Of a stretch of DNA of 64,000 nt, positions 1-64,000 are shown piece by piece. The DNA comes from Azoarcus taiwanensis. GTDB lineage: Bacteria; Pseudomonadota; Gammaproteobacteria; Burkholderiales; Rhodocyclaceae. The stretch covers positions 1 through 64,000 of the forward strand of contig NZ_WTVM01000004.1 in assembly GCF_012910885.1 (NCBI RefSeq). The letters run 5' to 3'. The first letter of the stretch is position 1; each line of letters begins with the position of its first letter. Below the pieces are notes generated by a model that did not search any database, had not been told where the DNA came from, and was given only the letters and a program-made list of their open reading frames with translations. The position numbers and the translations under genes were made by a program.

Positions 1-744
1 GCAGCTCGGGCGGGCCGGCGACAAGCACCCGCCGCGTCTGACCGGCCGATTCTACCAGCGGCAGCACGCGGCTGACGCTGACAGGGTAGGCGACGCTGCC
101 GACCCGGAATTCGACGGCTGCGCCTTCGATCAGACCGGAAACCTGGGCTTCCGGCACCAGGGCATGGATCTCGGTGTCGCGGGTGGAGGCGAGTACGAGC
201 AGGGGTGCGCCTGGACTGGCGTAATCACCTGTGCTGGCGAGGCGCTCGCGCACCACGCCGTCGAAGGGTGCGCGCACCGCTGCGCGGGCAAGCGCGACCC
301 TTGCGGCGTCAAGCGCCTGACGCGCCGCTGCGAGCTCGCTGCGAGTGACCGCCAGCTCGGTTTCCCGGATACGCAGACCGTCGGCGCTGACGAAACCCTG
401 CCCGGCGAGCGTGCGGGCCTGCTCCAACTGGGCCTCGGCAAGCGCGAGCCGGGCGGACAGCAGATCGACCTGAGCGCTCGCGCGGTCCGCGGCGATGCGG
501 TAGTCGGTGTTGTCGAGACGCAGCAGGACGTCGCCGGTGCTGACCGTGTCGCCGACGCGAACCTCGATGCGCTCGATGCGTGCACCGACCTCCGCGGCCA
601 CCCGTGCCTGGTCCAGCGCTTCGACGCGGGCGTTGACCCGCTGCTCCGGGTAGATCGCGAGCTCACCGAGCGGACGGGACGCCCACGGCTGAGCAGCAAC
701 CCATGCCGGCAGCAGAACAAGAAGCCAGAGAAAGTGGCGGAACA
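1..744 (-). CDS. RND efflux periplasmic adaptor (HlyD/MFP family), 3' end outside the window
   Basis: The reading frame opens at an ATG at 744 on the minus strand and is still open at base 1, so about 248 residues are present and the C terminus lies outside. The N terminus is a signal-like segment (MFRHFLWLLVLLPAWVAAQ). It is followed by a lipoyl/barrel strand (ARVAAEVGARIERIEVRVGD), an alpha-hairpin region rich in Ala, Glu and Arg, the return barrel strand (VRAPFDGVVRERLASTGDYA) and the start of the beta-barrel domain. This is the usual order in membrane fusion proteins that bridge an inner-membrane RND pump and an outer-membrane channel. The pump gene would be expected downstream, to the left of the window. 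The substrate cannot be inferred. Confidence 0.85.
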
Positions 745-804
745 TGATCGGGAGACCGTTCGATGACGGCGTCGTCGGTTGTGCAGCGCACAGCGTAATA
801 CGAC

Positions 805-1060
805 TCAGGCCGCGACGGAAGCGCTGTCGAGTGGAATTACCTGTATGGCTTCGGGCCGGGCGAGCGCACGTATCAGGATGCGGTAGATATTGAGGTCGGA
901 CAGGGCCGCACCAGCGTGGACCATTCGCGTATGTCGGCCTCGGATACCTCGACGATGCCGATCTCGGTGATGGACTCGCGCTGGCTCGGGCCGCGGGTGG
1001 CCTCGATGTCGACGAAGACAAGGCCGTGGGGCAGAAAGCGTTGCGGGATCAAGCGGTTCA
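805..1060 (-). pseudogene. remnant of a DEDDh 3'-5' exonuclease (DnaQ-like) gene
   Basis: One minus-strand frame contains LPHGLVFVDIEATRG followed by ITEIGIVEVSEADIREWSTL. This is the first DEDD motif (Asp and Glu of VDIEAT) and the next beta strand of DnaQ-like exonucleases. The frame then runs into unrelated residues and stops at 873. A neighbouring frame continues with LNIYRILIRALARPEAI to a stop at 805, which could be the original C terminus rejoined after an internal deletion and frameshift. The second and third DEDD motifs are missing, so the product cannot be an active nuclease. It may be the relic of a polymerase III epsilon-like repair exonuclease. The N-terminal identification is firm; the C-terminal part is a guess. 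Confidence 0.55.
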
Positions 1061-1268
1061 AACGTGCTCCGGCGGGAGACGGCCACGCTTTGAGCTGTAC
1101 CGGCGGCGATGGTCCGCCACCGGTCGCAGTGCGATCATCCTGGATACCGCCGTGCCACGTACCCGATGCGCGATCGGCCACGTAGTTGACGCACCCGCTA
1201 GGTGACCATCAGGCCAGCTTGTGTGGGCGTTCAAGCCCATCGCAAACGGTCAGCTGCGGATTGCAGGA

Positions 1269-1643
1269 TCACTCCGCCGGCGTAATGATCTCGCCCTCGA
1301 GTACTTTGTCCTCGCCGCTGTAGATCGCGACCTTGTTGAGGTGGAAGATCATTTCCATGCAGGTCTCGACGCCGGCCATCGGCCCGTCTTCCCATTCCCG
1401 GCAGTATTCGCCCTCATCGTTCACCCACCAGCGTCCCGTTCTTCCGGCGCTATCGCTGAGATTGCCGTCGCGGCCGAAATTCAGCGTGTAGGGCGTGCCG
1501 GCGCGGATGTAGATCCCCTGGAAAGTGGCCCCGGCGAGACGCTCGCTGAGCGACTCTGCTTCGGCCGGCTGGGCGTGGAGTGGTGTGGCGACCAGGATCA
1601 AGGAGACCGCGGCCGTCAGAATCGGCAGTTTTCGAAACTTCAT
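1269..1643 (-). CDS. small secreted protein of unknown function
   Basis: This encodes 124 residues starting MKFRKLPILTAAVSLILV with cleavage predicted after PLHA, so it should be exported to the periplasm. The mature part of about 100 residues is acidic, with a likely beta-rich fold (TPYTLNFGRDGNL, GRWWVNDEGEYC). It has two cysteines, in GEYCREW and ETCMEM, that could form a disulphide. I do not recognise the family; the WWVNDEGEYCREW pattern resembles small periplasmic lipocalin-like or DUF995-type proteins, but that is only an impression. It stands alone, with the PilZ gene divergent on its other side. Confidence 0.65.
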   Translation of the reverse strand: MKFRKLPILTAAVSLILVATPLHAQPAEAESLSERLAGATFQGIYIRAGTPYTLNFGRDGNLSDSAGRTGRWWVNDEGEYCREWEDGPMAGVETCMEMIFHLNKVAIYSGEDKVLEGEIITPAE

Positions 1644-1787
1644 GGGATTGCTTCCTCGTGGGTACGTGGGAAAATGTCATGTCGTTTTCGTTCGACATGA
1701 AGCCTGCGTTACAACAGACCGGTGTGATGCGTCAGAGTTTAGTCGGTACCCTACCTCAATTCTTCCCCCAGAACCTTTCTTCATCCT

Positions 1788-2582
1788 ATGGCGCCCCAGC
1801 CGATCACCAGCAGCACCCCCGAGAACTCAGCGACAGTCGAAATGCGCGACGAGTCCGGCGGCAATACACCCGGCAGCAAGCCGGCACCGGTGAAGCCGGA
1901 ACGCAAGCGACCGTTCGCCTTCAAGGACATGCAGCTTGCGGTTGGAGATAGACTTCAGGTGCAGCTGCCGGCGCACCTTCAGGTTCCGAGGACGTATGTG
2001 CGCCTCGTGGGTCATCTCGACAAGGCCAGCGTCATCGTCACGGCGCCGATGCACAAAGGCATGCGAGTTCCTCTGATCGAGAATGAATTGCTTGTAGTGC
2101 GGGCTTTCACCCGTCAGAGCGCCTTCTTGTTCAACTGCTCGGTGTTGAGAGTTTGCAGGCTGCCGTTCGATTACCTGCATCTCAGTTTCCCGAGCGAAAT
2201 CAAGGGTACCGTCATTCGCAAGGCGACCCGTGTGCGGGCTGGCGTGCCAGTCGAGATCGCTGGCCGCAGTTCCGAGGATCCGGGTGGTGCGGTCATGGAG
2301 AACATCAGCGCCTCAGGCGCGCTGGTCGTAGCGCCTGCTCCGCTCGGCAACAAGGGCGATGCGCTGCGTCTGCGCTTCATGCTGGATATTCACGGGTGCC
2401 AGAGCCAGGTCGAGCTCGAGGCGAGGCTGCGTTACCTCGATCTCTCCGCAGAAGGGGCCGATCTCGGCGATGTGAGCTATCAGCATGGTTTCGAGTTCGA
2501 GAACCCGGATCCTTCAATGCTGATGCTGCTCAAGGGGTACGTGTACCAGCAGATCATCGAACGTCCGCAGTCCCTGGTCTGA
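1788..2582 (+). CDS. PilZ-domain c-di-GMP receptor, YcgR-like flagellar brake protein
   Basis: This protein has 264 residues. A charged, proline-rich N-terminal tail (1-45) is followed by a YcgR-N/PilZN-type beta domain (about 46-135) and a C-terminal PilZ domain (about 140-255). The c-di-GMP binding signature is complete: an RxxxR motif at Arg144-Arg148 (RKATR) and N/DxSxxG at Asn172-Gly177 (NISASG). Proteins of this layout bind c-di-GMP and slow the flagellar motor or act on pili and export systems. There are no flagellar genes next to it, so the target is unknown. The start was taken at the first ATG of the frame; a later start would remove part of the disordered tail only. Confidence 0.85.
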   Translation: MAPQPITSSTPENSATVEMRDESGGNTPGSKPAPVKPERKRPFAFKDMQLAVGDRLQVQLPAHLQVPRTYVRLVGHLDKASVIVTAPMHKGMRVPLIENELLVVRAFTRQSAFLFNCSVLRVCRLPFDYLHLSFPSEIKGTVIRKATRVRAGVPVEIAGRSSEDPGGAVMENISASGALVVAPAPLGNKGDALRLRFMLDIHGCQSQVELEARLRYLDLSAEGADLGDVSYQHGFEFENPDPSMLMLLKGYVYQQIIERPQSLV

Positions 2583-2604
2583 AAGGCCGGGTCTTTTCTT
2601 TCAG
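2579..2604 (+). terminator. weak hairpin at the end of the PilZ gene
   Basis: The inverted repeat CTGAAAG / CTTTCAG overlaps the stop codon of the PilZ gene with a 12-base loop. There is no clear T-run after it, so termination here is doubtful. Confidence 0.25.
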
Positions 2605-2807
2605 GGTTTCTGTCCGTTCAGCGTGGGGCCGCCCGCGCTTCTGGGTGACAATGGGCCAAGGTGTTCGGGCCGCAATCGAGCTCCGACGGCTTCGGCGCGC
2701 CGAGTGGATTACGCCAAGTTCTCGACGGTTTGTCTCGCGGGATCACGACATTTTTTTGCGCGAAATCGGTCCACCGGGGAAAAAATGGCTCATAATCTGC
2801 AAGTTTG

Positions 2808-2829
2808 CCGCCGCTGGGCGGATTTTTTT
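2808..2829 (+). terminator. intrinsic terminator or attenuator 30 bp before gdhA
   Basis: CCGCC (2808-2812) pairs with GGCGG (2817-2821) across a four-base loop, followed by A and seven T residues (2823-2829). It may end readthrough from the PilZ gene. A CATAAT -10-like hexamer lies at 2791-2796, just upstream, so it could also sit in the gdhA leader and attenuate it. Confidence 0.45.
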
Positions 2830-2843
2830 GGCCTTTTTTTTGA

Positions 2844-4202
<1,359 letters not shown>

Positions 4203-4228
4203 ACCCGCAGCGATCGCGCAGAACGAAG

Positions 4229-4254
4229 AGCCGGGGTATCCCCGGCTTTTTTTT
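4229..4254 (+). terminator. rho-independent terminator of gdhA
   Basis: AGCCGGGG (4229-4236) and CCCCGGCT (4240-4247) form a perfect 8-bp stem with a three-base loop, followed by a T-rich tract to 4254. Confidence 0.9.
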
Positions 4255-4410
4255 CGTGTGTCGCCGGCGACCAACGTCTTTACACGCAACTGATCCGAAG
4301 CGCCCGCCCCGAGATGGCGGCGCTTCCAGGCATGACCGGCTTCCACCAGGCGTGCCCGGATTTGCCATTTGTCCCTGCGCTGACCTAAGCTCGGCCAGCG
4401 AGGTGTCGAA

Positions 4411-5406
4411 ATGAATGCGTTTCCAGAACTGTACGTCCCGCCGTGGACCACGAACCCCCAGGGGGATACCCGCCGCGTCGGTGTCGAGCTGGAGATGAAT
4501 GGCATGACGCTCGATCGGCTTGCCGAGCTCGCAGCCGACCATCTCGGTCTGGCAGTCGAGCGACGAGGGCGTCACGAGCGTGCGCTGGTGGGCGACGAAG
4601 CCGGAGAATGGCTGGTCGAGCTTGATTTCGATCTGCTCAAGCGCATGGGCCGGGAGGAGCGCGAGGCCGGTACGTTGGCCGGCGATATCGGCAATTCGGT
4701 AGAGGACCTGCTTGCGTGGTTCGCCGAGACTGTCGTGCCGCTTGAACTCGTCAGTCCTCCCTTGCCCTTCGGACGCCTTGAGGAGGTTCAGGCGCTCATC
4801 GCCCATTTGCGCAGAGCCGGCGCCAAAGGGACATCCGATCGGGTGCTCAACGCGTTCGGCATGCAGTTCAACCCCGAGATTCCAAGTGCCGACGTTGGCT
4901 TGCTGCTCGGCATTTTCAAGGCGTTTCTGTGTCTGTACGAGTGGCTTTATCAACGCGCCGACATCGACATGTCGCGCCGGGTCACGAGCTATATCGATCC
5001 GTTTCCGACCGAGTATGTGCGCAAGGTCGTGGATCCCGGTTACGCACCGGATCTCGCGACGTTGATCGACGACTATCTGGAAGACAATCCGACCCGCAAC
5101 CGCGCGCTGGACCTCTTGCCGCTGTTTGCGTTCCTTGACCAGGCCCGGGTTCGGGGTTCGGTGGACGACGTACTGATCAAGGCCCGCCCGACCTTTCACT
5201 ATCGATTGCCCGACTGCGACATCCACGTGCCGGGCTGGGGCTTGCATCTCGCGTGGAACGACTGGGTGGCGGTTGAGCGATTGGCCGCCGATCCGGCCAG
5301 GTTGCTGGCGTGCTGTGCTGCCTACTGTGAACACCTCGACAACCCTGTGCAGCGCTGGTTGGGCGATTGGGCGGCGGAGACCGACCGCAAATGGCTCGCC
5401 CGGTAA
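4411..5406 (+). CDS. amidoligase family protein (glutamine-synthetase-like COOH-NH2 ligase)
   Basis: This protein has 331 residues. The N terminus carries the family signature RRVGVELEMNGM, the glutamate-bearing strand of the putative amidoligase (GCS/GS-like) fold, followed by further acidic and basic positions (WLVELDFDLLK, VVPLELVSPPLP, NAFGMQFNPEI). Amidoligases of this group are predicted to join an amine to a carboxylate using ATP, making small-molecule or peptide amides; no substrate is established for this branch. The next gene overlaps by 16 bp and encodes a class I glutamine amidotransferase-like hydrolase. This recurring pairing implies that the two act on the same gamma-glutamyl-type bond. 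No membrane segment or signal is present, so it should act in the cytoplasm. Confidence 0.8.
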   Translation: MNAFPELYVPPWTTNPQGDTRRVGVELEMNGMTLDRLAELAADHLGLAVERRGRHERALVGDEAGEWLVELDFDLLKRMGREEREAGTLAGDIGNSVEDLLAWFAETVVPLELVSPPLPFGRLEEVQALIAHLRRAGAKGTSDRVLNAFGMQFNPEIPSADVGLLLGIFKAFLCLYEWLYQRADIDMSRRVTSYIDPFPTEYVRKVVDPGYAPDLATLIDDYLEDNPTRNRALDLLPLFAFLDQARVRGSVDDVLIKARPTFHYRLPDCDIHVPGWGLHLAWNDWVAVERLAADPARLLACCAAYCEHLDNPVQRWLGDWAAETDRKWLAR

Positions 5407-6080
5407 TCGCGGTCACCGGGCCGGAGCGTGGCGCATTCGGACCACGCGCGCTGGTCGCTGCGGCTATCCGCTGGTACGGCGGCAAGCCGGTCCATATTCG
5501 ACCGAGCGAGATAGACTGCCACCCCGCGTATGATGGCGTCGTCGTAACAGGCGGGCACGACATAGATCCGGTGCTCTACGCTGCGGAGCCCGAGGTGGAA
5601 CCGCGTCATGACAAGGCCCGCGATGCACTCGAGACCCGGATCATCGAAGAGGCGCTGTGGCGGCGCCTGCCTCTGCTCGGCATTTGCCGGGGCGCACAGT
5701 TGCTCAATGTCTGTCTCGGGGGCAGCCTCCATCAGGAGCTGCGCAGCCGCAGGCGCCACACGTCGAATCGGTGGACGATACTGCCACTGAAAACCCTCAG
5801 GATCCAAAGCGGAACGGTGCTCGCGGAGCTGATGGGCGGTGCGCGTTGCCGTATCAACAGCCTGCACAATCAGGCGATCGACACGGTTGGCGACGGGCTC
5901 AGAGTCAGCGGCGTCGATCTCGATGGCATCGTCCAGGCCATAGAAGACCCGTCACGCGGATTTCTGGTCGGGGTTCAGTGGCATCCGGAGTTCCTGATTG
6001 CCATGCCGCGCCACAGAGTGCTCTTTCGAGCGCTGGTGGAAGCCGCCACGGCGGCAGCAGGTTCGCGCACCGTTGCTTGA
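5391..6080 (+). CDS. class I glutamine amidotransferase-like protein (gamma-glutamyl-GABA hydrolase / peptidase C26 type)
   Basis: This protein has 229 residues from the ATG at 5391, which lies inside the end of the amidoligase gene. The nucleophile elbow GICRGAQLLNV supplies the catalytic Cys, and GVQWHPEF near the C terminus supplies the His-Glu pair. The oxyanion/GG segment VVVTGGHDIDPVLY is typical of PuuD-like gamma-glutamyl hydrolases. The frame remains open 24 bases upstream of this ATG, but the product family usually starts at MARPVIAVTGP, as chosen here. Close coupling to the amidoligase suggests that it either removes gamma-glutamyl groups from, or feeds ammonia to, the product of its partner. 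Confidence 0.85.
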   Translation: MARPVIAVTGPERGAFGPRALVAAAIRWYGGKPVHIRPSEIDCHPAYDGVVVTGGHDIDPVLYAAEPEVEPRHDKARDALETRIIEEALWRRLPLLGICRGAQLLNVCLGGSLHQELRSRRRHTSNRWTILPLKTLRIQSGTVLAELMGGARCRINSLHNQAIDTVGDGLRVSGVDLDGIVQAIEDPSRGFLVGVQWHPEFLIAMPRHRVLFRALVEAATAAAGSRTVA

Positions 6081-6245
6081 TCGGTCAGTCGGTCTCAGTG
6101 CTTTCTTCAGTGACGCGTAAACGATAAATCCATTCCGGACGCCTGCGCATCCACCACCGCTGAAACCCGGAATCGTGGTGCATCGCAGCAACCCTGTGAC
6201 ATACTTCGACTCATGATCCACGAGCGCGCATGTTCAGTCCGCCGC

Positions 6246-7475
6246 ATGCTGAAGCAATGGTCCAAAACCTTGCTACTGGCGTGTCTGTTGAGCTGGGTAT
6301 CGGTTGCCAGCCCGGCCGGTGCAAATGTCGAACTGCACGTCTTCTGGAGCGTGGACTGCCCGCACTGTGTGAGTCAGAAGCCCTTTCTTGCCGAGCTGGC
6401 CGAGCGCCACCCTGAAGTCGTCGTCTACGACTACGAGATCTCCCGGACCAGCGAGCATCATCGTCGTTTCATCGACATGGCGCTTGCGCACGGCATCGAG
6501 CCGGGTTCGGTGCCGACCTTGTTCGCTGCGGGGCGCGCCTGGATCGGAGACTCGCCCCAGATCCGGCGAGAAATCGAGATCGCGGTTGCGTGGGCGATTG
6601 GAGCGATGTCGGGCGGCGAGCAGGCCGATGTCCCGTCGCAGCCGTCGCGTGAGACGACCCGCCTGCCGGGGGGACTCGACCCGGTGCGCGATTCCATTGT
6701 GCTGACCACCTTGCTGATCGCCTTCGTCGATGGTTTCAACCCCTGTTCTTTGTGGGTGCTGACCTTGCTGCTCGGCCTGGTCATCCACTCGGGTTCGCGC
6801 GGCCGGATCGCATTGGTCGGCGTCACCTTTCTCACGACCACCTCGCTGATATACGGCGCCTTCATCGCCGGGGTGTTCAGCGTGTTGAGCTTCATTCTCT
6901 ACCTGAGCTGGGTACAGTGGCTGGTCGCAGCCTTTGCACTCACCTTCGGGCTGGTCAACGTCAAGGACTATTTCTGGTTTCGGCGCGGTCCATCCTTGAC
7001 CATCGCCGACAGCCACAAGCCGGGCATCTACAAGGGCATCCGCAGCCTGACCGATCGCCGGCTCGGAGGGCTCGGACTGGTCTTTGCGACTGTCGTCATG
7101 GCCTCCGGCATCGCTCTGGTCGAACTGCCGTGCACCGCCGGTTTCCCAGTGGTGTGGAGCGGCATCGTCGCGGACCGCGGTATTTCCGGGGCGGCATTCG
7201 TGCTGTTGCTGGCGCTTTATCTGCTGGTCTACTTGTCGATCGAACTCGTGGTCTTCCTGATCGCCTTGCTGACACTGCGCATGCAGCGTTTCGAGGAGCG
7301 GCATGGCCGCGCGCTGAAACTCGTCGGCGGCATGGTCATGGTCGCGCTGGCCGTCGTATTGGTCATGGCACCGGACCTGATGAACGACTTGTCCGGCTCG
7401 GTCGCGGTGTTCGGTATCGCACTGCTGGCGGCAGGTTTGATAATGGCGGTGGATCGGCTGCGATCTTCGCGTTGA
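6246..7475 (+). CDS. periplasmic thioredoxin domain fused to a DsbD/CcdA-like membrane domain
   Basis: This protein has 409 residues from the ATG at 6246, which places a good signal sequence at the N terminus (cut after PAGA). An in-frame ATG at 6213 is the alternative. A thioredoxin-like domain follows with the active-site pair Cys38-Pro-His-Cys41 (FWSVDCPHC) and a cis-Pro region (GSVPTLF). After a linker come at least six hydrophobic spans with two membrane cysteines, in GFNPCSLWVL and VELPCTAGFP, which resemble the paired cysteines of DsbD and CcdA. The likely role is passing reducing power across the inner membrane to the attached periplasmic thioredoxin. Usual DsbD has its thioredoxin domain at the C terminus; here it is at the N terminus. 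Confidence 0.8.
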   Translation: MLKQWSKTLLLACLLSWVSVASPAGANVELHVFWSVDCPHCVSQKPFLAELAERHPEVVVYDYEISRTSEHHRRFIDMALAHGIEPGSVPTLFAAGRAWIGDSPQIRREIEIAVAWAIGAMSGGEQADVPSQPSRETTRLPGGLDPVRDSIVLTTLLIAFVDGFNPCSLWVLTLLLGLVIHSGSRGRIALVGVTFLTTTSLIYGAFIAGVFSVLSFILYLSWVQWLVAAFALTFGLVNVKDYFWFRRGPSLTIADSHKPGIYKGIRSLTDRRLGGLGLVFATVVMASGIALVELPCTAGFPVVWSGIVADRGISGAAFVLLLALYLLVYLSIELVVFLIALLTLRMQRFEERHGRALKLVGGMVMVALAVVLVMAPDLMNDLSGSVAVFGIALLAAGLIMAVDRLRSSR

Positions 7476-7525
7476 CACGCCGCCAGGGCTGCTATGCTGA
7501 AATGCTAGCTTCTTCGGGACGAACC

Positions 7526-9343
7526 ATGACAGACGAACGCTCAAGCGCGATGCGCGCAAGTCTCTGCACCCTGGGTTTTGCGCTCCTGCTGGGTTGTTCC
7601 GCTCCGCTCGTCACGCGTACCGATGCGACGAGCGCCGCGATTCAGCCTGAGGCCGCTTCAGGCATCGAAGCGAGGACTGGTTGGGCGACGACGCGCTTTG
7701 CGGTCGCGGCGGCCAATCCGCTTGCGACCGAAGCCGGGTACCGGATTCTCCGGGCCGGTGGCTCGGCGGTGGATGCCGCGATCGCGGTGCAGATGGTGCT
7801 GACCCTGGTCGAACCGCAGTCGAGCGGCATTGGTGGCGGGGCCTTCCTGATGCATTTCGATCGCGGCGAAGTCACCGCCTGGGACGGGCGTGAAACCGCG
7901 CCGGCCGGTGTGACCGAATCCTTGTTCCTTGATACCGAGGGCCAACCCCTGCCCTTCATCGAGGCCGCCGCGAGCGGCCGCTCGGTCGGCGTGCCCGGCG
8001 TGTTGCGCATGCTCGAGGCGGTGCACCGCGAGCATGGACGCCTGCCGTGGCCGGATCTGTTCGCTCCGGCCATCGAGTTGGCCGAGAGCGGCTTCGCGGT
8101 GAGCAACCGACTGCACACCATGCTCGCGACCGACCCGGCCCTGCGTGACGATGCCGCTGCAGCCGCCTTCTACTACGATGCCGCGGGTGAGCCGTGGCCG
8201 GTCGGTCATGTGCTGACCAACCCCGCGCTGGCCGCGATTCTGCGTGACATCGCAATCAACGGAGCCGATGCGCTCCACAGTGGCCCGATCGCACGCGACA
8301 TCGTCGCCCGGGTGGCAGCGCACCCTCGAGGCGCCGGCAGCCTCTCGGAGCAGGATCTCGCGGACTACCGGCCGCTGCGCCGTGATCCGCTGTGCACCGA
8401 CTGGCGTCGCTATCGGGTTTGTGGTTTTCCACCGCCTTCGTCCGGGCATCTGGCGATGATGCAGATCGTCGGCATTCTCGACAACCTGCCACCGCAAACT
8501 GATGTGCTGGCAGGCGATCTGCCGTCTGTCACCTGGCTGCACGGCTTCCTCGAAGCGGCGCGGCTGGCTTTTGCCGACCGGGCGCTGTACGTGGCCGACC
8601 CCGATTTCGTCGCGGCGCCCGGTAGTGACTGGCGCACCCTGCTGGCGCCGGCCTATTTGCGCGACCGGGCCGGTTTGATCGGCGAGCAGAGCATGGGTCG
8701 CGCCGAAGCCGGCAACCCGGCGCCTGAAACCGCCAGATTCGCGCCCCAGCACGAACAGACGGCCTACGGCACTAGCCACATCAGCATCGTCGACGCCTTC
8801 GGCAATGGCTTGGCGATGACCACCACGATCGAATCCGCCTTCGGTTCTCGCATCCTGGCCGATGGTGGCACGGGCTTGCCGGGTGGCTATCTGCTCAACA
8901 ACGAACTCACCGACTTCTCCTTCCGACCGCGCGACGAAGCCGGCATGCCGATCGCCAATCGGGTGGAGCCCGGAAAGCGTCCGCGCTCGAGCATGAGCCC
9001 GACTCTGGTGTTCGATGCCACGAGCGGCGAACTGCTTGCCAGCCTCGGCTCGCCGGGGGGCGCCGCAATCATCCATTACACCGCACGTGCGTTGTGGGCG
9101 CTGTTCGACTGGGGCCTGGACGCCCAGCGCGCGCTCGACCTGCCGCACGTGATCACGCTTGGCGGTCCGGTCTTCATGGAACAGGGCCGCTGGCCGGAAG
9201 CCACCCTCGAAGCTCTGCGCGCCCGTGGCCACGAGGTCAGCGAGCGCGAGCTCACCAGCGGTTTGCAGGCGATCCAGCGCACGGCTGAAGGCTGGTTCGG
9301 CGGCGCCGATCCGCGCCGCGAGGGCGTGGTGATGGGGGAGTGA
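7526..9343 (+). CDS. ggt: gamma-glutamyltransferase (glutathione hydrolase), predicted lipoprotein
   Basis: This protein has about 605 residues. The start at 7526 has a GGGA-like ribosome binding site; ATG 7502 and ATG 7550 are alternatives. The N terminus has a lipobox (ALLLGC), so the precursor is probably anchored as a lipoprotein. The family signatures are present: SAVDAAIAVQMVLTLVEPQSSGIGGG in the large subunit and the autocleavage/nucleophile threonine in YGTSHISIVDAFGN. The small-subunit loop (PGGYLLNNELTDFSF) and the oxyanion segment RPRSSMSPTLVF follow. The enzyme splits gamma-glutamyl bonds of glutathione and related peptides in the periplasm. It follows the thioredoxin/DsbD-like gene closely, which fits thiol handling in the periplasm. 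Confidence 0.92.
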   Translation: MTDERSSAMRASLCTLGFALLLGCSAPLVTRTDATSAAIQPEAASGIEARTGWATTRFAVAAANPLATEAGYRILRAGGSAVDAAIAVQMVLTLVEPQSSGIGGGAFLMHFDRGEVTAWDGRETAPAGVTESLFLDTEGQPLPFIEAAASGRSVGVPGVLRMLEAVHREHGRLPWPDLFAPAIELAESGFAVSNRLHTMLATDPALRDDAAAAAFYYDAAGEPWPVGHVLTNPALAAILRDIAINGADALHSGPIARDIVARVAAHPRGAGSLSEQDLADYRPLRRDPLCTDWRRYRVCGFPPPSSGHLAMMQIVGILDNLPPQTDVLAGDLPSVTWLHGFLEAARLAFADRALYVADPDFVAAPGSDWRTLLAPAYLRDRAGLIGEQSMGRAEAGNPAPETARFAPQHEQTAYGTSHISIVDAFGNGLAMTTTIESAFGSRILADGGTGLPGGYLLNNELTDFSFRPRDEAGMPIANRVEPGKRPRSSMSPTLVFDATSGELLASLGSPGGAAIIHYTARALWALFDWGLDAQRALDLPHVITLGGPVFMEQGRWPEATLEALRARGHEVSERELTSGLQAIQRTAEGWFGGADPRREGVVMGE

Positions 9344-9407
9344 TGGCACCGTCGCCAAGCGCTCGCTCGGGTAGAATCCACTGACCGTTCCGGACCCGAT
9401 TCAGCAG

Positions 9408-9674
9408 ATGGCCAGAAACGACTACAAGCGTAACGAAAGGCTCTACCAGATCGCACTGCGCCGCGACTGGACCTACTCGCTGAAGCTCGCGCTGATCGGC
9501 TTCGTCGTGGGGGTGCTGGCGATCCCCGCGCTGCTGGCCGGCGACCCGGACCTCCATCCGCTGAGCCGCACGGTCTCCTTCGTTGCCTGGGTGTTCAGTC
9601 TTGGTTTCGGCGGCATCGCGGCCTATCGTTTCTACGTTCAGCGAAGCAAAAAAAAGACGGAGGACCACCCGTGA
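9408..9674 (+). CDS. small two-span membrane protein of unknown function
   Basis: This protein has 88 residues. The N terminus is positively charged (MARNDYKRNERLYQIALRRDW) and is followed by two hydrophobic spans, LALIGFVVGVLAIPALLAG and VSFVAWVFSLGFGGIAAY. The tail is lysine-rich (QRSKKKTEDHP). The last codons overlap the start of pncA by 4 bp, so the two are translationally coupled. I do not recognise a family. Confidence 0.6.
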   Translation: MARNDYKRNERLYQIALRRDWTYSLKLALIGFVVGVLAIPALLAGDPDLHPLSRTVSFVAWVFSLGFGGIAAYRFYVQRSKKKTEDHP

Positions 9675-10270
9675 CCAACGTTTTCCCCTCACGACCGGGC
9701 GTCGGTGATGCGCTGATAATCGTCGATGTGCAGAACGATTTCCTGCCGGGCGGTGCTCTTGCGGTGCCAGAGGGTGATCGGGTGGTCGCGCCGCTGATCC
9801 AGCTCGCCGCCAGGTTTGCCGAGCTGGGTTTGCCGGTGTTCGCAACTCGTGACTGGCATCCGCAAGATCACTGCTCCTTCGCTGCGCAGGGCGGGCCGTG
9901 GCCTCCACACTGCGTCGCAGGCACCGAGGGCGCCGCATTCGCGCCGGGTCTGCGGTTGCCCGAAACGGCGGTCGTTGTCTCCAGGGCGACTGAAGCCGCC
10001 AGTGACGCCTATTCCGGTTTTCAGGGCACGACGCTTGGCGTCCAGCTCGCGCAACTTGGGGTGAAGCGAGTCTTCGTTGGAGGTCTGGCGACCGACTACT
10101 GCGTGCTCAATACCGTGAGCGACGCGCTCGCCGGGGGCTTGGAGGTGGTGTTGCTGGCAGACGCGATTCGTGCGGTGGACGTGAATCCCGGCGACGGCGA
10201 TCGTGCGCTGGCTGCCATGCTCGCCGCCGGTGCGCTCACCGGCAGTGCGACGCAGGCGGCCGCTGCATGA
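9671..10270 (+). CDS. pncA: nicotinamidase (isochorismatase-like hydrolase)
   Basis: This protein has 199 residues. It should hydrolyse nicotinamide to nicotinate for NAD salvage. The catalytic Asp19 (IVDVQNDFLPGG), the metal-binding set DWHP (Asp61, His63) with His80, the cis-peptide loop and Cys144 (GGLATDYCV) are all visible. The position that normally holds the catalytic Lys is Arg105 (VVSRATEAASDAYSGF), which is unusual. It overlaps the next gene, pncB, by 4 bp, so both steps from nicotinamide to nicotinate mononucleotide are made from one transcript. Confidence 0.9.
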   Translation: MTNVFPSRPGVGDALIIVDVQNDFLPGGALAVPEGDRVVAPLIQLAARFAELGLPVFATRDWHPQDHCSFAAQGGPWPPHCVAGTEGAAFAPGLRLPETAVVVSRATEAASDAYSGFQGTTLGVQLAQLGVKRVFVGGLATDYCVLNTVSDALAGGLEVVLLADAIRAVDVNPGDGDRALAAMLAAGALTGSATQAAAA

Positions 10271-11628
10271 GCCAACAAGAGATGCGGCCGAACGAGGGGC
10301 GAAGTCCGCTTCTCACCGATCTCTACCAGCTCACGATGATGCAGGCCTACTTCGACGGCCGCATGTTCGAGCCTGCGGTGTTCGAGTTCTTCGTGCGCAA
10401 GCTGCCGGAGGGGCGCAACTTCCTGATTGCGGCCGGACTCGAGCAGGTGCTCGATTTTCTGGAAGGCCTGCGTTTCGCGCCTGAGGAACTCGACTGGCTG
10501 TCCGGCACGGGTCGGTTCAGCCCTGCCTTCATCGAGTGGCTGGCGAAGCTGCGTTTTACCGGCGAAGTCGATGCGATGCCCGAGGGCACAGTCTTTTTCC
10601 CCGATGAGCCCATCCTGCGTGTTGTCGCCCCGCTGCCGCTGGCACAACTGGTCGAATCGCGCATCATCAACCTGCTGCAGTTCCAGACACTGGTCGCGTC
10701 CAAGGCGGTGCGCAGCGTGCTCGCAGCCGAGGGGCGGTTGTTGGTGGACTTTGGCATGCGGCGCTCGCACGGGGCCGAAGCCGGGCTGCTGTCTGCTCGT
10801 GCAAGCTATCTGGCCGGCTTCGCCGGTAGCGCTACGGTGCTCGCCGGCATGCGTTGGGGGGTGCCGCTCTACGGCACCATGGCGCATTCCTTCATCCAGG
10901 CTCATGACAACGAAGTCGTGGCCTTCGAGCATTTCGCGCGTTCGCAGCCGCAGGCCAACACGATGCTCATCGACACCTACGACACGGAGGCTGCCGCCGA
11001 GAAGCTTGTCGGCCTGGCGCACAGGCTGGCGAAAGAGGGCATCGAGATCCAGGCGGTGCGACTGGACAGCGGCGATCTCGGCGAGCATGCACGCAAGGTC
11101 CGTGCGATCCTCGACGCCGGCGGTCTGCAGCGCATGCGCATCTTCGCCAGCGGTAACCTGGACGAGTACCGGTTGCGCGAACTGGTTGCGGCCGGCGCGC
11201 CGATCGACGGTTTCGGCGTCGGCACCCGCATGAACACCTCGGCCGATCATCCCTATTTCGACTGCGCCTACAAGCTTCAGGAATATGCGGGTGAGGCCCG
11301 CCGCAAGCGCTCCGAAGGCAAGGCCACCTGGCCGGGCCGCAAGCAGGTCTGGCGACACTACGATGACGTGGGCAGGATCGTCGGCGACACCCTGACAACG
11401 CTGGACGACGACGGCATCGGCACCGCCTTGCTCGAGCCGGTCATGCGCGATGGCCGTCGTCTTGCGCCATCGCCCGCGCTCGACGCGGTTCGCGAGCGGG
11501 TCGCCGCTCAGCTCGACACGCTTCCAGAGCCGCTGCGACGGCTCGAGCCCGCGGCGGCCAGCGTGCCGGTAACCGTCTCCCCCGTGCTGCAAGCACTGGC
11601 CGAAGCGGTCGACAGGCATCCTCACTGA
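10267..11628 (+). CDS. pncB: nicotinate phosphoribosyltransferase
   Basis: This protein has 453 residues and carries family hallmarks: an N-terminal LLTDLYQLTMMQAYF, the active-site histidine region GTMAHSFIQAHDNE, and the substrate/phosphate loops DTYDTEAAAEK, VRLDSGDLGEHARKVR and FGVGTRMNTSADHPYFDCAYKL. The enzyme converts nicotinate and PRPP to nicotinate mononucleotide with ATP hydrolysis (Preiss-Handler pathway). It is translated in overlap with pncA and is followed after six bases by an acetyltransferase gene. Confidence 0.95.
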   Translation: MSQQEMRPNEGRSPLLTDLYQLTMMQAYFDGRMFEPAVFEFFVRKLPEGRNFLIAAGLEQVLDFLEGLRFAPEELDWLSGTGRFSPAFIEWLAKLRFTGEVDAMPEGTVFFPDEPILRVVAPLPLAQLVESRIINLLQFQTLVASKAVRSVLAAEGRLLVDFGMRRSHGAEAGLLSARASYLAGFAGSATVLAGMRWGVPLYGTMAHSFIQAHDNEVVAFEHFARSQPQANTMLIDTYDTEAAAEKLVGLAHRLAKEGIEIQAVRLDSGDLGEHARKVRAILDAGGLQRMRIFASGNLDEYRLRELVAAGAPIDGFGVGTRMNTSADHPYFDCAYKLQEYAGEARRKRSEGKATWPGRKQVWRHYDDVGRIVGDTLTTLDDDGIGTALLEPVMRDGRRLAPSPALDAVRERVAAQLDTLPEPLRRLEPAAASVPVTVSPVLQALAEAVDRHPH

Positions 11629-11633
11629 TTGCC

Positions 11634-12173
11634 ATGGCCGACTATCCCGCCGAACTGATTCGCAAGCGCTACCTCTTCGACGGCACGCCGGCGACGATCC
11701 GGCCGATTCGTGCCGAGGATGCCGACATCGAGCAGGATTTCGTGCGCGGCCTGTCTCGCGAAACCCGCTACGGCCGCTTCATGGCGACGCTCCGGGAGTT
11801 GTCGCCGCCCAAGCTGCGCTACCTCACCGAGATCGATTATGAACGCCATATCGCGCTGATCGCGACCATTGATCACGATGGTGTCGAGGAGGAGATCGCG
11901 GTGGCGCGCTATGTGGTCGGCCCGGATGGTCACACCTGCGAGTTCGCGATCGTCGTCGGCGACGCCTGGCAAGGCAGCGGTGTCGCCGGCATGCTGATGC
12001 TTCAGCTCATCGAAGTGGCAGCCAGTCGCGGCCTCAAGACCATGGAAGGCTTCGTGCTGGCGACCAATCACAAGATGCTGAAGTTCTGTCGTCAACTCGG
12101 GTTTCGCATGGAGCCCTTGCCGGACGACTTCGAGACTGTGCGCGTGGTCAGGTCGCTCGACGAGACCGTCTGA
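11634..12173 (+). CDS. GNAT-family N-acetyltransferase
   Basis: This protein has 179 residues. The GNAT fold is recognisable from TIRPIRAEDADIEQDFVRGLSRET at the N terminus, the beta-4 strand (CEFAIVVGDAWQGSGVAGMLM) carrying the acetyl-CoA pyrophosphate loop QGSGVAG, and the C-terminal LATNHKMLKFCRQLGF. The N-terminal SRETRYGRFM segment is typical of the small GNAT domains related to the Pat/AcuA protein acetylases. It follows pncB by six bases and could be cotranscribed with it, so a link to NAD or CoA metabolism is possible but unproven. The substrate is unknown. Confidence 0.82.
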   Translation: MADYPAELIRKRYLFDGTPATIRPIRAEDADIEQDFVRGLSRETRYGRFMATLRELSPPKLRYLTEIDYERHIALIATIDHDGVEEEIAVARYVVGPDGHTCEFAIVVGDAWQGSGVAGMLMLQLIEVAASRGLKTMEGFVLATNHKMLKFCRQLGFRMEPLPDDFETVRVVRSLDETV

Positions 12174-12191
12174 CGCTTCAGCGCGTTGTGG

Positions 12192-12881
12192 TCAGCGTCG
12201 CAGAAACCGCATCCACGCTGCGATGTTGAGCAGCGCCATCAGCGACTGCGCGACATAGGTCAGCGCGGCGGCCTCGAGGATGCGGCGTGCGTGCGGGTAG
12301 TCGTCCCTGTGCAGGTAGTCGCCGCTTTCGAGCATCGGCATTGCGCGGCGGAAGCTGGCGTCGAACTCGGTCGGCAGCGTGACCAGGTGCACCAGTGCTG
12401 CAAGCCCCATCGACAACAGGCCGGCGACCACGAACATCAAGCCCGGTGCCGGGTGACGGGCGATGACGGTGATGAAGGGTACGGCGACCATCATCATCGC
12501 GCCCAGACGCTGACCGAGCATGGCCATGCGCACCAGATGCTCACGCATCGCGAGCGGAGCATAGCCGTTGGCGTGCTGTACTGCGTGGCCGACCTCGTGC
12601 GCCGCAACGGTAATCGCGGTGAGCGATCGCTGATGAAAGTTGTTCGGTGACAGGCGCACCGCACGGGCCTGCGGGTCGTAATGGTCACCGATCTCCGAGA
12701 GCTCGACCGCGACATCCTTCAGGCCCTGCTTGTCGAGCAGCAAACGCGCGAGCATCGAACCGCTGCCGTAATAGCGGTCGGCGGGTTCGCTGTAGCGCTG
12801 CATCGTGCGACGTACCCACCAGCCGGGGAGCCACACCGCAAGCATCAGAATCGGCAGGAGGAATAGCAAAAGGCGGGTCAT
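12192..12881 (-). CDS. membrane zinc metallopeptidase, YugP family
   Basis: This protein has 229 residues. The zinc-binding motif HEVGH sits in TVAAHEVGHAVQHANGY. It lies between an N-terminal membrane anchor (LLLFLLPILMLAVWLPGWWV) and two or three further hydrophobic spans. The block ADRYYGSGSMLARLLLDKQGL near the N terminus and FDASFRRAMPMLESGDYL near the C terminus are typical of YugP-type neutral zinc peptidases. The active site should face the cytoplasmic side of the membrane, but no substrate is known. It lies downstream of argP in the same direction, separated by a palindromic repeat element. Confidence 0.85.
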   Translation of the reverse strand: MTRLLLFLLPILMLAVWLPGWWVRRTMQRYSEPADRYYGSGSMLARLLLDKQGLKDVAVELSEIGDHYDPQARAVRLSPNNFHQRSLTAITVAAHEVGHAVQHANGYAPLAMREHLVRMAMLGQRLGAMMMVAVPFITVIARHPAPGLMFVVAGLLSMGLAALVHLVTLPTEFDASFRRAMPMLESGDYLHRDDYPHARRILEAAALTYVAQSLMALLNIAAWMRFLRR

Positions 12882-12955
12882 GGTCGTATCAAGTCACTCG
12901 GCCTGGATGTGACAGCTCCGCGCCGGACGGGTTTCACCGCCGAAGCGATGTGCTG

Positions 12956-13086
12956 AACCCGCATTTCTCGCACCGTCACGGCTGCGGCCACCGATGCGCT
13001 CGCTGTGGCGCGCCCCTCGGTCCGTGCGGCGCGCCACAGCGGCACCTCGGCGCCCTCGCCTCGCGCCCGTGTGAGAAATGCGGGTT
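12956..13086. repeat. nested palindromic element (REPIN-like), 131 bp
   Basis: The outer arms AACCCGCATTTCTC (12956-12969) and GAGAAATGCGGGTT (13073-13086) are perfect inverted copies, and the pairing continues four more bases with one G-T pair. Inside them the arms CGCTGTGGCGCGCC (13001-13014) and GGCGCGCCACAGCG (13028-13041) are a second perfect inverted repeat with a 13-base loop. The right end overlaps the argP stop codon. This is the layout of REP doublets or small non-autonomous palindromic repeats. No transposase gene is nearby. Confidence 0.75.
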
Positions 13087-13972
13087 AACGGGGGAGTACC
13101 TTGCCGGCACCCTCAACGATGGCGCCGCACAGCTTGGTCATCACTGGCGACTGGACCTCCCAGTGGTGCCAGAACAGCGTCACGTCCTCATGCTTGTCTG
13201 GTGCAAGGTCGATCAGGCCGCCGTCGGCGAGCTGGGTGGCGACCTGGAGTTCGGGGATGAAGCCGTAGCCGAGCCCTGCGCTGGCGACCGCTACGAACCC
13301 CTCTGACGATGGCACGACATGGTAGGGGAACTGCCCCTTGTCGAGACCGAAGTGGTGGAGCAGAAAGGCCTCGTGCATGTCGTCATGGCGTCCGAACACG
13401 ATGGCCGGCGCACGACCCAGCGCGCTGCGGCTGAGCCCGCGCGGAAAGTGGCGCCGACGGAATGCCTCCGAGCCGATGCAGCGGTAGCGCATCACCCCCA
13501 GGCGCAACGCGACACAGCCGCGCATTGGTTCCCGCCGGGTGCTGACGCAGCCCAGCACCTCGCCGCTGGCAAGCAGTGCGTGGGTGTGGTCCTGGTCGTC
13601 GAGTACGCAGTCGAGCACCACGCCTTCCTGTGCCACCACCGGAGCGACCGCCGGCCAGAACCAGGTCGCAAAGCTGTCGGCATTCACGCCCACTGACAGA
13701 CGCATCGCGCCGCTGCCGCCGCCGGACTGCAGTGCCCGATCCGCTTCGGTCTGCAGAAGGCGCATCTGCGAAAGATAAGGCAGCAGTCGCCGCCCCGCAG
13801 GCGTCGGTCGAACCGGTTTGGTGCGCATCAACAATACCTGGCCGAGATCACTTTCCAACTGGCGGATGCGCTGTGACACAGCGGACTGGGTGAGCGACAG
13901 GCTGCGCGCGGCCTGCTCGAAGCTGCCCTCCCTGACCACGGCTTCGAAGGCGATGAAGCGGCTGTCCAACAT
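13085..13972 (-). CDS. argP: LysR-family regulator ArgP (controls the divergent exporter gene)
   Basis: This protein has 295 residues from the ATG at 13972, the usual ArgP length. A longer in-frame start at 14017 would add 15 atypical residues. The N-terminal winged helix-turn-helix reads FEQAARSLSLTQSAVSQRIRQLESDLG, followed by RTKPVRPTPAGRRLL, both characteristic of the ArgP/LysG branch. The rest is the periplasmic-binding-protein-like effector domain, which binds basic amino acids in known members. The gene is divergent from a LysE-type exporter, the classic argP-argO/lysG-lysE arrangement. It should activate export when lysine or arginine is abundant. The AT-rich stretch 13973-14093 is the likely shared control region. 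Confidence 0.92.
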   Translation of the reverse strand: MLDSRFIAFEAVVREGSFEQAARSLSLTQSAVSQRIRQLESDLGQVLLMRTKPVRPTPAGRRLLPYLSQMRLLQTEADRALQSGGGSGAMRLSVGVNADSFATWFWPAVAPVVAQEGVVLDCVLDDQDHTHALLASGEVLGCVSTRREPMRGCVALRLGVMRYRCIGSEAFRRRHFPRGLSRSALGRAPAIVFGRHDDMHEAFLLHHFGLDKGQFPYHVVPSSEGFVAVASAGLGYGFIPELQVATQLADGGLIDLAPDKHEDVTLFWHHWEVQSPVMTKLCGAIVEGAGKVLPR

Positions 13973-14093
13973 TAGATTCTCTAATTGAAGGCGATGAAAA
14001 TTAATTCTACTGAACATTTGAGCGCCGAGGCGATAGATTCATGCCATTCCGTCAGGCCGGTGAGGTCTGAATCAAACAAGAAGAGCAACGGAG

Positions 14094-14723
14094 TTGGATA
14101 TGTTGAATTTCGAAATGGGTAGCGTTTTCTTCAGCGGCTTCCTGCTGAGCGTGGGCCTGATCATGGCGATCGGGGCCCAGAATGCCTATGTGCTGCGCCA
14201 GGGGTTGCGGCGCGAACACGTCGGCGTGGCGGTGCTGGTGGCGGCGGTGTGCGACGCGATGCTGATCATGATCGGCGTCGGCGGCTTCGGCGCGATCATC
14301 TCGGCCAATCCCGACTGGATGGCGGCCGCGCGCTACGGGGGAGCGGCCTTCCTCTTCTGGTATGGCGCGCGAGCGATGCGCAATGCGCTTCGCGGCACTT
14401 CGATGCAGATCGACAAGCAAGGCGGGGGCGGCCTGACTCGGCGCCAGGTTCTGCTCGCGGCGATGGCGTTCAGCATTCTGAACCCGCATGCCTGGCTCGA
14501 TACCGTGGTGCTCATCGGTTCGGTGGGCAGTCAGCAGGCCGAGGACGTGCGCCTGATCTTCGGCGCCGGTGCGGTCACTGCATCCTTCGTGTGGTTCGTG
14601 ACCCTCGGCTACGGTGCGCGGGTGCTCGCGCCGCTGTTCGAGCGGCCGGTTGCGTGGCGGGTGCTCGACGGTCTGGTCGCGCTCATCCTGTGGACGATCG
14701 CGATCGTGCTGCTACGGGGGTGA
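14094..14723 (+). CDS. argO: LysE/ArgO-family basic amino acid exporter
   Basis: This protein has 209 residues with about six membrane spans. The family signature lies near the N terminus (SGFLLSVGLIMAIGAQNAYVLRQGL), and the ASP/NPHAWLDTVVLIGS motif lies in the middle. The related RhtB family lacks the AIGAQNAYVLRQGL form, so LysE/ArgO is preferred. It exports lysine or arginine and is transcribed divergently from argP. A GGAG ribosome binding site precedes the ATG. Whether lysine or arginine is the main substrate cannot be told. Confidence 0.88.
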   Translation: MDMLNFEMGSVFFSGFLLSVGLIMAIGAQNAYVLRQGLRREHVGVAVLVAAVCDAMLIMIGVGGFGAIISANPDWMAAARYGGAAFLFWYGARAMRNALRGTSMQIDKQGGGGLTRRQVLLAAMAFSILNPHAWLDTVVLIGSVGSQQAEDVRLIFGAGAVTASFVWFVTLGYGARVLAPLFERPVAWRVLDGLVALILWTIAIVLLRG

Positions 14724-14738
14724 ATCGGGACCGAGCGA

Positions 14739-15299
14739 TCAGCGGGGCGCGGGGTTCGGGATGAACCTGAAGTGTGCCGCTGCCTCGGCGCGGGCAATGT
14801 GGCCGACCTTCAGCCCTCGCCAGCGCAGGCGAGCACGACCATCCAGCGCAGCGAGCAAGGTGGCCTCATCGACCGACTGACCGTGCTCGTCGGCGCAGGC
14901 GTCGATGAATGTCGCGAGATCCCGGCCGTCGAGTAGCCCGGGGCCAGCCGGTGTCGCCAGTAGCACGTTGCCTTCGTCGTCCATCCATACCGAAATCGGG
15001 TCGCCGGCCGGCCTGCCGGTGTGTGCGAACACATCGCCGGCTGCGTCGAAGTGCAGCACCAGTGGCATGTACTCGAGGGCGACGAACACCTTCTGCGGAC
15101 CGTTCTGGACAAACCAGGCGCCGTCCTCGCCGCGGCCGTAATTCGCATCCAGCAACTTGCGCAGCCCGGGGTGGGAGACCGCCTCACCCTGCAGGCGCCA
15201 GGCGCCGCGGCAGTCCAGCGACAGCCAGCCGTAGCAGGCCGGCACGTCAGGCCATTTGGCGATGGCAGCGGCAAGGTCGTATTCGATGTGATCTGTCAT
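14739..15299 (-). CDS. conserved hypothetical protein (betaproteobacterial DUF)
   Basis: This protein has 186 residues from ATG 15299, which overlaps the stop of the upstream Mut7-C gene in an ATGA arrangement, so the two genes are coupled. No signal peptide or membrane span is present. The sequence shows CYGWLSLDCRGAWRLQGE, PGLRKLLDANYGRGEDGAWFVQNGPQKVFVALE and ISVWMDDEGNVLLATPAG. It looks like a family restricted to betaproteobacteria that is often annotated as a DUF2946-like protein, but I am not certain of the number. Function unknown. Confidence 0.7.
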   Translation of the reverse strand: MTDHIEYDLAAAIAKWPDVPACYGWLSLDCRGAWRLQGEAVSHPGLRKLLDANYGRGEDGAWFVQNGPQKVFVALEYMPLVLHFDAAGDVFAHTGRPAGDPISVWMDDEGNVLLATPAGPGLLDGRDLATFIDACADEHGQSVDEATLLAALDGRARLRWRGLKVGHIARAEAAAHFRFIPNPAPR

Positions 15300-16033
15300 T
15301 TGCGGAGCTTTGAGACGATTGCGGGTTCTTCGCACTGAAGCAGCGATGCCAGGCGCGCACGCATCCGCTGCCAGTGACTACCCTCCCAGAATACCCGCTT
15401 GCAGCCGTCGCATGTGCTGAAGCGGGTGTGCCGAGCCAGTATGCCCGCTGGAACCCGCGCGGAGGCTCGTTCAGCCTCGAGCGGGTGCAGAGGCAGACCG
15501 CACGTCAGGCACAGGGTGAAAGGCTTTGCATGGCGTCGAAGGCCGAGACGTTCGTCGAGTTCGCGAAACTGTCGCTCGGGGTCGGTATTGCGCAGGTAAC
15601 ACCCTCGCGCGATATCACGGTGCTTGAGCAGTTCCACATCGCGGCTGAGCACGATGCGGTTGCTGTCATGCGCCAGGGCGGCGATCTCGGCGTCCTGGAA
15701 GTGGTTGTCGTAAAGTGTGTCGAAGCCGGCGAGTCTGAGCAGGCGTGCAAGTCCGCCGAGATGCGCATCGGCAATGAAGCCGGGCAGGTCGCCGTCGTGG
15801 TCGCGCGCAGCGGCGACTTCGACGCTGGTTTCGTCTGTGACCCGCTCGTCCAGCGACGCCAGGCGGCCGTCTTTCGATACCCGCCCGATCTCGGTATGGG
15901 GTACCCCCAGGGCTTCGATCACATGCTTGAGCGTCGCGGTCTCGGGTGCGTGAGAGATGACGTTCCCGCCCCGATGCTGTCGGGGAAGGAAATGCACGAG
16001 TGCCGGGTCGAAACGGAGCTGGATGGTCGGCAT
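15296..16033 (-). CDS. Mut7-C RNase-domain protein with an N-terminal ubiquitin-like domain
   Basis: This protein has 245 residues. Residues 1-85 look like a Mut7-C ubiquitin-type beta-grasp domain (TIQLRFDPALVHFLP, LKHVIEALGVPHTEIG). Residues 86-240 form a Mut7-C PIN-like RNase domain with the acidic start FIADAHLGGLARLLRLAGFDT and IVLSRDVELL. It ends in a zinc ribbon with two CxxC knuckles (CLTCGLPL and CDGCKRVFW). The fold predicts ribonuclease activity; its RNA substrate is unknown. It is the first gene of a two-gene minus-strand unit and is divergent from the AddAB-like genes. Confidence 0.88.
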   Translation of the reverse strand: MPTIQLRFDPALVHFLPRQHRGGNVISHAPETATLKHVIEALGVPHTEIGRVSKDGRLASLDERVTDETSVEVAAARDHDGDLPGFIADAHLGGLARLLRLAGFDTLYDNHFQDAEIAALAHDSNRIVLSRDVELLKHRDIARGCYLRNTDPERQFRELDERLGLRRHAKPFTLCLTCGLPLHPLEAERASARVPAGILARHTRFSTCDGCKRVFWEGSHWQRMRARLASLLQCEEPAIVSKLRK

Positions 16034-16096
16034 GATCCTGAGCGGGCTCGTCCGGTGAGCCTGTCGGTCCCATAATATGCGTCAAACGCCAGCCGG

Positions 16097-18838
16097 ATGC
16101 CACGCATGACCCAAGCTCTTGCCCCCTCGGACGACGAAATCGTGCTTTGCGCCACCGCGCGCCTTGCGCGCACCCTGCCGCTTGAGGCGGCAGCCCGTGC
16201 AGGCGTTGGCGAGGCTGGGGTGCCGGTGCCGAACACCGCCACTGTCTCCCAATGGTTGGGCAACGTCATCGAGGAGGCGCTGTTGTGCGGCGAGGTGGCG
16301 CCCACCGCCTTGCCTTCACGCGTGCTCACGACGCAGGCCGAAGCCTTGCTGTGGGAGCGCTGCGTGCGCGCCGCAGTCGACGACGATATCGCATCGGAGC
16401 TCTTCGATGCGCGGGGTTTGGCCACCGAGGCGATGAAGGCCGCCGAGCTTGTCGATGTTTGGACGCTCGCGGTGGACCCGGTGCAGGCCAGCGAGGAAAG
16501 CCGCCGCTTTCTCGAATGGCGACAGCGCTTCGTCGACGAAGCCACGCGCCATGGCTGGGCGACGTCCGCCATGGCCGCGTTGAGGCAAGTCGAGTTGCTG
16601 GAGGCCGGCGTGGGGCGCATGCCGGCATCGGTTGCGCTCGCCGGGTTCGATCGCCTCAATCCGCTGGAACAACGGCTTGTTCGTGCCCTCGAACAGCGAG
16701 GCGTGGCCGTGCGAGAACGTGTCACCGGCACCGAGGCGCCGGGCGAGGCGAGGCTGATCGCGCTCGCCGACGGCGCCGCTGAATGCCGTGCCGCGGTGCA
16801 TTGGGCGGTGGAGATCGCGCTGGCGCGCCCCGAGGCCAGGGTCGGCATTGCGGTACCCGATCTGGCCGCCCGTCGCACGCTGCTTACCCGACTGCTCGAC
16901 CATGCCCTGGATGTGGCCGCGCTGCGCCCGGCCCAGGCCCAGCGTCAGCGTCATTACAACGTCTCGCTCGGCTTGCCCTTGTCCGAGGTGCCGCTGGTCG
17001 CGACCGCACTCGCATTGCTGCGTCTGGCCGCCCGGCGTGAGTTTCCGCAGCAGGATTTTGGCAGTCTTCTCAACGGCCCGTGGTGGGGAAGCGATCTGTC
17101 GGAGGTCGACGCGAGGGCGCGCCTCGACGCGCTGATGCGCGAGCGTCTGCCGGCCCGTTGCTCGCTGGCGCGAATCGTGCGGCTCGCGCGCAAGGCCATC
17201 GTGGACGGACTCGCCATCCACGGCATGACCGACCGACTGGAGCATGTCGCGCGTCTGCTCGACCGGCTGCCGCCCCGGCAGGCGCCGTCGGCTTGGCGCG
17301 CCAGTCTGCTGCGGCTGCTCGAAGCTTTCGGCTGGCCGGGCGAGCGCACGTTGAGCAGTCATGATTTTCAGGCGCGTGAGGCCTTCGTCGAGGGACTCGA
17401 GTCCCTGGGCGGTCTGGACGACATCACCGGCACCCTGTCGCTCGGTGAAGCGGTGGCGCGGCTTGCCGAGGCATGTGCCGCGCACCTCTTCCAGCCGCGA
17501 ACCGAGGGGCGCCCGCGCATACAGGTGCTCGGCCTGCTCGAAGCCGCGGGTGAGCGACTCGATGCGTTGTGGGTGATGGGCATGAACGATGCCTTGTGGC
17601 CTCCGGCACCCAACCCCTCGCCACTGCTGCCGGCTGCCCTGCAACGGTCCGCTCGCACACCGAACGCCTGTGCGGAGGTGCAGTTCGAATTCGCGCGAGC
17701 GATCCACGCCAGGCTGCTGCAGGCAGCGCCTGAGCTGGTCTTCTCGCACGCGCTGCGCGAGGGCGAATCCGAACTCCGGCCGAGCCCGCTGGTGGTCGGC
17801 ATGACGCCGCATCCGGTCGCGCCAGCGCTTGCCGGTACGCTCGGCGACCAGGTCCGCGCGGCGGTCGAGGCAAACCGCTTCGAGTATCTGGACGATCATC
17901 TCGCGCCGCCGGTGGCCGAGGGCGAGAAGGTTGCCGGTGGCACCGGCTTGTTCCGCACCCAGGCTATCTGCCCGGCCTGGGCCTATTATCGCCACCGCCT
18001 CGGCGCCCAGCCGCTTGAGACGCCGACAGAGGGACTGGATGCGCGCGAACGCGGCTCGCTGGTGCACAAGGTGCTCGAGTGTTTCTGGCGCGGGCGCGAT
18101 CTCGCTGGCGTGAAGGCCATGGACGAGGCGGTGCTTGCCAGGGAAATCGGCGACGCGGTCGCAGCGGCGATCACGCAGTTCACCGAACAGCGCGAAGCGC
18201 CCCTGACGCCGCGCTTTCTCGAACTCGAGCGCGATCGCCTGATCGACCTGCTCGGCGAATGGGTGGCACATGAACTGCAGCGCGGCATCCCGTTCGCGGT
18301 GCGCGCCTGCGAACACGAGCGCACGGTCGAGGTCGGCGGCATCGCGGTGCGCCTGATCGTGGACCGGATCGATGAATTGGCTGACGGCAGCCTGTTGATG
18401 ATCGACTACAAGACAAGCGCCACCGTCGACGCCACGAGCTGGGCCGCGGAGCGGATCACCGAACCGCAGTTGCCGATTTACGCGAGCTTCGCCACCGACG
18501 GCGAGCCGGTATCGGGTATTGCGCTGGCGCGGGTGCGTCTGGCCGGCGCCCGCTTTGCCGGCATTACCGCCGAAGATGGCGTGCTGCCCGGGGTCAAGGG
18601 TCTGCCGAACGCCCGATCGCTCTACGACGAGACAGAAGTGGCCGACTGGAACGCCTTGCTCTCCCGCTGGCATAGCGGCCTGACCACGCTCGCCGACGAG
18701 ATCCGTGCCGGCGAGGCGGCGGTGCGCTTCACCCGCGAGCAGGATCTGGCCTGGTGCGAGGTGGCGCCGATCCTGCGTCTGCCCGAGCGACGCATGCTCT
18801 ACGGGCGCCTGCTGGCTGCTGACGGAGCCGGGCAATGA
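16097..18838 (+). CDS. PD-(D/E)XK nuclease, AddB-like (RecB-type C-terminal nuclease)
   Basis: This protein has 913 residues. The N-terminal two thirds resemble an inactivated helicase scaffold as in AddB (ATARLARTLPLEAAARAG, LQVLGLLEAAGERLDALWVMGMNDALWP-like region). The C-terminal third is a RecB-family nuclease: GSLVHKVLECFW supplies the His motif and the catalytic core is LMIDYKTSA (Asp-x-Lys). It overlaps the following helicase gene by 4 bp. The pair should process double-strand DNA ends for recombination, standing in for RecBCD. A second in-frame start at 16106 is possible. No iron-sulfur cysteine set typical of Firmicute AddB is obvious, as in proteobacterial relatives. Confidence 0.85.
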   Translation: MPRMTQALAPSDDEIVLCATARLARTLPLEAAARAGVGEAGVPVPNTATVSQWLGNVIEEALLCGEVAPTALPSRVLTTQAEALLWERCVRAAVDDDIASELFDARGLATEAMKAAELVDVWTLAVDPVQASEESRRFLEWRQRFVDEATRHGWATSAMAALRQVELLEAGVGRMPASVALAGFDRLNPLEQRLVRALEQRGVAVRERVTGTEAPGEARLIALADGAAECRAAVHWAVEIALARPEARVGIAVPDLAARRTLLTRLLDHALDVAALRPAQAQRQRHYNVSLGLPLSEVPLVATALALLRLAARREFPQQDFGSLLNGPWWGSDLSEVDARARLDALMRERLPARCSLARIVRLARKAIVDGLAIHGMTDRLEHVARLLDRLPPRQAPSAWRASLLRLLEAFGWPGERTLSSHDFQAREAFVEGLESLGGLDDITGTLSLGEAVARLAEACAAHLFQPRTEGRPRIQVLGLLEAAGERLDALWVMGMNDALWPPAPNPSPLLPAALQRSARTPNACAEVQFEFARAIHARLLQAAPELVFSHALREGESELRPSPLVVGMTPHPVAPALAGTLGDQVRAAVEANRFEYLDDHLAPPVAEGEKVAGGTGLFRTQAICPAWAYYRHRLGAQPLETPTEGLDARERGSLVHKVLECFWRGRDLAGVKAMDEAVLAREIGDAVAAAITQFTEQREAPLTPRFLELERDRLIDLLGEWVAHELQRGIPFAVRACEHERTVEVGGIAVRLIVDRIDELADGSLLMIDYKTSATVDATSWAAERITEPQLPIYASFATDGEPVSGIALARVRLAGARFAGITAEDGVLPGVKGLPNARSLYDETEVADWNALLSRWHSGLTTLADEIRAGEAAVRFTREQDLAWCEVAPILRLPERRMLYGRLLAADGAGQ

Positions 18839-21800
18839 GCGAGACACTGATCACGGCCAGTGGTGACGACCTGCTCGCAGCGGACGCCAAGGCTCGCCGG
18901 CGTGCGCTCGAGCCTGCCTCCTTTATCGTCGAGGCGCCGGCAGGCGCGGGCAAGACCGAGCTCATCGCACAGCGTTTCCTGATGCTGCTGGCCCGCGTCG
19001 AACACCCCGAGGAGATCGTCGCGATCACCTTCACTCGCAAGGCGGCAGCCGAAATGCGCAATCGCATTCTCGCCAGCCTCGAGATGGCGGCGAGCGGCGT
19101 GCTTCCGGAGGCGGCCCATCGGCAGGTCACCTTCGAGCTCGCGCGCTCGGTACTGGCGCGCTCGGCCGAGCTCGGTTGGGCGCTGCAGTCCCAGCCGCAG
19201 CGGCTGCGGATTCTCACCATCGATTCGCTGTGCGCGTCGCTCGCGCGGCAGATGCCGCTGCTTAGCCGTTTCGGCGCACAACCGGCGGTGGCGCAGGAAG
19301 CCGGCGCCCTATACGCCGAAGCGGCTGCCGAAACCGTGGCGCTGCTCGACGAGGCGGCATTGCCTTTTGTCGCCGAGTCGCTTTCCTGGCTGGACAACGA
19401 CACCGCCCGCCTGCAGCGGCTGATCGCCGAGATGCTGGCGCGGCGCGACCAATGGCTTCACCATGCGCTCGACGAGTCGCTGGCCGAAGCCTCGGCCCGG
19501 GTGCTGAATCAGCTGGTGGACGAGGAACTGGTCGAGATCGCGGGACGGGTCGACGACAAGCTGCAGCACGAGCTCATGCCCTATGCGCGCTTTGCCGCAG
19601 ATCAGCTGGAGGATGGTGCCACGCTCACCTGCCTGCGCGGTTGGGATTCACCGCTCGCGCCGAGTGCCGATGCACTCCCGATGTGGCGAGCGCTTTGCGA
19701 TCTGCTGCTTACAGGCACCAACGGCCTGCGCCGTTCTCTCAACAAGAACAACGGTTTTCCGGCGACCGACGAGGGTCGGGCTGCCAAGCAAGGCCTGCTG
19801 GAACTGCTCGACAGGCTCCGTGACGATAGCGATTTCGAGGCTGCGCTCGCCCGTATCCGCATGCTGCCCGATCCCGCACTGCATGCAGACGAGGGCGAGG
19901 TCGTCGAGCATTTTGCTGCACTGCTCAAGCTGGCCGCGGCGCAGCTTTTCGCGGTCTTCCAGCGCCACGGCAAGGTGGATTTCATCGAGGTGTCGCAGCG
20001 CGCGATCGCCGCGCTGGACGACGGCAGCGGCCCGACCGAACTCGCCCTCAAACTCGACTACCGGCTCAGCCACCTGCTGGTCGACGAGTTTCAGGACACC
20101 AGCCCGACGCAGATACGGCTCCTGGAACTGCTCACCACCGGCTGGATGCCAGGCGACGGTCGAACCCTGTTCTGCGTCGGCGATCCGATGCAGTCGATCT
20201 ATCGTTTCCGCAAGGCCGACGTCGGGCTGTTCCTGCAGGCGACACAGCGCGGCATCGGCGGGGCGCCGCTCGAAGCCCTGCGCTTGTCCCGCAACAACCG
20301 CTCCTGTCCGGCGGTGGTCGATTGGGTGAACCAGGCCTTCGGCGCCATCTTCCCGCCGGCCGACCAGATCAGTCGCGGCACGATTCGCTATCGCAGCTTC
20401 GTCGCCACCCATGAGCCTCTGCCGTCCGCGGGTGTGGCGGTTCATCCGCTGGTCCTGCCGGCAGGCACGCTCGCCGCCGAGCGTGACCGGCTCGAAGCGC
20501 GCAGAATGCTCGCCATCATCGACGGGGTGCGCGCCGACGACCCCGCTCGCAGCATTGCGGTGCTGGTGCGTGCCCGCAGCCATCTCTCGTCGCTGATCGC
20601 CGAGATCCGGGCGCATCGGCCGGACTTGCGTTTCTCGGCGGTCGAGGTCGAAGCGCTTGCCGATCGCCAGTGGATTGCCGACCTGATGACGCTGGTGCGG
20701 GCCTTGTCGCAGCGGGCAGACCGGGTCGCCTGGCTGGCCCTGTTGCGTGCTCCCTGGTGCGGCCTGATCCTGGCCGACCTGCATGCACTGGCGGCCGAAG
20801 ACCGCAGATCAACGATCTGCGCCCTGATGGCCGACGAGGCCCGGGTCGCCGCGCTGAGCGACGATGGCCGGGCCCGGCTCGCGCATGTACGCAAGGTTTG
20901 CGAGGAGGCCTTCGCACACGCCGGCCGGATGCCTTTCGGGCGCTGGGTGGAGAGCACCTGGCTACGCCTTGGGGGGCCGGCCTTGCTCCCGGATGCCGCC
21001 GCCGGTGAGGATGTCGAAGCCTGGTTCGGGCTGCTCGACCGGTTGGTCGACAGCGGCGAGTTCAGCCTCGAGCGGCTGGAGGACGAGGTCGGCAGGCTGT
21101 TCGCCGCCGCCGACGCCGGCGCAGATGGCCGTCTGAGCTTCATGACGGTGCACAAATCCAAGGGTCTGGAGTTCGACACCGTGATCGTGCCCGGCCTGCA
21201 CCTTCGCTCCGGGCAGACCGATACGCCGCTGCTGCGCTGGGAGGATGTGGCGACCGGGGATGGCGGCAGCACCCTGGTGGTCGCTCCGGTGCGCACCCGC
21301 CGCAACAGCGCGGAGACGACCAGCACCTATACCTATCTGCAGAAGCTCGAGGCCGAGCGCGCGCTCAACGAGGAACTGCGCGTGCTCTATGTCGCGGCGA
21401 CCCGGGCCGTGCGTGCCCTGCATTGGGTCGGCGCGTGCGAGCAGGCCGACGACGGCAGCCTGCGGCAGCCGTCTTCAGGCACGCCGCTGCGGCTGCTGTG
21501 GCCGGTGGTCGAGTCGTTGTTCGGCGCCAGTGCGGTGAGCGTTGTTCCGCCAGCGGACAGCCACGGCCTGCCGTCGTGGGAGGACTTCGTGCCGCCGTTG
21601 CTGCGCCTGCGCACACCTGGCGAGCCGGAGTGCATCGTGCGCGCGGCCGAGGCGGTCGAAACGGAAACCCCGGGACTCGAGCAGGAACCCGCCGACACCG
21701 AGGGCAGATACCGCCTTGAAGCAGCGGTCGGCACCCTGGTGCATCGTTATCTGGAGATTTTCGCGCGCACCGGTTGCGATGGCTGGACTGTCGGCAGGCT

Positions 21801-22245
21801 GTCCAGCCTGCGTCAGGCCATGGTGCGCTGGCTGGGCGGAGAAGGCTTTGCCGATGCGGACGCCGACAAGGGCGCCGCGAGGGCGTTATCCATGCTGGAG
21901 CGGGTCGTGGCCAGCGACACCGCGCGGTGGATACTCGTGCCGCGTGAGCAGGCGGCTTCCGAACTCACGCTGGCCTCGCGCAGCGAAACGGCGATCCGCC
22001 TGCACGTGGTCGACCGCAGCTTCGTCGAGGATGGCGTGCGCTGGATCATCGACTTCAAGACCGCCCGCCTGCCCGATGGGGCAGACGATGCGGCCTTTGC
22101 CGAACATGCCCGGCGCTATCGTGACCAGCTTGATCGTTACGCTGCGCTATTCCGCGACGAGGGTCTGCCGGTGCGTTGCGCGATCTACTACGTCGAGCAC
22201 GACCGTCTCGAGCATGCGAGCGCCGAAACGCCGTGGGCCGGATGA
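18835..22245 (+). CDS. UvrD/Rep-family helicase, AddA-like
   Basis: This protein has 1136 residues. Superfamily 1A motifs appear in order: Walker A in EAPAGAGKTELIAQRF, motif II in LLVDEFQDTSPTQIRLLEL, motif III in FCVGDPMQSIYRFRKAD, motif V in FMTVHKSKGLEFDTVI and motif VI in LYVAATRAVRALHW. The C terminus has a RecB-like nuclease segment (WIIDFKTARLP), as in AddA. Together with the preceding gene it forms a helicase-nuclease that resects DNA double-strand breaks. Translation is coupled to the AddB-like gene. The stop lies two bases from the end of the convergent CBS gene. Confidence 0.92.
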   Translation: MSETLITASGDDLLAADAKARRRALEPASFIVEAPAGAGKTELIAQRFLMLLARVEHPEEIVAITFTRKAAAEMRNRILASLEMAASGVLPEAAHRQVTFELARSVLARSAELGWALQSQPQRLRILTIDSLCASLARQMPLLSRFGAQPAVAQEAGALYAEAAAETVALLDEAALPFVAESLSWLDNDTARLQRLIAEMLARRDQWLHHALDESLAEASARVLNQLVDEELVEIAGRVDDKLQHELMPYARFAADQLEDGATLTCLRGWDSPLAPSADALPMWRALCDLLLTGTNGLRRSLNKNNGFPATDEGRAAKQGLLELLDRLRDDSDFEAALARIRMLPDPALHADEGEVVEHFAALLKLAAAQLFAVFQRHGKVDFIEVSQRAIAALDDGSGPTELALKLDYRLSHLLVDEFQDTSPTQIRLLELLTTGWMPGDGRTLFCVGDPMQSIYRFRKADVGLFLQATQRGIGGAPLEALRLSRNNRSCPAVVDWVNQAFGAIFPPADQISRGTIRYRSFVATHEPLPSAGVAVHPLVLPAGTLAAERDRLEARRMLAIIDGVRADDPARSIAVLVRARSHLSSLIAEIRAHRPDLRFSAVEVEALADRQWIADLMTLVRALSQRADRVAWLALLRAPWCGLILADLHALAAEDRRSTICALMADEARVAALSDDGRARLAHVRKVCEEAFAHAGRMPFGRWVESTWLRLGGPALLPDAAAGEDVEAWFGLLDRLVDSGEFSLERLEDEVGRLFAAADAGADGRLSFMTVHKSKGLEFDTVIVPGLHLRSGQTDTPLLRWEDVATGDGGSTLVVAPVRTRRNSAETTSTYTYLQKLEAERALNEELRVLYVAATRAVRALHWVGACEQADDGSLRQPSSGTPLRLLWPVVESLFGASAVSVVPPADSHGLPSWEDFVPPLLRLRTPGEPECIVRAAEAVETETPGLEQEPADTEGRYRLEAAVGTLVHRYLEIFARTGCDGWTVGRLSSLRQAMVRWLGGEGFADADADKGAARALSMLERVVASDTARWILVPREQAASELTLASRSETAIRLHVVDRSFVEDGVRWIIDFKTARLPDGADDAAFAEHARRYRDQLDRYAALFRDEGLPVRCAIYYVEHDRLEHASAETPWAG

Positions 22246-22246
22246 A

Positions 22247-22669
22247 TCAGGCGATGCGTTCCCACAGGCTGGTTTCGTCCTCGAAGTGGTCGAGCTCCAG
22301 GCCCTTGAAGTCGCCGCGCGAGACGATGCCGACGATACGGCCAGCCTCGACCACTGGCAGGTGGCGGAAACCGCCGTCGCTCATCAGCCGCAAGGCTTCT
22401 ATCGCGGTGGCGTTGGGCGCAATGGTCGTCGGGTCCGGCGTCATCAATGTCTCGATGCGGGTGGTAACCGGATCGCAGCACTCGGCCATGGCGCGCACCG
22501 CGTCCCGACCGGTGAAGATGCCCTTCAGTGTGATCCCGTCGTCCGACACCATGACCGCACCGATACGTTGCTCGCGCATGCACTGACACGCGCGTTGGAT
22601 GTTTTCTGCGCTGGCGAGCGTGAGCGGGTGCTGATGCTCGACGATTAGCGCGAGTTTGCGGTTCGTCAT
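22247..22669 (-). CDS. tandem CBS-domain protein
   Basis: This protein has 140 residues consisting of two CBS motifs. The first covers the IQRACQCMREQRIGAVMVSDDGITLKGIFTGRD region and the second the TIAPNATAIEALRLMSDGGFRHLPVVEAGRIVGIVSRGDFKG region. Such stand-alone pairs bind adenine nucleotides or related ligands and act as sensors or small regulators. No output domain is attached, and no partner is evident in the neighbouring genes. Confidence 0.88.
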   Translation of the reverse strand: MTNRKLALIVEHQHPLTLASAENIQRACQCMREQRIGAVMVSDDGITLKGIFTGRDAVRAMAECCDPVTTRIETLMTPDPTTIAPNATAIEALRLMSDGGFRHLPVVEAGRIVGIVSRGDFKGLELDHFEDETSLWERIA

Positions 22670-22868
22670 GACTGCCTCCTTTTCGTTTGGCCTGCCTTCC
22701 GCTCACAGTGTATTCCTGATTCGGATCCGGCGTGATGCGCCAGGTCAACCCTGGCGCGAAGTCTCCGGGGGAAGACCTCGCAGCGTTCCAGGAGCAGTCG
22801 AAGTGGAAAGCGTGGACTATGCTGAACTATCGATGGCCCTGGCATAAGCGGTGTCATGGGAGGCGTGA

Positions 22869-23501
22869 GTGAGTGTCGGTGACAACAGCGTGTGGCGAAA
22901 TCTGCGCCCGGAGGATCCTCGGCGGGTGAGAAGATTTCGTGAGCGGACGGAGTCGCTGCAGTGGGATGCCGCGAATGCCGAGAGTTCGCTGTCGGAACTC
23001 TTCGCCGCGGTGGACGACCTGGCGGAATCGGAAGTCCGTTACTACTACAGGCGGCGGGGCACACGCGCCCTGATTTCGTCGCTTGCAAGGTTTCTGGCCT
23101 GGCTGCTGGGCTCTGTCGGGCTGCTGCTTCCATTGCTGGCCGGCACCGCCGCGCCAGTCTTCAGGGATTGGGGGCAGTATGGTTACGTCTTTCTGGCCGC
23201 TGCTGCCTGCCTGCTGGGTGCGAATGCCCTGTTTGGTGGCACTTCCGGCCACGTCCGCTTTGTGCAGGTCCAGCTCGAACTCGAAAAGCTCATCGCCGAA
23301 TCGCGAATCGCCTGGTGCCGCCATCTGGCGTCAACTGGTGACAGCCGGCACCTCGATGCCGGTTTCGAACTGGTGCTCGCTTACGCGCAAGGGCTGCATG
23401 CAGCGACGCTCGCTGAAACCGGGCGCTGGGGAGAAGACGCGTTGAGTGCGCTTGCCGAATATCGTCAGTCCATCAAGTCGCGCGCATCCGGCAAGCATTG
23501 A
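22869..23501 (+). CDS. two-transmembrane protein resembling SLATT effector domains
   Basis: This protein has 210 residues from a GTG at 22869 with a GGGAGG ribosome binding site six bases upstream. A charged N-terminal helix region ending in EVRYYYRRRGTRALISSLA leads into two adjacent hydrophobic spans (FLAWLLGSVGLLLPLLAGTAAP and YGYVFLAAAACLLGANALFG). A long helical C-terminal region follows (FVQVQLELEKLIAESRIAWCRHL). The YxRR-TM-TM-helix layout is that of SLATT domains, predicted pore-forming effectors found with nucleotide-signalling defence systems. No SMODS, SLOG or TIR gene is adjacent, so a defence role is only suggested. The next small gene may be its partner. Confidence 0.55.
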   Translation: MSVGDNSVWRNLRPEDPRRVRRFRERTESLQWDAANAESSLSELFAAVDDLAESEVRYYYRRRGTRALISSLARFLAWLLGSVGLLLPLLAGTAAPVFRDWGQYGYVFLAAAACLLGANALFGGTSGHVRFVQVQLELEKLIAESRIAWCRHLASTGDSRHLDAGFELVLAYAQGLHAATLAETGRWGEDALSALAEYRQSIKSRASGKH

Positions 23502-23533
23502 TGGCCATGGACCAGAGAGAGTAGAAAGGTGTC

Positions 23534-23836
23534 ATGGAACTGTTTCTGACCTTGTGGTTACCGCTCGTTCCGTTTGTCGTGGTGTGGATCGCGTTGCGCC
23601 ATGGTCCTGTCCGCAATCGCTGGTGGCGAGGAGAGAACCCACTCGGGTTCGCGCTGTTCGTGGGAACGGTGAGCTTTGCAGCCGGCTTTTTCGGCCCGAT
23701 GCTCTTCGCGCCGGGCGCTAATCAGGGTCCGATGTTGGGCATCTTCTACTCAGGCCCCATTGGTTTGGCCGTGGGTGCGGCCTGGGGGCTGTGGCGTGCG
23801 GCGCGACGGGGGAGCTGGAACTCGCTTGCTTGCTGA
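23534..23836 (+). CDS. small membrane protein of unknown function
   Basis: This protein has 100 residues with about three hydrophobic segments (LFLTLWLPLVPFVVVWIALR, LGFALFVGTVSFAAGFFGPMLFA and LGIFYSGPIGLAVGAAWGLW). An AAAGGTG ribosome binding site lies just before the ATG. It follows the SLATT-like gene by 32 bp in the same direction, so the two may form one unit. I recognise no family. Confidence 0.55.
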   Translation: MELFLTLWLPLVPFVVVWIALRHGPVRNRWWRGENPLGFALFVGTVSFAAGFFGPMLFAPGANQGPMLGIFYSGPIGLAVGAAWGLWRAARRGSWNSLAC

Positions 23837-23871
23837 TTGGGGCGAAGTCGCTCGCCGTCTGAAACGATGTC

Positions 23872-25317
23872 TCACCCCAGAACTGCGATTTTCAGCCGTC
23901 GCACGCCCTCGGCGATCATGCCTTCGTCGAGGTTGCCGTATCCCAGCAACAAGCCGTTGCACCTGACCGGCGCTCTCGCGTACCCCCGCAGCGCCCGAAC
24001 GCCGAGGCCGAGCGCGTTGGCTCGCCTGGCGATTTCGTCATCATTCGCGCCGGGTGGAAGCCACAAGACCAGGTGTAGTCCGGCGTCGCCACCCGACAAG
24101 GCCAGCTCCGAGCCGAAGGCGTTGCGCAAGGCCACCCGCAGCACGGCGAGTCGCTTGGCGTAAAGACTGCGCATGCGCCTCAGATGGGCAGTGTAGTGGC
24201 CGCGGCGAATGAAGTCGGCGAGTGCGCGTTGTTCGATTCCCTGGCCGGCCCGAGTGGCCTGGGCTGTGGCGCGAGCGAACTGCCGCGCGACGGCTTGCGG
24301 CACGACGATATAGCCCAGGCGCAAGCCGGGGTACAGCGTCTTGCTGAAGGTCCCGACATAGACCGCCGGTGAATCCGCCTGTAACCCGAACAGGGGCGCC
24401 GGTGCGGGGCCGCTGCGCCGGAACTCGCTGTCGTAGTCATCCTCGATGAGCCATGCTCCAGCTTGTCGCGCGTCCTCCGCGAGTGCGACGCGGCGCGGCA
24501 GAGACATCACGCGCCCAGTCGGGTATTGGTGGGACGGGGTGACCATGATCAGCCGTGGCCGATGTGCGCGCCAGTCGGATACCTGCGGCGCCAGGCCTTC
24601 GAGATCCACCGGCACGTCATGCACCTTCAACCCAGCGAGTCCGAATGCGGTTCGTGCTGCGAGATAGCCCGGATTCTCCACCCACACGGTGTCTCCATGG
24701 TCGGCAAGCAGCCGGGCGCAAAGATCGAGTGCCGACTGGGTGCCGGTGGTGACCACGATCTGTTCCGGGGTTACCGACAGGCCGCGAACGCCGCTCAGGT
24801 GTTCGGCCAGTGCCGCGCGCAGCGCGGGGTCGCCGCCGGGGGCGGCGTAACCGAGCTGGCGCCAGCCGGCATCGCTCCAGGCGCGCGACAGCGACTGTCG
24901 CCACAAGCGGAACGGAAATGCGCCGAAATCCGGTACGCCGGGCGAGAAGGGCAATGCCTCGGCATCGCGTCCGGATTCGGATTGCAGCGCGGCTTCTGCC
25001 CGACGCGACAGTGACAGGGAAACACTCGGTTTGGACACCCCCGGCCGGCCGACCGTCACCGGCGGCGGAAACCGCGCGACCCGCGTGCCCTGGCGGTCGG
25101 CCACGAGGTAGCCCTCGGCGACCAGCTGCTCGTAGGCGAACAGCACGGTGTTGCGGGCGACGCCGAGCGATGTCGCGAGCCCGCGGCTTGCCGGCAGGCG
25201 CATTCCGGACGGGAGGCGGCCGGACAGAATGGCCTCACGCAGACGCTGATACAGCACCTGTTGGCGCGGCGTGGCCTCGGGGAGCGGCGGAGCGAGCAAC
25301 CAGTCCAAAGCCATCAT
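23872..25317 (-). CDS. PdxR/MocR-family regulator (GntR HTH fused to aminotransferase domain)
   Basis: This protein has 481 residues from ATG 25317 (the adjacent ATG at 25314 is equally good). Residues 10-75 are a GntR winged helix (LREAILSGRLPSGMRLPASRGLATSLGVARNTVLFAYEQL). The rest is a fold-type I aminotransferase domain with VTTGTQSALDLCARLL, DDYDSEFRRSG and the PLP-lysine region YVGTFSKTLYPGLRLGY. Members often sense pyridoxal phosphate and activate pyridoxine synthesis; others control unrelated amine or amino acid genes. It is divergent from a pyridoxamine-phosphate-oxidase-like gene, which supports a link to vitamin B6 or to control of that neighbour. Confidence 0.9.
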   Translation of the reverse strand: MMALDWLLAPPLPEATPRQQVLYQRLREAILSGRLPSGMRLPASRGLATSLGVARNTVLFAYEQLVAEGYLVADRQGTRVARFPPPVTVGRPGVSKPSVSLSLSRRAEAALQSESGRDAEALPFSPGVPDFGAFPFRLWRQSLSRAWSDAGWRQLGYAAPGGDPALRAALAEHLSGVRGLSVTPEQIVVTTGTQSALDLCARLLADHGDTVWVENPGYLAARTAFGLAGLKVHDVPVDLEGLAPQVSDWRAHRPRLIMVTPSHQYPTGRVMSLPRRVALAEDARQAGAWLIEDDYDSEFRRSGPAPAPLFGLQADSPAVYVGTFSKTLYPGLRLGYIVVPQAVARQFARATAQATRAGQGIEQRALADFIRRGHYTAHLRRMRSLYAKRLAVLRVALRNAFGSELALSGGDAGLHLVLWLPPGANDDEIARRANALGLGVRALRGYARAPVRCNGLLLGYGNLDEGMIAEGVRRLKIAVLG

Positions 25318-25406
25318 GGCTCCAATCGATCGACAATTCGTGGCGCTAAACAAGGTACCACGAGACGCTTAGGATCGAGGCCTGACCACTATCCGGGGAG
25401 TTCGCC

Positions 25407-26045
25407 ATGAGCCAGGCTACAGCGCCATCCGCCCGTACCCGCATCCGTCGGCTACCCGACCGCGGGCGCTACGACTTCGCCACCGTTGCCGCCATCGTGG
25501 ACGCAACCATGTTGTGCACCGTCGCTTTCCAGATCGACGGCGCAGTGCATGCAATTCCGACTCTGCACTGGCGTGAAGGCGAACACCTTTACATCCACGG
25601 CGCCAAGGCCTCGCGCATGCTGAAGGCGCTGGCGCATGGCGAGGCGTGCGTGACGATCGCGCAGGCCGATGGCCTGGTGCTCGCCCGCTCGGCGATGCAT
25701 CACTCGATGAACTACCGCTCGGTGGTGATCTACGGCCGCTTCGAAGCGGTGACCGACCCCGACTACAAGCTGCGCAGCCTCGAGGCCTTCATCGAAGGAC
25801 TCTACCCCGGCCGCTGGCAAACCCTGCGTCCGATCAACGATAAGGAGCTCAACGCCACCACAGTGTTGCGCATCCCGCTCACCGAAGCGTCCGCCAAGGT
25901 GCGCGCAGCCGGCGTCAAGGACGATGAGGAAGATCTGAGCTGGCCGGTGTGGGCAGGCGTGATTCCGCTCCACACCGTTCCCGGCGAACCGCAGGCCGAA
26001 CACGACAGCGTGTTGTCCGACGTGCCGCCGACACGCTTCGTCTGA
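25407..26045 (+). CDS. pyridoxamine 5'-phosphate oxidase-like FMN-binding protein
   Basis: This protein has 212 residues with a split-barrel flavin fold: IPTLHWREGEHLYIHGAKASRMLKAL is the FMN-phosphate-binding block, and YRSVVIYGRFEAVTDPDYK is the next strand pair. This family is the one often called nitroimidazole-resistance NimA-like or PNPOx-like, distinct from true PdxH. It is transcribed divergently from the PdxR/MocR regulator with about 90 bp between them, so it is probably the regulator's main target. The substrate is unknown. Confidence 0.8.
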   Translation: MSQATAPSARTRIRRLPDRGRYDFATVAAIVDATMLCTVAFQIDGAVHAIPTLHWREGEHLYIHGAKASRMLKALAHGEACVTIAQADGLVLARSAMHHSMNYRSVVIYGRFEAVTDPDYKLRSLEAFIEGLYPGRWQTLRPINDKELNATTVLRIPLTEASAKVRAAGVKDDEEDLSWPVWAGVIPLHTVPGEPQAEHDSVLSDVPPTRFV

Positions 26046-26478
26046 TGATCCACCGTGGCCATGCTGGAAAGCGTTGTCAGCTCCCGTCAAGGCAGACGCA
26101 TGGATCTGTGTCGATGTGACGCTCCGGCCTCGCATGCAGACGGCTTTGCACAAGACGCCGGAAATTGGAATACAATTAGTTGGAGCTAAAACAGTTTGAT
26201 AAAAACCTAAAGCGCTTCAGTGGTTCTGCCGTAAATGACAACGAGCGCTTGAACCGGAGGAGCGTTCGGATCATGAGGCGTGTTTCTGGAAAGCGTGGCC
26301 GCCACTCAAACCGCGATGCTGGGTATCGTGGTGACTTGTAGCAAGGAGTTGCTGCGGCGCAATTGCATACCCGCATCCGAGATCTGTCCGAGCGTCCCTC
26401 CGTCCACATATGTCTCTGAGGCGAACGAATGCAGGTGAGGCATGACGAGCTACTTCCCTAGAGACAGAGAGCCCTGAC
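26046..26478. other. 433-bp intergenic region upstream of the chemoreceptor gene
   Basis: No convincing coding frame is present. It holds an AT-rich stretch (26160-26215) and a candidate sigma-28 promoter. The last 240 bases are an unusually long leader with no recognisable riboswitch core. Confidence 0.5.
26208..26235 (+). promoter_or_regulatory. candidate sigma-28 (FliA) promoter of the chemoreceptor gene
   Basis: TAAA (26208-26211), a 16-base spacer and GCCGTAAA (26228-26235) approximate the flagellar sigma-28 consensus TAAA-N15-GCCGATAA. It lies about 245 bp upstream of a methyl-accepting chemotaxis gene, a normal target of FliA. The spacing to the start codon is long. Confidence 0.4.
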
Positions 26479-28497
26479 ATGAATGCATTCTTTCTCCCCT
26501 CCATCCGGTTAATGAACTGCCTGCGGTTTCCCCAGAAATTCGCATTGATCGGGATTGTGCTGGGTGCCCTCGTGTTGGGTCTTTTCGGACAGATCCACGG
26601 AACGCTGACGACAGCGATCGACAACAACGAGAGGCGCTCTGTCGGCGCCCAGATAGTCCGGGGCTTTTTCGAGCTGGTTGCCGATACCCAGCGGCATCGT
26701 GGTCTCACGTCGGCCGTTCTGGATGGGCAGGCGAACCTGGCTGGCGAGCGTGATGCCTTGTCGCGCAAGCTTGCACAGTCGATCAAGGAGATCGAAGGCC
26801 AACTGGTGAAGGAACTGGTCGAGCATGAGCAGTGGGGGCGCATCAGGGAAGACATGCAAACGATCTTCGACGACGTCGCGAGGATGGTGGCGAGCGAGAG
26901 CCTGTTCCGTCATACCGTGCTTGTGGATCAGTTGCTGTCATTTGCAACCCGGATTGCCGACTCCTATGGTTTGACTCTCGACACACGCCTCGGGTCATAT
27001 TATCTGACCATGTCAACGGTGGATCGACTGCCACGCAAACTCGAACTTATCGGGCTGTTGCGTGCGCAAGGTCTGGAGTCGGTCACGCGTGGTTCAATCA
27101 CCGAGCACGAGCGTCTGGCGCTGGCGGGTCTGGTGGCAGAGCTGGAACGAGCCTCCAGCGTCGTCGAAACCAATCTCATGCGCACTGCCGAACAAAACCC
27201 GGACGTGTCTGAGCGCCTTGAGGAGGCGACGATCCAACTACTGATCGCAGCCAATTCAGTCAGTCAGCTTGTCATGAGAGATGTGGTCGGCGAACGCTTC
27301 GAGTTGTCTGCGGAGGAGTACTTCCGTCGACTGTCCGAGTCGATCGATCGCGGCTACGCAATCATGTCCGACATTCTTTTGCCGACGCTTGAGGTGATTC
27401 TGAGCGCGCAAGAGACTGAACTGCGACAGACGCGCTTGATCACCGTATCGGCGAGCGTTCTGGCGATGCTGATAGCCCTGTATCTGGCCGTCGGAACCTA
27501 CCTGGCTACGATTGGCAGTGTTCGGCGTCTTTCAGAGGTTGCCGGTGTTCTTGCAACCGGTGACCTTCGTCCGCGTATCGATCTCAAGACGCGTGATGAA
27601 TTGAGCTCGGTGTCCGACAGCTTCAACAAGATGGCGGACTCCTTCGTCCAGCTAATGAAGAATGTACGTGAGGGGGCAGGACGTGTTGTGGAGGCCGCGG
27701 GCAAAATGACCGACGCGGCTGGCTTGATCGAAGGAAGCACGTCAGAACAGGCGGACTCCGCTGCGAGCATAGCCGCTGCGATCGAGCAGATGACGGTGAG
27801 CATCGATCACATAAGCGCAAGTGCCGAGCAGTCGGACAAGAGTGCTCGGCATTCGGGTTCCCTTTCAGCCAACGGAGCAGGGCTGGTCAATTCCCTTGTC
27901 GAAGAGATCAAGCAAATCGCAGCCTTGGCCAATCAAACGGCCGATTCAGTCGAACGACTCGGCACACAATCCGAGAAGATCTCTTCGATAGTCTCCGTGA
28001 TCAAGGAGATTGCTGATCAAACCAACCTGCTGGCGTTGAATGCCGCGATCGAGGCAGCTCGCGCCGGTGAGAGCGGACGCGGCTTTGCGGTGGTAGCGGA
28101 CGAAGTACGTAAACTCGCGGAACGTACTGCAAATTCGACTGAGGAGATTGCAGGAATGGTTGCGTCGATCCAAGGTGATACGCAGTCTGCGGTGCGAACC
28201 ATGCGCGAGGGGGCGAAGAAGGTCGATCAAGGTGTCATCCTTGCATCGGAGGCGGGACAGGCGATGGCCGAGATCGAAGAGGGAGTCAACCAGGTCGTTC
28301 AATCCATTGGCGACATCTCGATCGCGTTGCGTGAGCAAAGCTCGGCCAGTACCGAAACAGCCAAGAATGTAGAGCAGGTTGCACGCGCAGCCGATGAGAA
28401 CTCCGCACAGGTAAAGACCAGCGTGGAGACTGCAGCGCAACTCGACGAGCTGGCGCGCGAGTTGAATCGCGAGGTGGAGCGCTTTCGTTTCGACTGA
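26479..28497 (+). CDS. methyl-accepting chemotaxis protein with a NIT-like helical sensor
   Basis: This protein has 672 residues. A transmembrane segment (about 18-38) is followed by a periplasmic all-helical domain of about 300 residues containing [20 protein letters not shown], the region characteristic of NIT-like (nitrate/nitrite sensing) domains. A second membrane span ([21 protein letters not shown]) follows, then a HAMP domain ([29 protein letters not shown]) and a signalling domain. The kinase-contact tip is intact in [41 protein letters not shown]. It should transmit ligand binding to CheA/CheW. The ligand is unknown, and a nitrogen oxyanion is only a possibility. Confidence 0.9.
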
Positions 28498-28635
28498 CGC
28501 ACAGCAGCGACGCTGGAACTGCAGCCTCCAGTGGTATTCGCTCGGCAGTCAGCCAATCTCGTCTGACAGGCGTTAGGGCAATCGATCTCCTCAGCGACAG
28601 GTGTCTGCAAGACACCGCGCTCGACCACGAGATTG

Positions 28636-29499
28636 TCAGATTGCGCTCTTGCGGCTTTCCTCGATGTAGATCTCGCGCAACCGGGTGGCGACCGGGCCGG
28701 GTACGCCCGTACCGACCGGCGTGCCGTCGATCTCGACCACCGGCGTGACGAAGCTGGTTGCCGCGGTGACGAAGGCTTCGCTCGCGGCCTGGGCTTCGGC
28801 TACGCTGAACGGCCGCTCCTCTATCCTGAGTCCGGTGTCGCCTGCGTGGCGCAGTACGGTGGCGCGGGTGATGCCGTGCAGCAGCGAGGTCGACAGCTGG
28901 CGGGTCACCAGTGTGCCGTCGGCAGTGACGATGAAGGCGTTGTTCGATGTGCCTTCGGTGACGAAGCCGTCCTCGACCATCCAGGCGTCGTCCTTGCCGG
29001 CGGCCTTGGCCTGCATCTTGGCGAGCGAGGGGTAGAGCAACTGCACCGTCTTGATGTCTCGCCGCTTCCAGCGCAGGTCGGGCACGGTGATAACGCGCGC
29101 GCCGCGGGCCGCGAGTGGGCTGGCGGCGAGACTCTTCACCTGGGTGAAGGCTACGACGGTGGGCTGTATGGCGTCGGACCAGGCGAAGTCGCGATCTTCC
29201 GCGCCGCGGGTGACCTGCAGATAGACCAGGCCTTCGACGAGCGCATTGCGTGCGACCAGTTCGCGGTGGATGGCGAGCAGGACATCGTCTGTGCACGGCG
29301 TCTTCATGTCTAGCTCACGCATGCTGCGGCCCAAGCGGGCGCAGTGGCCGGCAAAGTCCACCAGCTTGCCGTCGAGCACTGTGGTGACTTCGTAGATGCC
29401 GTCGCCGAACATGAAGCCGCGATCGAAGATCGAGACCTTGGCGTCGTGTTCGGACAGGTATTGGCCATTGACGTAAACGGTGCGTGCTGCGGTATTCAT
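28636..29499 (-). CDS. dat: D-amino acid aminotransferase (PLP fold type IV)
   Basis: This protein has 287 residues. The fold IV signatures are present: VNGQYLSEHDAKVSIFDRGFMFGDGIYEVTTV at the N terminus, the PLP lysine in WKRRDIKTVQLLYPSLAKMQA, and the phosphate-binding EGTSNNAFIVTADGTLVTR with HGITRATVL. The FxDRGF...GDGIYE form is that of Dat rather than IlvE. The enzyme interconverts D-alanine and 2-oxoglutarate with pyruvate and D-glutamate. It lies 70 bp downstream of dgcA in the same direction, so it supplies or uses D-glutamate alongside the dgcN-dgcA pair. Confidence 0.87.
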   Translation of the reverse strand: MNTAARTVYVNGQYLSEHDAKVSIFDRGFMFGDGIYEVTTVLDGKLVDFAGHCARLGRSMRELDMKTPCTDDVLLAIHRELVARNALVEGLVYLQVTRGAEDRDFAWSDAIQPTVVAFTQVKSLAASPLAARGARVITVPDLRWKRRDIKTVQLLYPSLAKMQAKAAGKDDAWMVEDGFVTEGTSNNAFIVTADGTLVTRQLSTSLLHGITRATVLRHAGDTGLRIEERPFSVAEAQAASEAFVTAATSFVTPVVEIDGTPVGTGVPGPVATRLREIYIEESRKSAI

Positions 29500-29569
29500 G
29501 ATTCGACTCGTAAGATTGGGGTGGAGCGCCTCGTGAGCGCAGGTCAGGAGCTAGGGATCGGTCCGGGGG

Positions 29570-30547
29570 TCAACCCCACAGCGCCGGGTCGGCGGGGTGT
29601 ACGCCTTCCGTATCGTAAACCAGCGGCGGTTCGCGGTCCGCGCCCAGCAGCAATGGGCCGTCGAGATCGGCGACGGCTGCGCTCTGCGCGACCAGCACCG
29701 CCGGCGCCATTGCCAGCGAGCTGCCGACCATGCAGCCGACCATGACCGAGAACCCGGCTTGTCGGGCCGCATCGCGCAAGGCCAGGGCTTCGGTCAGGCC
29801 GCCGGTCTTGTCGAGCTTGATGTTCACCATGTCGTATTTGCCGGCGAGCGCGGCCAGCGAGGCCCGGTCGTGACAGGATTCGTCGGCGCATACCGGCAGC
29901 GGGCGGGCGATTCCAGCCAGTGCGTCGTCGGCGTCGGCGGGCAGCGGTTGCTCGACCAGGTCGACGCCCAGACGCAGCAGGGTCGGTGCCAATGCCGCGT
30001 ACTCGTCCGCACTCCAGCCTTCGTTGGCGTCGACGATGATGCGCGAAGCCGGCGCGCCGGCTCGCACCGCTTCCAGCCGTGTCACGTCGTCCTCGCCGCC
30101 GAGCTTGATCTTGAGCAGTGGGCGCCACGCATTCGCGGCCGCCTTGCGGTTCATGGTTGCCGCGTCTTCGAGCGCGATGGTGTAGGCGGTGATCACCGGT
30201 CCGGGTGCAGGCAGGCCAGCCAAGGCCCAGACGGGTTTGCCGCTGCGCTTTGCCTCGAGGTCCCACAGCGCGCAATCGAGCGCATTGCGTGCCGCACCCG
30301 GGGGCATTTCCTGTTGCAGCTCGAGACGGGTCAGGCCGGACGACAGCGCGGGCGCCATGGCTTCGATGTCGGCGATCACCTGCTCGGCTGATTCGCCATA
30401 GCGGGCGTAGGGCGTGCATTCACCGTGCGCGCGGATGCCGTCGGCCTCGATCGTCACGCTGACCACCACCTGCTCGCTACGCGCGCCGCGCGAAATTGCG
30501 AACACATCGCGGAAGGGGAAAACCTCGCGGATGGCGACGAGCTTCAT
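29570..30547 (-). CDS. dgcA: enolase-superfamily epimerase DgcA (N-acetyl-D-glutamate racemase / dipeptide epimerase)
   Basis: This protein has 325 residues. The active site of the mandelate racemase/dipeptide-epimerase group is visible: a KxK motif in PLLKIKLGG, metal ligands in IIVDANEGWS (Asp), DLVEQPLP (Glu) and VCADESCHD (Asp), and the opposite-face lysine in MVNIKLDKTGGLTEAL. Its ATG shares one base with the dgcN stop (TGATG). In the DgcN-DgcA pathway it epimerises N-acetyl-D-glutamate made by DgcN. The alternative annotation, L-Ala-D/L-Glu epimerase of murein peptide recycling, has the same motifs; pairing with dgcN favours the former. Confidence 0.85.
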   Translation of the reverse strand: MKLVAIREVFPFRDVFAISRGARSEQVVVSVTIEADGIRAHGECTPYARYGESAEQVIADIEAMAPALSSGLTRLELQQEMPPGAARNALDCALWDLEAKRSGKPVWALAGLPAPGPVITAYTIALEDAATMNRKAAANAWRPLLKIKLGGEDDVTRLEAVRAGAPASRIIVDANEGWSADEYAALAPTLLRLGVDLVEQPLPADADDALAGIARPLPVCADESCHDRASLAALAGKYDMVNIKLDKTGGLTEALALRDAARQAGFSVMVGCMVGSSLAMAPAVLVAQSAAVADLDGPLLLGADREPPLVYDTEGVHPADPALWG

Positions 30548-31554
30548 CAGTCGAGCGCATCCACAAGCCGGTCCGCGCCCTGGCGGAAGGGGTCGACCGT
30601 TGGCAAGCCCATCTGGCGCTCGACTGCGGCGAGATAGGCCAAGGCCTTGTCTTCCGGCAGGCCATGGGTATTGACCGAGATCCCTGTGATCCGGCAGGCG
30701 GGGTTGACCATCCGCGCCATGCGTAGCGAGACCTCGGCCAGGTCTTCCAGCGAGGGCAGTTCAAAGTCCGGCAGCCCGCGCATGTGTGTGCGGGTCGGCT
30801 CATGGCAGAGAATGAGCGCGTCCGGCTGGCCGCCATGGATCAGGGCCAGCGTGACACCCGAGTAGGACGCATGGAAGAGACTGCCCTGTCCTTCGATGAG
30901 ATCCCAGTGATCCTGCTCGTTGTCGGGCGTCAGCCATTCGATGGCGCCGGCCATGAAGTCGGCCACCACCGCGTCGAGCGGTACGCCGCTACCGGTGATC
31001 AGGATGCCGGTCTGGCCGGTGGCGCGAAAGGTGGCCTTCATGCCGCGCGCATGCATGGCGCGCTCCATTGCGATGGCCGTGTACATCTTGCCCACTGAGC
31101 AGTCGGTCCCGACCGCGAGACAGCGCTTGCCGCTGCGCCGCTTGCCGTTGGCGATCGGGTATCTGACCGACGGCACCCGCACGTCGTGCAGACTGCGGCC
31201 ATGGACTTGCGCGGCCTCGACCAGTGCGGGTTCGTCGCGCAGCAGGTTGTGCAGGCCGGAGGCCAGATCCATGCCGGCGGTCAGGGCGTCGCGCAGCACG
31301 TCGATCCAGGCCGGCGAGATCACGCCGCCGCGGTTGGCCACGCCGACGACCAGCGTCCTGGCACCCGCAGCCACCGCCTCGGCAATGCTCATGTCGGGCA
31401 AGCCCATGTCGGCATTGCAATCGGGCAGCCGGTACTGACCGACCGCCGCATCGGGCCGCCAGTCGCGAATGCCCTGTGCGACCTTGGCAGCGAGTGGGTC
31501 CGGGGCGTCACCCAGGAACAGGAGATAGGGTTGTTCGATCATCGTTCGTTTCAC
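30547..31554 (-). CDS. dgcN: DUF1611 protein DgcN (D-glutamate N-acetyltransferase)
   Basis: This protein has 335 residues (an internal ATG at 31542 is an alternative start). A Rossmann-like N-terminal domain is followed by a P-loop-like motif (VGTDCSVGKMYTAIAMERAM) and the conserved segments FRATGQTGILITGSGVPLDAV, LIEGQGSLFHASYSGV and LCHEPTRTHMRG, all typical of DUF1611. Characterised members acetylate D-glutamate with acetyl-CoA, and the partner DgcA converts the product to the L-form for catabolism. It is the first gene of the dgcN-dgcA-dat unit, with its start adjoining dgcA translation. Confidence 0.85.
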   Translation of the reverse strand: MKRTMIEQPYLLFLGDAPDPLAAKVAQGIRDWRPDAAVGQYRLPDCNADMGLPDMSIAEAVAAGARTLVVGVANRGGVISPAWIDVLRDALTAGMDLASGLHNLLRDEPALVEAAQVHGRSLHDVRVPSVRYPIANGKRRSGKRCLAVGTDCSVGKMYTAIAMERAMHARGMKATFRATGQTGILITGSGVPLDAVVADFMAGAIEWLTPDNEQDHWDLIEGQGSLFHASYSGVTLALIHGGQPDALILCHEPTRTHMRGLPDFELPSLEDLAEVSLRMARMVNPACRITGISVNTHGLPEDKALAYLAAVERQMGLPTVDPFRQGADRLVDALD

Positions 31555-31623
31555 TTCGGTTGGGTGACGGGAGGGCTTGACCTTCAGTAGCCAGGCCGCG
31601 GCCGGTCGGGGCGATCAGCAGAG

Positions 31624-32253
31624 CTACGGGCAGCCGATGCAACCCAGGGTTTGGGTTCGGGTGAAGTTCGCCTGATCGAGGTCCGCGTCGGTCAGGTCTG
31701 CGTCGGACAGATTGGCGCCGTTGAAGTCCGCTCCTCGGAGATTCGCGCCGCGCAGCGAGGCGCCGCGCAGGTCGGCCGAGCGCAGATTGGCACGCTGCAT
31801 CTCTGCGCCGTCGAGCTTCGCCCTGCCCAGCCGGGCGTTGGTGAGGTCCGCGTTGGTCAGCACCGCTTCCGACAGGTCTGCGCCAGTGAGATTCGCATTT
31901 CGCATGATGACCGCTGTGGCCCGTGCGCCCGCGAGAGTCGCGTCGGTGAGGTTCGCGCCGGTCAGGTTGGCGCGAGAGAGCAAAGCGTCGGTAAGGTCGG
32001 CTCCGGTGAGCGTCGCACGGGACAGATTGGCTTCTGACAAATCGGTCCCCACCATGCTCGCGCCAGCAAGGCTGCTGCGGGTGAACTGGGAGTTGGCGAG
32101 GTTCTCGCCATCCAGCATCGCACCCTGCAGGCTCATGTTCACGCAAAAAGTGCCTCGCCGGATGTTGCAGCCGTCGATGGCGCGACTGCTTTGGGCGAAG
32201 GTTGCGGTCGCGAGCAGAGCGCAGGTCAGGGCAAGCAGGGTGTGTCGGAGCAT
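31624..32253 (-). CDS. secreted pentapeptide-repeat protein
   Basis: This protein has 209 residues from ATG 32253, which gives a clear signal peptide (MLRHTLLALTCALLATATFA). A longer frame upstream adds non-signal sequence. The mature protein has roughly 30 pentapeptide repeats of A(D/N)Lxx type (for example TGADLTDALLSRANLTGANL), which fold as a right-handed square beta-helix. Cysteine pairs flank the helix (DGCNIRRGTFC and GCIGC). A periplasmic location is predicted. Function unknown; it is unlike the gyrase-protecting Qnr group in being exported. Confidence 0.8.
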   Translation of the reverse strand: MLRHTLLALTCALLATATFAQSSRAIDGCNIRRGTFCVNMSLQGAMLDGENLANSQFTRSSLAGASMVGTDLSEANLSRATLTGADLTDALLSRANLTGANLTDATLAGARATAVIMRNANLTGADLSEAVLTNADLTNARLGRAKLDGAEMQRANLRSADLRGASLRGANLRGADFNGANLSDADLTDADLDQANFTRTQTLGCIGCP

Positions 32254-32327
32254 GTCGTCTCGATGTGTCCGGGTACGTGAATTGTGCGGTTTTCGGCTGC
32301 TGTCGTGTGGATGACCGCGGCCGCCGG

Positions 32328-33053
32328 TCAAAGGTTCGGCGTATCGCTCGGCTCAGCTTCCTCGCCGAGCACCTTCTGCAGCCAGCGTTCGATGTCTCGA
32401 AGCTCGTCGAGCGTGACCGTATGGTCGGCGGTGTACGCATGCCAGCTCACCGGCTGACCGAGCTGGCTGAGCAGGCCGTAGGAGAGCTTGGCGAAACTGT
32501 ACGGAATCACCGGATCCTGTCTGCCGTGGGCCATGAACACCGATGTCTGCGTGTTGGCTTCGTGCCGCTCCGCGGCCAGCGTTTCAGCCAGTGGTACGTA
32601 GGTCGACAGGGCCAGAATGCCGGCCAGTCGTTGCGGATGTCGCAGTCCGGCGTGCAGCGCGATCGCGCCGCCCTGGGAGAAACCGGCGAGCACGATATTC
32701 TCGTCTGCGATGCCGCGAGCGTTCTCGCGCGCGATCAAGGCTTCGGCCAGTCGGGCGGACTCCCGGACGCCGTCCGGGTCCTCGCGACGCTGCGAAAAGT
32801 CGGCGCTCACGACGTCGTACCAGGCGCGCATCACGTAGCCGTTGTTGATGGTCACCGCGCGCATCGGCGCATGCGGGAAGACGAAGCGCGTGGCTGGCAG
32901 GTTGGCGGCATCGAGTGCTGCAACCACCGGCTCGAAATCGTGACCGTCGGCGCCGAGGCCGTGCAACCAGATGACCGCATGGCTCGGGTTTGGCGAGGTC
33001 TCGATCTCGACGGCATCGAGGGGCGAAGCATGCCCCGGGGTCGTGTTGGTCAT
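32328..33053 (-). CDS. alpha/beta-hydrolase carboxylesterase (EstB/YpfH-like)
   Basis: This protein has 241 residues. It is a phospholipase/carboxylesterase family enzyme with the oxyanion segment VIWLHGLGADGHDF, nucleophile GFSQGGAIAL, the catalytic Asp in GRQDPVIPYSFA and the catalytic His in YTADHTVTLDE. The WYDV loop (MRAWYDVVS) is typical of Pseudomonas carboxylesterase II. It hydrolyses short esters in the cytoplasm. It is divergent from the HD-GYP gene. Confidence 0.9.
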   Translation of the reverse strand: MTNTTPGHASPLDAVEIETSPNPSHAVIWLHGLGADGHDFEPVVAALDAANLPATRFVFPHAPMRAVTINNGYVMRAWYDVVSADFSQRREDPDGVRESARLAEALIARENARGIADENIVLAGFSQGGAIALHAGLRHPQRLAGILALSTYVPLAETLAAERHEANTQTSVFMAHGRQDPVIPYSFAKLSYGLLSQLGQPVSWHAYTADHTVTLDELRDIERWLQKVLGEEAEPSDTPNL

Positions 33054-33232
33054 GGTTCGGAAGTGTTCGCAGTCAAAGGGTGATTGTACCGGCTGGGCAG
33101 GTATCCCGCCCCCTTCTTCGGCAAATGCGCGCCTGGATGGAACGGTCGCTTGATGACACTCGGGATAGGCCCCGCTATTCTTCAGTCAGGGCGGCCGGTC
33201 TGGTGTGTCGCCCCGACGGACCGGAGCAGCCC

Positions 33233-36205
33233 TTGGTTTCGAAGGCGGTCAAGTTTCGTGTGCACGTGTTCGCCACCATCGTACTGGTGGCTTTCGTCGT
33301 GTCCTTGACCGCAGCCTTTCTGTTCTCCGCACTGGGGCGTTTCGAACGCATGGCGGAGGAAAGTGCCCAGGCGGTGTTCGACCGTGTCGCAGACGCCAAC
33401 GCGGCGCAACTGAGCGGGCTCATCGACACCGCAGGCCGCGCGGTTCGCGTCTTGGCATCGCTCGAGCGTGCCCTGTACCTGCCCGAGTCGGGGGCAATGG
33501 AACCTGCTCAGCGTCTGCTCGCGGCCTTTGTCGCCTCGCACGAACCCATCTACGGGCTCTACTTCGGCCTGGACGGGGGTGAGTTCGTGCAGGTCATCGC
33601 GGTTGGAGGCGATCGCCGCATCCGGGAAGCCCTCGATGCACCGCCGGGCACCGCTTTTGCGCGACGCGCGATTGCGCGCGAGGAGGGGGTTCGTGTCGAA
33701 CGCTGGGAGTTCGTCGACCTCGAGGGCGCCTCTGTGGGTCATCGTGAATCCCGCGCGGAATACGACCCGACCGAGCGGGACTGGTATCGCACTGCGCGAG
33801 CGCATCACGAGCTGGTACTGACCGAGCCCTACGTTTTTCAGTCATCGGGCGCGCTGGGACTGACGGTCGCGCGGCGGATCGACGAGGCGCCGGGTGTGGT
33901 CGGGGTCGATCTCTCGCTCGCCGCGCTGTCCGCCTTCGTCGCCGAATCGGTTGCCGGGCAACCCGGTGGATTGCTGATCCTGGACCCCGCCGGACGCGTG
34001 CTCGCGTTTGGCGGAGATGCGTCGGGTACGGCGCTGCGGGCGGGTTTCGAGCTTCTCGCACCGCTGGATCACAGCGGTCCGCCCGAGTTCGCTGCACTGG
34101 CCGAGGCGCTCGGCGATGCCGCGGGGGAGATCAGTCGCAGCGTGTCGCTCGACGGGCAACCGTATGTCCTCGCTGTGCGCGAGGTGCAGGCCTTGCCCGG
34201 GGTGAGTTACCGGATCGCCGCCTTTGCGCCGCTGTCGGCATTCGATCGGCACATCGTGCGTGCGCGCGACGACATCGTGTTGCTTTCGCTCATCGTGCTG
34301 GGGCTTTCCTTGCCCCTGGCCTTTCTGATGGCTCGCCAGGCGTCGGGCGCGCTCGCGAGCCTGGCGCGGGATTCCGAACGGGTGCGGACATTTGATTTCA
34401 GCGGCGACGTCCGCGTGGATACCTTGTTCTATGAGATCGATGTGCTGGGCCAGGCGCACCGCACCATGAAAGAGTCGATCCACTCGCGAACCGAAGCCTT
34501 GAGCGCCGCGCGCGATCAGCTGCAGGATCTGGTCAACAGCGGTTTAGCGCTTGCATCCCGACACGAGCGCAAGCCACTGCTTAACGAGATCGTCGCGGGC
34601 GCGATGCGGCAGAGTCAGGCCGACCTGGTTTCGGTGTGGCTCCTTACCGAGCAGGACACGCTGGAGCTTGCCGCGTGTAGCGCCGAACCGGCCGTGCTGC
34701 CCGAGCCCTTGCCGCTGCGCGATGAACACGGCTCCCCGGCCACAGGCGTGCTTCCAGTGTTCGTGGCGGTGTCCCGCGCGAGCCTTTCGGTCGCGCGTCC
34801 CGGCGATGATCCGCGATTCGATCACGACTTTCTCGATGCGTTCGATCGGCTCACTGCTTGCCATAGCGCCGCGATACTGGCGCTGCCCATGCTGGGCGCG
34901 GACGGCCGAGTGCTCGGCGTGCTGCATCTGACCCGCGAAGCAGGCGCGTTCTCAGAAGCGATCGTGCCCTTTTGCGACCTGCTCGCGGCGCAGGCGGGCA
35001 TGGCGCTCGACAACCAGAACCTGCTCGAAGGGCAACGGGTGCTGATGGACGCGCTGATCCGCATCATAGCCGGCGCGATCGATGCGAAGAGTCCCTATAC
35101 CGGCGGACATTGCGAGCGGGTGCCCGAACTGGCACTCATGCTCGCCGAGGCGGCCAGCAAGTCTGACGAAGGCGGTCTCGCGGGTTTTCGCTTCGACACC
35201 GAGGACCAGTGGCGCGAGTTTCGCGTCGGTGCCTGGTTGCACGACTGCGGCAAGGTCACGACACCCGAGTTCGTGGTCGACAAGGCGACCAAGCTGGAAA
35301 CCCTCTACAACCGCATCCACGAGATACGCACGCGCTTCGAGGTCTTGCTGCGTGATGCGGAGATCGCCCATCTGAAGACGCTCGTCTCGGGTGGCGATGT
35401 CGCCGAGTCGCGCAAAACCTTCGCTGCGCGCCGGACCAAGCTGATCGAGGACTTCGCCTTCGTGGCCGCCTGCAATATCGGCGGCGAGGCCATGGACGAT
35501 GCCGACGTGCACCGGTTGCAGCGCATCGGTGCGCAAACCTGGCTGCGACATTTCGACGACCGGATCGGCTTGTCGCACGAAGAGGCAACCCGCATGGCGG
35601 CGCGCCCCGTCGAAGCGCTCCCGGCGCGGGAGCCGCTGCTCGCCGACAAGCCTCATCACCGTGTGGAGCGGCCCGCGGCGCAGCGTCATGACGAGCAACA
35701 CGGATTCAGGATGGCGGTTCCGGATTGCCTCTACGACTTCGGGGAACTCCACAATCTCTCGGTGCGGCGCGGCACCCTCACCCCCGAAGAGCGCTACAAG
35801 ATCAACGAGCACATCATCCAGACCATTCTGATGCTCGAGAAACTTCCGCTGCCCCGGCAATTGAGGCGAGTGCCGGAATACGCCGGTACCCATCACGAAA
35901 CCCTCACCGGCACTGGCTATCCGCGTAGACTCAACGCCGAGGAGCTGTCGATCCCGGCGCGCATCATGGCGATTGCCGACATCTTCGAAGCGCTCACCGC
36001 GGCGGACCGCCCCTACAAGACCGGCAAGACCTTGTCCGAGTCGGTTGCGATCCTCGCGGAGTTTTGCGATGCCGGCCACATCGATGCCGAACTGTTCGAG
36101 CTCTTCCTGCGCAGCGGTGTCTATCTGAGCTACGCGAAACGATTTCTCGACCCGACACAGATCGACGATGTGGATATCGACGCGCTTCTGGAGGGGCGGG
36201 GCTAG
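33233..36205 (+). CDS. dCache-GAF-HD-GYP protein (predicted c-di-GMP phosphodiesterase)
   Basis: This protein has about 990 residues from a TTG at 33233 with GGAG six bases upstream. In-frame ATGs at 33125 and 33137 are alternatives but lack a good ribosome site. A membrane span (FATIVLVAFVVSLTAAFLF) precedes an extracytoplasmic Cache domain, a second span (IVLLSLIVLGLSLPLAFLMA) and a GAF domain (LLNEIVAGAMRQSQADLVSVWLL). The HD-GYP domain follows: GGHCERVPELA, WLHDCGKVTTPEF and HHETLTGTGYPRRL. Between the HD pair and the following helix with NEHIIQT there is an insertion of about 150 residues. The family cleaves c-di-GMP. The stop overlaps the end of the convergent carboxypeptidase gene. Confidence 0.82.
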   Translation: MVSKAVKFRVHVFATIVLVAFVVSLTAAFLFSALGRFERMAEESAQAVFDRVADANAAQLSGLIDTAGRAVRVLASLERALYLPESGAMEPAQRLLAAFVASHEPIYGLYFGLDGGEFVQVIAVGGDRRIREALDAPPGTAFARRAIAREEGVRVERWEFVDLEGASVGHRESRAEYDPTERDWYRTARAHHELVLTEPYVFQSSGALGLTVARRIDEAPGVVGVDLSLAALSAFVAESVAGQPGGLLILDPAGRVLAFGGDASGTALRAGFELLAPLDHSGPPEFAALAEALGDAAGEISRSVSLDGQPYVLAVREVQALPGVSYRIAAFAPLSAFDRHIVRARDDIVLLSLIVLGLSLPLAFLMARQASGALASLARDSERVRTFDFSGDVRVDTLFYEIDVLGQAHRTMKESIHSRTEALSAARDQLQDLVNSGLALASRHERKPLLNEIVAGAMRQSQADLVSVWLLTEQDTLELAACSAEPAVLPEPLPLRDEHGSPATGVLPVFVAVSRASLSVARPGDDPRFDHDFLDAFDRLTACHSAAILALPMLGADGRVLGVLHLTREAGAFSEAIVPFCDLLAAQAGMALDNQNLLEGQRVLMDALIRIIAGAIDAKSPYTGGHCERVPELALMLAEAASKSDEGGLAGFRFDTEDQWREFRVGAWLHDCGKVTTPEFVVDKATKLETLYNRIHEIRTRFEVLLRDAEIAHLKTLVSGGDVAESRKTFAARRTKLIEDFAFVAACNIGGEAMDDADVHRLQRIGAQTWLRHFDDRIGLSHEEATRMAARPVEALPAREPLLADKPHHRVERPAAQRHDEQHGFRMAVPDCLYDFGELHNLSVRRGTLTPEERYKINEHIIQTILMLEKLPLPRQLRRVPEYAGTHHETLTGTGYPRRLNAEELSIPARIMAIADIFEALTAADRPYKTGKTLSESVAILAEFCDAGHIDAELFELFLRSGVYLSYAKRFLDPTQIDDVDIDALLEGRG

Positions 36206-37692
36206 CCCAGGTAGCGTGTTTCGAGGTGCCGCCGCAGGTGAGTGGCGTCCAGGGCGCTTCCGCTCGCGCGCCGGACCAGTTCGGGGGTCTCCCAGCGGCT
36301 CGCCTGCGACCAGATATTCGTGCGCAGCCATTCGAACACAGCCGAGAGTTCGCCGCGGGCGATTTGCGCGTCCAGATCGGGCGTCTCGCGTCTGATCGCA
36401 GCAAACCACTGCGCCGCGTAGATCGCACCGAGCGTATAGCTCGGGAAGTAGCCGAAGGCGCCTGCAGGCCAATGCACGTCCTGCATGCAGCCGTCGCGAT
36501 AATTGTCTCGGGTGTCGAGATCGAGCAGCACGGCCATCTGCGAGTCCCACAAGACAGGCACGTCCTCCGCCTCGGCCTCGCCGGCGATCAGCGCACGTTC
36601 AATTTCGAAACGCAGTATCACGTGGGCCGGGTAGGTGACCTCGTCGGCGTCGACGCGGATCAGCCCCGGGCGGACTCGTGTGAGCAGGCGATGGAGGTTG
36701 CCGGGTTCGAACGCGGCCTGCGCGCCGAGATGCTCGGCCAGCATCGGCGCCAGTAGGTCGGCGAACGCGCGGCTGCGCGCGAGCTGCATCTCGAAGGCGA
36801 GACTCTGGCTCTCGTGAATGCCGAAGGAGCGTGCCTGCGCGATCGGTTGACCCAGCCATTCGCGCGGCAGATTCTGCTCATAACGGGCATGTCCGGTTTC
36901 GTGGATGATGCCCATCAGGCTCTGGGTAAAGTCATCCTCACGATAACGGGTTGTCAGCCGTACGTCCTCGGGGACGCCGCCGCTGAAGGGGTGCGCGCTT
37001 TCGTCCAGTCTGCCCGCCTCGAAATCAAAGCCGAGCAGCTTCATCATCTCCAGGCCCAGTGTGCGCTGGCGCTCGCGTGGAAATGGGCCGACCGGCTCGA
37101 TCACCCGCTCGCTTGCCTGTTTGTCACGTATCCGTGCCACCAGGTCCGGGAGCCAGCCACGCACCTCGCCGAACAGGCGGGCGAGATCGGCTGCCCGCGC
37201 GCCTGGCTCATAACGGTCGAGCAACGCATCGTAGGGTTCGAGCCCGCTGTCGTCCGCGAGGTAGCGTGCCTCCTCTCGCGCCAGGCGCAACACCTCGCGA
37301 AAGTTCGGCAGAAAGCCAGCCCAGTCGTTTGCCCCGCGCTGCGTGCGCCACGCGTGCTCGCATCGCGCTTCGGCCAGCGTCTTGGCCTCGACCAGCGCCT
37401 CGGGCAGTGCATTGGCCTCGCGCCAATCGCGGCGGATCTCGCGCAGGTTGGCGCGCTCGAAATCGTTCAGCGCCTCCTGCTCCGCCGCCTCGATCCAGCC
37501 CGCCATGCGCGCGTCCGTGCGGTGTCGGTGGATCAATGCATTCAGCTCCGCCTCGGCTGCGGCCCGGGCCTCCATGCCTCCGGGGGGCATCATCGCGCTG
37601 CGGTCCCAGCCGAGGATGGCGGAAAGGTGGTGGTAGCGGTGGAGCCGTGCGTAGTGTTCAGTCAGGGCGGTGTAGGTGGATTTGGCGGGCAT
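36202..37692 (-). CDS. M32 carboxypeptidase (thermostable carboxypeptidase 1 / Taq type)
   Basis: This protein has 496 residues, the family norm. The metal-binding site is HETGH in MGIIHETGHARYEQNLP, with the downstream Glu in GIHESQSLAFEMQLARS. The C-terminal QDVHWPAGAFGYFPSYTLGAIYAAQ is also diagnostic of M32. It removes C-terminal residues from peptides in the cytoplasm, with broad specificity except proline. The gene is convergent with the HD-GYP gene, the two stop codons overlapping. Confidence 0.93.
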   Translation of the reverse strand: MPAKSTYTALTEHYARLHRYHHLSAILGWDRSAMMPPGGMEARAAAEAELNALIHRHRTDARMAGWIEAAEQEALNDFERANLREIRRDWREANALPEALVEAKTLAEARCEHAWRTQRGANDWAGFLPNFREVLRLAREEARYLADDSGLEPYDALLDRYEPGARAADLARLFGEVRGWLPDLVARIRDKQASERVIEPVGPFPRERQRTLGLEMMKLLGFDFEAGRLDESAHPFSGGVPEDVRLTTRYREDDFTQSLMGIIHETGHARYEQNLPREWLGQPIAQARSFGIHESQSLAFEMQLARSRAFADLLAPMLAEHLGAQAAFEPGNLHRLLTRVRPGLIRVDADEVTYPAHVILRFEIERALIAGEAEAEDVPVLWDSQMAVLLDLDTRDNYRDGCMQDVHWPAGAFGYFPSYTLGAIYAAQWFAAIRRETPDLDAQIARGELSAVFEWLRTNIWSQASRWETPELVRRASGSALDATHLRRHLETRYLG

Positions 37693-37744
37693 GGTCGCTC
37701 TTTGGGTCTGCAGGCTGGAGTGATCGTTTGCAGTGTTGCCCAGC

Positions 37745-38095
37745 TCATTCCTTCACGTGGATCACGCCGCGCATGGCGTGTGAGCTGTTGTGCGGCTCGC
37801 AGATGTATTCGAACGTACCCACCTCGTCGAAGGTGCGCTCGCGATACTCGCCGGGCCAGAAGTAATCACGCGGCTCGTCGCCGAGTTGCTCGAAATACAC
37901 ATTGTGATACTGGCGTCGCTCATGATTCTCCCAGCGCACCGTCGTTCCGGGCGCAATCGTGAGCTCTGCCGGCATGAACTGATAGTCGCGGATCTCGATC
38001 ACCACGACGTTCTCCGGTGCCGCCGAGGTTTCCGCGCTGACTTGCAACGAAATCGAAAGCGCAAGAATGGCTACGGCCAATTCCCTGCTGTTCAT
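37745..38095 (-). CDS. cupredoxin (plastocyanin/amicyanin-like) with signal peptide
   Basis: This protein has 116 residues, with a signal peptide cleaved after QVSA. The mature domain carries a type 1 copper set: His in YHNVYF, then Cys, His and Met in FEYICEPHNSSHAMRGVIHV. The NHERRQYHNVYFE region is typical of small periplasmic blue copper proteins. It could carry electrons to or from a periplasmic oxidoreductase, but none is nearby. It lies 52 bp downstream of the carboxypeptidase start region, on the same strand and upstream of it. Confidence 0.85.
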   Translation of the reverse strand: MNSRELAVAILALSISLQVSAETSAAPENVVVIEIRDYQFMPAELTIAPGTTVRWENHERRQYHNVYFEQLGDEPRDYFWPGEYRERTFDEVGTFEYICEPHNSSHAMRGVIHVKE

Positions 38096-38315
38096 GGTTG
38101 ACCCTCCGGTGGCGGTGGTGACGATGAGTCTGTTTCGATACGAAAACAGCTGACCACAACACGGACTATGAAAACATCTGTTCGTGGAGGTTCCAGCGTT
38201 GAGGCGCGCGTCGCGTGTTCGCTCGAGTTTGAAGCAATGCGCCGGATGTTCAAACGTTATTGCATTCCAATCCCCCCTTGGTCGAATGCTAGTACTGGTT
38301 CAATTCAGGTGATTC

Positions 38316-38606
38316 ATGAAACCCTCGGACGCACTTCGACACCGCGAGCAGTTGATCCGCGACGCGGTCGCGCGGTTTCGTGTGCGCAATCCGCGGGTGT
38401 TCGGTTCGGTATTGCATGGAACCGACAAGGACGGCAGTGATCTCGATCTGCTCGTGGATCCACAACCTGGAACGACTCTGTTCGACTTGGGTGACCTGCA
38501 GGTAGAGCTTGAAGACATGCTGGGCGTTCGCGTTGATGTGGTCACACCCCGTGACCTGCCCAAGCGGATCCGCGCGCGAGTGATTGGTGAAGCCCACCCG
38601 CTGTGA
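38316..38606 (+). CDS. mntA: MNT-type nucleotidyltransferase antitoxin (MntA-like), orphan
   Basis: This protein has 96 residues. It is a minimal nucleotidyltransferase: VFGSVLHGTDKDGSDLDLLVDP contains the GS motif and the DxD metal pair, and a third acidic residue follows in VRVDVVTP. MntA antitoxins adenylylate and silence HEPN toxins (HepT), which are usually encoded immediately downstream in overlap. Here a GTG overlaps the stop (GTGA) and begins MKNAERLKQRS, but after 15 codons it enters the CRISPR array. The partner is therefore absent or destroyed. The gene is the neighbour at the oldest end of the array. Confidence 0.8.
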   Translation: MKPSDALRHREQLIRDAVARFRVRNPRVFGSVLHGTDKDGSDLDLLVDPQPGTTLFDLGDLQVELEDMLGVRVDVVTPRDLPKRIRARVIGEAHPL

Positions 38607-38646
38607 AGAACGCGGAGCGCCTGAAGCAGCGATCCTTCGGCGTGAA
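38603..38646 (+). pseudogene. possible 5' remnant of a HEPN toxin gene (hepT) cut by the array
   Basis: GTG at 38603 overlaps the mntA stop by 4 bp, as in intact mntA-hepT pairs, and opens MKNAERLKQRSFGVK before running into the terminal CRISPR repeat. The stretch is too short for family proof; position and coupling are the evidence. Confidence 0.35.
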
Positions 38647-45344
<6,698 letters not shown>

Positions 45345-45635
45345 TCAAAGGATGAGCGGGCCCTTCAGGTCGAGCACCGCTTTGGCACCGACGTGTTCGA
45401 CTTTGGTCTGCCAGTTCTTGCCGAGGTAGTAGAAACGCAGACTGTCCTGCTCCGGGTTGATCAGGTCGCACAGCTTGCTCTTGAGAAAGGTCCACTGCGC
45501 GAAATCCACTTCGATCTCGAACACGGAATATTGCACCCGCTGGCCGTAGTCCCGGCATGCCTTGGCGATCCGGCGCAGGCGTTTCTGACCGCTGGTGCTG
45601 GTGGTGCTGACATCGTAGCTGACGAGAACCATCAT
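45345..45635 (-). CDS. cas2: Cas2, adaptation protein
   Basis: This protein has 96 residues starting [31 protein letters not shown]; the second ATG is at 45632. The catalytic-position Asp is in SYDVST, and [19 protein letters not shown] is the typical ferredoxin-like core. Cas2 dimers hold two Cas1 dimers in the spacer-integration complex. The gene starts 8 bp after cas1 and is the last gene of the operon, directly before the leader. Confidence 0.97.
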
Positions 45636-45643
45636 GGCGGCAC

Positions 45644-46684
45644 CTATTTCCACAGAAAGGGCGGATAGGCATCCAGGTCGCCGCGCAGATGCCGGGCGAG
45701 CAACTGCGCCTGGATGGCGGGGAAGAGGCCGATGTCGAGTTTCTCGTCGAGGAACACGTGGCGCAATTGCTCGCGCTTGCGTTCCTGATAGGCGGTGAGC
45801 ACCGTCTTGCGCGAGTCCTCCTTCAGCAACACCGCACCGTTGTCCAGGCGGGTGAAGTCGCGTGCGGATACCTGCTTGCGGTTGATCAGCGACAGGGCCA
45901 GACGGTCGGCGAACACGGGTCGGAACTCTTCGACGAGATCCAGCGCCAGGCTGGGACGACCGGGGCGGTCTCGGTGGAGAAACCCGACGGCGGGATCGAG
46001 GCCCACGGTTTCGAGCGCAGAGCGGCAATCGTGCGTCAGCAGGGTATAGAGAAAGGACAGCAGCGCATTCGCTGCATCAGTGGGCGGACGCCGGCTACGA
46101 CCGCCGAACCGCATTGCCGCGTCCGGCACGCGGATGAGGTGATCGAGCACGCCGAAGTAGGCCTGAGCCGCTTCGCCCTCCAGGCCGCGCAACACGTCGA
46201 CCGGTGCCTCGCCAAGCAACCGCGCACCGATGCGCTTCAGGCGCTTGTCGGTATGGGCGAGCGCGTCGCGCGCCGCTGGCGGCAGATCGTCACCGTAGTC
46301 GCGCAGCCCACGTGACACCACCGCGCGCTGGTTGTGCACCTTGCCCACCAGCAGGTTGCGCACGATGGCGGCGCAGCGCGCCCCGTCATCGCTGCGTCGG
46401 TACTGCTCGCGGCGCAGCAACACGTTGCCGGAGACCGGCCCTTCCACGCGAGCGAGGAATTTGCCGTTGGGGCTCAGATAGCTCACGCAAATCCCCTGCT
46501 CGGCGCAGTAGCCGAGCAGCGGCGGCGACACCAGCACACGGCCAAAGCACACCAGGCCGTCGAGCATGTGTGCCGGCAGGCGGGCGCGGGTTTCGCCTTC
46601 CACCTCCATGACGATGTTTTCGCCGTCCTTGCGCAGCCACGCGCCTTCGGTGGTCACGTATACGGTGTTGAGCTGGCGGCGCAT
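45644..46684 (-). CDS. cas1: Cas1, integrase of spacer acquisition (type I-C)
   Basis: This protein has 346 residues. It has an N-terminal beta domain ([23 protein letters not shown]) and a C-terminal helical catalytic domain with the metal-binding Glu in [15 protein letters not shown], the His in [24 protein letters not shown] and the acidic residues that follow. The gene is 3 bp from cas4. The form matches Cas1 of type I-C loci. Confidence 0.97.
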
Positions 46685-46687
46685 GCG

Positions 46688-47323
46688 TCAGGGCTCCTCG
46701 GCAATCTGCTCGCGTAGCCAGGCTTCGACGTCCCGCCCCTTGCCGAGCAGCTTGGGTTGGCATAGCTCGATGAGTGAACAGGCGTCGCAGCGTTTCGCCA
46801 GATAGCTCGCCGTTGGTGTTTGCCCCGCGCGGATCATCTCGCGCGTGGCCTGTATGGTTTCCAGGGTCAGCCGACGCAGTTCGTCGTCGAATACCACCGT
46901 CTGTCGACGGCGGGTCTGACCATAGAACAAGGCGCCCTCATCCACCCGGCAGCCGAACATCGCTTCCAGGCACAGCGCCTGCGCGCACAGCTGCACCTCG
47001 TCGGCACGGTGGGCCTTGGGGCGGCCGCGCTTGTACTCGACCGGCACGGGATGCTCGCCCCCCGCGTCCGCCCGGAACTCGACGACATCCGCCACCCCGG
47101 CGATGCCAAGTTCCGCGCTGGACAGTGGCATCGCGGTAATCGTGCGCACGCCATGGCGGCGCTCGATCTGCGGGGTGTCGGCGCGGTCGTGCAGCAAACG
47201 CCCTTCCGCAGTCTGGCGGTTCTCGGCCCACAGGCGCTCGACGTGGATCAGCGCGCACTGGCGCGGGCAGTAGAGATAGTGCTGCAGCGCGGACAGGGGG
47301 ACGAGATCGTCGGACTCCTCCAT
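46688..47323 (-). CDS. cas4: Cas4, PAM-processing nuclease
   Basis: This protein has 211 residues. Iron-sulfur cysteines are visible in YLYCPRQCALIH and at the C terminus (KRCDACSLIELC). The RecB-like nuclease core has GVADVVEF and VEYKRGRPKAH. Cas4 trims prespacers so that only fragments next to the correct PAM are inserted in the right orientation. It is read between cas7c and cas1 with short gaps. Confidence 0.96.
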   Translation of the reverse strand: MEESDDLVPLSALQHYLYCPRQCALIHVERLWAENRQTAEGRLLHDRADTPQIERRHGVRTITAMPLSSAELGIAGVADVVEFRADAGGEHPVPVEYKRGRPKAHRADEVQLCAQALCLEAMFGCRVDEGALFYGQTRRRQTVVFDDELRRLTLETIQATREMIRAGQTPTASYLAKRCDACSLIELCQPKLLGKGRDVEAWLREQIAEEP

Positions 47324-47349
47324 GCTTCACTCCCCCTTCGCCCGCTGCC

Positions 47350-48231
47350 TTACAGCAGCTCGCGCACGCTCACGCCCTTGGGCATGGCTTCCGCATCGAC
47401 GTTGATGCGATAGTCCGCAAAGTTGCGCGCGGGACGGTCTTCAGTGCCCTCGGCGCGCTGCACCTTGACCGCGTCGAACAGCACGTGCGCCGGGGCATCG
47501 CCCATGGCGTTTTCGTGTTCGAACACGATCAGCTTGCGCGCCGCCATCTCGCCCCGCGCCGCGGAGCGGTCGTGCTCGAACATGTTGATGAGTGCGTTCC
47601 ACAGCAGTTGCAGGTCGTCATCGGAAAAGCCGGTGCGCTCGGCCAGCTTGGCGGAAACAAAACCGTGGGCGCGATACAGCCCGTAAGGCAGAATGTGCTT
47701 GCGCCCCATGGTGCGGTTGTCTCCGCTTTGCGCTTCGGCTTCCTTCTCGGTGGTGACCGCCATGCGGGTAATGGAGATTTCCAGCGGCAGCACCGGCTCC
47801 ACCGAGGTGGCGAAGGCCAGCTGCACCGGCCCGCGCACCTGGCCGGCGTTGATGCCGGTGGTCATCACCGCGCCAAAGGTGCGCACATCGAAGAAGTTGG
47901 CGCACATCCAGGCGGTGATCTCGCGCGCCTTGGCCTCGTCCTTGGGCAGCTTCTTGTCTTCCGGCTTGATCTCCAGCGCGTCGTAGGCCCGCTTGTGCTG
48001 GTTGTTGAGCACCGCCTTTTCCTGCATGTAGATGGCGAAACCAGGGCCACCGTCCTTGTCCAGCGTGACGAAGTTGCGGATCTTGCGCTTGAGCGCGACG
48101 TCGGTCACCAGACCGCAGTTGGTTTCCGGGTCCAGGCGCGGCAGGTTGCCGGCGTCCGGGTCGCCGTTGGGGTTGCCGTTGGTGACGTCGAACAGATAAA
48201 CGAACTCGTAGCGGTGGGCGATGGCGGTCAT
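47350..48231 (-). CDS. cas7c: Cas7c (Csd2), Cascade backbone
   Basis: This protein has 293 residues from ATG 48231, overlapping the cas8c stop as ATGA. The N terminus [27 protein letters not shown] is the hallmark of Csd2/Csh2, and [31 protein letters not shown] is also conserved. Several copies line the crRNA in the I-C effector. Kinks in the crRNA between Cas7 copies flip out every sixth base, which matters for the small RNA proposed between cas3 and cas5c. Confidence 0.97.
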
Positions 48232-48650
48232 TGGTCGGCTCCTTCGGTTTCGATGTCGGTGGGTTCGGCGGGCGCGTCCCCGGCCGCGTCGCGGCGCGTG
48301 AAGTAGGACTGCGACTGGTGGTAGTAGCCGATGGCAAAGCGGCCCTGGTCTTCGATCCTGAGGCTGCGCGGGAACTGCTCGGGCAGGCCGCCGACGATCT
48401 CGCGGATGTCTTTCTCCAGGTTCACCGCCTGGCCCATGCGCTCCTTGCGCAGCTTGCCGAGGTGGTTCTGGGTGTTGCGCAACAGCACCGGAAAGATCGA
48501 GGCCGGTGTGGCCGATGCCGCGCCGTAGAAGCGGTCGCGAATCGTGGCGTTGACCTGGCCGCCCAGGGCGGCGCGCTGCACGTTTTCCAGCACTGCGAAC
48601 AGCCGCCCGAGCAGGTAACCGGGCTGGGTGGATTGCTTGTCGAGACTCAC
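48228..48650 (-). CDS. cas11c: Cas11c, small Cascade subunit from an internal start in cas8c
   Basis: An in-frame GTG at 48650 inside cas8c is preceded, five bases upstream, by a strong ribosome binding site, GAGGAGGAGA (complement of about 48655-48665). Translation from it would give 140 residues beginning [18 protein letters not shown] and ending with cas8c. Type I-C Cascade in other bacteria is known to need such an internally initiated small subunit. The site here is better than many true gene starts in this window, so it is reported as a separate product. Confidence 0.8.
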
Positions 48651-50051
48651 GGGGATCTCCTCCTCGGATGTACGAATGTCCCGGCGCCGTTCGCGCGCCA
48701 GAACGCCCTTGCACAAGGCCACGCGCAGGCCGGAAATGTCTCCGTCCGCCCGAAACCGCATGATGGTGTTGGCCAACAGACTGCGTGGATACGGCCCGCC
48801 GCTGAGAATGGCGCGCATCGTCTCGCCGATGACGATGTTGATCGCGTCGTCGGCCTTGGGTTTGGCGCCCTCGCGGTGCGGCACCGTTGCCAGCACCAGC
48901 CGATATACGGACGGCTCGGTGCGCCACGGCAGCGGCTCCAGAAGCAGATCTTCCGCATGCTGGGCGATACGGCCAGCGAGCATCCCCAGCGTATCCACCT
49001 GCCAGAAGCGTACCGACAGGCGCGAGGCGTTGGGTGCGAGGCCCAGCACATACATGCGGGTGTCGGGTTCGAGATTGGGCGCGAGGTCCGTCACCGGGCG
49101 GCCTTTCGCGATGCGGTCCAGCACCGCACGTACCCGGGCTGCCTCCGAGGCATCATCGGCAGGCGGGCTGAGCATGGCGAAGAGGGTGTCTTCGGCCGCT
49201 GCCGCTTGAGCGGCATCCGCAGCCTCGGCCCAGAACACCACCGAGGTGTCGCCCACTTGCAGGCGCTGGCGGTTGTGTTCGCCCCGACGCAGCAGATAGT
49301 TCAACGCCGTGGTGTAGGCAAAGGCGGCTTGTTCGGACACCGGAGCGTTGTACCCCTGGTCCTTGCCGTAGGACTTGAAGGCGTCGAGGTTGAACGAGAC
49401 GATGGAGGCGCCAGCAACTTGCGCGCCCCATACGCCCTTAATCGACGGATGCAGGCGGGCCACCGGCGCCACTTCGCCGCTGACCAGGCAGACCACCCCG
49501 CTTGCCGCCGCTTCCTTTCCCGCGTCGCCTGCGAGCAGACGGGCACGCACCGCCTGCGCGGCTGGTCGGTCGTGCAGGTAGCACTGTTCGCCGACCATCC
49601 GGAACACGAGGTTGGCGTCGACCATGTCGGCAGGGAAGCCACGTTCCTCGAACTGCTCCGGCGACCAGCCGCGCAGGAAACTGAGCAAGGCCTGGAGTCC
49701 GGGGTCGTCCTCGCCGGCGAGCACGGTTTCATGCAATTCGACGAAGGCCTCATGCTCCTTGTCGGCGCGCTTGCTGGTGTTGCTCACACCAAGCACGTAG
49801 CTGGTCTTGTCCCACAGCAAGTTGGACTTGATGCCCACTGTGCGTTTTTCGGCCTGCGGCACATTGAGCATGCGCGGCAGGGGTTTCTTGCCGGAGGTGT
49901 CGCGAATGTCGTTGACCTGCGCCACATCGCCATCCGGTGTCAGCAGGATCTCGAAGCTGATCTTTTCCTGGCTGCAGCCGGCGGGGGCCACATCCTCGGC
50001 CTGTTGCTCGATCAGCCGCTCGTAATAGCGGTTCAACGCCTGCAGGATCAT
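48228..50051 (-). CDS. cas8c: Cas8c (Csd1), large Cascade subunit
   Basis: This protein has 607 residues from ATG 50051, which overlaps the cas5c stop as ATGA. The N terminus [17 protein letters not shown] and the central [27 protein letters not shown] are typical of Csd1. The subunit recognises the PAM (5'-TTC in type I-C) and opens target DNA. The last 140 residues are also made separately as Cas11c. The 3' end overlaps the cas7c start by 4 bp. Confidence 0.96.
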
Positions 50052-50722
50052 GACTTGACCTCCTCGCCCTGCCACGGCGGCACCTCGATGACGCCTGCCT
50101 TCAACTGCGCGCGAAAGAAGCGCGGCGTCATGTCCCGGGCGAAATCGATGTCGTGCAGCATCCAGCCCAGGTCCTTGTCCGCATCGCGTTCGGGATGCGC
50201 GTCGGGCAGCGGCTGACCGTCCTCGATCAACTCGAAGTGGGCGGGAAACTCGCGCACACCCAGGCAGGGTGCGTGAAAGTGCTGCCCCTTGCGGGCGCGG
50301 CGGTTGAAGATGTCCAGATGCTTGCCCACCGAATCGTCCGGCCCGGCTTTGTCGGTGAGTTCGAAGTGAGCCTCGATCACATAGGCCACGTCGCGCAACA
50401 CCGTGGCGGCACGCTGCTGGCGGTCTTCATCGACGTAGGTCGCCAGCCCGGCGGTGGAGCCCGCCTTCATCGCCCTGCTCACATTGCCCGGCGACAGCTT
50501 GCTACCAACCTCGTTGCGGCGGATGGATTCAAAGCGCACCGGCTTGAGCACATGGATGCGATCCACCACCCAGCGGATCGCCGGCTTCCAGTGAATAGCC
50601 TCCAGGATGCCGCGCGCGGCCGACGGGGTAATGACGTCGTAGCTCACCCGCTCCACCTTCATTTCCGGCCGCGTGAAGCAGGCCCGATCGCCCCAGACGT
50701 GCAGGCGGATTCCGTAAGTCAT
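50048..50722 (-). CDS. cas5c: Cas5c (Cas5d), crRNA-processing endonuclease and Cascade subunit
   Basis: This protein has 224 residues from ATG 50722 with GGAGGG eight bases upstream; an upstream in-frame ATG would include the intergenic hairpin and is rejected. The protein starts [20 protein letters not shown], and the [23 protein letters not shown] segment is the Cas5d core with the active-site Tyr. In type I-C this protein replaces Cas6: it cuts repeat RNA to leave the 11-base handle and caps the crRNA 5' end. Its leader carries a perfect 12-bp hairpin and the crRNA-like element described separately. Confidence 0.96.
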
Positions 50723-50740
50723 CCAATAACCCTCCGAAGT

Positions 50741-50768
50741 TGGCGTCCCGGGATTACCCGGGACGCCA
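50741..50768 (-). promoter_or_regulatory. perfect 12-bp hairpin just upstream of the cas5c ribosome binding site
   Basis: TGGCGTCCCGGG (50741-50752) and CCCGGGACGCCA (50757-50768) are exact inverted copies with a 4-base loop. On the transcribed strand the hairpin follows the spacer-like sequence and precedes the GGAGGG of cas5c by only a few bases. There is no U-run. It could end the small RNA, mark its 3' end by processing or control cas5c translation. Confidence 0.7.
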
Positions 50769-50813
50769 TTCCTCTCAACAGCTACTAGCAAGACACTTTG
50801 GTTTCAACCCACG
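50766..50813 (-). ncRNA. crRNA-like RNA (CreA/CreR-like): degenerate repeat handle plus spacer-like sequence
   Basis: On the minus strand 50813-50801 reads CGTGGGTTGAAAC, which is 12 of 13 identical to the 3' end of the array repeat and covers the whole 5' handle. The bases that follow (50800 downward) begin CAAAGTGTCTTGCTAGTAG. They match a plus-strand site at 51016-51034 that carries a TTC PAM at 51013-51015. Matches are at positions 1-5, 7-11, 13-15, 18 and 19, with mismatches at 6, 12, 16 and 17. The 5' half of the repeat, including its stem, is not preserved. Such an RNA could load Cascade and repress a nearby promoter without cleavage. Confidence 0.65.
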
Positions 50814-50954
50814 TCACCGGCCCAGCCAAACAAGCAAGACGGAGCCAAGCACGCTGACGACACACCACAGCAGAAGGGTAGGACGCCATTGAGCCCTGAC
50901 CTTGAGCTTGAGGTCGATCTCAACATCTGTGGCTACTTCGGACTCTCGTTCCAT
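50814..50954 (-). CDS. 46-residue single-span membrane peptide inside the cas operon (candidate CreT-like toxin)
   Basis: ATG 50954 has GGAG eight bases upstream; ATG 50984 in the same frame would give 56 residues. The peptide begins MERESEVATDVEIDLKLKV. It ends in a hydrophobic span, WRPTLLLWCVVSVLGSVLLV, and a short WLGR tail, a shape like known small membrane toxins. The stop codon directly abuts the repeat-like handle at 50813. It lies between the TTC-flanked target site and the crRNA-like element, the position a toxin has in CreTA modules. It is not a known cas gene. The coding potential is plausible, not proven. Confidence 0.5.
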   Translation of the reverse strand: MERESEVATDVEIDLKLKVRAQWRPTLLLWCVVSVLGSVLLVWLGR

Positions 50955-51012
50955 GGCGGCAACTCCGCTGTTGTGCCGTTGCATGGTAGTTCGTCGTTAC
51001 CGATAAGTCCAG

Positions 51013-51035
51013 TTCCAAAGAGTCTTACTAAAAGA
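51013..51035 (+). promoter_or_regulatory. predicted Cascade binding site for the crRNA-like RNA (TTC PAM)
   Basis: TTC at 51013-51015 is followed by CAAAGAGTCTTACTAAAAG, which matches the spacer-like sequence at 50800-50782 at 15 of 19 positions. The first two mismatches fall exactly at 6 and 12. The site lies between the cas3 stop and the small membrane-peptide frame, where a promoter for that frame and for cas5c onward could lie. I could not fix a convincing -35/-10 pair on the minus strand. A plus-strand TTGCAT-N17-GATAAG pair (50979-51007) ends just before it. Confidence 0.6.
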
Positions 51036-51070
51036 TTTCTATTTCTCCTCTACCTAAAGCACCCCCATAG

Positions 51071-53320
51071 CTAGATGATCGTGTTTGCCGAACCCATGAA
51101 CGTAGGCTCCTCCCACCAGATGCCGAACTCGCGACTGTAGATGTCCATGTTCACCAGTTCCATGAACTGCTCCCCCCATTTCTCCGGCGCAACCGGCTGA
51201 ATCGCGCCCGCCTTGCGCAGCGCATCGAAGCCGTTGCGCGGTAGCTGCACCAGGTAAGGCTGCAGCTTGCGCGCGAGGCCGCCGCTCTTGTCCACGTGGC
51301 GCAGGCTCTTCAGGTGCTCGCGGGCGTCGTCGTCGAAGGGTACGATCACCGGCATCTGCACGGTGTCGATCATGCGGAACTTGGCCGCCAGCGTCTCCAG
51401 TGGCAGGGAGTCGATACGGCTTTCCGCGCACAGGCCGAGCAGGTTCGCGGCATCCAGTTCCTTGTCGCCTTTCTGCCAGTAAAGCAGGCGGAAATAGGCC
51501 TCGATCGCGGGCGGCGACAGCGGATCGTCGCGGAATTGCGGTTGGCGCATGACCTCCTGCGCAGCTTGGGCAAACTGACGCAGCTCCGGCGGCGGTGCCC
51601 AGTCGCTGTTGGCCGTGGCGAACACACGCACTTCGCTCAGCGCCGCAGCGCGCTCGCCGTTGCGGTTGCAGCGGCCCGCCGCCTGGGCCACCGAGTCCAG
51701 GCCGGCCTCGGCGCGGTAGACGGTGGGCAGCGAGATGTCGACGCCGGCTTCGATCAACGAGGTCGACACGAGCCGGCAGGGTTCGCCGGCCTTGAGGCGT
51801 ACCCGCACCTCGGCCAGCACCTCGCTGCGGTGTTTGGCGCACATCAGCGTGGTCAGGTGGCGCGCGCCGGGTTGGTCGGCAAGCGCCTGATACAGGGCGC
51901 GGGCGTGGCGGCGGTTGTTGACGATGCACAACACCCGATCAAGGTCGCGGAGCTGCGCCGCGAGCGCGTCATCATCAAGCGTCCCGACATGGCGCACGCG
52001 CACCCGCTCCAGCTTGCGGAACAGTTCCGGCGGGTTCGGGGCGAGTTCGCGCACGTTCTCCAATCCGCCGCGAAAATCCGGCGCGTTCAAGGCTGGCTGG
52101 GTGGCGGTGCACAGGACGATGCTGCTGCGGTAGTTGCGGGCCAGTTCGTCGATGGCGGCGACCGCCGGCCGCAGCAGCTTGAGCGGCAGGGTCTGCGCTT
52201 CGTCGAGGATGACCACGCTGCCGGCGATGTTGTGCAGCTTGCGGCATTGCGATGGGCGTGCGGCGAACAGGCTTTCGAAGAACTGCACGGCGGTGGTGAC
52301 GATGATGGGGGCATCCCAGTTCTCCATCGCCAGCCGCAGCTTCTCGCGGGCCTGGTAGCGCTCGGCGTCCGATCGCGGAAGTGGCGCGGCGACGAAGGCG
52401 CTGTGGTGCTCCAGCACCGCCGCCTCTCCCAGATCGCCCAGCGCGGAACGGAATACCGCGGCGTTCTGCTCAACGATGCTGGTGAAGGGAATCACGAAGA
52501 TCACCCTCCGCAGCCCATGCTTGATGGCGTGGTCGAGCGCGAAGGCCAGCGAGGCGAGCGTCTTGCCGCCACCGGTGGGCACCGTGAGCGAGAACAGACC
52601 GGGCGCGTGCTGCGCGGCTTGGCGCGTATGAGCGAGAATGTCCGCACGGACGCGATTGACGTCGGAGTCAGCGGCGAAGCCGGAAAGATGGGTATCGAGG
52701 CGCTCGCGCAAGGCTTGCAGGGAGGGGGCTTCGAGCGCGCGCGATGCGCTGCGGTCGTTGGGCTGACCGGGAAGGGCGATCTGATCGTAGAAGGCCTCGG
52801 TATCGAGGTAGTCCGCATCGACAAGGCAGGAGAACAGCATGCGCGCGAAGAACGCGAACTGAAACATGCCCAGATCTTTCTGTGGAACGAGTTTGGGTGG
52901 ATTGGCTTGCTCGGGAAGCACGATGTCACGCCGCCAGTCGTCCTTCAGCGGCGGCAACCCAAGACCCTTCAGCCGGTCGCAAAGGGCCGTGCGTTCGTTT
53001 CCCTCGCTACCATTCGCCAAGCCGGCGTGATGGCCCGCGATGCCATAGGCGAGCAGCATGCCGATCGGTCCGAACCGCTCAACCGCGACCATTGCGCCAC
53101 GGGTAGCGTGATCCACACGGATGGCATCTCCGGCTATGCGTCGCTGAAAGTCATCCGTGTACTTCCCGAGGTCATGCAGCAGGCCAGCCACCTGCGCGAG
53201 ATCCTGCCCCCCGAAAACTCGGGCGTGATTCGCCGAAAGGGCACCGACATTGGTCAGGTGCTCAGAGAGCGACTGCCAGTCTGATTGGTCTTCCTTTGAG
53301 GTTGAGTGAGCGAAAAACAC
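51071..53320 (-). CDS. cas3: Cas3 helicase-nuclease (type I-C)
   Basis: This protein has 749 residues from a GTG at 53320 with GAGGAGA about six bases upstream. The HD nuclease is at the N terminus, with His49-Asp50 in GLLHDLGKYTDDF and downstream histidines in GIAGHHAG. The SF2 helicase has Walker A in VPTGGGKTLASLAF, motif II DEAQ in VVILDEAQTLP and motif VI in QAAGRCNRNGER. Cascade bound to DNA recruits it to degrade the target. It is the first gene of the operon; a 348-bp gap separates it from cas5c, whereas all later genes touch or nearly touch. Confidence 0.97.
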   Translation of the reverse strand: MFFAHSTSKEDQSDWQSLSEHLTNVGALSANHARVFGGQDLAQVAGLLHDLGKYTDDFQRRIAGDAIRVDHATRGAMVAVERFGPIGMLLAYGIAGHHAGLANGSEGNERTALCDRLKGLGLPPLKDDWRRDIVLPEQANPPKLVPQKDLGMFQFAFFARMLFSCLVDADYLDTEAFYDQIALPGQPNDRSASRALEAPSLQALRERLDTHLSGFAADSDVNRVRADILAHTRQAAQHAPGLFSLTVPTGGGKTLASLAFALDHAIKHGLRRVIFVIPFTSIVEQNAAVFRSALGDLGEAAVLEHHSAFVAAPLPRSDAERYQAREKLRLAMENWDAPIIVTTAVQFFESLFAARPSQCRKLHNIAGSVVILDEAQTLPLKLLRPAVAAIDELARNYRSSIVLCTATQPALNAPDFRGGLENVRELAPNPPELFRKLERVRVRHVGTLDDDALAAQLRDLDRVLCIVNNRRHARALYQALADQPGARHLTTLMCAKHRSEVLAEVRVRLKAGEPCRLVSTSLIEAGVDISLPTVYRAEAGLDSVAQAAGRCNRNGERAAALSEVRVFATANSDWAPPPELRQFAQAAQEVMRQPQFRDDPLSPPAIEAYFRLLYWQKGDKELDAANLLGLCAESRIDSLPLETLAAKFRMIDTVQMPVIVPFDDDAREHLKSLRHVDKSGGLARKLQPYLVQLPRNGFDALRKAGAIQPVAPEKWGEQFMELVNMDIYSREFGIWWEEPTFMGSANTII

Positions 53321-53364
53321 AATCTGTCTCCTCGCCTGCGTTCGTGCAATGGTACGCGAACGTC

Positions 53365-53387
53365 GTATGCGTAGTGACAGTATGCGT
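53365..53387 (-). repeat. direct repeat in the cas3 promoter region
   Basis: GTATGCGT occurs at 53365-53372 and again at 53380-53387, seven bases apart, between the palindrome and the cas3 start. It may be a second regulator site. Confidence 0.4.
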
Positions 53388-53394
53388 GTTCGAT

Positions 53395-53413
53395 AGGCTC
53401 ACATAGTGAGCCT
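53395..53413. promoter_or_regulatory. palindromic operator upstream of cas3, shared with the WYL regulator gene
   Basis: AGGCTCAC and GTGAGCCT form a perfect 8-bp inverted repeat around ATA, about 75 bp before the cas3 start. The core 17 bp, GGCTCACATAGTGAGCC, recurs at 61939-61955 with two changes, 47 bp before the WYL regulator gene. Confidence 0.65.
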
Positions 53414-53458
53414 GCTCTTTAATGATTTCGTTGCTGCCGCGTGTCGCGAGCAAATGCA

Positions 53459-54169
53459 TTACCAGGGAATCGCAGCCCCTTTGTGATCGAAAAAACCGTC
53501 GCTGTCCTCTCTGTTGAGCCTTTCGATCACCTCGATGATCTCCGCCGCCGCCTGCTCCGTGGGTCGAACGTCCAGCCCGGTCTTCGCGAAGGATGTCGAG
53601 AGTTGGGTGTCGACCGTGCCGGGATGTAGTGCGATGCATATAGCGTCGGGCTTGCTGCGTGCGAGTTCTATGGCGGCGCAGCGGACGAACTGGTTGAGGG
53701 CAGCCTTTGAAGCGCGGTAGCTGTGCCAGCCGCCGAGGCGGTTGTCGCCGATGCTGCCGACGCGGGCGGAGAGGGTGGCGAACACCGATTTGCCTTTCTT
53801 GGGCAGCAGTGGCAGGAAGTGTTTCATCAGCAGCGCGGGGCCGACGGCGTTGATTGCGAAAGCGTGGGCCATGTGGGCGGGGTCGAGGTGGCGCAGGCTC
53901 TTCTCGGGCATGAAGCCGTTGCCGTGCAGGAAACCAGTCGCGTCGATAACTAGACGAAGCGCCTGGTTGCGCTGGCCGATGTGCAGGGCCGCGACTTCGA
54001 TGCTGGCTTCGTCGGTGAGATCTACGGGCGGGGCACTGTGGCGCGACAGGCCGATGACGTCAGCGAAATGGCCGGTGGCTTGCAGCCGCGCGCACAGCGC
54101 GGCGCCCACGCCACCGCCGGCGCCGATGACGACTGCCAGGCCGTCGTAGGGGAAAGAGGAATGAGGCAT
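53459..54169 (-). CDS. short-chain dehydrogenase/reductase (SDR)
   Basis: This protein has 236 residues. The cofactor loop is VVIGAGGGVGAALCARL and the catalytic set is present (TLSARVGSIG with Ser and the YRASK motif in GGWHSYRASKAALNQF). The C-terminal HPGTVDTQLSTSF is typical of the CsgA/C-factor-like SDR group. Substrate unknown. It lies immediately upstream of the cas operon on the same strand but is separated from cas3 by a promoter region, so it is probably not part of the system. A second, distantly similar SDR is encoded at 55784-56446. Confidence 0.88.
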   Translation of the reverse strand: MPHSSFPYDGLAVVIGAGGGVGAALCARLQATGHFADVIGLSRHSAPPVDLTDEASIEVAALHIGQRNQALRLVIDATGFLHGNGFMPEKSLRHLDPAHMAHAFAINAVGPALLMKHFLPLLPKKGKSVFATLSARVGSIGDNRLGGWHSYRASKAALNQFVRCAAIELARSKPDAICIALHPGTVDTQLSTSFAKTGLDVRPTEQAAAEIIEVIERLNREDSDGFFDHKGAAIPW

Positions 54170-54474
54170 GGTCGTCTTCCTGATTCTGGCCGAGGCGTGG
54201 GTCGTCGCCTGTGGATGCTGTGCTTACCGGTGTGTCGCGATTCGATTGGAACCGCGGGGGAAGATTCCCTTGCTTGCCGCAGCGGGTGGGTGAACCGGCT
54301 GCAAGCGGCATCCAGAACTTGCGATGTCGGTTTTCTTTACACCACGGGCCTTGGCTGTGGTTGTTGGCTTCAATTAGTACATTTGGATCAATGTCTTGTG
54401 GCTTCCGGTGCAGGGTTTGCTTGGGGTGCGCGCGAACGCAAAATCCAACGATAACGACCTGAGGAGACCCGACG
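54170..54474. other. 305-bp intergenic region between divergent genes
   Basis: No coding frame or RNA structure stands out. It should hold the promoters of the SDR gene (left) and of the PEP-CTERM esterase gene (right), whose ribosome binding site is GAGGAG just before 54475. Confidence 0.5.
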
Positions 54475-55476
54475 ATGATTCGCAGAGTCCTGATGCTTCT
54501 GTGCCTTGTGCTATGCCTGCCCAAGATGGCGTTGGCGGCCTACACGTCCTTGTTCGTATTCGGTGACAGTCTCAGCGACGGAGGTAATGCCTACACGTTG
54601 AGTGGCGGCGCGTGGCCGGATTCGCCTCCTTACGCTCAGCGCTTTACGAATGGGCCAACCGCTGCCGAGGTGCTGGCGGCGCAACTGGGAATCGCGGATT
54701 TCAAGCCCTCGGCTTTGGGCGGGACGAACTACGCAGTGGGTGGGGCAACGACTGGTGTCGGCAACTTCAACTACATCACGGGCAGCCCTGCCGGACTGCC
54801 TGCGACCATTGCGAGCACGGGGATGCAGGCGCAGCTGGCTTCTTTTGCGGACAACTGGTTTGCCGCTGGTATGGCGCAGCCGCTTTTCGATCCGGCGCGG
54901 TCGTTGTTCATGGTGTGGGGTGGGCCCAACGATTTCTTTCTGGGCCTCGGGCTGGGCGCCAATCCGGTGGACGTTCTGACTACCGCTGTCGGGAATATCG
55001 CGGGGATTGTCGGCACGTTGGCCGGTCTTGGGGCGGTGGATATTCTGGTACCCAATATGCCCAATCTGGCGACGACGCCGTTTGGACTCAGTCAGGACGA
55101 GCTCGCGCAGTCTCAGCTGGGTGCACTGTCAGCCGGGTTCAATACGGCACTTGCCCAGGCGCTGGGCGTGGTCGGAGGCTTGTTTCCGTGGGCCAACATC
55201 ATTGAGTTCGATACCGCCGGCTTCTTTGCTGATTTGCTGGCGAGTCCGGCAGATTTCGGTTTCACGGACGTGATCACGCCTTGTTTCCTGATCGGCGCCT
55301 GCGATGGGTTCCTGTTCGTCGATGGCGTTCATCCAACCGCGCAAGCCCACTCGATTCTGGGCCGCGCTTTTGCGCAGGCAGTGCCGGAACCCGCGACCTC
55401 CGCGCTGATCATGCTGGCGTTGCTTGGCCTGTTGGCCACGAGGCGCGGCCGCGTTGCGCGTCAGGCGGTCTCGTAA
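54475..55476 (+). CDS. SGNH/GDSL esterase with PEP-CTERM sorting signal
   Basis: This protein has 333 residues with a signal peptide (MIRRVLMLLCLVLCLPKMALA). The GDSL block I is VFGDSLSDGGNAYT, block III is WGGPNDFFLG, and the catalytic Asp-His pair is in VDGVHPTAQAH. The C terminus is a full PEP-CTERM signal: VPEPATSALIMLALLGLLATRRGR. It is therefore exported, processed by an exosortase and probably surface-attached or released into the biofilm matrix. This implies that exosortase genes exist elsewhere in the genome. Confidence 0.92.
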   Translation: MIRRVLMLLCLVLCLPKMALAAYTSLFVFGDSLSDGGNAYTLSGGAWPDSPPYAQRFTNGPTAAEVLAAQLGIADFKPSALGGTNYAVGGATTGVGNFNYITGSPAGLPATIASTGMQAQLASFADNWFAAGMAQPLFDPARSLFMVWGGPNDFFLGLGLGANPVDVLTTAVGNIAGIVGTLAGLGAVDILVPNMPNLATTPFGLSQDELAQSQLGALSAGFNTALAQALGVVGGLFPWANIIEFDTAGFFADLLASPADFGFTDVITPCFLIGACDGFLFVDGVHPTAQAHSILGRAFAQAVPEPATSALIMLALLGLLATRRGRVARQAVS

Positions 55477-55664
55477 CCCGCCTCCTCGATAGCGGCGCGT
55501 ACGTCAGCCTCGGACACGAAACTGCTGTGTTCGATGCTTGCAGCGCCGGTGTCGAGGGAGATTTCCAGATAACCGATGCCGGGCAGGTCCTGGATGGCGT
55601 TGGTGACCAGGCGCAGGCATTGTTCGTCGCGCATGCCCTTGATGGTGAGTTCGGTCATCGGCAT
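55461..55664 (-). CDS. HMA-like small protein with a single metal-site cysteine
   Basis: This protein has 67 residues from ATG 55664 with GGAGAC upstream. It has the beta-alpha-beta-beta-alpha-beta pattern of heavy-metal-associated domains (TELTIKGM, NAIQDLPGIGYLEISLDTGAASI, VRAAIEEAGYE). The motif that should be GMxCxxC reads GMRDEQC, so the first cysteine is Asp. Copper chaperone function through a CxxC is unlikely. It may bind another ligand or be a degenerate chaperone. Its 3' end overlaps the end of the convergent esterase gene. Confidence 0.78.
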   Translation of the reverse strand: MPMTELTIKGMRDEQCLRLVTNAIQDLPGIGYLEISLDTGAASIEHSSFVSEADVRAAIEEAGYETA

Positions 55665-55783
55665 GGGGTACGTCTCCTTGAGTTGGGTGTGGATGAGGGT
55701 CGTGGTAGCGTGCTGCACCGATGGCGGCGGGAATGGTCTGCGCCATCGGTGGTCGCAATGGCTTTTACGACGGAGGATTTCAC

Positions 55784-56446
55784 ATGGCAACAGTGGTGGT
55801 GACCGGCGCAAGCCGTGGCATTGGTCTGGAGTTGTGCCGCCTGTACCAGAATCGCGGTCACAGTGTGGTGGCCGTGTGCCGCAGCGCGACGGCTGAGTTG
55901 AATGCGCTTGGCGTGGAGGTCATCGAGGGCATCGATGTGGCGGCGACCGATGCGGGTGTCCGACTGGCCGCAGCGCTGGCCGGGCGGCGGGTCGATGTGC
56001 TGATCAATAATGCCGGGGTGTTCGGGAACAACACGCTGGGCGAGATCGATTTCGACGATGTGCTGCGCCAATACACGGTGAACGCGTTGGCGCCACTGCG
56101 CATCACCGAAGCCCTGCTGCCGTTGCTGGGCGAGGGCAGCAAGGTGGCGATGATTACCAGCCGCATGGGCTCGATCAGCGATAACGGTTCGGGCGCGTAT
56201 TACGCCTACCGGATGAGCAAGGCGGCGCTCAATGCGGCGGGTGTGAGTCTCGCCCGGGATCTGGCGCCGCGTGGCATTGCGGTGGCCTTGCTGCACCCGG
56301 GTTTCGTGCAGACGCGGATGGTCGGCTTCGCAGGCGACATTACCCCGCAGCAGGCCGCCGAGGGTCTCGCAGCGCGCATCGATGAGCTGGAGCTGAAGAA
56401 CAGCGGTTGCTTCCGCCATTCCAATGGGCAGAATCTGCCCTGGTGA
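55784..56446 (+). CDS. short-chain dehydrogenase/reductase (SDR)
   Basis: This protein has 220 residues from ATG 55784 with a GGAGG ribosome binding site. The cofactor loop is VTGASRGIGLELCRLY, the structural motif is NNAGVFG, and the catalytic residues lie in MITSRMGSIS and YYAYRMSKAALN. The C-terminal HPGFVQTRMVG is typical. It belongs to the CsgA-like classical SDR group, with NAD(P) cofactor and unknown substrate. It is divergent from the HMA-like gene with about 120 bp between. Confidence 0.9.
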   Translation: MATVVVTGASRGIGLELCRLYQNRGHSVVAVCRSATAELNALGVEVIEGIDVAATDAGVRLAAALAGRRVDVLINNAGVFGNNTLGEIDFDDVLRQYTVNALAPLRITEALLPLLGEGSKVAMITSRMGSISDNGSGAYYAYRMSKAALNAAGVSLARDLAPRGIAVALLHPGFVQTRMVGFAGDITPQQAAEGLAARIDELELKNSGCFRHSNGQNLPW

Positions 56447-56561
56447 GCCATTGGCCCGGCCATCAGGTATCCGAGGCGAGCTCACATAGGTGTCATCCAC
56501 CTTCGAGGAGCGGCGCTTCGGGTGCACCAACCTGAGTATGCATGGGCGCTTCAGCGAAACT

Positions 56562-58607
<2,046 letters not shown>

Positions 58608-58786
58608 GCTGGAGGCTCCTGCACGGCACCGGGTTTCGGGAGTGTTTGAACCCATCCTCCTCCCAGCCTCCCCCTTGAAGGGAGAGGGGCCGTCACCGGG
58701 CGGCGTACTAGATACGTGCGATTCAGGTGCCTCAACTCTAGCGCAGTCCGGCGCGAATAGTCGACTAATTTAATCGGATAAGATTA

Positions 58787-58816
58787 CGAAAAAAAACGCG
58801 CCTGAAAAGGCGCGTT
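58787..58816 (-). terminator. rho-independent terminator of trpB2
   Basis: AACGCGCC (58795-58802) and GGCGCGTT (58809-58816) form an 8-bp stem with a 6-base loop. On the minus strand the hairpin is followed by eight T residues. It lies 45 bp after the trpB2 stop. Confidence 0.9.
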
Positions 58817-58860
58817 CGCAGTCGCTGATGCCGCGCCGGTGTTCGGCGCGGCTGTTGGTG

Positions 58861-60228
58861 TCAGACTTCGCTGACGCTTGGCAGGCCGGACAGTGCCATT
58901 GCCAGTTCGGCCTCGTCGTAGCTGTCGTCCACCAGATTGCCGCTGAAGTAGTTGGTGTAGGCCGCCATGTCGAAGTGGCCGTGGCCGCACAGGTTGAAGA
59001 GAATGACCTCGGACTTGCCCTCGCGCTTGCAGCGCAGCGCCTCTTCGATTGCGCCCTTGATCGCGTGGTTGGCCTCGGGAGCTGGCACGATGCCTTCTGC
59101 GCGGGCGAACAGCACGCCGGCTTCGAAGCACTGGGTCTGGTGGTAGGCCACTGCCTCCATCAGACCGAGTTCCTTCAGATGCGACACCAATGGCGCCATG
59201 CCATGGTAACGCAGGCCGCCGGCGTGGAAGCCCGGCGGGGTGAAGGTGGAGCCGAGGGTGTGCATCTTGGTGAGCGGCGTCAGGTGTGCAGTGTCGCCAA
59301 AGTCGTAGGCGTACTTGCCGCGGGTCAGCGACGGGCAGGCAGCCGGTTCGACCGCGACAATGCGCGGCTTCGGGCCGCCACGCAGGCCGGCGCCGATGAA
59401 CGGGAAGGCGATGCCGGCGAAGTTGGAGCCGCCGCCGGTGCAACCGACGACCACGTCAGGATAGACGTCTGCCATCTCGAGCTGCTCCATCGCCTCGATG
59501 CCGATGATCGTCTGGTGCAGCAGCACGTGGTTGAGCACGGAGCCGAGCGCGTAGTTGGTGTCGGCGTTCTTTGCGGCGATTTCCACTGCTTCGGAGATCG
59601 CGATGCCGAGGCTGCCGGGGTGGTCCGGGCGCTGGGCGAGCACCGAGCGGCCGTACTCGGTTTCGGTGGACGGCGACGGCAGGCAGCGCGCGCCGTAGGT
59701 TTCCATGACCGCGCGGCGGTAAGGCTTCTGGTCGTACGACACGCGCACCTGGAACACGGTGACGTCGATGCCGAACACGCCACCGGCGAAGGACAGCGAG
59801 GTGCCCCACTGGCCTGCGCCGGTCTCGGTGGACAGGCGCTTGATACCGGCCTGCTGATTGTAGAAGGCCTGCGGGATGGCGGTATTCGGCTTATGGCTGC
59901 CGGCGGGGCTCACGCCTTCGTACTTGTAGAAGATCTTGGCCGGGGTACCGAGGGCTTCCTCCAGGCGACGGGCACGGTACAGCGGAGCCGGGCGCCACAG
60001 CTTGTAGATCTCGCGCACTGGTTCGGGGATTTCGACCTCACGCTCGGTGGTGACCTCCTGCATGATGAGTTCCATCGGGAACAGCGGCGCGAGATCGTCC
60101 GGACCGATGGGCTGCATCGTGCCCGGATGCAGCACCGGTGGCAGCGGCTTGGGCAGGTCCGCCTGGATGTTGTACCAGTGCTTCGGGATGCGATTCTCGG
60201 GCAGCAGGAATTTGATCTGATCGCTCAT
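58861..60228 (-). CDS. trpB: TrpB-like PLP-dependent enzyme (TrpB2, tryptophan synthase beta type 2)
   Basis: This protein has 455 residues, longer than standard TrpB because of the N-terminal extension (PENRIPKHWYNIQADLPKPLPP) that marks TrpB2. The PLP lysine is in VSPAGSHKPNTAIPQ, and the phosphate loop is CTGGGSNFAG. It converts indole (or a related nucleophile) and serine to tryptophan; TrpB2 proteins typically act without TrpA. No trpA or other trp gene is adjacent, so it is probably a stand-alone indole-salvaging enzyme. A strong terminator follows it. Confidence 0.93.
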   Translation of the reverse strand: MSDQIKFLLPENRIPKHWYNIQADLPKPLPPVLHPGTMQPIGPDDLAPLFPMELIMQEVTTEREVEIPEPVREIYKLWRPAPLYRARRLEEALGTPAKIFYKYEGVSPAGSHKPNTAIPQAFYNQQAGIKRLSTETGAGQWGTSLSFAGGVFGIDVTVFQVRVSYDQKPYRRAVMETYGARCLPSPSTETEYGRSVLAQRPDHPGSLGIAISEAVEIAAKNADTNYALGSVLNHVLLHQTIIGIEAMEQLEMADVYPDVVVGCTGGGSNFAGIAFPFIGAGLRGGPKPRIVAVEPAACPSLTRGKYAYDFGDTAHLTPLTKMHTLGSTFTPPGFHAGGLRYHGMAPLVSHLKELGLMEAVAYHQTQCFEAGVLFARAEGIVPAPEANHAIKGAIEEALRCKREGKSEVILFNLCGHGHFDMAAYTNYFSGNLVDDSYDEAELAMALSGLPSVSEV

Positions 60229-60448
60229 CTACGTGGGTCCCCTTTGGTGCCCGGGGCGACAAACCCCGGTCGGCCTATCGGCCTGATCGTGTGAAACCGC
60301 AATCTTGCACCAGACCGGGACGTAACGGAACCCAATACCTTTCCCTTCATGGTCAGCCAATGCCCTTTGCTGTATGGTGAAAGACCAGATTCGCTGTCAG
60401 TCTCGGGCTGTTTGCGGATTTTTTTCAACAGCAAGAGGAAACAGAATC

Positions 60449-60877
60449 ATGAGTGAAGCGAAGAAGGGCGACACCGTACAGGTTCATTACTCCGGCACGC
60501 TGTCGGACGGCACGGTGTTCGACTCGTCGGCTGGCCGCGACCCGCTGCAATTCACCCTTGGAACCGGGCAAGTCATCCCCGGCTTCGATCAGGCGGTCGA
60601 GGGGCTGAAGGTCGGTGACAAGACCACCACCACGATCCCGTCGGACCAGGCCTATGGGGCGCATCATCCGGAGGCGGTGCTCACCGTGCCGGTCGGCCAG
60701 CTTCCGCCAGGGCTGAATCCGTCGGTTGGCCAGAACCTGCAGATGCAGGGACAGGACGGCCAGCCGATCCCGGTGCGGGTGACCGAAGTCACTCAGGAGA
60801 GTGTCACTATCGACGCCAACCATCCGCTGGCCGGCAAGGACCTGACCTTCGAGATCGAGCTGGTCGCGGTCGGCTGA
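60449..60877 (+). CDS. FKBP-type peptidyl-prolyl isomerase, SlyD-like
   Basis: This protein has 142 residues from ATG 60449, which follows AGAGGAA. The FKBP core is GDTVQVHYSGTLSDGTVFDSS and VIPGFDQAVEGLKVGDKTTTTIPSDQAYG. An inserted IF domain follows (ahead of ...VTEVTQESVTIDANHPLAGKDLTFEIEL), as in SlyD/SlpA. The metal-binding His-rich tail of E. coli SlyD is absent. It is a cytoplasmic folding catalyst. It is divergent from trpB2 and convergent with the WYL gene. Confidence 0.92.
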   Translation: MSEAKKGDTVQVHYSGTLSDGTVFDSSAGRDPLQFTLGTGQVIPGFDQAVEGLKVGDKTTTTIPSDQAYGAHHPEAVLTVPVGQLPPGLNPSVGQNLQMQGQDGQPIPVRVTEVTQESVTIDANHPLAGKDLTFEIELVAVG

Positions 60878-60896
60878 GCTGTTTTCGCGCGGCTTT

Positions 60897-61892
60897 TCAG
60901 CCGTTGCGGTAGCGCTCGAGTGCGCGTGCCAGTCTGGTACGCGCCTCATCGCGTAACTCCGCCGGGCCAAGAACTTCCACGTCCGGCCCGTGGCGGAGAA
61001 TCTCCATCAGGATTTCACGCGGGTCCGAGTACGGCACTTCCAGCAGGATGCCGCCGTTTTTCTCTTCGCGCATGCGTTGCTCGGGATGCCAGATCTCCTT
61101 GCCCACCCAGGGTGCGACGTCGGCCGAGAAGCGAAGCTCGGCCAGCTTGCGGCCAGGTCCGGTGATGATGCCGAAGACCATGCCGACTGCGTTCTGTAGC
61201 ACGTCGGGTGACACCTCATCGGCTGCATCCGTGCTCGCACGGGCGTCCAGCATTGCATCAAGCGCGAAGGTTCGCAGACCGCGTGCCTTGTGGCACCACG
61301 CGAGCAGATACCAGTTTTCCCGGTAGTGGAGCAGCTGTTGCGGCGACACTTCGCGCTGCGAGGTCGTCCCCCGGCTGCGGGTGTGATAGTCGACTTCCAG
61401 CCGCCGGCGTTTCATGGTCGCCTGCGCCACCGTGTCGAAACAAGGCGGGGCGCTGCGGCGGTTGGCCGAGTGCAGGATGCGCACCCGACGCGAGACTTCG
61501 GCCGGATCGTCTGCGGCGGTGCCCAGCATCAGAGCGATCCGGGTCATCAGCCCGCTGATCTGTTGCGACAGGACGCCGGGTTCCATGCCGGCGGCGAGCT
61601 GCTGCATCATCAGCAACGCGTAAATCTCCGAAGGGTTGAACCACATGCCGCGGATGCCGTAACGGTCCGCCGCATCATCGCGCGGGCCGTCGAGCCGGTA
61701 GCCGCCTGGTGCGCCGCCCTCGGCACGTTGCCAGGCGATGGGCGCACCGAGCCGGTCCCGAAGATAGTCCAGATCGCGCTTGAAGGTGGCGCGCGACACC
61801 TCAAGTTCGTCCAGAAACCGGGCGAGCGGCACAGGCTGGCGAGCGTCTTCGAGCATGCGCACGATGCGGTACAGGCGTTCGGTCTGGCTCAT
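60897..61892 (-). CDS. WYL-domain transcriptional regulator (HTH-WYL-WCX)
   Basis: This protein has 331 residues. The N-terminal HTH is RFLDELEVSRATFKRDLDYLRDRLG. A WYL domain follows with the name motif in LLHYRENWYLLAWCHKARGLRTFALDAM, and a C-terminal WCX domain is present (AELRFSADVAPWVGKEIWHPEQ and PYSDPREILMEILRHGPDVEVLGPAELR). WYL proteins bind nucleic acid or nucleotide signals and often regulate defence systems, including CRISPR loci. A palindrome 47 bp upstream of its start is nearly identical to one upstream of cas3, which suggests autoregulation and control of the I-C operon. Confidence 0.93.
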   Translation of the reverse strand: MSQTERLYRIVRMLEDARQPVPLARFLDELEVSRATFKRDLDYLRDRLGAPIAWQRAEGGAPGGYRLDGPRDDAADRYGIRGMWFNPSEIYALLMMQQLAAGMEPGVLSQQISGLMTRIALMLGTAADDPAEVSRRVRILHSANRRSAPPCFDTVAQATMKRRRLEVDYHTRSRGTTSQREVSPQQLLHYRENWYLLAWCHKARGLRTFALDAMLDARASTDAADEVSPDVLQNAVGMVFGIITGPGRKLAELRFSADVAPWVGKEIWHPEQRMREEKNGGILLEVPYSDPREILMEILRHGPDVEVLGPAELRDEARTRLARALERYRNG

Positions 61893-61938
61893 GGCGTCGG
61901 ATGGGCGGTTTCGATGGAAACCATCCTACCTGCTGTCA

Positions 61939-61955
61939 GGCTCATGTAGTGAGCC
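61939..61955. promoter_or_regulatory. palindromic operator upstream of the WYL regulator gene
   Basis: GGCTCATGTAGTGAGCC matches 15 of 17 bases of the palindrome upstream of cas3, the two changes lying in the central spacer. It lies 47 bp upstream of the WYL start and about 50 bp upstream of the divergent small membrane protein gene. Confidence 0.65.
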
Positions 61956-62007
61956 AGTGGTCGTTGCACACTCGGTTCATCCCAGACGAAAGACAAGGAG
62001 ATGTGCC

Positions 62008-62268
62008 ATGAAGCACGACGACCCGATCCCCGCCGCGCTGACCACATGCATCGGTCTGCTCTCGCTGCCGATCGCCTTTCAGCTCGCGGCCACGGTCGCA
62101 CATCGCATGCCAGAGGGTTTCTGGCTGCTGATGGTGCTGAGCATCTGGGCCAGTCTTGCAGTCGGTCTGCTGACGCTGGCGTTCTTCGTGCGTGCCGCCA
62201 TTGCGTTGATATTTCGCAAGCGCGTTCAACGTGGCTGGGCGTCTTCGCAGTGGCGCGTGTTGGGCTAG
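62008..62268 (+). CDS. small two-span membrane protein of unknown function
   Basis: This protein has 86 residues from ATG 62008, preceded by AAGGAG at the ideal distance. Two hydrophobic spans are predicted: IPAALTTCIGLLSLPIAFQLAATVAH and WLLMVLSIWASLAVGLLTLAFFVRAAIALIF. The C terminus is basic (RKRVQRGWASSQWR). It is divergent from the WYL regulator gene and shares its control region with the palindrome, so it may belong to the same regulon. Family unknown. Confidence 0.65.
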   Translation: MKHDDPIPAALTTCIGLLSLPIAFQLAATVAHRMPEGFWLLMVLSIWASLAVGLLTLAFFVRAAIALIFRKRVQRGWASSQWRVLG

Positions 62269-62300
62269 CAGCTTGCGCCCGGACTGTCGCATCGCGCTGG

Positions 62301-62374
62301 GTTCGCCGCTTACGCGGCTCCTACAGGGTGTGGAGGCGTTTGTGGTTCGGGTGGGAGCGGCGTGAGCCGCGAAC
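62301..62374. repeat. REP doublet (REPIN)
   Basis: Two 24-bp REP-like copies in inverted orientation (62301-62324 and 62351-62374) flank a 26-bp centre. The right copy reads GTGGGAGCGGCGTGAGCCGC and onward, a typical proteobacterial REP; the left is its imperfect inverted partner. Confidence 0.75.
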
Positions 62375-62435
62375 GGCTGCGGTGACAAGCGCACGTGCGC
62401 CCACCTTTGGCGCTTGCGTTCGCGGCCACACCGCG

Positions 62436-62471
62436 CCGGCCGGGGATGGACCGGAGTCCATTCCCGGCCGG
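62436..62471 (-). terminator. strong hairpin after ahpF
   Basis: The arms at 62436-62451 and 62456-62471 pair over 15 of 16 positions (CCGGCCGGG / CCCGGCCGG and GGAC / GTCC). It follows the ahpF stop by about ten bases. There is no T-run, so factor-independent termination is uncertain. Confidence 0.5.
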
Positions 62472-62479
62472 TCGCGGGA

Positions 62480-64000
62480 TCAGGCGGTGGCGGCTTCGGC
62501 TTCCGCGGTTTCCGGTGTGCTGCGGATCAGGTGGTCGAAGGCCGACAGTGCCGCCTTGCTGCCTTCGCCCATGGCGATGATGATCTGCTTGTACGGCACC
62601 GTGGTGCAGTCACCAGCGGCGAAGATGCCCGGCGCCGATGTCTGGCCCTTGGCGTCGACCACGATCTCACCGAAGCGCGACAGCTCGATGGTTCCCTTCA
62701 GCCAGTCGGTGTTGGGCAGCAGGCCGATCTGCACGAACACGCCTTCAAGCGCGACGGTGTGCGACTCGCCGCTGGCGCGGTCGGTGTAGACCAGGCCGTT
62801 GACCCGCTGACCGTCGCCGGTCACTTCGGTCGTCTGGGCGTTGGTGACGATGGTCACGTTGGGCAGGCTGCGCAGCTTGGCCTGCAGCACTGCGTCGGCG
62901 CGCAGGGTGTCGGCGAACTCGAGCAGCGTGACCTTGCCGACGATGCCGGCGAGGTCGATCGCGGCTTCGACGCCCGAGTTGCCGCCGCCGATCACGGCCA
63001 CATGCTTGCCCTTGAACAGCGGGCCGTCGCAGTGCGGGCAGTAGGCCACGCCGCGGCCGCGATATTCCTGCTCGCCGGGCACGCCGAGCTCACGCCACCG
63101 GGCGCCGGTGGCGAGAATCACGGTGCGGCCCTTCAGCACTGCGCCGTTGGTCAGCGTGACTTCCGCGTAACCGCCGGGGTTCGCGGCAGGCTTGAGCGAT
63201 TCGGCACGTTGCAGGTTCATCACGTCGACCTCGTACTGCTTGACGTGCTCTTCCAGCGCGGCGACCAGCTTCGGCCCTTCGGTTTCCTTTACCGAGATGA
63301 AGTTTTCGATGGCCATGGTGTCCATCACCTGGCCGCCGAAACGCTCGGCGACGATACCGGTGGCGATACCCTTGCGGGCCGCATAGATCGAAGCGGCTGC
63401 ACCGGCCGGGCCACCGCCGACGATGAGTACGTCGAACGGGTCCTTCTCGGAGAGCTTGGCGGCGTCACGCGCGGCGGCACCGGTATCGACCTTGGCGAGG
63501 ATCTCCTCGAGGGTCATCCGGCCCTGGCCGAAGGCTTCGCCGTTGAGCAGAATGGTCGGCACCGCCATGATGTTCTTCTCGGTGACTTCAGCCTGAAACA
63601 CGCCACCGTCAATCATGCTGTGGTGGATGCGCGGGTTGAGCACTGCCATCAGGTTCAGCGCCTGGACCACATCCGGGCAGTTGTGGCACGACAGCGAGAT
63701 GTAGGTCTCGAACACCAGATCGGTGTCGAGCGCCTTGATGGCTTCGATCTGGTCGGCCTCGACCTTGGGCGGGTAGCCGCCGGCCTGCAGCAGCGCGAGC
63801 ACAAGCGAAGTGAATTCGTGGCCCATGGGCAGTCCGGCAAAGCGGATGCCCATGTCGGTGCCTGCGCGCGACACCGAGAAGGACGGCACGCGCTCGCCTT
63901 CGGTGGGGCGGCCTTCGACCAGGCTCACCTTGTCCGACAGCGCGTCGATATCCTTGAGGAGTTCGAGCGTTTCGGCGGACTTGGGCTGATCGTCGACAAA
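62480..64000 (-). CDS. ahpF: alkyl hydroperoxide reductase subunit F, N terminus outside the window
   Basis: The frame is open from 64000 ([20 protein letters not shown]) to the stop at 62480, so about 506 residues are present. An internal GTG at 63928 is not the true start. The tandem thioredoxin N-terminal domain has the redox pair CHNC ([14 protein letters not shown]). The FAD loop is [21 protein letters not shown], the second disulphide is [11 protein letters not shown], the NAD(P)H loop is [17 protein letters not shown], and the C-terminal FAD motif is [13 protein letters not shown]. It passes electrons from NADH to the AhpC peroxiredoxin. ahpC would be expected just upstream, outside the window. 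Confidence 0.95.

Follow-up and report, generated by a model that had tools for sequence, protein, structure and literature searches.

Which product is made by two overlapping genes in the genome of Azoarcus taiwanensis, and do the glutamyl-metabolising genes on either side of them take part? The window, by which we mean the whole 64,000-nucleotide stretch of DNA analysed here, carries a ligase gene followed by a hydrolase gene, with gdhA upstream and a gamma-glutamyltransferase (GGT) gene downstream (Table 1). An earlier note had read the two overlapping genes as a glutamine-synthetase-fold amidoligase and a PuuD-like hydrolase of gamma-glutamyl chemistry, and had seen a meaningful group in the three glutamyl enzymes. 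We followed up both proposals by profile, structure and neighbourhood comparison.

Table 1 Positions of the ligase-hydrolase pair and its neighbours in the window.
Feature	Position	Strand	Remark
gdhA, NADP-specific glutamate dehydrogenase	2859-4202	+	Neighbour, judged outside the unit
Intrinsic terminator in the gap between gdhA and the pair	4225-4251 (stem)	+	Fold z -4.99 for 4205-4260
Ligase, Amidoligase_2 (PF12224)	4411-5406	+	331 aa; predicted glutamine-synthetase fold
Peptidase C26 / PuuD-like gamma-glutamyl hydrolase	5391-6080	+	229 aa; class I GATase fold by family
420-aa protein between the pair and GGT	6213-7475	+	No Pfam or NCBIfam match at E 0.01
Gamma-glutamyltransferase (GGT)	7526-9343 (frame 7457-9343; start 7526 or 7550)	+	Neighbour, judged outside the unit

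Membership of the ligase in Amidoligase_2 was assigned by profile, the cut-off of 22 bits being exceeded across nearly the whole domain (204.6 bits, E = 3e-60; residues 20-286 on profile positions 2-244 of 245). It is the single gene of this family in the host genome. Forty columns were invariant among 44 aligned sequences, and the invariant residues include E26, E28, E70, D72, E112, N154, E156, R189, R229, R231, H263 and R265. An AlphaFold2 model built from 44 sequences (mean pLDDT 87.4, pTM 0.86) was compared by VIA-align 2 with 997 Foldseek candidates, and glutamine synthetases were matched at Z up to 12.2 (3.4-3.8 Å over 212-220 residues), above the Z of 7-8 that the tool quotes as the typical best for models with no clear match. 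Each of the 50 matches listed bore the title of a glutamine synthetase, of a gamma-glutamyl-amide relative of these enzymes or of glutamate-cysteine ligase, among them 1-naphthylamine glutamine synthetase (Z 11.6), GmaS (Z 11.2) and the plant glutamate-cysteine ligase (Z 10.8). Foldseek alone returned nothing under E 0.001 for the model, its best match being the plant glutamate-cysteine ligase at E = 0.04, and phmmer with the ligase sequence found no relative among solved structures (three matches at E 0.9-1.6, attributed to chance). The ligase is thus predicted to adopt the glutamine-synthetase fold, as the earlier note had supposed, and its conserved acidic and basic residues are defined by the alignment rather than by a ligand-bound structure.

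The hydrolase, read from the ATG at 5391 rather than from the TTG at 5367 of the open reading frame list, matched Peptidase_C26 (PF07722) at 166 bits (165.7; cut-off 20.5, E = 1.3e-48) and, more weakly, GATase (PF00117) at 50.6 bits. The family matches of both window proteins are far beyond chance. The nearest solved relatives of the hydrolase by sequence were 7d4r (2.8e-28), Lin1909 (8.3e-26) and PuuD (2.7e-23), with GMP synthase only at 1.1e-4. The triad residues Cys99, His198 and Glu200 are in place and do not vary among the 45 aligned sequences, that of the window included; the triad is kept against a solved relative, and the PuuD-like hydrolase had indeed been described as catalytically intact, a loss of catalytic residues having been named as grounds for giving up the proposal. 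The host genome holds four further C26-family matches, which are far weaker (next best 44.1 bits against 165.7).

This combination of enzymes has precedents. Iyer and colleagues reportedly described in 2009 that Amidoligase_2 ligases are accompanied by either a thiol hydrolase or a protein of AIG2 type. The Pfam text for PF12224 reportedly says the same and assigns the C26-type partner to proteobacteria and the AIG2-type partner to firmicutes. The ligase-hydrolase pairing is known in outline, and the window pair belongs to a recognised family and neighbourhood type: it shares the profile match, the glutamine-synthetase fold and the adjacent thiol hydrolase or AIG2-type cyclotransferase, with C26 beside the ligase in the window and C26 or the cyclotransferase GGACT beside it in 51 and 7 of 57 related loci, respectively. 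In contrast to that assignment, AIG2-type (GGACT) genes are also found here among loci that are mostly proteobacterial, whether or not C26 is present. A clade of GGTs forms a further partner. Partner exchange, co-divergence of the pair, its apparent mobility and the probable bystander role of gdhA and GGT are what the present analysis adds.

Phage amidoligase modules in UFV-P2 and LUZ24-like phages (PMC3890496), U17 (PMC11945000) and Phage-ZRK32 (PMC10945688) also have an amidoligase in the vicinity of a glutamine amidotransferase, a gamma-glutamyl cyclotransferase or both. They differ in their partners: the GATase of UFV-P2 is of class II, and ATP-grasp or glutathione-synthase proteins occur as well. 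No match to the window ligase was found in phage records by tblastn at E 0.01, and a phage origin of this gene was dropped on that account. The literature searched, including PMC11318856, PMC6478659 and PMC7824862, gave no characterised product for Amidoligase_2 ligases.

Further parallels come from glutamine synthetase relatives. GmaS and 1-naphthylamine glutamine synthetase resemble the ligase in fold and in likely chemistry but share only 11-14% identity with it in the structural alignments and belong to another sequence family. The PuuA-PuuD system likewise has a glutamine-synthetase-fold ligase and a C26 hydrolase as its two ends, and a similar catabolic route could be drawn here, in which the ligase would protect an amine, other enzymes would oxidise it and C26 would remove the glutamate. 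Such a route is consistent with the types of both end enzymes and with the plasmid locus L142, where an aldehyde dehydrogenase gene lies directly upstream of the pair and an amino-acid ABC binding protein gene before that. This aldehyde dehydrogenase, when searched by tblastn in 83 loci, was adjacent in L142 only, with five others kilobases away, and in a survey of 104 neighbouring ORFs the 25 commonest families included no oxidase. Ten window proteins were scanned with no oxidase or aldehyde dehydrogenase found, so that the middle steps are missing from the window unit. The hydrolase also scored 88.6 bits against the cut-off of 266 for the PuuD equivalog NF008471, and the ligase is an Amidoligase_2 protein; Puu-like amine catabolism is, on balance, quite unlikely.

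Sequence-based classification already recognises this pair, which many aquatic bacteria share. The ligase was found in 3 of 61 kin genomes and in 18 of 369 genomes of a class sample; a Pfam profile search of a phylum sample gave 24 of 398, the host being included in each count. A scan of named genomes yielded 57 loci, by record title mostly from Gammaproteobacteria with a few from Alpha- and Betaproteobacteria, and one record each under the titles Deltaproteobacteria and Halothece. Named carriers of the pair include Halopseudomonas, Halomonas, Marinimicrobium and Thiocapsa, hosts in which targeted metabolomics could find the product. Relatives of the ligase were also present in 11 plasmid records, of which the six opened are alphaproteobacterial.

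C26 adjoined the ligase in 51 of the 57 named loci (tblastn with window and relative queries), the copy in L019 being cut by a contig end. The same arrangement was found in 17 of 18 class-sample loci, the exception (L098) being a second copy in genome G307, and in 19 of 21 full-length phylum-sample loci besides the window, all but L167 and L168; weak fragments in G581 and G641 are uncounted, and two of the 21 (G132, G424) are shared with the class sample. In the plasmid regions opened, C26 was present in L142, L145 and L147 and absent from L143, L144 and L146. Neither a C26 neighbour nor GGACT was found in L098, L143, L144, L146, L167 or L168. The six named loci lacking C26 are L009, L022, L029, L030, L043 and L061. 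The ligase is broken in L022 and L061, both from Marinobacter (by a stop and into two pieces, respectively), with no C26 and no other partner seen, as if the pair decays together; the ligase of L043 is likewise in two pieces.

In the window the overlap reported earlier is confirmed, at 16 nt; the two genes overlap in 60 of the 70 rows measured (of 71 in all, the window and the duplicate L080 included). Overlaps of 16 or 4 nt are found in many loci, the 16-nt form in the window and 16 other rows. In seven rows from Halomonas the figure is 145 nt, and there the start may have been placed too far upstream. The pairwise identities for the ligase and for C26 correlated at r = 0.957 across 69 loci, those with no C26, L019 and L080 being omitted. 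None of 1000 permutations reached this value, the best being 0.266. A lack of co-conservation had been named as a finding that would speak against the pair; the adjacency in 51 of 57 loci and this correlation show the opposite, and the ligase and C26 are a real and well conserved unit.

The unit also appears, from its sequence relationships, to move between lineages together. The pair of the same-genus locus L005 is 75-76% (ligase) and 78-79% (C26) identical to Porticoccus-type loci and only 65% and 70% identical to the window pair. The ligase tree, from which the split ligases of L043 and L061 as well as the duplicate L080 were omitted, agrees in placing L005 closer to the Porticoccus-type loci than to the window. 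Both observations suggest joint travel of the two genes.

Two further enzymes occur beside the ligase. In 7 of 57 named loci its neighbour is GGACT, a gamma-glutamyl cyclotransferase, verified by Pfam in every case; four of the six loci that lack C26 (L009, L029, L030, L043) are among these. GGT lay directly upstream of the pair in 13 of 57, mostly within one Pseudomonas branch (11 of the 13); neither GGT nor GGACT was found in the 18 class-sample loci. The N-termini of these cluster GGTs mostly look, by eye, like lipoprotein signals, so the enzyme would act outside the cytoplasm. Although GGT and GGACT occurred together in 0 of 57 loci, this was not significant (P = 0.14), and mutual exclusion was dropped.

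Three unrelated folds that cleave gamma-glutamyl bonds are thus found beside one ligase, which argues for a gamma-glutamyl amide as its product, GGT contributing through one clade only, to which the GGT of the window does not belong. The exchange of C26 for GGACT and the addition of the GGT clade narrow the question of the product to such an amide, and the gamma-glutamyl chemistry claimed for the pair is likely. We therefore favour, with moderate confidence, a horizontally mobile, translationally coupled cassette whose two enzymes would form and cleave a gamma-glutamyl amide in the cytoplasm. The ligase would spend ATP on activating the gamma-carboxyl group of glutamate (or of a glutamyl compound) and would then join the activated glutamyl group to an amine-bearing small molecule. 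C26 would cut this gamma-glutamyl bond, or the one in a derivative formed later, by means of its Cys-His-Glu triad, and so return glutamate. In some lineages GGACT replaces or accompanies C26, and in others a GGT, probably exported, is added. The analysis establishes the families, the predicted fold, the intact residues, the gene overlap, the co-inheritance and the alternative partners; from these we infer the coupling, the direction of the reaction, glutamate as the donor, an amine as the acceptor and the action of the hydrolase on the product of the ligase.

The same partners bear on two other readings. The tight gene overlaps of 16 or 4 nt and the co-divergence of the two proteins suggest a complex, and this lends some probability to a two-protein glutamine amidotransferase, in which C26 would feed ammonia from glutamine to the ligase and the ligase would amidate a carboxylate. 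MurT-GatD is such an enzyme, built of other folds. The hydrolase does match GATase, but its score against the C26 model is far higher (166 against 50.6 bits), PuuD is among its nearest solved relatives, and 4 of 57 loci have GGACT and no C26 beside the ligase. Release of ammonia from glutamine is conceivable for each of the three kinds of partner, which leaves a glutamine-fed amide synthase as an unlikely reading that still deserves some weight. A stand-in for glutathione synthesis, with gamma-glutamylcysteine as the ligase product, would accord with the structural match to the plant glutamate-cysteine ligase and with GGT and GGACT as gamma-glutamyl-cycle enzymes. It is highly improbable given the ordinary GshA genes in the genomes of the host, L016 and L022: the host has a full GshA (PF08886, 1e-198, a profile searched in the host genome only), and Glu_cys_ligase was found in the L016 and L022 genomes but not in the other four of six searched, the host included.

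With the gamma-glutamyl amide cassette as the preferred reading, the neighbours in the window can be considered. Both gdhA and GGT are present on the sides where the earlier note had placed them, but the terminator separates gdhA from the pair and the 420-aa protein gene separates the pair from GGT. None of 200 shuffles of the 56-nt terminator sequence folded as stably; the terminator consensus scan gave 6 sites in 7.2 kb against 5.4 in shuffles, and it is the strength of this one site that counts. No gdhA was found by tblastn in any of 77 related loci, a set in which L080 duplicates L005 and some loci are short. On these two grounds gdhA was rejected as part of the unit. The 420-aa protein was rejected because tblastn found no copy of it in any related ligase locus; it was also absent beside GGT in the loci of 29 relatives (L101-L129, mostly with about 1.5 kb of flank). 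By eye, a CPHC motif of thioredoxin type can be made out close to the N-terminus of this protein, and the rest of the chain is hydrophobic and probably spans the membrane.

The GGT of the window has a lipoprotein-like N-terminus, again by eye, and is 61% and 57% identical to the GGTs of G018 and G019, two genomes with no ligase. In a tree of the best GGT per locus (43 rows), it forms a supported trio with these two (starred sets of 3 and 21 rows) and thus falls among the ordinary GGTs of the bacterial family. The 13 cluster GGTs group with that of the same-genus locus L121 in a separate clade (support 100/99, 14 rows). GGT in the window was therefore also rejected from the unit, and the locus differs in this respect from the GGT-ligase-C26 clusters of Pseudomonas and Halopseudomonas. 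Taken together, the terminator, the absence of gdhA from all 77 loci and the different GGT clade do not bear out the three glutamyl enzymes as a meaningful group; the arrangement is mostly coincidence, and gdhA and GGT in the window are probably bystanders. The host has a second GGT gene on another contig (G000:C122:35067-36797, L130), with one internal TGA; it shares 66% identity with the L044 cluster GGT, which marks it as one of the cluster kind. Further downstream in the window, at 9671-11628 on the + strand, an isochorismatase-family (nicotinamidase-like) gene is immediately followed by a nicotinate phosphoribosyltransferase gene, an ordinary NAD-salvage pair.

Neighbours in related loci were surveyed for a physiological role. 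No Pfam family occurred in more than three of 104 neighbouring ORFs, which were picked by eye from 189 (33 of the 57 loci; the 25 commonest of 128 families listed) after calling with a home-made caller. The survey set apart the ligase, C26, BCCT, GGT, TetR and GGACT clusters, and skipped very long, short and likely shadow frames as well as most ORFs scanned earlier. A Peptidase_Mx gene was seen in 4 loci, and neighbours confined to Halomonas were an aldo/keto reductase (7 loci) and an OsmC-type gene (6 loci). BCCT transporters, a large and common family, lay within the flanks of 20 of 57 loci, but 15 of the 20 belong to one Pseudomonas/Halopseudomonas branch and the copies in L013 and L042 are about 6 kb past C26. 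BCCT was accordingly rejected as a firm partner and kept as a hint.

There are other such hints. A mechanosensitive or ion channel gene is near the pair in a few loci, and marine or halophilic genera appear in many record titles of ligase carriers, the titles being the only source used. Ectoine synthase exceeded its cut-off in 6 of the 18 class-sample genomes that carry the ligase and in 47 of the 351 that do not (Fisher P = 0.031), a weak association that falls to P = 0.076 when the window genome is left out and whose statistics ignore relatedness. In L087 (2981-9032, G231:C33), an EctC-type ectoine synthase and a glutamine cyclotransferase are clustered with ligase and C26. The BCCT, channel, ectoine, habitat-title and L087 hints are those from which we would draw, as a long shot, a hitherto undescribed gamma-glutamyl amide cycle that would help bacteria of saline waters to adapt to osmotic or ionic conditions. 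The ligase might then, equally speculatively, build a gamma-glutamyl solute that C26, GGACT or an exported GGT dismantles.

L087 also carries a glutamate synthase domain protein and a formate/nitrite transporter by the pair, and a formate/nitrite transporter lies beside the pair in L145 as well. In Wenzhouxiangella-type loci a GlnE-like adenylyltransferase gene closely follows C26, at L046:9745-12288 (by Pfam) and L049:9658-12291, the assignment in L049 and in L052 being by clustering only.
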